In this document: one piece after another, positions 1 through 38,835 of the stretch
Layout: every line of letters begins with the position of its first letter
Position numbering within the stretch: the stretch's first letter is position 1
Assembly (NCBI GenBank): GCA_017959995.1
Contig: JAGCZN010000137.1
Location: forward strand, 1 to 38,835
Source: Clostridia bacterium
GTDB lineage: Bacteria; Bacillota; Clostridia; Christensenellales; Borkfalkiaceae
Direction of reading: 5' to 3'
Length of the DNA stretch: 38,835 nt
Made by a program: the position numbers and the translations under genes
The notes under the pieces: model-generated
Told to the model about the DNA's origin: nothing
Database searches by the model: none
The model's input: the letters and a program-made list of their open reading frames with translations, nothing else

Positions 1-2
1 GA

Positions 3-62
3 TTAAGCCACGCGCCGATCGTCGGTTATTTCGATATCAGCGCAAAAGTCTTTTTTCAGTAA
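3..62 (+). CDS. Possible C-terminal tail of a plus-strand gene entering from the left
   Basis: From base 3 one plus frame reads 19 codons and stops at TAA (60-62); the residues near the end are GYFDISAKVFFQ. Codon choice resembles the real genes here, and a strong plus-strand hairpin terminator follows at 116-149, as expected just after a gene end. The fragment is too short for family assignment, and I cannot exclude that it is non-coding. Confidence 0.35.
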   Translation, partial: LSHAPIVGYFDISAKVFFQ

Positions 63-115
63 CTTTAAGTCCTTTACCCACTCGCTGAGCGAATGGGCTT
101 CAACCCAAAACGCTC

Positions 116-149
116 AAAACGGCGCGAAAGTTTTCTTTCGCGCCGTTTT
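116..149. terminator. Bidirectional rho-independent terminator
   Basis: A 15-base arm AAAACGGCGCGAAAG (116-130) pairs with CTTTCGCGCCGTTTT (135-149) around a 4-base loop, followed by further T on the plus strand and with A-rich sequence on the left. It lies between the putative plus-strand gene tail (stop at 62) and the convergent minus-strand kinase gene (stop at 209), so it can end transcription from both sides. The plus-strand T run is the better one. Confidence 0.85.
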
Positions 150-208
150 TATAATCATTATTATAATAACGTTAAAATATCTTAACTTCCGCTTTCGCGC
201 CGTGAAAA

Positions 209-1306
209 TCAGTACGCGGCGACTATTTTTTTCATTTCGTCGAACCGTTTTTCCATATCCGATACGAGTTTGAACTGCGTGCGGGCGCGGTCGAGATTGT
301 GCCCTTCCCTACGGATGCGGAAATACGTATCCCCGTTGAGATAATCGGATAAAAACCTCATCCCGCATTCGTAAGTCATAAGTATCGCGCCGAAAGCGAG
401 GTTGTTCTTTTCGGCGGGCGTTATGCTTTTACCTAAAGCGGAAAGATAACCTTTTGTGTACTCCTCAAACAAATCGATATCGAAGTTTACTTTCGAAAGA
501 TCTTTTTCATCTTCCGCCGCGGTGTTGCAACCGAAACGGATACTGTCACCGAAGTCGTAACAGATGGTGCCGGGCATAACCGTATCAAGGTCGATAACCG
601 CTACGGGTTTATCGGTTTTTTCGTCGAGCATAACGTTGTTCAGTTTTGTGTCGTTATGTGTAACTTTAAGCGGTATTTGCCCCGTTTTTATGAGATTTAC
701 GAGGCTTTTACAATATTTTTCCCGCTCGAGAACAAAGTTTATTTCCGCCTGAACACCAGCTGCCCTACCGAGTTTATCCGCCGCGAGCGACACCTTGAAA
801 TCGTTGAACCTCTTTTCCGTGTTGTGAAAATCGGGAAGCACTTCGTAAAGCTCGGAAGCATTGAAATCGGCAAGCATATTAGCAAATTCACCGAACGCCA
901 CGGCGCTTTGATAAAACTGCCCAGGCCGTTCCTCCCTCTGGTGGGCTACGGCGTCGGTTATAAAAATATACACGCGGAAATACTCGTCGTATTCGGGCGA
1001 ACGGTAATACGGTTTACCGTCGATAGCGTAAACTATAGAAAGGCTTTCCCTGTCGGGATTGCCGCCGCGCTCCGCAACTTTTTTGCGGGTGTGCTCGGTA
1101 ACGAGCCTTATGTTATTCATAAGCTTATCTACGTTTTGGAAGAGATTTTTGTTTATTTTCTGCAGTATGTATTTCGTTTCCGCGCCGTTATCGGATACCA
1201 CGGCAAGATAGGTTTCGTTTATGTGACCTTCGCCGTATCTCACGCACGAAACGAGTTCGCCTTTTAACTTGAAATTACTTATTATTTTGCAAAAATCGTA
1301 GTTCAT
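209..1306 (-). CDS. nahK: APH-fold sugar kinase, N-acetylhexosamine 1-kinase-like
   Basis: This 365-residue protein of the aminoglycoside phosphotransferase fold resembles N-acetylhexosamine 1-kinases (NahK/LnpB), which phosphorylate GlcNAc or GalNAc at C1 with ATP in the cytoplasm. Visible motifs are the catalytic-loop HNDTKLNN with Asp219 and the metal-binding AVIDLDTVMPG with Asp239/Asp241, followed by YDFGDSIRFG, which is typical of NahK rather than antibiotic kinases. Start ATG at 1306 has AAAAGGAG 6-7 nt upstream. It is the last gene of a three-gene minus operon, 29 nt after the GH13 gene. A role on another sugar is possible, since the family has varied substrates, so the symbol is tentative. 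Confidence 0.75.
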   Translation of the reverse strand: MNYDFCKIISNFKLKGELVSCVRYGEGHINETYLAVVSDNGAETKYILQKINKNLFQNVDKLMNNIRLVTEHTRKKVAERGGNPDRESLSIVYAIDGKPYYRSPEYDEYFRVYIFITDAVAHQREERPGQFYQSAVAFGEFANMLADFNASELYEVLPDFHNTEKRFNDFKVSLAADKLGRAAGVQAEINFVLEREKYCKSLVNLIKTGQIPLKVTHNDTKLNNVMLDEKTDKPVAVIDLDTVMPGTICYDFGDSIRFGCNTAAEDEKDLSKVNFDIDLFEEYTKGYLSALGKSITPAEKNNLAFGAILMTYECGMRFLSDYLNGDTYFRIRREGHNLDRARTQFKLVSDMEKRFDEMKKIVAAY

Positions 1307-1335
1307 ATATTTCTCCTTTTCGTTCAGCGGTCAAA

Positions 1336-2880
1336 TCATCTGTGAAAGATTGCGAAACACACCCCTTCCGAAGTAAGCTTGCCGTTGGTTACGGTACAAT
1401 TTTCGGCGATCAACGTTTCCCCGTAATCAACTACGCGTTCGGTACGCGCCTTTGCCGGTTGAATGAATACGGTATATATTCCGCTGTCGGTATGTCTTTC
1501 GTAAATAAGCGGATACCCGTCTTCAATCACTTTTACTCCCGCCGAATACGGCATTTTTTTGTGAAGTTCCGTTAGTTTTCTGACGACGTGAAGAAGGCTG
1601 TTTCCGCGTTTTTCCTGTTTTTCTACGCTCTCCCCGTCTTCGTTCACGGGGAGATACAGAAGGTTTTTATCCGCAACGGAAAAACCGCGGTTTTTTGCTT
1701 CGCTCCACTGCATGGGAGTGCGTGAACCCGTTCTTACGGTGCCGCCGTCCTTGTGTATTCCGCGCATATACTTCATATATATTTCGTCGCCGTAATATAT
1801 GAGCGGCACGGATTTCCACGTTAAAACGAAAGCGAAAATCAATTTCATCATCTCCTCGCTCTTCCCTTCGGATACCCGCGTAAGGTCATGATTTCCCGTT
1901 CCGAAAACGTAGGCGCCGCGGTTTGCTATCTCTTTGTCCAAATTCATAGTATAATCCACGAAATTTGCAACGTTTCCCTTTCCGTTTTCGCTGAAATAAT
2001 TATCGCCGAGTTCGAAATAGCGGGCTATGTTCATTCCCCTTTCGTTTCTTATAAGCGCGTTGTAACTTTGTACGTCATGCGTGAGATAGTCCAAATCGAA
2101 CCCGCACCTGCCGACGCTGAGCGATGGAATGCCGCCTTCCGCAAGAAACGCGATATGCGGATATTCTTTATGCACTTCGCCGATAAGCGTATTCCAAAGC
2201 CACACCGTACCGTCGTGCGTTTTGCTTCCCTTTACCATAAACAGCGCCATATCGCAACGGAAGCCGTCAATCCCTTTGGAGCACCAGAACTTCATCATTT
2301 TGACTATTTCGTCCCTCAACGGCTTGAGGCGGGGATCCGTATAGTGCCATTGCCACGGCTTGTCTTTATCGGGATCTTCAAAGCCGAAATTAAGCGCGGG
2401 CTGTTTGAAATAGTAATTGATACGGTAACACCCGTCGCGTTCTTTGGGATTTGCCACGCACAATTCGTCGCGCGTGATGAGATCGGGCGTCCAGATATAC
2501 CAATCGGAGTGCTCGTTTCGTTCTTTTTTGCAGGAATCTATAAACCACGGATGCTCGTCGGAGGTATGGCCGATAACCAGGTCTATATAAACTTTAATCC
2601 CCCTCTTACCGCACTCGGCCACAAGATTTTCAAAGTCTTCCATGGTGCCGAAACGCGGGTCAACGGAATAATAATCGCAGATATCGTAGCCGCCGTCGTT
2701 GAATACGGATTTGTAAAACGGATTGATCCACACGGCGTTCACGCCGAGCGACGCCACGTAATCGAGCTTTTCGCGTATTCCGTTGAGATCGCCCACGCCG
2801 TCGCCGTTCGAATCGTAAAAACTCGTAGGATAAATATCGTAAAAAATCAAATCGTCAAGGTTTTTTTCATAAGATTTCAT
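1336..2880 (-). CDS. GH13 alpha-glucosidase / alpha-amylase family enzyme
   Basis: 514 residues with the complete GH13 (beta/alpha)8 signature: an N-terminal segment with DGVGDLNGI, nucleophile Asp210 in DGFRCD, acid/base Glu248 in FLAEGG, and transition-state Asp332 in GNHD. GSRTPMQW near residue 385 is typical of the oligo-1,6-glucosidase/trehalose-synthase side of the family. No signal peptide is present, so it is cytoplasmic and probably acts on short imported alpha-glucosides; the exact linkage cannot be read from sequence. Start ATG at 2880 has AAGGGGAC upstream. It sits 15 nt after the SGNH hydrolase gene and 29 nt before the NahK-like gene, in one operon. Confidence 0.88.
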   Translation of the reverse strand: MKSYEKNLDDLIFYDIYPTSFYDSNGDGVGDLNGIREKLDYVASLGVNAVWINPFYKSVFNDGGYDICDYYSVDPRFGTMEDFENLVAECGKRGIKVYIDLVIGHTSDEHPWFIDSCKKERNEHSDWYIWTPDLITRDELCVANPKERDGCYRINYYFKQPALNFGFEDPDKDKPWQWHYTDPRLKPLRDEIVKMMKFWCSKGIDGFRCDMALFMVKGSKTHDGTVWLWNTLIGEVHKEYPHIAFLAEGGIPSLSVGRCGFDLDYLTHDVQSYNALIRNERGMNIARYFELGDNYFSENGKGNVANFVDYTMNLDKEIANRGAYVFGTGNHDLTRVSEGKSEEMMKLIFAFVLTWKSVPLIYYGDEIYMKYMRGIHKDGGTVRTGSRTPMQWSEAKNRGFSVADKNLLYLPVNEDGESVEKQEKRGNSLLHVVRKLTELHKKMPYSAGVKVIEDGYPLIYERHTDSGIYTVFIQPAKARTERVVDYGETLIAENCTVTNGKLTSEGVCFAIFHR

Positions 2881-2895
2881 GGTAAAAGTCCCCTT

Positions 2896-4038
2896 TTATT
2901 TCCGGAATATATCTTTTGACTCAAGATACAGGCGCTCAGCCCATATCCTGCAGCCGTTTTCATTCGGATGTCCCCCGAATCGCGCGTTAAACGGTCTTTT
3001 TTCGCTCTCCATAAGAATCGGAACTACGTCGAAAACATTGCCGCAAGCCAGATCGGTTTTGATAAAATCGTTTATTTCCGCCCAAGCGGAGCGAAGTTCT
3101 TCGGGATAGTCGAACGGCGGAACGGTCTGCATTACCACGTTGACGCCCGAAGCGGTAAGATTTTTGTAAATGTGCCGTAAATCACGCATTATCGCCTGTT
3201 TTGACCTTCCTTGAAGAAGGTCGTTCACCCCGAAACAGACGAAGCAGTAATCGCAGTTTTTCGCCTTTTCAAACCATGCGCCGCCGGACGCGGCGTCTTC
3301 CGCGCGGCCGAACCCGAGCCCCAAATTCCAATACGAGAAATCATCGCCGAGTTTTTCCGCGAAAAGGGCGTTCCAGTGGCGGTAAGAATTGAACGGCGTA
3401 CCTATACCCTGCGTTATCGAATCGCCGAAAAAAACGATTCTACCCTTCACTTTACGATCGCAACCTATCATTGAGGCGACGGGCGTTTTCCTTGAATATA
3501 CCCAGCCGCTTTCGCCTTTTACGAACGAGGGCAAAAGGCTCTCTTCGTGGTATGGGATCACGGTGCCGGAAAAGGTAATTTCAAGGCACAGATATTCGTC
3601 CTTTTCAAACGAAAGTTCTATCGTGTCGGTAGCGAAAATTTCGCCACTTCCCACTACTTTAGACCGTTTTCCTTCAAAAGTTACTTCTTTCAGGTCGGTT
3701 ACGGTTATATCCGAAGAAAATTCACCGTCGGACACGGTGAGTTTTTCGGGGTTTACGCCTTCGGGTACGAATCTGCATTTTCCCACGCGGAGACGATGCA
3801 TCGTCCATTCCGGACAGGCGCGGTTTTTGGCGGAAACGGCGCCGTCTGCATACGTGCCGTCGGTAATATTGGAAAAAAGAAAAGAATACCCGTATTTTCC
3901 GCCGCTGAAAATTTTGTAAAGTATTCTGCCGGTTTTTATTTCCTTTCCGTCCGACGCGAAAACGAACTGGTTTCCGCTGCCGGCAAGAGTATTAGACGTA
4001 AATACGCTGAAATATCCGTTCGTCAATCGCGTTTGCAT
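2896..4038 (-). CDS. SGNH/GDSL-type hydrolase (probable carbohydrate esterase)
   Basis: A 380-residue esterase with an N-terminal beta-rich region of about 190 residues followed by an SGNH domain. Block I FFGDSITQG (nucleophile Ser near residue 206), block III GVND and block V HPNENG (Asn/His region near the C terminus) are all present. The two-part layout resembles CE2-type deacetylases, so de-O-acetylation of a sugar is the likely role. No signal peptide is seen, hence cytoplasmic. I chose ATG 4038; an upstream in-frame ATG at 4146 would place codons across both divergent promoters and gives an un-proteinlike N-terminus. There is no Shine-Dalgarno before 4038 and the predicted leader is only a few nucleotides. 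Confidence 0.8.
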   Translation of the reverse strand: MQTRLTNGYFSVFTSNTLAGSGNQFVFASDGKEIKTGRILYKIFSGGKYGYSFLFSNITDGTYADGAVSAKNRACPEWTMHRLRVGKCRFVPEGVNPEKLTVSDGEFSSDITVTDLKEVTFEGKRSKVVGSGEIFATDTIELSFEKDEYLCLEITFSGTVIPYHEESLLPSFVKGESGWVYSRKTPVASMIGCDRKVKGRIVFFGDSITQGIGTPFNSYRHWNALFAEKLGDDFSYWNLGLGFGRAEDAASGGAWFEKAKNCDYCFVCFGVNDLLQGRSKQAIMRDLRHIYKNLTASGVNVVMQTVPPFDYPEELRSAWAEINDFIKTDLACGNVFDVVPILMESEKRPFNARFGGHPNENGCRIWAERLYLESKDIFRK

Positions 4039-4050
4039 ATCGTTAACAAT

Positions 4051-4077
4051 ATTATACCAAAACGAAAAAAAAGTCAA
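4051..4077 (-). promoter_or_regulatory. Sigma-A-type promoter of the SGNH-GH13-kinase operon
   Basis: On the minus strand TTGACT (4072-4077) is followed after 15 bp by a perfect TATAAT (4051-4056). The spacer is short. Transcription would start near 4044, only about six bases before ATG 4038, so the message would be nearly leaderless. Confidence 0.6.
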
Positions 4078-4139
4078 CTTTTTTTCTTTCCCAAAGCATA
4101 TTACCGGCAAAAAATACGGCTTAAAATCAAAATTTACTA

Positions 4140-4168
4140 TTGACATTTCTACCGATTTGTGTTATAAT
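4140..4168 (+). promoter_or_regulatory. Perfect consensus sigma-A promoter of the esterase lipoprotein gene
   Basis: TTGACA (4140-4145), a 17-bp spacer and TATAAT (4163-4168) match the vegetative consensus exactly. The predicted start near 4175 gives a leader of about 45 nt before ATG 4220, with AAGGAG at 4208-4213. It is divergent from the promoter at 4051-4077. Confidence 0.88.
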
Positions 4169-4219
4169 AAAAAACATAGAAACGCGTTGCGTATTACGCA
4201 ACCTATTAAGGAGATTATT

Positions 4220-5362
4220 ATGAGATTTCTAACCAGAACGTTAAAATGCGCTGTATGCGTAGTTATGGTCGCCATGTTTTCCGTAATGCTTTTCGGCTGC
4301 GACGCAGGCGGCGAAAACAACTCCGGAAACGGCACTTCTTCAGGCACTTACCCACATACTTCTTCCGGCGGTACTTCTTCAGGAACTTCAAACGACACCT
4401 CGTCCGGTTCGAGCGAGGACACCGGCAACAAACCGGAAGTGTTTAACCCGAGCGATTTTCTTACCTACACCTGCCCTATTGAGGAAGGCGATACTGATTG
4501 GTATGAAACGGAAGGTTACGACATAATAATTCAGGCCGGTCAGTCAAACGCCGAAGGCAACGGATACGGAAGCGTTGGCAACACGAACGCTTACGTTCCG
4601 AGAGACGATATCCTTTACTACGTTGACGATACCCACAACCGCGTTTATAATCTTTCTACCCAAAGATTCAGAGTTATGAGAGCGGAAGAACGCTCTACCG
4701 CGGTAGGCAAATGCAACGATTTTTCACTTGCTTTCGCATACGAGTACCTCAATAGCGGGTTGCTTCCGCTGAACAGAAAAATCCTTATCGTAAGAACCGC
4801 GATAGGCGGCACGGGCTTTTCGGAGAATCACGTGAATTTCCCCAACTGGAACTGGAAACCCGACGGCGATCTTTACGTGAGAATGATAAACGCCGTGGAA
4901 GCGGCGCTAGATCTCCCCTACGGCGACAGCGCTGACTACGAACACCGTTTGGTGGCTTTTCTGTGGCATCAGGGTGAAAACGACGCGATAGCGCGTATGT
5001 CCGAAAACACGTATTACGGCCATTTGAAAACTCTTTTAAACGGTGTAAGAACAAGATTCAACTGCCCGAAACTGCCGTTCGTTTGCGGCGATTTCGTTCA
5101 CGATTGGAAGAATGAAACGATAGGCACCGCCAACGCCTGCGCGAAAATAATAGCCGCAACGAAACGCGTATGTTCAGAATCGGCGCCCGCGGCTTTCGTG
5201 CCGACCGAAGGGTTGAAATCCAACAAACAGGATCCCACGCACCCGAACAGCCCCGATATAGAAATAGATAACATTCACTTCTGCCGCGAGGCCGTGAACC
5301 TTTTGGGCAAAAAATATTTCGACGCATACATGGCTTTGATTCAAGCGGGATACGTTGACTGA
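4220..5362 (+). CDS. Secreted lipoprotein sialate O-acetylesterase-like (SASA / CE6-like) esterase
   Basis: 380 residues. A lipoprotein signal peptide ends in LFGC with Cys27, followed by a Ser/Thr/Gly-rich linker (about residues 30-75) and then a SASA-domain esterase. Its motifs are AGQSNAEG (nucleophile Ser near 107), LWHQGEND near 249 and the catalytic Asp/His block DNIHFC near 350. The family removes O-acetyl groups from sugars (acetylxylan, sialic acid and others). It should sit on the outer face of the membrane. ATG 4220 is preceded by AAGGAG. It is a lone gene with its own promoter and a terminator shared with the convergent operon. A cytoplasmic paralogue is encoded at 15998-16828. 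Confidence 0.85.
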   Translation: MRFLTRTLKCAVCVVMVAMFSVMLFGCDAGGENNSGNGTSSGTYPHTSSGGTSSGTSNDTSSGSSEDTGNKPEVFNPSDFLTYTCPIEEGDTDWYETEGYDIIIQAGQSNAEGNGYGSVGNTNAYVPRDDILYYVDDTHNRVYNLSTQRFRVMRAEERSTAVGKCNDFSLAFAYEYLNSGLLPLNRKILIVRTAIGGTGFSENHVNFPNWNWKPDGDLYVRMINAVEAALDLPYGDSADYEHRLVAFLWHQGENDAIARMSENTYYGHLKTLLNGVRTRFNCPKLPFVCGDFVHDWKNETIGTANACAKIIAATKRVCSESAPAAFVPTEGLKSNKQDPTHPNSPDIEIDNIHFCREAVNLLGKKYFDAYMALIQAGYVD

Positions 5363-5382
5363 CGAACGTTAAAGCAATTTAT

Positions 5383-5420
5383 AAAGCCTTCCGTTACGGC
5401 TTGCCGAAGCGGAAGGCTTT
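5383..5420. terminator. Bidirectional terminator between convergent genes
   Basis: AAAGCCTTCCG (5383-5393) pairs with CGGAAGGCTTT (5410-5420) around a 16-base loop, with T6 on the plus side and A-rich sequence on the other. It ends the esterase gene (stop 5362) and the large minus-strand operon (last stop 5433). Confidence 0.9.
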
Positions 5421-5432
5421 TTTCTTTGCGTT

Positions 5433-6539
5433 TTATCCGAAAACTTTTTTTACCGCATCAAGGTATCCGTAACCGTAAAAATCGTCCGGTTCGAGATAAC
5501 TCGTTTCCGTCCACTCGTTCCAGGAATTTACGGTTACGAGGGGCGTAAGGGCGGGGCGCGCGTCAAGATACTCTTTTGCCATCATAAGCCCTTTTTCAAA
5601 ATTTTCGGGGGTGTTGTTTTTAACTATGCCGGGGCGGAAATTCTTATACCTCGGATTATTGTCCCACCCGCAGGAAATATGCGGGAAATACGGCGCTTCG
5701 TACTCTTTTTCAATGCGTTTCCACTCGGCTGCAACGTCTTTAAGAATTTCGGTATAATCCCTGTTTATATGCGCGAAATGCGCGAATTGATAATGCGTAA
5801 CGCTATCGGCCCGCAAAAGACGGACTATATCTTTGGTAGAACCTTTCATATTCGCGTCGAACCCGCTTAAATTGATTTCCGGTTCGTTCCATACCGTGAT
5901 CTGAAGATGCAGATCGGGAAATCCCGCCGCCTTCGTTTGTTCTCTGAACCAGAGCAAAGCGTTTTTTGCGTTTTCTATGCCGCCAAGCCCGTTTATGAAA
6001 TTCTTCACGTCGTAGATCATAAACACGGGACGACCGTCGATCTTATAATAATTGGGAAGAACGAAATATTTTTCTATAACGCGGCAGACTATCTTTTCGA
6101 AGTTCGGGCGGTCGACTTCGCCCTTCCATAGCACGGTGTTTCCGTACTCGTCAGAAAGATCTATGCTCCAACAATGGTTGGCGTCGTGATTTGCCCACAT
6201 AAGGTAAAACTTCATATTACGGTTGTTTTTCGCCCGTAAAAAGCCGTTATCGAGGCACTGTTCGAGAAACGGCCGGCCGTCGTACCAATACCAATCGTAA
6301 ATAAAAACGTTTACGCCGTGCGAAACGGCCTCGTCAATCTGCATTTCCATTACGGAAGGATCGGCCTCGTTAACGTAGCCCCAAAGCGGTTTTCTGTTCC
6401 AGAAGTACCCGTTTTCCTTCGGTTTGGAATTTTTTACGGATTGCCACTCACCGATGCCTTCCGGCCAAAATATTCTCGTTCGAGGCTCGTCGCCGGTATA
6501 CGCCGGCCAGACGTACGCGGCAACGTCGTAATTTTTCAT
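5433..6539 (-). CDS. GH99/WbsX-like TIM-barrel protein, probable glycoside hydrolase
   Basis: A 368-residue protein of the WbsX / GH99-like family. It begins with the family's AAYVWPAYTGDEP segment, then FIYDWYWYDGRPFLE near residue 80, and ends in VNSWNEWTETSYLEPD around 335-350, where an Asn-Glu pair is typical. No signal peptide, so it is cytoplasmic. GH99 members are endo-alpha-mannosidases or mannanases; WbsX relatives were first named as glycosyltransferases of O-antigen clusters, so activity is not certain. As the last gene of the large operon it overlaps the preceding GH38 alpha-mannosidase by 4 nt (ATGA), which supports a joint role in degrading imported alpha-mannosides. Confidence 0.75.
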   Translation of the reverse strand: MKNYDVAAYVWPAYTGDEPRTRIFWPEGIGEWQSVKNSKPKENGYFWNRKPLWGYVNEADPSVMEMQIDEAVSHGVNVFIYDWYWYDGRPFLEQCLDNGFLRAKNNRNMKFYLMWANHDANHCWSIDLSDEYGNTVLWKGEVDRPNFEKIVCRVIEKYFVLPNYYKIDGRPVFMIYDVKNFINGLGGIENAKNALLWFREQTKAAGFPDLHLQITVWNEPEINLSGFDANMKGSTKDIVRLLRADSVTHYQFAHFAHINRDYTEILKDVAAEWKRIEKEYEAPYFPHISCGWDNNPRYKNFRPGIVKNNTPENFEKGLMMAKEYLDARPALTPLVTVNSWNEWTETSYLEPDDFYGYGYLDAVKKVFG

Positions 6540-9214
6540 AACGAAACGGCTCCCCCTTCAAGTCTGAACGTGCATATTTTTTTAGGTCCGAAATCAAAAC
6601 GAACTTGATTTTTGCCTAAGTATTTCTTTTCGGTTTCATCCAAACCGGTAAGATAAACCTTACCGCCGAAAGTTATACGCGCGTTTACCGCCGAAGAAGT
6701 ATAATTATACGCCCTTAAAATAATCGCGTTGCCCTTATTCGCTTTTTTAAGGCAGGATACGGTTATTCCCTTGCCTTCTATCTTCAACGCGCTGACGTTG
6801 TTTTTCACTTCGAGGCAGGGATAATCGTCCTCGGGATAGTAAAGCTGCTGAAGATCCGGATCGATAGAGAAGAATCCGCCTCCGTGAAATTTGGTTTTAT
6901 CGCAAGAGTCGAAATAACATTCGTTACCGCCGGCTAAAGCGGCCGAAGCGCCGGGTATATCCGCGCGGGCGAGATCTCCCGAATAGAGCGAAACGCCCAT
7001 ACTCCCTTCTATTTTCCTTATACATTGATTTTCGGGAACACTCCACAGCGCGCCGCCGGCAACCCGTCCGTTTTTATCGGCGTAGATGGCGCCGTTCGAA
7101 CGCACGAGAGTGAATACGAGCTTATCGTCCTTACGTTCCGTTTCGTGCTGTCCCTCGGTGAAAACGCAGAAACCGTTACCGCCGTTTTCAAGGCAGGCAA
7201 ACGAAGAATTTACGTAAGTATTGCTTTTTTCAAGCGGACAATCATCGTCTTTGCTGTAATAGGTAACGTCGAACGGGGCGTCTACCGCCATCGTTCCGGA
7301 AGAAACGTCCGAATTGAAAATTATTCTGAAACGGTGGTTTTCGGCCTTGTTCACGAAGTTATAGTCTATTTTTACCGTATCGGAATCTTTTTCAAGGGTA
7401 AGTTTCATATTGAAAAGCGTTCTTACCGTTTTTGCGGAACGCTCGTGCGTATCGAAATCGAGCGTTTCGGGAAAATACATTTCGTAAGTGAGATCGGCTT
7501 TTCCCATAAGTTCCGACTGTCTGAATACCGCCTTTTTAAGTTTATAATTCAAACGATATTCTTCAGGCGCGTCGTTTTTGTATCTGTACGCGTCGCCGAA
7601 GTCGTAACTGTCCTCGAACTCAAACAGATTTTCTATCTTTCTGTCGCCGCGGACAAGTTCAACGCCGTTGCCCTTTAACGAAAGCGAGATCTTTCCGTTG
7701 GTTATGCCGTCCGCGGGTTTTGCCGCCGCCCGTTTGCCCTTTCCTTTAGAGAGCAAAAACGCTTTTACGGCGTACGGTTCTACCGCGCCGCCGTCAAACG
7801 CCACTCGGTATCTGTAAGAATCTATAGCGAAAGGCGCGTTTAGCGGAGAAATTATATCCTTCCACACCCTGCGCTTGCTCAAAATCTCGTACGGCAGGGA
7901 GTTTCCGTTATCGTCGGTTATTCTGAAATTCTTTATGTTTTCGTTTACCGGCAGATCCACGGTAGCGTAAAGAAGCCCTTTACGCGCTGCGGAAACGGTG
8001 TTTGCGAAAACTAACTTATATTTGTTTTTCTCCTCTCCCTTAACTTTTATATGCTCGCACACGAACTGCATTCCGTCCGCGTAAAACTTATCGGCGCCTT
8101 CCGCGCCGCGTTCGTATATATCTTCCATATGCCTGTTCACGCTGTCGGCGGAACAGCCGCAGATATTATCGTGCGGAAGTTGTTTTAACTGGTTTTTCCA
8201 AAGATAAACGAAATAATCTTCCGATATACGCCCGTACGCGCCGGACAATCCTATAAGCGAATAAAGCGGTTCAAGTTGCTTTTCCAACCTGTTCTGCGCC
8301 TTTACGTTGAGCCTTTTCAGATATATCCTCGACGAGGCGCAATGCCTTAACAGTTTATCGGGATCGCCCTGTTTGAGTTCGCCCTTGAAAACGTAAGGAT
8401 CCTTTGCTTTGATCAACTCTTCCCTTACGTCGGAAAGGTATTTTTCTATCGTCGTCTGCACTACGGCTTCTTCGCCCAGGCGCGCGTTCAGTTCTTTGAT
8501 TATTTCCCTTACGTTCCTCTGCGGTTCGAGATGGTCTACGCCGTTCATCAGCAGAAGATACGGGCTTTCTTTCAGCCCTTCGAAATTCTTTTCGTTCAGC
8601 GTTATCAGTTTTAACGCCTTTACCGTATCGTCGGGAAATCTTTGAGCGTTATTGTACCAGGCGAGCATAAAACTGGAAAAAAGCCGGCTTCCGTCGCCGC
8701 CTTCCCAAATAAACTCGGTTTTCCTTTTTTCCTGCTTCCTGTCGCCGTTTTCGTCAATCGTCCATTTCTCGTAACCTCTTCCGAAAAGAAGGGTGTCTAT
8801 TCCGAACCCGTTGAATATCTGCGGCAACTGCGATATTATACCGAAATTATCGGGCGCGTAACCCGCCCTGTTCGTTCTGCCGAATTTTTTTGCGAGTTCA
8901 AACCCGATTTGCAGATTTCTAACGGTGGCTTCGCCGCTGGAATAGTAAAAATCGTTCTGCAAATACCACGGCCCGACGATTATGTTGCCCGATTTTATAT
9001 ATTTTTTAAGAATTTTTTCATTTTCCGGTCTCACGGACAAATAGTCTTCAATCACCACCGTCTGTTCGTCGAGATGAAAAACGTACTCGCCGTCCTTTCC
9101 GATTATATCGAGCAACGCGTCGATAAGGTGAACGAGCCTTGTTTTCATAACTTCAAGCGGCTGGTACCATTCTCTGTCCCAGTGGGTGTGTGAAACAACG
9201 TAGTACTTTATCAT
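6536..9214 (-). CDS. GH38 alpha-mannosidase
   Basis: An 892-residue retaining alpha-mannosidase. The N-terminal GH38 domain opens with SHTHWDREW, giving zinc ligands His11 and Asp13; the nucleophile is Asp122 in GYAPDNFG. PWYLQNDF, a helical middle domain and a long beta-rich C-terminal half follow, and the length is normal for bacterial GH38. There is no export signal, so it removes alpha-linked mannose from imported oligosaccharides in the cytoplasm. ATG 9214 follows the aldehyde dehydrogenase gene by 31 nt and the gene overlaps the GH99-like gene by 4 nt. Linkage preference cannot be told from sequence. Confidence 0.9.
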   Translation of the reverse strand: MIKYYVVSHTHWDREWYQPLEVMKTRLVHLIDALLDIIGKDGEYVFHLDEQTVVIEDYLSVRPENEKILKKYIKSGNIIVGPWYLQNDFYYSSGEATVRNLQIGFELAKKFGRTNRAGYAPDNFGIISQLPQIFNGFGIDTLLFGRGYEKWTIDENGDRKQEKRKTEFIWEGGDGSRLFSSFMLAWYNNAQRFPDDTVKALKLITLNEKNFEGLKESPYLLLMNGVDHLEPQRNVREIIKELNARLGEEAVVQTTIEKYLSDVREELIKAKDPYVFKGELKQGDPDKLLRHCASSRIYLKRLNVKAQNRLEKQLEPLYSLIGLSGAYGRISEDYFVYLWKNQLKQLPHDNICGCSADSVNRHMEDIYERGAEGADKFYADGMQFVCEHIKVKGEEKNKYKLVFANTVSAARKGLLYATVDLPVNENIKNFRITDDNGNSLPYEILSKRRVWKDIISPLNAPFAIDSYRYRVAFDGGAVEPYAVKAFLLSKGKGKRAAAKPADGITNGKISLSLKGNGVELVRGDRKIENLFEFEDSYDFGDAYRYKNDAPEEYRLNYKLKKAVFRQSELMGKADLTYEMYFPETLDFDTHERSAKTVRTLFNMKLTLEKDSDTVKIDYNFVNKAENHRFRIIFNSDVSSGTMAVDAPFDVTYYSKDDDCPLEKSNTYVNSSFACLENGGNGFCVFTEGQHETERKDDKLVFTLVRSNGAIYADKNGRVAGGALWSVPENQCIRKIEGSMGVSLYSGDLARADIPGASAALAGGNECYFDSCDKTKFHGGGFFSIDPDLQQLYYPEDDYPCLEVKNNVSALKIEGKGITVSCLKKANKGNAIILRAYNYTSSAVNARITFGGKVYLTGLDETEKKYLGKNQVRFDFGPKKICTFRLEGGAVSL

Positions 9215-9245
9215 TTTTACCTCGATAACGTGTGATTTATGGGAC

Positions 9246-10754
9246 TTATCCGTTCAGCGTACCGTCCCACGTGCTTACTTTGGAAACTTTTTTCTCCTCC
9301 TCGGCAAACCAATGCGAGGTAACGCATTTTGCGTCGGTATAGAAGTTCACGCCGTCCTTTCCGAGCGTGTGAAGCGTGCCGAAAAACGACTTTTTGTGTC
9401 CGGAAAACGGAAATACGCCCACGGGCACGGGGATCCCCACGTTTATGCCTACCATTCCGCCGTCCGTACGTTTTGCGAATTCGCGCGCAAAATAACCGTT
9501 CTGCGTAAATATAACCGAGCCGTTGGCAAACGGATTTCCGTTCATGATTCTTAAGCCCTCTTCAAAATCGGCAACGCGCTTTATGCAGAGAACGGGCCCG
9601 AAAATTTCCCTTTGCCCCACAACCATGTCTTCGGTAACGCGATCCAATACGGTAGGGCCGAGATAGAAGCCGTTTTCATATCCTTTAACGGTAACGTTGC
9701 GCCCGTCAAGAACGCACACCGCGCCGTCGGAAATACCCTTTTCAACGTTTGCTATAATGTTCTTTTTGTGTTCGGCGCTGTAAACGGGACCGAGTTTTGT
9801 AGTTTTATCGTACGCGGGGCCGACCTTTATCTGCGAGGCTAAATTCACTATCTCTTTGACCAGTTCGTCGGCTATTTCGTTTTCGGCAACGACTACGGGA
9901 AGCGCCATACACCTTTCGCCCGCGCAACCGAAAGCGGCGTTGATGATTCCCGCGGCCGTACGTTTTACGGGCGCGTCTTTAAGAACGAGCGCGTGATTTT
10001 TCGCCTCGCAAAGCGTTTGTACCCTCTTGCCGTATTTAGAGGCGTTTTCGTAAATATACATTCCTACTTTGGTGGAACCGACGAACGATACGCCTTTTAT
10101 TCTATCGTCTTTGAGAAGCGTTTCGGTTTCCTGCCTGCTGCAGGTAACGACGTTAAGAACCCCGTCCGGAAGGCCTGCCCTTCTGTAAATATCAGCAATT
10201 TTCAACGCGGTCATCGGGGTGGAACTGGACGCTTTAATAACCAGCGTGTTTCCGCACGCTATGCACATAGGCGCCATCCAGCCCATAGGTATCATAGCGG
10301 GGAAGTTGAACGGAACTATTCCGAGAAATACGCCCACGGGTTCTCTGTACATTACCGTATCGTAACCGCTGGACGCGTCCATAAGAGAATCGCCCATCAT
10401 AAGCGAGGGCATTGATATGGCGTGTTCGGTGGCTTCCTTGGCTTTGAGAACGTCGCCCTTCGCTTCTTCCCAGGCCTTGCCGTTTTCGGTGGCGACGCTC
10501 ATAACGAGTTCGTCCATTTCCTCTTCCATAATGCGTCTTACGTTATGCAGGATCTGTACCCTTTTAAGAACGGGCGTGTTCTTCCAGGCGGGAAAGGCTT
10601 CGTAGGCGGCTTCCACCGCGAGAGAAATTTCCTCTGCCGTGCATTTGGGCGCTTTTGCTATTATTTCGCCAGTGCTTGGGTTATAAACGTCGTAGTATTC
10701 GGCCGTTTTAGATTCAACGTAGCGGTTGTTAATAAACAAATTCAATTTTTGCAT
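9246..10754 (-). CDS. iolA: CoA-acylating (methyl)malonate-semialdehyde dehydrogenase, IolA/MmsA type
   Basis: 502 residues, the usual length of the MMSDH branch of the aldehyde dehydrogenases. PFNFPAMIP (148-156) contacts the cofactor, VSFVGSTKVG (about 222-231) is the Rossmann glycine region, and Cys282 in GERCMA is the nucleophile. In inositol catabolism the family turns malonate semialdehyde into acetyl-CoA and CO2 with NAD and CoA. The start ATG 10754 overlaps the RpiB-like gene by 26 nt; AAGGAG lies 13 nt upstream, wider than usual, so coupled translation is likely. In this cluster the true substrate may be another short aldehyde acid, because the enzymes that make malonate semialdehyde (IolC, IolJ) are absent. 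Confidence 0.85.
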   Translation of the reverse strand: MQKLNLFINNRYVESKTAEYYDVYNPSTGEIIAKAPKCTAEEISLAVEAAYEAFPAWKNTPVLKRVQILHNVRRIMEEEMDELVMSVATENGKAWEEAKGDVLKAKEATEHAISMPSLMMGDSLMDASSGYDTVMYREPVGVFLGIVPFNFPAMIPMGWMAPMCIACGNTLVIKASSSTPMTALKIADIYRRAGLPDGVLNVVTCSRQETETLLKDDRIKGVSFVGSTKVGMYIYENASKYGKRVQTLCEAKNHALVLKDAPVKRTAAGIINAAFGCAGERCMALPVVVAENEIADELVKEIVNLASQIKVGPAYDKTTKLGPVYSAEHKKNIIANVEKGISDGAVCVLDGRNVTVKGYENGFYLGPTVLDRVTEDMVVGQREIFGPVLCIKRVADFEEGLRIMNGNPFANGSVIFTQNGYFAREFAKRTDGGMVGINVGIPVPVGVFPFSGHKKSFFGTLHTLGKDGVNFYTDAKCVTSHWFAEEEKKVSKVSTWDGTLNG

Positions 10755-11331
10755 AATTATCTATGAACTCCTTGAACGGTGTATGTGAAAATATTCTTTC
10801 AATCAATGCTTTATCCGTATTTTTAAGTATTTCAGCAAAATCTTTATGCGTGTTCGCGCTTATTTTTTTAAGGAGATTACGGCTTTCCCGCTGGCTTTCG
10901 CTTCTGTGTTCGGGGTAGCCGCGCCCCATTTCGCCATCGAAAAGTTTTTCGAAAATATATTTGAGATTTATATCCGCAGCCCAGCCAAATCCCTTGTTTA
11001 ACGCGAGAGAAATACAATTTCCGCCGTTTATCTGCGAAAACAGCCACGCATCGAGCGGCTCGGTTATAAGACCGCAGAAAACGCCCGGATACTGCATAGC
11101 GGAGATCATAAATCCCTGTCCCGTGCCGCAACCGCCCACTACCAGATCGGCCGCGCCGGAATTAAGCGCAATACCCGCCATAAGCCCCGTATGGATATAA
11201 GTGAGTTCCGGTTCGGCGCCGTCTGCCGACATACCGACGTTGAAAACTTCCCGCCCGGAACCGGTGAGCGCTTCCAGAATTTTGCCGTTTTTATCCCTTG
11301 ACGAAACTTCGTTAATAACAGCTATTCTCAT
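10729..11331 (-). CDS. RpiB/LacA/LacB-family aldose-ketose isomerase
   Basis: 200 residues; the first 150 form the RpiB/LacAB fold with the active-site loop GCGTGQGF (67-74, Cys68 as probable base). The extra C-terminal tail of about 50 residues is helical and not part of the core family. Members interconvert aldose and ketose forms, usually of phosphorylated C4-C6 sugars; related enzymes act in erythritol and sulfosugar pathways. It lies 5 nt after the transketolase C-subunit gene and overlaps iolA by 26 nt, so its substrate probably feeds or follows the transketolase step. A plain ribose-5-phosphate isomerase role is less likely in this setting. Confidence 0.8.
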   Translation of the reverse strand: MRIAVINEVSSRDKNGKILEALTGSGREVFNVGMSADGAEPELTYIHTGLMAGIALNSGAADLVVGGCGTGQGFMISAMQYPGVFCGLITEPLDAWLFSQINGGNCISLALNKGFGWAADINLKYIFEKLFDGEMGRGYPEHRSESQRESRNLLKKISANTHKDFAEILKNTDKALIERIFSHTPFKEFIDNYAKIEFVY

Positions 11332-11336
11332 ATGCT

Positions 11337-12311
11337 TTATTTCCTTTTTAATTTTCTTTCAATACTTTTAAGCGCCCTTTCGGCGATTTTTTCAGCCGTA
11401 AGACCGAAACGCGATTGAAGATACTCCTGCGAGCCGACTTCGCCGAAACTCTCTTCAACGCCCACCCTCTCAACGGGAACGGGATAATTTTCGGAAACGA
11501 CCTCGCACACGGCGCTGCCCAGCCCGCCGATCACGTTATGGTTTTCGGCAGTTACTATGGCGCCGCACTTTTTCGCTTCGTAAATAACCGCGGCGCTATC
11601 AACGGGCTTTATCGTGTGCATATCGTAAACGGAAGCAAAAACCCCCTTTTTCGCAAGTAATTCCCTTGCTTTAAGCGCTTCGTACACCATTATTCCGCAG
11701 GCGAAAATACACACGTCGTCACCGTCGGCCAACTTGTTTGCCCTGCCTATTTCGAACCGCGCGCCGTCGCCGTAAATTTTAACCGTTTTTCTGCGCGAAG
11801 TTCTTAGGTAAAACAAACCGTAATTATCGGCCATGAATTTGACCGCAAAGTTATACATGGACGAATCGGCGGGCTCAACTATAGTTGCGTTGGGAATCAA
11901 ACGCATAAGTCCGAGATCTTCAAAAGGCATGTGCGTTCCGCCGTTCGTTGCCGCGGTAACGCCCGGATCCGCCCCTATTATTTTTACGTTAAGATTTTGA
12001 TAAGCGCAGGAAATAAATATCTGATCGAAAACCCTGCGGGTGGCAAAAACGCCGAAAGCGTGAAAAAACGGAACGAGCCCCATTGCTGACATACCCGCAC
12101 AAAGCCCTACCGCGTGCGCTTCCATAATGCCGCAGTTTATGCTTCTATCGGGAAATTTTTCGTAGAACGGACCGGTGCCTACCGAATGGCTTACGTCTGC
12201 GTCAACCACCGTAATTTTCGCGTTTTCAGCGGCTTCTTTCATTAAAGCCGCGCAGTACGCCTGCCTCATTTCAACCGCGTCGGTCACGAATTTATCTGCA
12301 AGAACGCCCAT
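11337..12311 (-). CDS. Transketolase, C-terminal (pyrimidine-binding) subunit
   Basis: 324 residues corresponding to the Pyr and C-terminal domains of transketolase. Glu64 in GIMEAHAVG is the conserved ThDP-activating glutamate, followed by PFFHAFGVFATRR. Together with the product of the preceding gene it would form a split, heteromeric transketolase that moves a two-carbon unit from a ketose to an aldose. ATG 12311 has GGAGGAG upstream and overlaps the N-subunit gene by 20 nt. Split transketolases are common for specialised catabolic routes (for example sulfosugar and apiose pathways) alongside the housekeeping enzyme. Confidence 0.87.
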   Translation of the reverse strand: MGVLADKFVTDAVEMRQAYCAALMKEAAENAKITVVDADVSHSVGTGPFYEKFPDRSINCGIMEAHAVGLCAGMSAMGLVPFFHAFGVFATRRVFDQIFISCAYQNLNVKIIGADPGVTAATNGGTHMPFEDLGLMRLIPNATIVEPADSSMYNFAVKFMADNYGLFYLRTSRRKTVKIYGDGARFEIGRANKLADGDDVCIFACGIMVYEALKARELLAKKGVFASVYDMHTIKPVDSAAVIYEAKKCGAIVTAENHNVIGGLGSAVCEVVSENYPVPVERVGVEESFGEVGSQEYLQSRFGLTAEKIAERALKSIERKLKRK

Positions 12312-13167
12312 AATTCTCCTCCAAACGCCTGTCTATTTCCGCCGCGGCAGACTCGGCAAGTTCTTCCGTTACCGGCATATAGTGATTAAATCCGCGGATT
12401 TCCGCAAAATTACAGCCGTGTCCCTTTTCGGTATTGCACACCAAAACTACGGGTTTTTGTGCGTTTTCGGCGGTTTTTAACGCATTATATATCTCGGTTA
12501 CGTCGTGCCCGTCAACTTCTTCGGCAATAAGCCCGAACGCCTCAAACTTATTTTTAAGACCGAACGGGTTGCATATATCTTCGGTATATCCGTCGAGCTG
12601 ACGGCGGTTATTGTCTATTATCGTTATAAGGTTGTTGACGTTACGGTGGGCTATAAATTGAAAGGCTTCCCAATTCTGCCCTTCCTGAAGTTCCCCGTCG
12701 CCGAGAATGGCGTAAACTCTGCCGCCTATCCCGCGGAGGATTTTTCCGTAAGCGACACCCGCTGCGAGCGAAAGCCCCTGCCCCAGGGAACCCGTGCTTA
12801 TATCTATGCCTACGGTTTTAAGTCTGTCACAATGGCTGGGAAGCTTCGTTCCGCCCTTGTTCAGAGTTAAAAGCTCTTCTTTTTTGAAATAGCCCTTATA
12901 CGCGAGAGTCGCGTACAAAGCGGACCCGCAATGCCCTTTGGACATTACGAGCCAGTCACGCGATTCGTCATCCGGACGCTTCGGGTCGATATGCATTATA
13001 TCCGTATATAAAACCGCGAGAATATCGCTTACGGACATACTTCCGCCGATATGGCCTGACCCTATCGACGCGAGCGAACGGATACACAGTTTTCTTATTT
13101 CCGCAGCGGCTTTCGCCGTTTCATACGCGTTGAAATCACACCGTTTCTTTACTGTTTCCGTTTTCAT
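12292..13167 (-). CDS. Transketolase, N-terminal (ThDP-binding) subunit
   Basis: 291 residues matching the PP domain. HIGGSMSVSDIL lies near residues 39-50, MSKGHCGSALY near 75-85, and the ThDP/metal motif starts with GDG at 156-158 and ends with the Asn pair at 186-187. It supplies the diphosphate-binding half of the split transketolase. ATG 13167 lies inside the 3' end of the IolD-like gene (32-nt overlap) with only a weak purine-rich ribosome site, pointing to coupled translation. No signal peptide; cytoplasmic. Confidence 0.88.
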   Translation of the reverse strand: MKTETVKKRCDFNAYETAKAAAEIRKLCIRSLASIGSGHIGGSMSVSDILAVLYTDIMHIDPKRPDDESRDWLVMSKGHCGSALYATLAYKGYFKKEELLTLNKGGTKLPSHCDRLKTVGIDISTGSLGQGLSLAAGVAYGKILRGIGGRVYAILGDGELQEGQNWEAFQFIAHRNVNNLITIIDNNRRQLDGYTEDICNPFGLKNKFEAFGLIAEEVDGHDVTEIYNALKTAENAQKPVVLVCNTEKGHGCNFAEIRGFNHYMPVTEELAESAAAEIDRRLEENYGRSCR

Positions 13168-14923
13168 AATTTTTCCGTTTTTCTTCCATATAAGTCGGAA
13201 TTGGAACGTCCCACCAACCGAACGCTTCCCCGCCGGAATATGGATATTCTGCCGAAACTTTTGCGTGTATCAGAGTGGGGCCGTTATGTGAAAGAGCCTG
13301 TTTTATCGCGTTTTCGAGGGTTTTTTCATCGTCGGCACGATAAGCGTTTACACCGAAAGCCTGCGCTATCGCCTTGAAATCCGGCGTATATCTGTTATCA
13401 TCCTTCACAAAATCGTTGCCGAAAACGCCTTCTTTGCCGAGTACGTCGTACTGCAAATCTTTTATCGCCATCCAGCCGCTGTTATCCGCAAGAATGATTA
13501 TAACGGGAATATTGTATTGCGCCGCGGTGGAAAGTTCCTGCAGGATCATCATGAAATCGCCGTCGCCCACAAGAGCGACTACCGTTCTGTCAGGCTCGGC
13601 AAGTTTCGCGCCCATGGCCGCAGGGACCGCCCAACCCATCGTTGAAAAGCCGCCCGTAGTAAGGTTGCAATATGGTACTTTATAGCAGTATTCCTGAAAA
13701 AGCTGCGCCTGCGTATTGCCGGAAGACGTGGAAATAATCGTATCCTCGGGCAAAACGTCGCTCATTACGCCGATAAGACGGGAAATCGTAAGTTCGTCAC
13801 ACTTTTCTTTTCTTTTATTTTCAACGTAGGCAAACCACTCCTTACGAAGGCGTTTTATTTCGTTGAGATATTCGGTATTTACGGTAAATTCGGGTTCCGT
13901 TGCAAGAACCTTCCGTACGAAATTTTTTACGTCTGAAATAATTCCTACTTCCGCGGGATAGTTTTTGCCTATTTCGTGCGCGTCGATATCAACGTGAATA
14001 AGCTTGGTATCGGGGAAATTAAACGCAGCGCCTTTACGGTAAGAACAGGTCGATTCATCGGCAAATCTTGCGCCCAAAGCGAGGATAACGTCTGCGTTTC
14101 TGCTTATTTCAAGTCCGATCTTCGTGCCCTTCGAACCGGTGTGAAAACAATACTGTTCGTGCGTTTCTTTGACCGTGCCTTTCGCGGCGAGCGTTGTGAT
14201 TATCGCCGCACCCCACTTTTCGGCGAGTTCGGTGATAATCTCGCCCGCCTTGGAGTACAAAGCGCCGCCGCCCACGAAAATTACGGGCCTTTTTGCCGTT
14301 TTCATTAGTTTTACGGCCTTTTCTACGGATTCATCGTCCACACTCGGCAAGCAGGAATATTTCTGCGCGCCGGCATAATTTACGTTATCCACAGATTGCG
14401 ACTGCACGTCCATCGGAAGTGTTACGGCGCACGGGCCTTTTCTGCCGCTCATCATTTCTTTGAAGGCGTTATTGAGTATCCGCGGAAGTTGGTTTGCGTT
14501 TTCAACTCGCCAGCAGCGTTTAGTAAGCGGTTCTACGCTGCGCGAAATATTACTATCGTGATAGCGTTCAAGTTCCTGCAAAACCCCCACGCCGCTCATA
14601 TTCGTGTGCGTGTCTCCGCAAAAAGCGAGAAACGGCGTGGAATCCGCATAAGCGGTGCCCAAACCTATACTCAGATTGAGCGTGCCCGGCCCTATGGACG
14701 CAAACACGGCAAGCGGACTGCCTTTCACCCTGTAATACCCGTCTGCCATCGCGGTGGCGGCCTGTTCGTGCTTTACCTGTAAATATTTTATTTTACCCGC
14801 TTTTTCCGCTTTTCTGACTGCGTCGAACAACCCCAGAACTCCGTGTCCGGGAATGCCTATTATGTAAGGAACTTTCTCCTCCGTCAGTTTTTTTACTATT
14901 GTTTCTCCACCTGTCAGTTTCAT
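13136..14923 (-). CDS. ThDP-dependent enzyme, IolD-like (acetolactate-synthase superfamily)
   Basis: 595 residues with the three domains of the acetolactate-synthase fold. Glu53 in KHEQAATAMADGY activates ThDP, and GDGDFMM near residue 453 begins the ThDP motif. The N-terminal GIPGHGVLGL and the C-terminal GWWDVPIPTY recall IolD, the trihydroxycyclohexane-dione hydrolase that opens the inositol-derived ring to 5-deoxyglucuronate. IolD is usually about 640 residues, so this is a shorter, divergent relative. Neighbouring IolG-, IolE- and IolA-like genes support a cyclitol role. Alternatives are another carboligase/hydrolase of the superfamily or a sulfoacetaldehyde acetyltransferase-like enzyme; I see no strong match to the latter. 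Confidence 0.7.
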   Translation of the reverse strand: MKLTGGETIVKKLTEEKVPYIIGIPGHGVLGLFDAVRKAEKAGKIKYLQVKHEQAATAMADGYYRVKGSPLAVFASIGPGTLNLSIGLGTAYADSTPFLAFCGDTHTNMSGVGVLQELERYHDSNISRSVEPLTKRCWRVENANQLPRILNNAFKEMMSGRKGPCAVTLPMDVQSQSVDNVNYAGAQKYSCLPSVDDESVEKAVKLMKTAKRPVIFVGGGALYSKAGEIITELAEKWGAAIITTLAAKGTVKETHEQYCFHTGSKGTKIGLEISRNADVILALGARFADESTCSYRKGAAFNFPDTKLIHVDIDAHEIGKNYPAEVGIISDVKNFVRKVLATEPEFTVNTEYLNEIKRLRKEWFAYVENKRKEKCDELTISRLIGVMSDVLPEDTIISTSSGNTQAQLFQEYCYKVPYCNLTTGGFSTMGWAVPAAMGAKLAEPDRTVVALVGDGDFMMILQELSTAAQYNIPVIIILADNSGWMAIKDLQYDVLGKEGVFGNDFVKDDNRYTPDFKAIAQAFGVNAYRADDEKTLENAIKQALSHNGPTLIHAKVSAEYPYSGGEAFGWWDVPIPTYMEEKRKNYENGNSKETV

Positions 14924-14934
14924 ATTACGCTCTC

Positions 14935-15987
14935 TTATTCAAGTACTAAATACGGATAGTTTTCATTGACTATGATATTTACTTTCCTGTTTTCTTTTAT
15001 GCTCTTAACGCTTGCAAGCACCATGGCGATACTGTAAACGTTATCTTTGCAATCCGTTCCCGGAGTGCGGCCGGTATCAAGCGCGTCGAACAGATCTTCA
15101 AGCGCCATATCGTGTTGATCCCTAACGACTTCCGGCTTTTTTATTACGCCCCTTTTATAGGGAATTCCTTTGTATATATCCCCCGCGGTATCGGAATACT
15201 CGTAAACCGCGTCTCCTTCGCCGTCCCACGTTACGGAGCCTTTTTCGCACACTATCCGCCATACGTTATCCCACGAAGTAAGACAACCCTCCGCGCCGTT
15301 ATACCCTCTGAAAGAATACGTTACGTCGTTATCGAATTCGAAAACGGCGTCGCAAGCGGAATCGCCCGCGTATTTGGACCCCTTCGGGCGAAAACTGTGG
15401 TAATGTACGGAAAGCGGCTTTGCGTCGAGAAGGTACCTTGCAAGGTCAAAACTGTGTATATTGTTATCCTGAAGTTGCGGATATTCGAATTGATTTCTTA
15501 TACTGTTAAGATCCGCGGGAACGAAAATTTCACCGCAGATATACGCCGGTTCTCCGAGTATGCCGGATTTTATTACTTCTTTTATTTTCTTTACCTGGTC
15601 GATACTCCTGCGGTTTTGCATAACGAAATATCTCTTGCCCGTTTCCTGAGCGGCTTTGAGCATTTCGTTGACCTGCTCTACGGATACCGCCATAGGTTTT
15701 TCGCCTAAAACGTCGTACCCGGCGCGAAGCGCCGTAGTAACTATTTCGCAGTGCGCCGTTACGTACGTAAGATCTATAAGCAGGTTACCGTTTTCTTTTT
15801 CTATAGCCTCTTTTACGTTATCGTAAAGATTACATTTTATATCGTATTTTTTGCAATATTCCTTCGCGCTTGCAAGATTTCTGTCGGCAATGGCAAGAAT
15901 TTCGCAATCGTTTCGTTTGGTTATATGGTTGAGCCACCTGAACGCTATTCCGCCGCAACCGGCCATAATCATTCTGTGTTTAATCAT
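14935..15987 (-). CDS. Gfo/Idh/MocA-family oxidoreductase, IolG-like
   Basis: 350 residues with an N-terminal NAD(P) Rossmann fold (AGCGGIAFRW from residue 9), the family lysine in GEKPMAVS near residue 95, and the NIHSFDLARYLLD block near 175 that carries the catalytic His. Members oxidise a ring hydroxyl of sugars or inositols; by position next to the IolD-like gene it may make the 2-keto-inositol or an equivalent keto-sugar. ATG 15987 has AAAGGA upstream, and the gene follows the cytoplasmic O-acetylesterase by 10 nt. Substrate cannot be fixed from sequence, and it may be a sugar rather than an inositol dehydrogenase. Confidence 0.78.
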   Translation of the reverse strand: MIKHRMIMAGCGGIAFRWLNHITKRNDCEILAIADRNLASAKEYCKKYDIKCNLYDNVKEAIEKENGNLLIDLTYVTAHCEIVTTALRAGYDVLGEKPMAVSVEQVNEMLKAAQETGKRYFVMQNRRSIDQVKKIKEVIKSGILGEPAYICGEIFVPADLNSIRNQFEYPQLQDNNIHSFDLARYLLDAKPLSVHYHSFRPKGSKYAGDSACDAVFEFDNDVTYSFRGYNGAEGCLTSWDNVWRIVCEKGSVTWDGEGDAVYEYSDTAGDIYKGIPYKRGVIKKPEVVRDQHDMALEDLFDALDTGRTPGTDCKDNVYSIAMVLASVKSIKENRKVNIIVNENYPYLVLE

Positions 15988-15997
15988 AACTTTTCCT

Positions 15998-16828
15998 TTA
16001 AGATCGTTTTATAAGCCCGATGAACTTCTCGAAATATCTCTTGCCGAGAGTGTTTTGCGCATCGTGACAGAAATGTATATTGTCCTGTTTTACTCCGCCT
16101 ATATCCGGAGAATTCGGATCCTGTCTGTTTGAAAGAAGTCCTTCGCTGGAAACGAACGCGGCGCGCGGCAGATCTTCACATACTTTGCGCATAGCGTCCA
16201 CCACTACCTTGCACAGCCGAACCATCTCTTCGGAAGCATTTTTCCAGTCCTGAACGAAATCGCCGGCAATAAACGGCAATTCGGGACAGTTAAACGTGTT
16301 CCTGACGCTATCTACGAGATATTTAAGATCGTTATACACGCGTTCGCCGGTGGTTTCCTGAGCGACTTCCGCCTCGCCCTGGTGCCAGAGAAACGCAACG
16401 AGACGGTGATCGTTCTGACCGTAATCGAGTTTAAGCGCGTGTTTTACTGCTTCAAGCAGTCTTAAATACAGATCGTCGGTTTTTCCCCAATGCCCGTCTC
16501 TGAAACCCGTTCCGCCCACCGCGGCGCGGATGATCAGCAGTTTCCTTCCGCTTTCCAGAAGTCCCGCTTTTACGTATTCTTCCGCAAACGGCAGAGAGAA
16601 ATTGGTTACCGCGTAGGTTTCGTCTCCTCTCTCTTTGGCCGTACAGACTTCGAATTTACTTCCGTTCGAACATTTTTCCAAAAGGTCCGTTTTCTCGAAA
16701 TCGTCGGCGTAATAAAGAACCTCGTCACGCGGGATATATATGCCAGTACCGCCTTTTCTCTCGATGATACCGCAACCCTGCGCATTGGATTGCCCCGCCT
16801 GAATAATTATATCGTAACCCGTTTTCAT
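15998..16828 (-). CDS. Cytoplasmic sialate O-acetylesterase-like (SASA / CE6-like) esterase
   Basis: 276 residues, a paralogue of the secreted esterase at 4220-5362: both share DIIIQAGQSNA, the LWHQGE block and DNIHFC. This copy has no signal peptide or linker and so acts inside the cell, probably deacetylating imported oligosaccharides. I chose ATG 16828, preceded by AAAGGAG; an upstream in-frame GTG at 16858 would overlap the previous stop and has no better ribosome site. It lies 26 nt after the TIM-barrel gene and 10 nt before the IolG-like gene. Confidence 0.82.
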   Translation of the reverse strand: MKTGYDIIIQAGQSNAQGCGIIERKGGTGIYIPRDEVLYYADDFEKTDLLEKCSNGSKFEVCTAKERGDETYAVTNFSLPFAEEYVKAGLLESGRKLLIIRAAVGGTGFRDGHWGKTDDLYLRLLEAVKHALKLDYGQNDHRLVAFLWHQGEAEVAQETTGERVYNDLKYLVDSVRNTFNCPELPFIAGDFVQDWKNASEEMVRLCKVVVDAMRKVCEDLPRAAFVSSEGLLSNRQDPNSPDIGGVKQDNIHFCHDAQNTLGKRYFEKFIGLIKRS

Positions 16829-16854
16829 CGCATTAAAACTCCTTTCCGGTCGAT

Positions 16855-17709
16855 TCACAGATATTTATCAAGTATTTTTCTCATGGCGGGGGCGGAAGGC
16901 GCATGCATTCCTCCCCAAACAGTGTTTCTGTATGCCCATGATTCGAATTCCACACTCACCGCGCCGTTATAATCCAACGCTTTGAGCGCGCCGAAAAATT
17001 CGGCAAAATTTACGTTTCCTTCACCGATAACGGGAAAAACGAATTTGCCCGGTTCGGGAATTCCTACGGCGTCCTTAACGTGTACGTGGAAAATCTTTTC
17101 TTTCCCCCAGCCGTTTACGAGAAATTTCATATCGGTATTTCCGTAAAGAACGTCGTGCGAGGGATCAAGATTGACGCCGAGGTTTTTTGAAGCAAAGTTG
17201 CTTTGCAGGTATTTATTGGTATAGAAATCGTGAACGAGCATGCCCCACACGTTTTCGACCGCAACGCGTACTTTGCGGTTTTCGGCTACGGGAAGAATAT
17301 CGTCGAACGCTTCGAAAACCCACTTCCAGGCTTCGCTTGCACTCACCTCTCTGCCGACCGCTATAGAATCCGGCAACCACGGTACAGGCCCCGTGAATAC
17401 GTTTACCGTATCCGCGCCTATATCGGCGGCTTTCTTTATATTTTCGCATATAAGGCTGATATTGGCCTTTCTTTGCGCCTCGTCCGTAAGAACAAGGTCG
17501 TGCTGCAAAAGTATTTCGGAAACCGTAAGGCCGCTTTCTTTAAGCGAATTTACGAGAATATCGTTATCTTTCCGCGTTTTGTTTTCGGCGAAAATAATAT
17601 CGTCGATAAGTTCCACGCAATCGTAACCCGCTTCCTTTATGAAATTACATAGTTTTACGTAATCCCACGAAAGCATTTCCCCGTTAGCCAAAAAACCGAT
17701 TTTAATCAC
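16855..17709 (-). CDS. Xylose-isomerase-like TIM barrel (IolE/IolI/IolH-type sugar epimerase, isomerase or dehydratase)
   Basis: 284 residues of the AP-endonuclease-2 / xylose-isomerase-like TIM barrel. Metal ligands are visible as Glu in VAVENVWG (near 153), Asp/His in NLDPSHD (near 183), His in HVHVKD and Glu in VEFESWA (near 262). The family includes 2-keto-myo-inositol dehydratase (IolE), inosose isomerase (IolI) and many ketose 3-epimerases; position beside IolG- and IolD-like genes favours a ketocyclitol role, but the subfamily is not certain. It starts at GTG 17709 with GAGGTG upstream, four bases after the preceding stop, and is the first cytoplasmic enzyme gene after the surface-protein block. 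Confidence 0.75.
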   Translation of the reverse strand: MIKIGFLANGEMLSWDYVKLCNFIKEAGYDCVELIDDIIFAENKTRKDNDILVNSLKESGLTVSEILLQHDLVLTDEAQRKANISLICENIKKAADIGADTVNVFTGPVPWLPDSIAVGREVSASEAWKWVFEAFDDILPVAENRKVRVAVENVWGMLVHDFYTNKYLQSNFASKNLGVNLDPSHDVLYGNTDMKFLVNGWGKEKIFHVHVKDAVGIPEPGKFVFPVIGEGNVNFAEFFGALKALDYNGAVSVEFESWAYRNTVWGGMHAPSAPAMRKILDKYL

Positions 17710-17713
17710 TCAG

Positions 17714-20083
17714 TCACCTCTGTATAGTTTGCTTTTTGTATTTCTTTCCTGCAAATACCGCGAGGAAAAGCAACGAAACGATCGGCAAAGCGGCGCCCGT
17801 ATTGCCGCCGCAACCCTTAGGCGCTTCGCCGTTATCCACAACGACGTTTACCGAGAAGCTATCGTAATAACCTTCGTAAATAACGTTTATTTCCTGCGAG
17901 CCGAGCTTGTCTTTGGAGTAGCCCGCCACGGATACCATGGACATGGGAACGCTTGAACTTGTGCCGTCGTTATAAGTGGCGGTAACAACCATGCCCGAAG
18001 TATCGAGTTTTTCGCCCTGTTTGTATTCGGTTTTGCGGGGTTTGGTAACCGAAACGGAAACCACCCTTTTGGATACCGTTACGGTAAACGTTGCCGATAC
18101 CGACGGGTTTTTAACCGAAGTTACCGTTATTACGGTAGTACCGCCCCTTTTTCCCGTGACCGTTCCGTTTTCCACGGTCGCAACGCTTTCGTCTGCAGAG
18201 GAATAAGAGAGCTCTTTATAGGACGCGTTTTCGGGGCTGTAAAATACGAATAAATCGATCGTTCCGCCTACGAATAAAGTTTCGGACTCTTTTTCCAACG
18301 CTATGCGATTCAAAGCGATTTCGACTATATTGTAAGTTACGTACGTTACCGAATCGGGCCCTTCGCCGCCGAGCGCGCTTATCTTTACCGTGGCGCTGCC
18401 CACCTTTTTCGCGGTCAAAACGCCTTTTTTGGTAATCTTAACAACGTCGCTTTCAGACTCTTCAACCACTTCGTAAATAAGATATTTTATCGCGGCGTCG
18501 AAAGGAACGGTTGACGCGTTTATCTTTAATACCTGATTTACGGCGATCTCCTGCGGGTCGGCCTTACTCTCCTCAACGGTAGCGTGCCCGTTTTCGGCGG
18601 TAACGGCGTCAACCACAATATCGGTAACCGCGGACTGCCCGGGATTGAATATGATATTTATAGTACGCCCGTTCATGTTTTTACCCGACGGGAAGAACAA
18701 TCCGCCGTCGAGCGTGAACGTAACCGTAGCGCCGTTGTAATTGAGTGCCGGTATGGTAACCGTGCTTATCAGAATGTAATTTCCGTAATAATCCACGCGT
18801 ATGTTGTTGGTTCCGAAATAGGCGGGATCCGATAATTTAACGCCGTTTGCCTTTATGTTTTCAAGCAAGGACATATAATATCCGCCGCCTATAGCCTGAT
18901 CGATGGATTCCTGCGTTCTGCTGCCGGAAGCAAGCGTTACGCCGTAAAGCTGCGTATAATGCTGATTGTACTTTATCTGCGGTTCGCTGCCGAGAGGAAG
19001 CACGGAATCTTCACCCGCGAAAATTATCGGGAAACTGTAAAGCATTCCGTCGAAACTCAACTTCAGGTTGTTCGGATCATCGGAGAGATAGAGCTGGTTT
19101 TCATCGTTGAAATCTATCTGCGCTTTCTGAACCGAAGATCTTATCCAGCAATTCGCTTCGTTGATATAATAACGGATAACGTCGTTTCCGTTATAAACGC
19201 CGGTAGCATTGAATAACCCGCCCGAGTAGTTGGGAAGACGAAGACCGGATTCGATTTTGAAGGCTTTACGCTCTATGGCGGAAATATCGAAACTGCCGCT
19301 GGTCATTCTGAACGTAATGGTTAAAAATCTTCCGCTGGCGCCGATTTTCGGAACGGACACGCTGCCCGCAGCGGGCGTTTCGCTAGATAATTGCGAGAGT
19401 TTTACGCCATCAAAATATATTTTGTTTCTGGCGTTGTTATTGGCCGTTCCCGTAAGATTGGCGGTGGGCTCGCTGATTATCTGATTGTTGAACGGAATAT
19501 CGAAACTCACGTCGGTATAGCCGCCGTTTGTCACGGGTTCCGACAGAGAGCTGAAACCTGCAATTACCAATGAGGAAGAAGGCACGCTCCAGGAACCGTC
19601 CGACCATACGATACTGTAATCCTTATCTACGGTGTCACCGCTGAAAGTAATATTCGCAAGGTCTCCCGAATACGGTAACGGACACCCCGCCTTTACCGTA
19701 AACGTGGTAAATTCGGGCAAAATGCCGCTTAAACACATGATGTAAAAACCGTTAAGGAAGCGGTTTACGGAAAGGTTTACGTTAGGATTTGCCCGTTCGT
19801 ATTCGTAAAAAGTCATTCCGTCCAAAAGCAGATAAGAAGCCATCTGCGGGTTTTCTTCAAGCTGCTGGGAATACCCCACCGGATTACCTGAAGTGGACGA
19901 ATAATTAGACCAAGTACCGAATATTATTTTCCCTATACCGTTCTCGTGGTCTCCCATTTCGGTAGCCGCAACGGAGGCCGCGTGCGCGGTTATCGCGGTC
20001 GGCGTTAAAGCCACGCCGACCGAAACGACTAACGTAAAGGTAAACGCCAGAAGCAAATACCTGAATACATTGATTTTTTTCAT
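17714..20083 (-). CDS. Exported Ig-like-domain surface protein with Gly-Cys C-terminal anchor signal
   Basis: 789 residues. An N-terminal signal peptide ends near AHAASVAA (about 36). The first roughly 490 residues are beta-rich and not recognised, with repeated phrases such as FTVKAGCPLPYSG and FKIESGLRLPNYSGG that suggest two related halves. C-terminally I see a Big_2-like pair (about 495-677; VTGKRGGTTVITVTS is typical) and a Big_3-like domain (about 673-747; KTEYKQGEKLDTSGMVV). The tail has GCGG with Cys758, a hydrophobic segment and KKYKK. It probably binds glycan or displays at the surface. It follows the 1554-residue protein by 15 nt and shares its C-terminal signal. Confidence 0.75.
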   Translation of the reverse strand: MKKINVFRYLLLAFTFTLVVSVGVALTPTAITAHAASVAATEMGDHENGIGKIIFGTWSNYSSTSGNPVGYSQQLEENPQMASYLLLDGMTFYEYERANPNVNLSVNRFLNGFYIMCLSGILPEFTTFTVKAGCPLPYSGDLANITFSGDTVDKDYSIVWSDGSWSVPSSSLVIAGFSSLSEPVTNGGYTDVSFDIPFNNQIISEPTANLTGTANNNARNKIYFDGVKLSQLSSETPAAGSVSVPKIGASGRFLTITFRMTSGSFDISAIERKAFKIESGLRLPNYSGGLFNATGVYNGNDVIRYYINEANCWIRSSVQKAQIDFNDENQLYLSDDPNNLKLSFDGMLYSFPIIFAGEDSVLPLGSEPQIKYNQHYTQLYGVTLASGSRTQESIDQAIGGGYYMSLLENIKANGVKLSDPAYFGTNNIRVDYYGNYILISTVTIPALNYNGATVTFTLDGGLFFPSGKNMNGRTINIIFNPGQSAVTDIVVDAVTAENGHATVEESKADPQEIAVNQVLKINASTVPFDAAIKYLIYEVVEESESDVVKITKKGVLTAKKVGSATVKISALGGEGPDSVTYVTYNIVEIALNRIALEKESETLFVGGTIDLFVFYSPENASYKELSYSSADESVATVENGTVTGKRGGTTVITVTSVKNPSVSATFTVTVSKRVVSVSVTKPRKTEYKQGEKLDTSGMVVTATYNDGTSSSVPMSMVSVAGYSKDKLGSQEINVIYEGYYDSFSVNVVVDNGEAPKGCGGNTGAALPIVSLLFLAVFAGKKYKKQTIQR

Positions 20084-20098
20084 TGATTTTTCCTCAAA

Positions 20099-23000
20099 TT
20101 ATCTTTTTTCGGATTTTTTGGCTACGCCGATCGCCGCCGCCGCGAGAACGAACAGGAATGCGGGTACAGACGTAGCTATGCCTGAAAAGCAACCGATTTC
20201 GTCTGCGATTTCTTCAATTTCAACGTCAGCCGTGAATACGCAGGAATAATTTCCGTAGAACGCAGTTATTTCAACTATTTCGGCGTCAACGGATCTGTCG
20301 AATTCAAAAGTAACGTGTTCATCGGTAAAGTCAAACGTTTCGCTGCTTCCGTTATTGTAGTAAACGGTGAAGTATCCGCCCTCTATAACGAGGTTGTCTT
20401 CGCCTTTATTGTAAACCGCGGAAACGGGAGCGGTACCGCTTACGTACGTTATGGTTATTGCGTTTACGGTAACTTCAAACGTGTCGGAAACGCCTTCGTA
20501 AGTTACGGTAACGGTTACGGTGCCGGCAGCGGCGCTGTTGAAACCGGTTACGGTAACGCCTTCGGCATCGAGCGCGATTTCATCGCCGTATATACCCGTA
20601 TCGTAATAAGCAACGAGATGTCCGCCGGTCAAAACGAGTTCGTCGCCGATATAGTAGCTCGTTTTAACGGGAGCGGTAACGGTGATGCTTTCAACGATAG
20701 GCGCAAGTATCTGAACGGTAAAGGTTGCGATCGGTTCTCCGTTATGACATACGGAAAGTTCAAGCGCGGCGTTTGGTTCGGAAGAGTCAAACCCCGTTAC
20801 CGTGAAGCCGGCGGGAAGTTCGCCCGAACCGAAGTTTACGGCGCGGTAATCGTCGCCGAAGTCAATATTTACCGCCATACCGTTAAGGTTTATTATTTCG
20901 CCCACTTTATAGGTGGTTTTCGCGGGTTCGGAAACTACGGTGTAACCCGTGATCTCTTTTACGCTGTAATCGAACGAGAAGTTGTAGCCGTGGTAATTGA
21001 AGGTTACGGTGCCCTCTCCTACAGCCGTGCTGTCAAAGCCGGATAACGAAACGGAAGCGTCGTAAGACGGATCGTACGTTTTCGTGGTGCCGTCTGCGTA
21101 AGCAACGTTAACTTTTACGTCGTGCACGTCTAATTCCTCGCCTACCGCGTAGAAAGGTATGGCGGAATCGGTGAGCGTAACGGAAGTTACTTCTTTCCAG
21201 GCGGGAACGCCGTTTTCGGTTACCAACTGGTAGGTGTAATCTCTGTCGAGAACAAATCCGTTCAAAACGAAGTTTTTGCCCAACGTTATGATCGTGCCTT
21301 CGGGGAAGTTTCTGGGACCTTCTCCGTTAGCGCCGTAGAGGAACAGAAGCACCCATATAACGTCCTGCTCTCCGCCGTGGGGTACTGAACCGAGAGATTG
21401 AGAGCCGAGCCAGAATACTATTCCGGGATATTCCGCAAACGTAAATCTGGTTTTCTGGCCGTTTATCGTAAGGTTATCATGGAGAGAATGTCCGTCAACA
21501 CCGAGGTCGAAAAGCGCGTCGTTCCCGTGGCCGGGCATATAGATACCGAAACGGATGTTTGCGGTAAGAACGTCCTGTGTGGCAGGATGTAATACCGTTT
21601 CCGCTATATGGGTTTCGGTTAATATGGAACTTCCGTAAACGACGAAGTTGAATGCCGGAAGCAAATCAAGCGAAGGAGTAAGCACGTTTTCGCCGAGGGT
21701 TATATAGCAACCGTCGAACGAAGGATAATCCGTTACGGGAATATATATCCAGAGATAATGCCCCAACGAAGGATCGAAACTGTAATTTATATAGCCGCCT
21801 TTAGCGGATACGGAAACGCTTTCGTTGCCGGAAACGATCTTAATCGCATCGGCGAGAGCCGAGAAATCGCTATATCCGCTCTTTACGGGATCGCCGGATA
21901 TACCGATAAGAGCAATATGATAGCCCCCATCCTGGAAATTCGGGAAGAACCCGCCGGGAGCAACGCTCATAACGGAAGTTTCGTAAGTGTATTCGAACGC
22001 TTTCAGCGTGGTACCCTCGAGAAGTTCGTAATCTTCCGCCACGGAAACCGCGAACGAACCCGTAAACGCATACGAAGTTTTGGAAATGGTTATGACGAAC
22101 GCTTCGTTCTCGTAAGAGAGAGTTGCGCCTTCGATATCGGAAACGGGTGTTTCGCCTATTTTAACGTAAGAGGCAAGCGCGGAATAATCGATAGCGGGAA
22201 GTTCGTCGTTAAGACCGACGGTTACGTAGTGATTGTAAGCGTCGGAAGTATAAGACAAGGAAACCGCGTTTATTTCGCCGGCAACGCGCTCTACCGTGTA
22301 GTTGAACGGAAGTTTAACGCCGCGGTAATTTACGTAAGCGGTTTTATCTTCGCCCGCGTTGATGTTATCGAAACCTTCTATGGAGAAATAATTGCCGTAA
22401 TCGTAAACGTTGGAAGTTGAGTCGATATAATTTACGGTTACTTTAATACCCGTGGTATCGAGCGTTTCGGATACGAGATAATTGGTCTTTACGGGAGCGG
22501 TAACGGTAACGGAAGAAACTTCTTTCCACGTGAGAACGCCGCCGTCATTTACCAATTGATACGTATAATCTCTGTCGAGCATATATCCGTTGATACTATA
22601 GTTTTTGCCAAGCGTAACGAGCGTGCCTTCAACAAAATTGCGAACGCCGGCTTCGCCGTAAACCTGTTCTTCATAACTGAAACCGATAACGCAGTAGGTA
22701 TCCCCGTCGCCAAGTCCCCAAGCCGCTGCGCCGAGGCCCTGACCGGAAATCCAGATAGTCATACCGGGATATTCAACGAACGTAAATCTATTTTTCTGTC
22801 CGTTTATCGTAAGATTAGCGTGTAAAGAACTTCCGTCCGTTCCGAAATCCCCTAAGTCGGTAGTATATCCGCCACCCGGGATATGAATATTAAAGCGTAT
22901 GCCTGCGTTGCCCTGACGCGCCACGCTTTCAATATACGTTTCGGCATAAATGCTTCCGCCGTAAACCAGATATTTGAAAGGCGCAAGTTTATCGAGCGAA

Positions 23001-24763
23001 GGAAGGGTTGCGCTTTCGGTAAGTTGTAAGCCGTATCCTTCAAACGAGGGATAAGCGGAAGCGGGAACCCAGAACCACAAATAACCGTCGCCGGGATATT
23101 CGATATATGCGCCTTCTACCGAAGAGAACGAAACCGGTTGTTCGCCGCCGATAATTTCAACGGCGTCGGCAATGAGCGAGAAATCGGCAACGTTTCCGTT
23201 CAGAGGATTGCCGGCAAGAGAAATCAACGAAAGTTGCCACGTGCCTTCACTGAAATTCGGGAATAAAACACCGTTCGTCAAACTGAGTACGGACCCGCCG
23301 AAAGTCTGTTCAAAAGGCTTGACCGTTGAACCTTCGGCTATTTCGCAATCTTCGGCGAGTTTTATGCCCTTTCCATAGAAATCGGCTATTTCGCTCTTGG
23401 GTATGCTTACCGTAATAGCGGTGCCGCTGACGGAAACGGTTGCGCCCGTTATGGCGGAAACGCTTCTGCCGTCGCCCGCAACGGTGAGCGCCGCCGCGAG
23501 AGTTCCAGCCTGTTCCGCGGTTATTTCCGCTGTCAGGTTGATGTTTACGTTGTGAGCGGTTGCCGTTCCGGCATAAGCGAAGTTACTTGCAAATATATCT
23601 CCCAACGGGGCTTCAACCGTATAATCGAACGGGAGTTTTACGCCGTGGTAATTAACGTACGCGGTATAATCGCCGGGCACGCTGCTGTCAAAACCTTCGA
23701 TTTCCGTATTGGTTAAAGCGTCGGCGTAATCTATCGCTCTGGCGGTAGTACCGTCGGCATAGGTTATATTTATTTTGGCGCCGGTAGTATCGAGCGCTTC
23801 GTTCGGCGCATAAACGGTTTTAGCGGGAGCGGTGAGAGTTATGCCGCTTACCTTATGCCAGTCGTTCGAAACTTTTTGGTAAGTAACGGTTTCTTTCAAA
23901 TAAGGTTCGCCAAGATAGTTGAATATCGGCCCGTCAATGACCGCAACGGTATCTTCGGGAATATTTTTTTCGCCTGAGCCGCCAATGTCGTAAAGGAAGA
24001 ACAGACAAATTACCGTTTCACTCGGATATCCTTGTATGGGACCGCCGAAAGCAGCAAGTTGCAAATACAAATTAAGCCCGGGGTATTCTTCAAACGTGTA
24101 GTAAGCGCCCGCCGCGCTGTTGTATCTTATGCCGTTTACGGTGAAATAAGGATGCACGTTCGGGCTTTCGGTAAGCACAAATGTCGGCCCATTCGCGTCC
24201 CATCCAAAATAGTCCCAATTAGGATTATTGATATCCATGAGAACGGTCATAGACGACTGCGATCCGCTCCATGCAAATACGTTAGCGACTTCCAATATCC
24301 CTACTTTGAATTCAAACGGTAAAAGCGTATATTCGGAAGACAGCTGAATACTTTCGGTTATTTCAAGGGTGTAGCCGAAAAGGTTCGGAATAGTCTCCGT
24401 TATCGGAATTAAAAAGTTAATGCCGTGATTGCCGTTGGCATATTGATTCTGCTGAAGGCAATTCGGGAAATTGGCATCTCCTAAATCGGAGAGTTTATAT
24501 TCTATATCCGTGCCGAGTTTTTTCAGTTTGGCGTTAGCGAGAGCCGAAAAGTCGCAATCGGTGAGATCGGTACCGGGTACATATGACTGTAATATGTTGT
24601 ATCCGGAATCCTGTAAGTACCCAAGGTAAATTGTTTGCAATTCCGTTGCGGCGTACGCCTTGTCGTGCCGTATAGTACCTGCGGCTACAAAAGACAGCGC
24701 CATAAGTGCGACGAGCGCCGCAATAAGCAGGTTGATCTTCGTTCTTGTTTTTGTTGCGTTCAT
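20099..24763 (-). CDS. Giant exported modular surface protein: three tandem ~440-residue modules plus Big_3-like domains
   Basis: 1554 residues. A signal peptide (to about residue 35) is followed by three related modules starting near 36, 490 and 930. Module hallmarks are a beta-rich opening (VLFPNFSEGTW / GFFPNFQDGGY), a middle with ASYPSFEGYGLQL-like and FVEYPGMTIWISG-like phrases, and a closing Big_3-like Ig domain with KTNYLVSETLDTTGIKV. Big_3-like domains lie near 300, 750, 1195, 1275, 1360 and 1440. The C-terminus has IGCFSG (Cys1525), a hydrophobic helix and KKSEKR. No enzyme motif is seen; a glycan-binding or scaffold role is inferred from the cluster. ATG 24763 has GGAGG upstream. 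Confidence 0.78.
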   Translation of the reverse strand: MNATKTRTKINLLIAALVALMALSFVAAGTIRHDKAYAATELQTIYLGYLQDSGYNILQSYVPGTDLTDCDFSALANAKLKKLGTDIEYKLSDLGDANFPNCLQQNQYANGNHGINFLIPITETIPNLFGYTLEITESIQLSSEYTLLPFEFKVGILEVANVFAWSGSQSSMTVLMDINNPNWDYFGWDANGPTFVLTESPNVHPYFTVNGIRYNSAAGAYYTFEEYPGLNLYLQLAAFGGPIQGYPSETVICLFFLYDIGGSGEKNIPEDTVAVIDGPIFNYLGEPYLKETVTYQKVSNDWHKVSGITLTAPAKTVYAPNEALDTTGAKINITYADGTTARAIDYADALTNTEIEGFDSSVPGDYTAYVNYHGVKLPFDYTVEAPLGDIFASNFAYAGTATAHNVNINLTAEITAEQAGTLAAALTVAGDGRSVSAITGATVSVSGTAITVSIPKSEIADFYGKGIKLAEDCEIAEGSTVKPFEQTFGGSVLSLTNGVLFPNFSEGTWQLSLISLAGNPLNGNVADFSLIADAVEIIGGEQPVSFSSVEGAYIEYPGDGYLWFWVPASAYPSFEGYGLQLTESATLPSLDKLAPFKYLVYGGSIYAETYIESVARQGNAGIRFNIHIPGGGYTTDLGDFGTDGSSLHANLTINGQKNRFTFVEYPGMTIWISGQGLGAAAWGLGDGDTYCVIGFSYEEQVYGEAGVRNFVEGTLVTLGKNYSINGYMLDRDYTYQLVNDGGVLTWKEVSSVTVTAPVKTNYLVSETLDTTGIKVTVNYIDSTSNVYDYGNYFSIEGFDNINAGEDKTAYVNYRGVKLPFNYTVERVAGEINAVSLSYTSDAYNHYVTVGLNDELPAIDYSALASYVKIGETPVSDIEGATLSYENEAFVITISKTSYAFTGSFAVSVAEDYELLEGTTLKAFEYTYETSVMSVAPGGFFPNFQDGGYHIALIGISGDPVKSGYSDFSALADAIKIVSGNESVSVSAKGGYINYSFDPSLGHYLWIYIPVTDYPSFDGCYITLGENVLTPSLDLLPAFNFVVYGSSILTETHIAETVLHPATQDVLTANIRFGIYMPGHGNDALFDLGVDGHSLHDNLTINGQKTRFTFAEYPGIVFWLGSQSLGSVPHGGEQDVIWVLLFLYGANGEGPRNFPEGTIITLGKNFVLNGFVLDRDYTYQLVTENGVPAWKEVTSVTLTDSAIPFYAVGEELDVHDVKVNVAYADGTTKTYDPSYDASVSLSGFDSTAVGEGTVTFNYHGYNFSFDYSVKEITGYTVVSEPAKTTYKVGEIINLNGMAVNIDFGDDYRAVNFGSGELPAGFTVTGFDSSEPNAALELSVCHNGEPIATFTVQILAPIVESITVTAPVKTSYYIGDELVLTGGHLVAYYDTGIYGDEIALDAEGVTVTGFNSAAAGTVTVTVTYEGVSDTFEVTVNAITITYVSGTAPVSAVYNKGEDNLVIEGGYFTVYYNNGSSETFDFTDEHVTFEFDRSVDAEIVEITAFYGNYSCVFTADVEIEEIADEIGCFSGIATSVPAFLFVLAAAAIGVAKKSEKR
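21200..24400. repeat. Degenerate long tandem repeats inside the 1554-residue surface protein gene
   Basis: Coding repeats with a period of about 1.3 kb. For example, the stretch near 21223-21300 and that near 22551-22630 share long runs, including TAATCTCTGTCGAG and GTTTTTGCC, separated by about 1328 bp. The copies are diverged, consistent with old module duplication under selection rather than a recent tandem amplification. Confidence 0.7.
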
Positions 24764-24777
24764 AATTTTCCTCCTGA

Positions 24778-27051
24778 TTATATATTATTTTTACTCTTGC
24801 GAGTTTTGAGCGTTATCGCCGCGAGCGCAAAGAGCGCCAAAACGCTTACGAAAGCGGCATTCCCCTCCGCCGCGCCGCCGCAACCGCCGGAAACCGTTTC
24901 GGTAACGGTAACTTCAAACGCGGAGTAGTTTATTATTTTTACGCTGAATTTCGTTTCGTGGGAAATACCGTCTTCATCGGTCGTTACGAGTACGAGATTG
25001 TAAATACCGTTTTCGTGGCCCATAAGAAAACTGTTGCGGATAAGCAGCGAACCCTGCCTTTCGTTGTACATATAGTCGGAATTGGTTATGCCCCATCCGT
25101 AAATCGATTCGAAATCGTTGTTGTAAAGCGAAAGTTTTATTCTCAGATCCAAAGTGTTGTCTTCCGTTTCAATGGAATTGACCGCGCTGTTTTCTATCTG
25201 GTAAGAAGTAACCGTTTTCCTGTCGAAAACCACGGTGGGATTGCCCAGATCGTCCTTCTCGGAGGCTACTACCGTGGGAACGTTTTCAACGTAATCGTCC
25301 GGGAAATATCTTATACGTAAATATTGGGCGCCGTTCACGCTCTTTGCGAAAAGTTCGTTAAGTCCGAAATTTTTGCCCGCAAAGTACGACTGTTTTATAG
25401 TTAGTATTCCCGACGCGTAAGAGTAATCGGCGGGATCTACGGCCTGTTTCATATCCTTATCGTAAAACAGGGAGATATCTTCGCCGTAATTTTCGAGAGT
25501 GATCTCAAGATCTCCGTCGGCACGTTTATACTTTTTAACGGGCAGGCCGCTGTCGTACGGGGCGTTTACGCCTCTTATATGCAGAACGTTGTTCTTATCG
25601 GGCTGGCGGGGAATTTCCGAAAAACAGAAATACGGATACGCCATATATCCGCTTGACGCAAAGAACGAACGCTTCATGTTCTTAAAGGTGTAAACGTAAA
25701 TATCGTTGAAGTAAACGTCGGTTCCGTTGTCGTTAATAACGAAACTTATCCTGTCGAGACTGGAAGGCCCTTCGTAGGATTCGAGATTGTTGGGTTGCGC
25801 GTTCCACGCAACGTAATAATCGGTGAGTCCGTTTTCCACGTCGATTCGGGCGGAAACCGCAAGTTTGCCTATGAACATACAAGAACCTATATTGGAATAC
25901 GCAAGGTCAAGTTCGTCCTCAAACGGCGATTTGGTTACGATTGCGCCCGTGCCCATTTTTTCGTACATTAAAGGCGTGAGCTTTTCAAACGGAGAACGAC
26001 CGAGTTTTACCGCAAGATAGTTCTGCGGGCCGTTTCCGTCAAGACAGCACTCTATCACTATCGGCTCGTCTACCGAATAGCCTTTCGTGCTGACAACGCG
26101 TTCGCGCATCATCATATTGCCGGTGTAGGCCGCCGTCCAGGGAAGCAGGTCGTTACGCTCATCGACTTCAAAACGTAAAGTTCCGTCGCTTTCCCTTTCC
26201 ACTATGCTTTCGCCGAGAGTCATCCATTCGTCGTAAACGCTTCTTTCAAAGGTTCTTTCGGGAGTTTTCAGCGCTATGTGCATATCGGGCATGGCTACCG
26301 ACTTTGCCTCTACCTTGACCGTAGCGCTGCTTAAATCGAACGCGCCGTACTGCTCCACGGGAACGAAATTCGTTCCGTCCGCCGAGATAAGGTACCAATC
26401 TTTGTTCTTGAAGCAGGAAAGCGTGTGCCATACGCCGAAATTCGGCGCGTAGGAAAACACCGTTTCAACGTAGTGTCTGCCGTTAGTTTTATTGCCGCTT
26501 GCATCGGCCCTTATGGACGGCCCTACGTAATAAAGATTTACGAAAATATGGTTGGGATAATCGGTGTTATCGTCGGCATACTGGTGATAAAACACCGCCT
26601 CAAAGCCGTTTCCCTCGGTATCCGTTACCGTAAATTTAACGTAACTGTGGTTATAGAAGCGCGCGTCGTTTATCACCGCGCCTTTATCCACTATAGCCGC
26701 ACCGTGGGGATTTTCGAAAACGTACACTTCCTCGCCTATTGACAAACCTTCGTCGTCGGGAAGCATATAGGAAAATTCCAGACCGTTTTCCATATCCGAC
26801 GGATAAATGTATTCGGCGCGGATATAGTTTTCGGATATGCCGTTATTGTCCACGGTCAACGCGTCGTCGATAATTACGCCGGTTTTATCGTAAGTGTTTA
26901 TCGAGAGCGGAGCAGAAACTCTCCACCCGCGCATATCCGTTTCCGCGTAAGCGTCGGTAAAGTTTACGGATGAAAGACCTATCGTTAAAGACAGGGCGAA
27001 CATCAACGCAAAAAGAACCGTTATTTTTAATTTATAACCCGTTTTTTTCAT
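24778..27051 (-). CDS. Exported surface protein with X2-like domains and Gly-Cys C-terminal anchor signal
   Basis: 757 residues when started at ATG 27051, which has AAAGGGTGG 8 nt upstream; an in-frame TTG at 27072 is less likely. Signal peptide to about residue 36. Two beta-sandwich regions (about 40-240 and 260-480; GVWHTLSCFKNKDWYLIS in the first) look like laminin-G/concanavalin-type folds, but I do not recognise them firmly. They are followed by two X2-like Ig domains (about 490-590 and 605-705); DGDLEITLENYGEDIS and GSLLIRNSFL recall CBM-X2 modules. The tail is GGCGG (Cys724), a hydrophobic helix and basic residues. No catalytic motif is evident; sugar recognition is inferred. Confidence 0.75.
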   Translation of the reverse strand: MKKTGYKLKITVLFALMFALSLTIGLSSVNFTDAYAETDMRGWRVSAPLSINTYDKTGVIIDDALTVDNNGISENYIRAEYIYPSDMENGLEFSYMLPDDEGLSIGEEVYVFENPHGAAIVDKGAVINDARFYNHSYVKFTVTDTEGNGFEAVFYHQYADDNTDYPNHIFVNLYYVGPSIRADASGNKTNGRHYVETVFSYAPNFGVWHTLSCFKNKDWYLISADGTNFVPVEQYGAFDLSSATVKVEAKSVAMPDMHIALKTPERTFERSVYDEWMTLGESIVERESDGTLRFEVDERNDLLPWTAAYTGNMMMRERVVSTKGYSVDEPIVIECCLDGNGPQNYLAVKLGRSPFEKLTPLMYEKMGTGAIVTKSPFEDELDLAYSNIGSCMFIGKLAVSARIDVENGLTDYYVAWNAQPNNLESYEGPSSLDRISFVINDNGTDVYFNDIYVYTFKNMKRSFFASSGYMAYPYFCFSEIPRQPDKNNVLHIRGVNAPYDSGLPVKKYKRADGDLEITLENYGEDISLFYDKDMKQAVDPADYSYASGILTIKQSYFAGKNFGLNELFAKSVNGAQYLRIRYFPDDYVENVPTVVASEKDDLGNPTVVFDRKTVTSYQIENSAVNSIETEDNTLDLRIKLSLYNNDFESIYGWGITNSDYMYNERQGSLLIRNSFLMGHENGIYNLVLVTTDEDGISHETKFSVKIINYSAFEVTVTETVSGGCGGAAEGNAAFVSVLALFALAAITLKTRKSKNNI

Positions 27052-27068
27052 ACGATTTTCCACCCTTT

Positions 27069-27758
27069 TCAAATTCCGTAAGCGTAGGCGTAGCGGCCGA
27101 GAGGCGCGCTGTTGCCGTTTACGTAGAAGTTCATTATATCGTTCGGATCGATAACGTTATCCGAGGCTTTGAGCCTTACGGAAATCCTGTCGGCATTTGC
27201 GCCGATAGCGGCGAGAGGAACCGTTATGAACATGGCGTCGTCAGAGTACTCTATATCGACTTCGCCTACCGATTCCCACGAGAACCCGCCCCTGCTGCGC
27301 TCTAAACTGGTTTTGCCGGTTGCGCCGGGTTTACGGTTGATAACGTAATTGAAACCGCAGAAATTATCCGCGCCGCCCGTGCCGAGCCAAACGTTCATAT
27401 AGTTATAATCGCCCGCGGCGCGCCTGGTAAGACTTTCGGCCGTGGTTACTTTTATATACAGATTGGTTCCGTCGTGCGCGGCTTGAACGGTTTTGATCCT
27501 GTTGCGCGAGGTGTTGTTCTTATACTTTTCGGTGGAAGATCCGTAACGGAGAAAATCACGCTCTATCGCCCAATCGGGGCTTACGTAATTCACGAACGAA
27601 CGGATGCCGTTCCACTTATCGTCGTTTATGCCCGTAACGGTATTCTGCGGCATAACGTATCTGGTGGCTACTTCGTATTTATAACGGTCAACCTTAGCCC
27701 TTGTGAGCAGAATAAGATTGTCGCCGTAGCCGCCTGTCATAGGTACTATATCGCGGGA
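27069..27758 (-). CDS. C-terminal part of the GH99-like lipoprotein gene (CBM9-like domain), after the in-frame TAG
   Basis: In the same frame as the upstream part, the reading continues after TAG 27759-27761 with SRDIVP and then Met, for 229 residues to TGA. The TAG falls in a conserved-looking linker (EYSEE / SRDIVPMTGGYGDN). The rest resembles a CBM9-like carbohydrate-binding domain, with AHDGTNLYIKVTTAE, MNVWLGTGG and FGFNYV-like strands. The internal ATG at 27740 has no good Shine-Dalgarno and would start inside the conserved segment, so I read this as one gene with 27759-29075. Unless TAG is read through, this part is untranslated or restarted. Confidence 0.75.
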   Translation of the reverse strand, partial: SRDIVPMTGGYGDNLILLTRAKVDRYKYEVATRYVMPQNTVTGINDDKWNGIRSFVNYVSPDWAIERDFLRYGSSTEKYKNNTSRNRIKTVQAAHDGTNLYIKVTTAESLTRRAAGDYNYMNVWLGTGGADNFCGFNYVINRKPGATGKTSLERSRGGFSWESVGEVDIEYSDDAMFITVPLAAIGANADRISVRLKASDNVIDPNDIMNFYVNGNSAPLGRYAYAYGI

Positions 27759-27761
27759 CTA
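27759..27761 (-). other. In-frame TAG (amber) codon splitting the GH99-like gene
   Basis: The minus strand reads GAA GAA TAG TCC CGC GAT in the frame shared by both parts. A change from TAT or TAC (Tyr) would explain it, and an aromatic residue before SRDI is what I recall from relatives. The 25 complete genes in the window stop with TGA (14) or TAA (11), never TAG. Confidence 0.85.
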
Positions 27762-29075
27762 TTCTTCGCTGTATTCGTCGATATACTTCACCGCGCCGTT
27801 TACGTTGTATTTAGGCGTGGTCCATTCGTTGAACTGCGTAATAAACACGCAGTTTACGGGATCGGCGGTGCCGAGAGTGGAATAAACGGTATCCCACTGC
27901 CTTGAAAAGTTTAAGCCCGCGCGGCCCGCTTCAAGCGAATTGGTACCCGCGTTTACCCTGTTTCTTTGGGAAGAAGTGCCTCTGCCCTGCCCGTATTCGG
28001 TAACGCCTTCGGGGTGGGAATACCCTCTGCCCCAGTTTCTGCCCTCGTCGCTAGCAACAACGGTTTTGGCGTGCTGCATAACGCTGACGTTCATCTGTCC
28101 GTTATGGCTCAACTGCGGATATACGAATTCCATCCAGGAGAACGCTTCGTCGTCGTGCGGATCGTTCGGCCACTGGGTGGGAACGGCGTCGATAAAGTTG
28201 TACGCTTCCATCTGCGCGGGCGTAGCGTTAAGAAAATCGCCTTTGTTTACCGAAACCAACGGCTTGCCGTTGGGCGCATACCAAAGATCGGGATAATAAT
28301 ACCCTCTCGGACCGGCCGTTTCTTCGTTGAAATAACTGGTGTATAGTTCTTCTACCTTCTCGTGAGAATCGGTATTGCACACCCACATCAGTTTAGGTAC
28401 TTTGAATCCTTGTTCTTTATAGAACACAAGCGTTTTTACTATAACGTCGGTAACGTTTACGTACGCTAAGATGTTGGTTATATCGAAGCCGAGAAAATCA
28501 AGGTCCATATCCATTATCATCTGCATGTGCTTGTTTATTACCCACGGATCCGACGATCTGTAATAATCGAAAAGAGGTTCGCCCCACCAATGCTGCTGGT
28601 TGAGCGGACTGATACGGCTGGACGCCGCCGATTTATCGAAAACGAGTTCCGGATGCTCTTTGAGTATTACCGATATATCGTAAATTTCCGTTTCGATACT
28701 CGGGTGGTTACCGTTGAGCAGATAATAGAATATGCCCACGTCTCTTCTTAAAACGTTGCCGTGTTCGTCCGTTACCGCTTTACCGCGCGGAAGAACTTCC
28801 CTTCCGTAAACGTCGGTAGCGACGAGATTTTCAAACGTATACTCGATATTCGTGCTGAGATTTACGGGGCGCATATCCACGCCGCCTTCCACGTAAGTAA
28901 CTTCCGGGCCGAACGGATCAGCATCGTAATCCACGATTTCGTTGTGCCCCGATTGGGAGATCGCGTCGTCCCCCGGGACGTAAATCGTGTAACTTCTGGT
29001 CGTCGAACAGGAAAAGCACAAAAACGAGATCATGAAGGTTAAAAAACCGGCAATCGCATTTTTTGTTTTATTCAT
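27759..29075 (-). CDS. GH99-like lipoprotein, catalytic part, ending at an in-frame TAG
   Basis: 438 residues before TAG. The lipoprotein signal peptide ends LCFSC (Cys23). A TIM-barrel enzyme region follows: DVGIFYYLLNGNHPS near 115, HWWGEPLFDYY near 162, MDLDFLGFDITN near 190, and FITQFNEWTTPKY near 410, where the Asn-Glu pair recalls the WbsX/GH99-like protein encoded at 5433-6539. It is probably a surface glycoside hydrolase, possibly on alpha-mannosides. I start it at ATG 29075 with AAGGAGG upstream; another ATG at 29093 lacks a ribosome site. The gene follows the second permease gene by 25 nt. The stop is the only TAG used in the window and probably interrupts one longer gene. Confidence 0.8.
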   Translation of the reverse strand: MNKTKNAIAGFLTFMISFLCFSCSTTRSYTIYVPGDDAISQSGHNEIVDYDADPFGPEVTYVEGGVDMRPVNLSTNIEYTFENLVATDVYGREVLPRGKAVTDEHGNVLRRDVGIFYYLLNGNHPSIETEIYDISVILKEHPELVFDKSAASSRISPLNQQHWWGEPLFDYYRSSDPWVINKHMQMIMDMDLDFLGFDITNILAYVNVTDVIVKTLVFYKEQGFKVPKLMWVCNTDSHEKVEELYTSYFNEETAGPRGYYYPDLWYAPNGKPLVSVNKGDFLNATPAQMEAYNFIDAVPTQWPNDPHDDEAFSWMEFVYPQLSHNGQMNVSVMQHAKTVVASDEGRNWGRGYSHPEGVTEYGQGRGTSSQRNRVNAGTNSLEAGRAGLNFSRQWDTVYSTLGTADPVNCVFITQFNEWTTPKYNVNGAVKYIDEYSEE

Positions 29076-29100
29076 ATTTGCCTCCTTATTCATTGATTGT

Positions 29101-29997
29101 TTATCCTTTTATCCCTGACATGACCACGCCTTCGATCATATTCCGCTGGAAGCAGAAAAACAGTATCAGGGGCGGAAACGACATAAGCGTTCCCACGGCG
29201 GCGCGCATTCCCACGTCTTCGGCGTGAATTCCGTTGGAATTCTGAAAACGTAAAAATACCGCGTAGGCGAGCGTATATTTCTCTTCTTTTGCAATACTCA
29301 TGTAGATCATAGGGCCGTAATAATCGCCCCAGTTCGACACGAAAACTTCCACTATTATGAAGATGAGAACGGCAAAACAGTTGGGAAGCGTTATTTGCAG
29401 ATACCTTCTGAAATACCCCGCTCCGTCTATCTCGGCAGCCTCATCGAGTTCCTTCGGGATACCCAACATAAACTGGCGTATCAGGAATATGCGCATTGCT
29501 CCGCCCCCGAATACACACGGAAGCATAAGCGGCCAATACGTATTGAGAAGATGCAGGTCGCCGTACAGAACGTAAAGCGGCACCTGAACTATCGTGGCGG
29601 GTAACAGTATGGTAGACAGCATTATTGCGAAAAGCACGTTTTTGCCTACGAATTTACACTTTGCAAAGCCGAACGCCACGAACGACGCCGACAGCGGAAT
29701 GAAAATAATGTTAAACACCACGATCTTCATCGTGTTGAAAAGAAATTTTATGTACGGCAGAGAATTGCCGGAATCTTCTCCCGAAAAGATCGACCGCCAC
29801 ATACCGAACGTGATATCCGTAGGTATGAGCACGATGGGTCTTTCCGCGGATTGACGCGCCGTCATTATACTTCTCGTCAGCATATAGTAAAACGGAAAGA
29901 AGAAAAATACGGCTACAACGACGTAAAAACACCATCTCAGAATATTTTTGACCGTTCTAATACGTGCGGTTTTATTCGCTAAATCACTCTTCGCCAT
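29101..29997 (-). CDS. CUT1-type ABC sugar importer, permease 2 (MalG/UgpE-like)
   Basis: 298 residues with six predicted membrane helices and the EAA-loop motif DEAAEIDGAGYFRRYLQITL near 190, which docks the ATPase. The N-terminal cytoplasmic stretch and first helix FFFPFYYMLTRSI are typical of the MalG/UgpE side. It pairs with the permease encoded just upstream (14-nt overlap) and the binding lipoprotein. No ATPase gene is present, as is common for such importers, which use a shared MsmX/MsmK-type ATPase encoded elsewhere. Confidence 0.92.
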   Translation of the reverse strand: MAKSDLANKTARIRTVKNILRWCFYVVVAVFFFFPFYYMLTRSIMTARQSAERPIVLIPTDITFGMWRSIFSGEDSGNSLPYIKFLFNTMKIVVFNIIFIPLSASFVAFGFAKCKFVGKNVLFAIMLSTILLPATIVQVPLYVLYGDLHLLNTYWPLMLPCVFGGGAMRIFLIRQFMLGIPKELDEAAEIDGAGYFRRYLQITLPNCFAVLIFIIVEVFVSNWGDYYGPMIYMSIAKEEKYTLAYAVFLRFQNSNGIHAEDVGMRAAVGTLMSFPPLILFFCFQRNMIEGVVMSGIKG

Positions 29998-30886
29998 AAA
30001 ACACCCACTTACTCGTTCTGAACATTATTATGACGAGAACGCCGATTATAACGAAAAGAATCCACGCGGCGGCCGAAGCGTAGCCGAATTTCATTCTGAT
30101 AAACGCGTCTCTATAAATTTTAACCGATATAAAATATATGGAATTTTCGTAGCCTCTGCCCGAGTTCGGTGCCAGCATAAGCGTGCCGTTATACTGAAGC
30201 GAACCGATAACCCCCGTGATCATATTGTAAAATATGGTGGGAGTAGTCATCGGAATTGTGATTTTCACGAACTTCGTGAAGCTTTTAGCCCCGTCTATCT
30301 CGGCGGCTTCGTACATAGTACGCGGAATGTTGTTGAAAGCGGCAAGCCACAGTATCATTCCGCCGCCCAGCCCCCATAAACCGGTGATAAACAGCGTTAT
30401 CATAGACGTTTCGGGCGAGTCCAAAAAGGCGAATTTAGGCAAGCCTAAACTTGTAAAAATGGAATTGAACGCCCCGTTTTCGGCAAGAAGATCCGCCCAC
30501 ATCGCAGCCATTACCACGCCGGGAATTACGCAGGGGATATAGAATAATACTCTTATCGCGTATACCCCCTTGCTTTGCTTGCTGACCGACAGCGCGAGAA
30601 GATACGACAGCGACAAACTTAAAATCACCGATCCCGCCGCGAAAATAAACGTGTTGGAAAGGACTTTTCCCAGTCCGTCGATGTCGTGTTTGAACAGATC
30701 CACGTAATTCCTGAACCCGATGTATTCGTAAGTCATAAAACCGTCGTACTTATGGAAGGAATATATCAGCGAACTTATGATAGGCCAGAACGAAAAAACC
30801 GAAACGCCTATTATAAGCGGCAACATAAAAGTGTAGCCGGCAATATTCTTTCTTAATTTATTAACGGTTTTGTCTGAAATTTTCAT
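29984..30886 (-). CDS. CUT1-type ABC sugar importer, permease 1 (MalF/UgpA/LplB-like)
   Basis: 300 residues with six predicted membrane helices, starting GYTFMLPLIIGVSVFSFWPI, and the EAA-loop YEAAEIDGAKSFTKFVKITI near 205. It forms the membrane channel with the next permease for oligosaccharide uptake. ATG 30886 has GAGG upstream. The gene follows the binding-protein gene by 42 nt, a gap that holds a small stem-loop. Confidence 0.92.
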   Translation of the reverse strand: MKISDKTVNKLRKNIAGYTFMLPLIIGVSVFSFWPIISSLIYSFHKYDGFMTYEYIGFRNYVDLFKHDIDGLGKVLSNTFIFAAGSVILSLSLSYLLALSVSKQSKGVYAIRVLFYIPCVIPGVVMAAMWADLLAENGAFNSIFTSLGLPKFAFLDSPETSMITLFITGLWGLGGGMILWLAAFNNIPRTMYEAAEIDGAKSFTKFVKITIPMTTPTIFYNMITGVIGSLQYNGTLMLAPNSGRGYENSIYFISVKIYRDAFIRMKFGYASAAAWILFVIIGVLVIIMFRTSKWVFYGEE

Positions 30887-30910
30887 CAGTCAACCTCGCA
30901 GGTCTTTTTG

Positions 30911-30932
30911 CTGCGCGAAAGAAGCGCGTCAG
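30911..30932 (-). other. Small stem-loop between binding-protein and permease genes
   Basis: CTGCGCG (30911-30917) can pair with CGCGTCAG (30925-30932) with one bulged base, over the binding-protein stop codon. No T run follows on the minus strand, so it is not a terminator. Such hairpins often stabilise the abundant binding-protein message relative to the permeases. Confidence 0.4.
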
Positions 30933-32359
30933 TTGGATTTGATTATACCGTCAAGCACGTTTACGCAATCGCTTACCGCTTGCTGCGGATCTTTGCCCGA
31001 TCCGCGGATGGGCTCGTTGAACATATTTATAACCGCCTGCATAAGGTCTACCTGTTTGGAAGGTTCGTGTACGATGAAGAAGTTCGTGCTGTAATTGCGT
31101 TCGGATCCCCAGAAGAACGCGTCGAGATTAAGGTTGCCCTTATTCTGACGCCAGAGGTTGCTGCCGTCCTGCATATCCTTTCTGATAGGAGGTTGCGTAA
31201 CGCCGCCTTTAGCCATGCATTCCTGACCTTCCCTGGAAAGGGAGAAACTCAGAAACTGCCAGGCAAGCTCTCTCTTTTCGCCGGTGAGCCCGGAGAATAT
31301 ACCGTAACCGGTTATGCCCGCGCCTATTTTTGCGTTGGAGTAATCAACGGTATCGCCGCTCTGCCTGCCGATAAGCGGGAAGGTAACTATACCGAGATTT
31401 TCGCCGAGATTCTTGATGTAGTAATCGGGATACAGCGAAGCGAATTGCATAGCCGCGGTGCCCGTTTCGAACGCAAGGGAGTTAGGATCTTTTTCCTTGG
31501 TGTAACCTTTGACCACCAGATCTTTAAGAAGGTTGACGGCGTTCAGCGTTTCGGGCGAATTGAGGGTTATGTTTCCGTTCGCGTCGAACACCTTTCCGCC
31601 GGCGGATTCAAGCATGGGGAACAAAACGGCTTCCCATTGCCACTGGCCGGAAATAAACGGCTTTCCGCTGTAGTTGGCGGCATAATAGATCTTTAATTTT
31701 TCACAGGCGGCGAGGAAGTCTTCCCACGTCCAGCCGTTTCTGACGGTAGTCATATCCACGCCGGCGGCAATAAACTGTTCCCTGTTATAGTAAACCACTA
31801 TTCTGTCGGCGCTTCTCGGAATGAAATACTGATGTCCGTCGTAGTTTTTCTGGCCTAATTTCCAAAGGCTTTCGTAAAACTGGTCTTCAAAATTTTCAAA
31901 CTGGAAAAATTCGGGATCCTTCGCCTTATTTTCAACGTATTTCTCGTTTTCCAGCTGTATGAAATTATCCATATCGAGCAGCAGCCCCGCCTCCATAAGC
32001 GGAAAACTTTCCGTAGCGTTCGTCTGGATTATGTCGGGCATATTGTTCGTATTATATTCCTGCATAAGATCCATATAATAACTTTCGCTGCCGTAATTGG
32101 CTATCGATATACTGACGTTCGGATATCTCAACTGGAAGGCTTTTTCAAGTTCTTCGAAGTGTTGCTTTACGTCGGTATTTTCGTAAAAGCCGATTTTCAA
32201 ATTAGCGGAAATGTTGGGATCGAGAGTGATGCCGGCTTCGTAATCGCCGTTCGACGGGGTTCTGCCGGGGTTCGGTCCGCAAGCTACCGCGCACGTTAAG
32301 CATAAAGCCGCTACGAGCAACATTCCCGTAAGTTTCCTGAAAGTTTTTTTCATTTTCAT
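30929..32359 (-). CDS. ABC sugar importer, family 1 extracellular solute-binding lipoprotein
   Basis: 476 residues. A lipoprotein signal peptide ends LTCAVAC with Cys27, then a type 1 sugar-binding fold: LKIGFYENTDVKQHFEEL opens domain 1, QTNATESFPLMEAGLLLDM lies near 120, and NGWTWEDFLAACEKL near 205 is characteristic. It captures oligosaccharide outside and hands it to the two permeases downstream. Two adjacent ATGs (32359, 32353) follow AAAAGGAG; the first is used here. The gene comes 37 nt after the GH109-like Gfo/Idh gene. Confidence 0.92.
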   Translation of the reverse strand: MKMKKTFRKLTGMLLVAALCLTCAVACGPNPGRTPSNGDYEAGITLDPNISANLKIGFYENTDVKQHFEELEKAFQLRYPNVSISIANYGSESYYMDLMQEYNTNNMPDIIQTNATESFPLMEAGLLLDMDNFIQLENEKYVENKAKDPEFFQFENFEDQFYESLWKLGQKNYDGHQYFIPRSADRIVVYYNREQFIAAGVDMTTVRNGWTWEDFLAACEKLKIYYAANYSGKPFISGQWQWEAVLFPMLESAGGKVFDANGNITLNSPETLNAVNLLKDLVVKGYTKEKDPNSLAFETGTAAMQFASLYPDYYIKNLGENLGIVTFPLIGRQSGDTVDYSNAKIGAGITGYGIFSGLTGEKRELAWQFLSFSLSREGQECMAKGGVTQPPIRKDMQDGSNLWRQNKGNLNLDAFFWGSERNYSTNFFIVHEPSKQVDLMQAVINMFNEPIRGSGKDPQQAVSDCVNVLDGIIKSN

Positions 32360-32396
32360 TCTCCTTTTTATATTTTTAGATTTTAACGTTTTTATT

Positions 32397-33611
32397 TCAA
32401 CCGAAATCTATAACGTCTTCGGGTTTTCTCAAAAGCCATCTGCCGCCCGTGAAATCGGGTATCGTTTGCGGTTGACCGCCCGTTAAAACGGACTGTTCGG
32501 AAAGATACGCTACCGACATCCAGGTGGCGGCGTCGTAAACGTCGATAGGCATTTTTTCACCGGAAAGCGCCTTTTTCACGAAAATTTCCATCATAACGGC
32601 GTCCATTCCGCCGTGCCCCGCATCGAGTTGTTCTTTGGTTATGTTCTTCCATACGTCGGGAAGGTAGTCCTTTTCATATTCGCTTGCGTTGTTTATTAGA
32701 ATTTGCGAATACACGGGGTACTGCCCTACGTTTTCAGGATGCACCTTATCTATATAAACGCCGTTCAGCGTCTGGCTGTAAAGGCCTTTCGTTCCGCGTA
32801 CGGTAAGCGCCCTGTCGTAAAAAGAAGGAAGCGTGGTATCGAGTTTGAGTTCCACGGTTTCACCGCCCGCGCAGGTTATTATCGTGTTCACGATATCCCC
32901 CTGCTTAAAATCGACGTCCGTCATTACGTTTTTCTCTTTTGCGTACGCCTTCATCCCCGCCGCCTTGGACGCAACAGAAACGAGTTTCGTAATGCGGTTG
33001 CCCCTGTTGATATTCAGAATTTTCGCTATCGGGCCGAGTTCGTGGGTGGGATAGTTTTCACAGTTTCTGAAAAGATAATTCCTGAGCCGGTAATGCCTTT
33101 TTTCGAAGCCCGTGATGATCTCTTCCCTTAAGTCGTGCGAATAAGCCCCTGAACAGTGTACTATTTCACCGAATATTCCGTGCCTTACCATATTGGTAAC
33201 GAGAAGTTCGTTTTTATCGAAACAGCAATTTTCAAGAAACATAAACGGCGTTTTCGTCCGCTCGTAAGTATTCACTAGTTCGTAGCAGTCGTTCGGGCCG
33301 TAAGCACCGCCTACGTCCAGCCCGACTATAACTCCCTTGCGCATTGCCGCCGCCGCTATTTCCGCGTGAAATTCCCACGCGGTACATACTATTACGGCGT
33401 CTGCCAGATCCAACACCTTATTGTAATCGGTAAACACCGAAGGAGTACTTCCGCCAAGTTCCTTCGCCTCTTTCGCCGCGGCAAGCGCTTTATCTTCATA
33501 CGTGTCCGCTATGGCTACTATTTCCGCCGCGGGAACGGAACATACCGTTTTTACAAGGGCGTATCCCCTGCATCCCGCGCCTATTATACCTATTCTGAGT
33601 TTTTTGTTCAC
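32397..33611 (-). CDS. Gfo/Idh/MocA-family protein, possibly an NAD-dependent glycosidase (GH109-like)
   Basis: 404 residues with an N-terminal Rossmann motif IGIIGAGCRGYA (about 8-19). Instead of the standard dehydrogenase core it has FLENCCFDKNELL near 124 and NCENYPTHELGPIAKILNINRGN near 180-200. The YPTH-LGP block is characteristic of GH109-type, NAD-dependent retaining glycosidases and their relatives, which oxidise and then re-reduce the sugar. It may therefore cleave a glycoside inside the cell rather than act as a dehydrogenase. It starts at GTG 33611 with a modest TTAAGG site, is the first gene of the 28-kb operon, and has a leader of about 100 nt. A simple sugar dehydrogenase remains possible. 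Confidence 0.75.
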   Translation of the reverse strand: MNKKLRIGIIGAGCRGYALVKTVCSVPAAEIVAIADTYEDKALAAAKEAKELGGSTPSVFTDYNKVLDLADAVIVCTAWEFHAEIAAAAMRKGVIVGLDVGGAYGPNDCYELVNTYERTKTPFMFLENCCFDKNELLVTNMVRHGIFGEIVHCSGAYSHDLREEIITGFEKRHYRLRNYLFRNCENYPTHELGPIAKILNINRGNRITKLVSVASKAAGMKAYAKEKNVMTDVDFKQGDIVNTIITCAGGETVELKLDTTLPSFYDRALTVRGTKGLYSQTLNGVYIDKVHPENVGQYPVYSQILINNASEYEKDYLPDVWKNITKEQLDAGHGGMDAVMMEIFVKKALSGEKMPIDVYDAATWMSVAYLSEQSVLTGGQPQTIPDFTGGRWLLRKPEDVIDFG

Positions 33612-33685
33612 TTCGGTACCTTAATTATATAAAATTCAAACGGTAAACGGATATTATGCGACCTTCCGTCACGTAATACCCTTTT

Positions 33686-33702
33686 GTTGCTTATTGTGCA
33701 AC
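33686..33702. promoter_or_regulatory. Inverted repeat in the operon leader, candidate operator
   Basis: GTTGC (33686-33690) and GCAAC (33698-33702) form perfect 5-bp arms with a 7-bp spacer, just downstream of the minus-strand -10 box at 33719-33724. This is a suitable place for a repressor such as the divergent IclR protein. Binding is inferred. Confidence 0.4.
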
Positions 33703-33718
33703 GCGTTTCTTTTTCTCA

Positions 33719-33747
33719 ATTATACCACACATTCTCAATTTTGTCAA
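33719..33747 (-). promoter_or_regulatory. Perfect consensus promoter of the 28-kb operon
   Basis: On the minus strand TTGACA (33742-33747), a 17-bp spacer and TATAAT (33719-33724) match the vegetative consensus exactly. Such a strong promoter in front of a catabolic operon implies tight repression when substrate is absent. Confidence 0.88.
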
Positions 33748-33800
33748 TACCTTTTTTGAAAATAATTTTTCTTTACCGATTTATCGCCGCTTTTTTTAGT

Positions 33801-33829
33801 TTGACAAATACCCGTGGGTATGATATGAT
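33801..33829 (+). promoter_or_regulatory. Promoter of the IclR-family regulator gene
   Basis: TTGACA (33801-33806), 17-bp spacer and TATGAT (33824-33829), divergent from the operon promoter. GGAAGGT lies before ATG 33860. Confidence 0.8.
33808..33821. promoter_or_regulatory. Palindrome in the regulator's -35/-10 spacer, candidate autoregulatory operator
   Basis: ATACCC (33808-33813) and GGGTAT (33816-33821) form perfect 6-bp arms two bases apart, exactly between the -35 and -10 boxes. A protein bound here would block polymerase. A half site AATACCC also occurs near 33677-33683 in the operon leader. Confidence 0.5.
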
Positions 33830-33859
33830 ACAATAAATCGTGCCCGGAAGGTAAATTTA

Positions 33860-34621
33860 ATGGAAAAAAACGTGCAGACCATAAATTCGCTTGCCCGTGG
33901 ATTGAAGATACTGGACATAATCCACGAACAAGGTAAAATCGGCGTAACGGAGTTGAGCAAACTTTTAGGCGTAAACAAAAGCAGCGCCTACCGCCTGTTA
34001 ATTACACTTGAAGAATTCGGTTACGTTGAGCAGATTGCCGAAAACGGCAAATACACTCTCGGCCTGAAGCTTTGTAAATTCAGGGAAAAAGTGCTTGACG
34101 ATTACGATATAAGAATAATTGCGCGCCCGTTTTTGGAAACGCTTTCGAAATTAACGGGCGAAGCGGCGGGTTTGAGTATTCTGAAGGACGACAAAGTTAT
34201 CCTTATAGACTGCTGTAACAGTCCGCACCATTTAGGCGTGATCCTTCAGATAGGCGACGTGGAAGAATTGAACTGCACCGCGCACGGAAAGGCCCTTCTC
34301 TATTCCCTGCCCGAATCCGAACAACGCAGGCTTCTCGGTTTGGAAAAGTTGAAAAAACACACGCCCAACACCATGACCGACGCCGACGAAATAATAGAAG
34401 AATCCAAACTCAACAAAGAAAGAAATTACGCCTTGGACAACGAGGAAATGACTATCGGCATGAAATGTATTGCCACCAACATTTACGATTTCAACGGAAA
34501 CGTGGTAGCTTCCATAGGGATTTCCGGCCCGACCAACAGAGTTTCGCCCCAAAAAATACCGAAACACATAGAAACGGTTGCGGAAATAGCTAACCGCATA
34601 TCGCGGAAACTGGGGTATTGA
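33860..34621 (+). CDS. IclR-family transcriptional regulator
   Basis: 253 residues with an N-terminal winged helix-turn-helix (about 5-60; GVTELSKLLGVNKSSAYRLL) and a C-terminal IclR effector domain (about 75-250; ILKDDKVILID, GDVEELNCTAHGKALLYSLP, GISGPTNRVS). IclR proteins usually bind small sugar acids or related catabolites and often repress a divergent operon. It is divergent from the 28-kb operon across 248 bp that hold two strong promoters and inverted repeats, so it is the likely controller. The effector would be an intermediate of the pathway; its identity cannot be read. Confidence 0.92.
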   Translation: MEKNVQTINSLARGLKILDIIHEQGKIGVTELSKLLGVNKSSAYRLLITLEEFGYVEQIAENGKYTLGLKLCKFREKVLDDYDIRIIARPFLETLSKLTGEAAGLSILKDDKVILIDCCNSPHHLGVILQIGDVEELNCTAHGKALLYSLPESEQRRLLGLEKLKKHTPNTMTDADEIIEESKLNKERNYALDNEEMTIGMKCIATNIYDFNGNVVASIGISGPTNRVSPQKIPKHIETVAEIANRISRKLGY

Positions 34622-34718
34622 TTCCATAGCAAAAACGCAAAAAGTCGCCTTTTTCACGCATTAACCGCATTTTTTGCCTCTGCTGGACATATGCGCAACA
34701 AAACCGTTTATCAAAAAA

Positions 34719-34741
34719 ACGACCGTTAAAATTACGGCCGT
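34719..34741. terminator. Bidirectional terminator between regulator and peptidase genes
   Basis: ACGACCGT (34719-34726) pairs with ACGGCCGT (34734-34741) over a 7-base loop, flanked by A7 on the left and T7 on the right. One pair is a mismatch on the plus-strand RNA but a G-U wobble on the minus-strand RNA, so it works better for the minus-strand peptidase gene. Confidence 0.8.
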
Positions 34742-34772
34742 TTTTTTCGCGTTGTACGGTAAAGGCGGAATA

Positions 34773-35960
34773 TCAGAAATCGAGTTCAGACTGAAGCAGC
34801 AGCGCGTTGAGAAGCGCGGAAAACTTTTTCAGGTGCGACTGTATTCTGCCCGGAAAATATTTCTCGATATATTCGAGATAATCGTTCGGCGTGTTCATCA
34901 GCATTCCTATAAGATAAGTTTCGCCGTAACCGTCGTATTCGTTATACGGTCCGGGAATTTCCCAATTCGTTGCCTCGAAATACAAATATTTGATACCGCG
35001 GTCTTTGAAACCTTTATGGTCGCTCCAATCGCCGGTGGAAGGAGAAGCGTAATCGGGGGTATCGTAGCCCGGCGCGGGATTTTCATACGTCCACGGGTTA
35101 GTTCTGAAACTGATGCCGAGTGTTTCCGCCACTTTAACGGCGTTATCGTACGCTTCGGTTTCGTTTACGGTTTGGGTTTCATCGTCCTGCACGCCGCCGT
35201 AAAGGTTGCAGTAATCGCCGCATACGAGAGAATCCATATTGATCATATACTTCGTTTTGGCAACTTCTTCGTCGGTCAACGCGTTGGCAAAAGCGGTTGA
35301 TCCGTAGCAGCCTATTTCTTCCGCGTTGAAAAATACGAACACGATCGTATAATACGTTTCTACGTTGTATATATGTTGCGCCGTTGTGAGATTAAGCGCA
35401 ACGCCGGAGCCGTTATCGCCCGTACCGGTACCGTCGAAATGGGCGCCGACTATTATTTGCTCGTCGCTTATCCCCTTTTTTACGGCAACTATATTGTTGA
35501 ACGTTACGTCAACTTTTACGTACGTGCCTTCGTCATCGACGGTGTACCTTCTGCCGTTTCGTTTATAATGGTTTTCGTCGGCTATTTCGTAAGATTGTAC
35601 GGCGGAAAGCGACGTTGCGAGATTTGCTTCGACGAAATACCCCTGAGTGCTGAACGGTTGCGTGTACGCTTCTTCAGTAGTATAACCGGCTTCGTAAAGG
35701 TTCCACAATATCCATTTTTCGGCAAGTTTATAGTTTGCGCCGCTATAACAATCGCGGTCTCTTAAAACGTTATCTATATATTTTATTTTTTCATAGCATT
35801 CGTCCGCATAATCAAAGGCAAGCGGCGACGACGACGGTTCGTCGGTTTCCGGTTCTTTCGGCGTCAACCCGATGTTTTCGCATGAAACGGCAAACGCGAA
35901 AATTAAGATCGTAACCGTAAGCAGCGCAATGGTGTTTAAGAATTTTTTGGTTTTGTTCAT
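34773..35960 (-). CDS. M28-family metallopeptidase lipoprotein
   Basis: 395 residues started at ATG 35960, which has AAAGGAG and its own promoter; the frame is open further upstream but that part crosses the promoter. A lipoprotein signal peptide ends FAVSC (Cys27), followed by a Pro/Glu/Ser linker. The M28 zinc site is visible as GAHFDGTGTGDNGSGVA near 180-195 (His and bridging Asp) and FNAEEIGCYGS near 213 (catalytic Glu pair). It probably acts as an aminopeptidase at the cell surface. It is monocistronic, has terminators on both sides, and has no evident functional link to the sugar operon. Confidence 0.85.
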   Translation of the reverse strand: MNKTKKFLNTIALLTVTILIFAFAVSCENIGLTPKEPETDEPSSSPLAFDYADECYEKIKYIDNVLRDRDCYSGANYKLAEKWILWNLYEAGYTTEEAYTQPFSTQGYFVEANLATSLSAVQSYEIADENHYKRNGRRYTVDDEGTYVKVDVTFNNIVAVKKGISDEQIIVGAHFDGTGTGDNGSGVALNLTTAQHIYNVETYYTIVFVFFNAEEIGCYGSTAFANALTDEEVAKTKYMINMDSLVCGDYCNLYGGVQDDETQTVNETEAYDNAVKVAETLGISFRTNPWTYENPAPGYDTPDYASPSTGDWSDHKGFKDRGIKYLYFEATNWEIPGPYNEYDGYGETYLIGMLMNTPNDYLEYIEKYFPGRIQSHLKKFSALLNALLLQSELDF

Positions 35961-35991
35961 TTTTTTCGTCTCCTTTTTTTTATATAAGGTA

Positions 35992-36020
35992 ATTATACAC
36001 GCATCGAGCGCAAAGGTCAA
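35992..36020 (-). promoter_or_regulatory. Promoter of the M28 peptidase gene
   Basis: Minus strand TTGACC (36015-36020), 17-bp spacer and TATAAT (35992-35997). The predicted leader is about 25 nt before ATG 35960. Confidence 0.85.
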
Positions 36021-36144
36021 GCATTTTAAGCATATAAATGCAAAATTTGTGAATAATTTTTTTATATTATGTATAAAAGAGTAATATTTTGCATAAAAAA
36101 ACATTTACAAGTAACAAAACCGCCCGACAAATTCACGTAAAAAC

Positions 36145-36182
36145 AAATCTCCCCTTCCGCGATAATACGGAAGGGGAGATTT
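36145..36182. terminator. Terminator of the LRR surface protein gene
   Basis: A perfect 15-bp stem AAATCTCCCCTTCCG (36145-36159) with CGGAAGGGGAGATTT (36168-36182) and an 8-base loop. T-rich sequence follows on both strands. It lies 46 nt after the LRR gene stop. Confidence 0.9.
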
Positions 36183-36227
36183 TTGCTCTGTCGGTTTACC
36201 CGACGAAATTCAGTTTAATGCCGGAAA

Positions 36228-38835
36228 TCAGTCACCCGTGTAGCCGTAAACGATATTGGCTTTGCAGGTGGTGTCGTTTACCCAATCGCCGGCGGGGGCG
36301 TCAGCCTCGCTCGCTCTGAAGTAAATCGTCTGATTTTCCGTCCAGCCGGAGAATGCGTTAGCATCGATCACAACCATAGAAGCAGGTATAATTATCTTTT
36401 CGATACCCGTGCAGCCCGCGAACGTACTGCTTTGAATTCTGAGTATTCCTTCATCTATAGTAACGGTTTCAAGATCGGTACATCCCGCGCAGAAGCTTGC
36501 GGGAATTATTTTTGCCCAATACCCGTATTGGTTAGACCAAGCGGTTGTTATGTTGAACTCTGCGGATATGAAGTTGGTTGCCGGGAAGTAGATACTCTTT
36601 ATTCCGGAATTTGCAAACGTAGAGGAATACAAGTATAAGCGTTTAGCCCTCGTACCCGCGTAAACAACAACTTCTTCAAGGTTTTTACAGCCGGCAAACG
36701 CGCTGCTGCGTATCGACATATTAGATATGTTCGAGTAATTATCGTTCGTGCAGTTGTTGAGATAGAACTTGGTTATCGCGGTATTTTCGAAAGCGCTTTC
36801 GTCGATCGTGAATACGGTTTCGGGCAGATTGATCTCACCGCCGAGATTTACGCAGTTCTGGAACGCGTAGTAACCGATTCTTTCGATTTTATCGTTGAAA
36901 TGAACTTTCGTTATGTTCTCGTTTCCGTTGAACGCGTAAGGCGCTATGGAAGTAACGTTGGAAGGTATTTCTACTTCGCCCTTGGTTACCGCGGGGAGAG
37001 CCATAAGAAGATTTGCTCCGTCGTAAACTATTCCGTTGTAATCTACCGTGTACGGCAGACCTTCGGGAATGACTAATTCTTTGAGAGAATCCATTCCGAC
37101 TAAAGCGGTTGCGCCGGCGGAATGGTAACGCTCTCTGGTGGTCTGGTTCACGTAAACCGTTTCCGAAAGAGATACTACGCCGGGGTGGAGAACTATCTTC
37201 TCTATGGCTTTACAGTTTTTCAGCATATCGTTGCTGAGTTTGCTGATGTTGGCGGGTACTTCGAACACGCCGTTATCGGCCCTGTAATTGATACATCCGC
37301 TGAATGCCGAAGCCCCTATCGCCTGAATACCCATAGGTATGGAGAGATATTCTATGCTCGCGCAGTTTTCGAACGTGCCCGCTTCGATGGTGGCAAGAAC
37401 TTCGGGAAGCGCATTGGGTACGAACAATCCGTTACTATCGCAGTAGCCTACGTTTTCGAGATTTACGCAATTCTGGAACATATACTGGGAAGTCTTTTCG
37501 AGCGAATACGGCAGAACCGCGTTTTTAAGATTTGAGCAGTTTGCAAACACGTAAGATCCCAAAGTGGTCAGAACGTTGTTCATCTCAATGCTTTCGATAG
37601 CGGTGCCCCTTAAAGCGTAATTGCCGAGAACCGCGAGACTTTCGGGCAGTACGTTTGTGAGAACGCTGCCGTTACTCTGCGTAAACTTTAACGTATCGAG
37701 CGAAGTACAACCGTCAAAGGTATTACCCGTAATATACGGTATATCGCCGCGGAAAGTAACTTCTTTGAGGTTCACGCAACCGCTGAACGCGTAAGACGAG
37801 ACGCCGGACGCGCTGCCGGCGCTGCTTATTGCGGCGGTACCGCTGTTGCCGATAGATATATTAGTCGGCAGAGAAACGGAAGTTACGCCGGTGTTTCTGA
37901 ACGCGTAAGATGCAAGACAGTTAATACTGTCGGGCAAGTATAAGTTAGTGAGCGCGGTACAGCCTTCGAACGCGCCGTAACCTATGCCTTGCGTGTTGCC
38001 CCTGAAGGTCACTCTCGAAAGGGACGTACAGTTGCGGAATACGTATCCTTTGGCAGCCGAATTGTATTCGCCTATCTTCGTTACCTGCGCGGGTATTTCT
38101 ATTGAAACGAGCCCGCTCTCCGCAAACGCGTATCCGCCAAAAGACGTAACGGTATCCGCAAGAGATATGGATTTAAGGGAAGTACAACCGTGGAAAGTAT
38201 ATTCGGGTATAGCAGTGATAGTGCCGGGCAGAGTTACGTTCTCAAGACTTACGCAGTTTTCGAACGCGTTGGAGCCGAGCGTGTTCAGCGCGCTGGTTCC
38301 GGCGAATATCACGCTTTCAAGATTAGCGCATCCGCTGAACGCGTATTTGCCTATTACGGTAACGCCTTCGGGAATAGTTATAGTTTTAACTTCGTCGTGA
38401 TGTTCGAAAGCCCTTTCTCCTATTTCGGAGATTCCTGCGGGAATAACGTAATTTTCGGGCATCGTACCGTAATAATATCTTATTGCGGTAACGCCGGTTG
38501 AAGTTTTATTGTAAATTATGGGACTGCTGTCGCCAACGTCCATCTGCGTGGTGAAGTTCTGGTTGGCGGCCGCTATGGTTACCGATTCTATTGAATAGCA
38601 ACCTGCGAACACGCTGTCGATACTAGTTACCGCGCTTGAGATGTTTACGGTTTCAAGGTTTTCACAACCCTGGAACAGATACGATTCTATCTCGTAGGTT
38701 CCGTTATCCGCGCTGGTTTCGGGGAAAGTGAAACTTTCGATTCCGCTGTAAGCGAAAGCCCATTTTTTAATTGCTACCGTAGAGGAACCGCCGCCGCCCG
38801 GGAAGAACGGATCATCTATAATAAGACCGGGGGCA
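36228..38835 (-). CDS. BspA-like leucine-rich-repeat (LRR_5) surface protein, 5' end outside the window
   Basis: At least 869 residues; the frame stays open to the right edge, so the start is missing. Almost the whole visible part is LRR_5 repeats of about 23 residues, with phrases such as GKYAFSGCANLESVIF, GSNAFENCVSLENVTLP and SYAFRNTGVTSVSLP. Near the upstream end is a Gly/Ser stretch GGGGSS. No transmembrane or C-terminal anchor is seen; the protein ends CKANIVYGYTGD. BspA-type proteins are secreted and bind host or matrix proteins or partners at the cell surface. It is a separate transcription unit from the sugar operon. Confidence 0.88.
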   Translation of the reverse strand, partial: APGLIIDDPFFPGGGGSSTVAIKKWAFAYSGIESFTFPETSADNGTYEIESYLFQGCENLETVNISSAVTSIDSVFAGCYSIESVTIAAANQNFTTQMDVGDSSPIIYNKTSTGVTAIRYYYGTMPENYVIPAGISEIGERAFEHHDEVKTITIPEGVTVIGKYAFSGCANLESVIFAGTSALNTLGSNAFENCVSLENVTLPGTITAIPEYTFHGCTSLKSISLADTVTSFGGYAFAESGLVSIEIPAQVTKIGEYNSAAKGYVFRNCTSLSRVTFRGNTQGIGYGAFEGCTALTNLYLPDSINCLASYAFRNTGVTSVSLPTNISIGNSGTAAISSAGSASGVSSYAFSGCVNLKEVTFRGDIPYITGNTFDGCTSLDTLKFTQSNGSVLTNVLPESLAVLGNYALRGTAIESIEMNNVLTTLGSYVFANCSNLKNAVLPYSLEKTSQYMFQNCVNLENVGYCDSNGLFVPNALPEVLATIEAGTFENCASIEYLSIPMGIQAIGASAFSGCINYRADNGVFEVPANISKLSNDMLKNCKAIEKIVLHPGVVSLSETVYVNQTTRERYHSAGATALVGMDSLKELVIPEGLPYTVDYNGIVYDGANLLMALPAVTKGEVEIPSNVTSIAPYAFNGNENITKVHFNDKIERIGYYAFQNCVNLGGEINLPETVFTIDESAFENTAITKFYLNNCTNDNYSNISNMSIRSSAFAGCKNLEEVVVYAGTRAKRLYLYSSTFANSGIKSIYFPATNFISAEFNITTAWSNQYGYWAKIIPASFCAGCTDLETVTIDEGILRIQSSTFAGCTGIEKIIIPASMVVIDANAFSGWTENQTIYFRASEADAPAGDWVNDTTCKANIVYGYTGD
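36380..38800. repeat. LRR-encoding degenerate repeats
   Basis: Phrases such as GAACGCGTA (encoding the Tyr/Asn-Ala-Phe core) recur every 69 or so bases within the LRR gene. They are protein-level leucine-rich repeats, not a CRISPR array: spacing varies and the units are diverged and in frame. Confidence 0.75.

Follow-up and report, generated by a model that had tools for sequence, protein, structure and literature searches.

A lone in-frame TAG interrupts a conserved GH99-like lipoprotein gene in a draft Clostridia genome

Introduction

Bacterial nonsense pseudogenes and null alleles typically carry a single in-frame stop, while the reading frame and synteny are kept, the orthologue is intact and the termination machinery is ordinary. 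An in-frame stop within a conserved gene is also seen in bacterial recoding systems, such as those that read UGA in the Mycoplasmatales and in the Absconditabacteria/Gracilibacteria, or that place pyrrolysine at UAG. All bacterial genome-wide code changes known at the time of a 2021 survey reassign UGA, and similar stop-codon inferences in yeasts have been blamed on pseudogenes (eLife 2021, PMC8629427). The closest described enzymes to the gene considered here are those of the GH99 family (endo-α-mannosidase/endo-α-mannanase, PF16317), whose catalytic Glu pair lies in the EWHE motif; these residues are E404 and E407 in MANEA, and the pair is the same in bacterial GH99 (PMC11025385).

Here, we describe a GH99-like lipoprotein gene interrupted by one TAG in the window, i.e., the whole 38,835-nucleotide stretch of Clostridia bacterium DNA that was analysed. 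The gene shares all the above-listed features of a nonsense pseudogene or null allele. It differs from the typical case in that the stop is known from a draft consensus alone and that there are as yet no further lesions.

Results

A single conserved frame with one internal stop

The minus strand between 27069 and 29093 translates as a single 674-codon frame with one internal stop, the in-frame TAG at codon 445, which is flanked by ...KYIDEYSEE on the upstream side and SRDIVPMTGGYGDN... on the downstream side (Table 1). The halves of the frame on either side of the TAG both score as coding. Their dN/dS values against the nearest orthologue, 0.12 before the TAG and 0.21 after it, point to purifying selection on both sides, and the split frame therefore exceeds what chance would produce. 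This orthologue (G005:C133:9946-11970, L027; contig record JAFTDZ010000242.1) comes from a goat-rumen metagenome-derived genome of the same genus and a different species. It shows 82% amino-acid identity, aligns without gaps over all 674 codons and has TAT at codon 445 with no internal stop. The TAG observation of the earlier note is thus confirmed, both in the unshifted frame on the two sides of the stop and in the single base that separates it from a Tyr codon.

A whole-protein search across 61 relatives, in which no motif was used, recovered homologues in six genomes besides the window's own. We aligned these across the site, as the earlier note had proposed: in the 19-sequence alignment the position of codon 445 is occupied by Tyr or Phe in all other sequences, and none of these whole-protein-search homologues has a stop, an end or a split there. 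A normal C-terminal end at codon 445 is excluded, as no homologue terminates at this point. Immediately after the TAG, S446, R447, D448 and E450 are among the best-conserved residues of the family, with SRDIE being its most conserved stretch. A collection-wide peptide scan was also run with the best-conserved peptide as its query, which was chosen automatically and covers exactly this SRDIE stretch. The loci obtained from it, picked by the motif [ED][YF]SRD[IAC]E, served in the fold and branch-length analyses. They were excluded as evidence for Tyr/Phe conservation because they had been selected by that very motif, and the conservation claim draws solely on loci from the whole-protein search (alignment A1).

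The family is locally expanded in G004, a small genome of the same genus, which has eleven matches to it (contigs C5, C8, C14, C15, C18, C33 and C79), some of them in adjacent pairs.

Going by a reading of the open reading frames, the interrupted gene is preceded in its operon by genes for a Gfo/Idh oxidoreductase, a solute-binding protein and two ABC permeases, and followed by genes for three long proteins of secreted or surface type. This gene order is common to G005, and all the syntenic neighbours are open. At 27051-27072 on the minus strand, the next gene is listed with a TTG start that overlaps the GH99-like gene's stop; the ATG at 27051, with GGGTGG ahead of it, appears the more likely start.

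A GH99-like barrel followed by a CBM9-like domain

An AlphaFold2 model built from 36 sequences (mean pLDDT 83) displays a barrel followed by a C-terminal β-sandwich. The barrel is of the GH99-type (β/α)8 kind: VIA-align superimposes it on 6zdf_A with Z 18.2 and rmsd 4.1 over 264 aligned residues, and Foldseek retrieves 6zdl at an E-value of 1.8e-5. In the VIA-align comparisons, Z is about 18 for the GH99 structures, clearly more than for GH71 (about 14-15) or for other barrels (about 11). The family profile also retrieves GH99 chains by sequence at 5.6e-7, and PF16317 is matched by 8 of the 36 alignment members (best 2.4e-8), with the window protein itself having no Pfam match. As for the C-terminal domain, PF06452 is matched by one homologue (6.3e-4), and the CBM9 structures 1i82 and 7nwo are among the weaker fold matches (Foldseek E-values about 5e-3 to 6e-3); for the C-terminal part by itself, the top VIA-align entry is ethylbenzene dehydrogenase chain C. 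The GH99-like catalytic domain that had been proposed from the letters is hence supported, and the CBM9-like assignment of the C-terminal domain is tentatively supported.

As the GH99-type fold reaches residue 474, the TAG at 445 falls inside the catalytic domain. On the predicted structure, the CBM9-like tail is not all that truncation costs: the SRDIE motif and the final barrel helix are lost with it, and the 444-residue product would most likely be dead. The proposal that the stop severs a binding tail from the enzyme thus stands with respect to the loss of the tail, but not with respect to a cut between domains, since the stop lies inside the barrel fold. Likewise, the EYSEE-TAG flank had been read as a linker into a CBM9-like domain: the domain is there, but the flank is no mere linker, residues 446-474 being part of the GH99-type barrel.

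Table 1. Features of the interrupted gene and other gene-interrupting stops in the same draft genome
Feature	Location	Strand	Remarks
Upstream part, 444 codons	27762..29093	-	lipoprotein-type signal peptide (LCFSC) and most of the GH99-like barrel
In-frame TAG	27759..27761	-	codon 445; Tyr or Phe in homologues, TAT in the nearest orthologue
Downstream part, same frame	27069..27758	-	last barrel helix and CBM9-like domain; terminator TGA
Open reading frame from internal ATG (Met452)	27069..27740	-	true start unlikely
Region aligned to GH99 structures	27672..28748	-	residues 116-474; extends 29 codons beyond the TAG; VIA-align Z about 18 (6zdf/4ad0/4ad1)
Invariant Glu423, NEW motif	27825..27827	-	counterpart of the first Glu in GH99 EWHE
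Predicted last barrel helix, residues 459-472	27678..27719	-	AlphaFold2 model; lost upon truncation
CBM9-like β-sandwich, residues about 480-673	27075..27656	-	lost upon truncation
TAG in full-length purL	L051 (G000:C117) 14223-14225	+	relatives have Asn, Val, Lys, Leu, Met
TGA in EAL-domain gene	L058 (G000:C122) 8553-8555	+	Gly in close relatives
TGA in GH29-like gene	L057 (G000:C116) 2911-2913	+	Lys or Asp in relatives
TAA in GH38-like gene near contig end	L132 (G000:C63) 11155-11157	-	Glu in G005

The family has in common with GH99 the barrel and, in the NEW motif, the first catalytic Glu, which is invariant as E423. It differs in sharing only about 12-18% identity with GH99, in the added CBM9-like domain and, as regards a defining feature of GH99, in the position of the second EWHE Glu (426), which is a nearly invariant Ala in the homologues and Thr in the window protein. 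Alignments A1 and A2 at 27816-27830 (minus strand) show that, of the two EWHE Glu residues, the first alone is retained in this widespread GH99-like family. As nearly all members have Ala in place of the second, the catalytic machinery of the family probably differs from that of GH99.

Rate and constraint on the lineage of the window

We hold with high confidence that the draft consensus carries a one-base substitution from Tyr to amber that is not decoded, and that its product is almost certainly inactive, be the change real or an assembly error. The conserved Tyr codon 445 would have become an ordinary amber stop, and translation would end there, yielding a 444-residue lipoprotein without the last GH99-like barrel helix or the CBM9-like domain. 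As to whether the organism itself carries the change, we infer that a real mutation is somewhat more likely than a base error. To a real and fairly recent nonsense mutation, which would leave either a pseudogene or a null allele specific to the strain in an otherwise intact glycan-use operon, we give a little better than an even chance. A recent nonsense mutation was one of the options of the earlier note and is now the leading one.

The evidence in its favour comes first from the branch lengths of the GH99-like gene on the lineage of the window's draft genome (G000) and on that of G005, which are 0.085 versus 0.054 before the TAG and 0.199 versus 0.089 after it. The gene has thus changed about twice as fast on the G000 lineage, more so in the tail than in the head, whereas the three comparison genes (purL, Gfo/Idh and permease, pooled) give a G000/G005 branch ratio of 1.08, a contrast with a nominal, uncorrected p of about 0.01. 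In the outgroup-majority columns after the TAG there are 11 changes in G000 and 2 in G005, and divergence after the TAG, divided by that before it, amounts to 1.82 for the G000-G005 pair as against 0.95-1.38 in the nine next-closest pairs. Second, near the TAG the family-invariant Glu450 and Ala426 have changed to Val and Thr, respectively, in G000, as expected of a gene that is no longer maintained. Third, the open state of all the syntenic neighbours favours a real mutation of this one gene. On the other side, the strict-column acceleration tests and the profile-based test for relaxed constraint (p = 0.34) were not significant, the tests are nominal and uncorrected, and a rate shift by itself may have other causes. 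Moreover, there is no second inactivating lesion, i.e., no further stop or frameshift after the TAG. The part after the TAG still appears mostly constrained, and hence has been functional for most of the divergence.

Other in-frame stops in the draft genome

A wrong base in the consensus, arising from low coverage or mixed strains with the organism itself having a Tyr codon, is a real possibility, if a less probable one than the mutation. The draft is metagenome-assembled (1.64 Mb in 208 contigs, 77% complete) and contains runs of N. In the 710 kb sampled from it (43% of the draft), four further gene-interrupting stops were judged to be present, namely a TAG, two TGAs and a TAA (Table 1), such that two of the five overall are TAG; the remaining candidates of the scan were assigned by eye to normal gene junctions or antisense frames. 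The identical scan over 588 kb of four relatives (G005, G041, G038 and G012) found no recognisable real interruption. With three kinds of stop at unrelated residues, the pattern is that of random substitutions or errors and not of recoding. Random substitutions at about 2e-4 per coding base would account for five stops, a rate within the reach of a low-coverage consensus. One of them lies in purL, which shows no acceleration on the G000 branch; its TAG is therefore likely an assembly error or a very recent change. Further, the ends of contigs C63 and C149 (L299 and L301) share an overlap of about 59 bases that contains one mismatch, which suggests a strain mixture or an assembly break. Against a consensus error stand the acceleration of the GH99-like gene on the G000 branch, unlike purL, and the changes at family-invariant positions close to its TAG.

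The TAG as a sense codon

Decoding of the TAG as an amino acid, be it by genome-wide recoding, a suppressor tRNA, pyrrolysine or programmed readthrough, is very improbable, even though the frame is open and constrained on both sides of it. The earlier note had raised suppression or recoding and suggested looking for a CTA-anticodon tRNA, PylS or an altered RF1. RF1 is present in G000, scoring 459 bits with the prfA equivalog model against a cut-off of 423; its main domains are intact, with the first ~90 residues cut by a contig end. RF2, likewise seen without its N-terminal part, is also above its curated cut-off. TAG terminates 48 of the 560 genes in the G000 sample, a proportion matching that in G005 (12 of 139). 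The stretches after terminal TAGs are not meaningfully more coding-like than those after TAA or TGA. ARAGORN gave 23 tRNA matches, none with a CTA anticodon, in this 77%-complete draft from which ordinary tRNAs such as Tyr are also missing; one cut-off tRNA (L025) has the anticodon GGC, as read by eye. Given the incompleteness of the genome, an unfound suppressor tRNA is no proof of its absence, and a decoding tRNA could lie in the missing part. None of the six genomes searched in the genus has a PylS match above the TIGR02367 cut-off, the 77%-complete G000 has no match of any kind, and the sub-cut-off matches in the relatives resemble those in most control genomes.

In contrast to the known bacterial recoding systems, then, RF1 is kept, TAG still serves as an ordinary terminator, neither a decoding tRNA nor PylS was found in the draft, and the other in-frame stops show no bias towards TAG and lie at unrelated residues; the orthologue, for its part, has TAT. 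Genome-wide recoding of TAG is rejected on RF1, terminator use and the mixture of in-frame stops, and pyrrolysine is rejected as PylS was not found in the 77%-complete draft. Less probable still is readthrough or suppression at this single site, by which the truncated lipoprotein and its full-length form would both be made with a decoding tRNA coded in the missing part of the genome.

Separate production of the two halves, with the second starting from the ATG at 27740, seven codons past the TAG and followed by an open frame to the end, is just as improbable and is rejected: there is no ribosome-binding site ahead of that ATG and many homologues have Met452 as a normal internal residue, making it an unlikely start, while the second half would begin inside the barrel without a signal peptide and no homologue is split at this point.

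Conclusions

An undecoded one-base change from Tyr to amber, more probably a real nonsense mutation than a consensus error, is in itself of little importance: draft genomes often contain nonsense changes or wrong bases, and the case is an ordinary one. It does carry a caution, in that recoding is only weakly supported by one in-frame TAG in a draft genome. A second caution is that gene callers would annotate two proteins at this locus, a shortened enzyme and an independent CBM9-like protein, and neither is likely to function as a unit.
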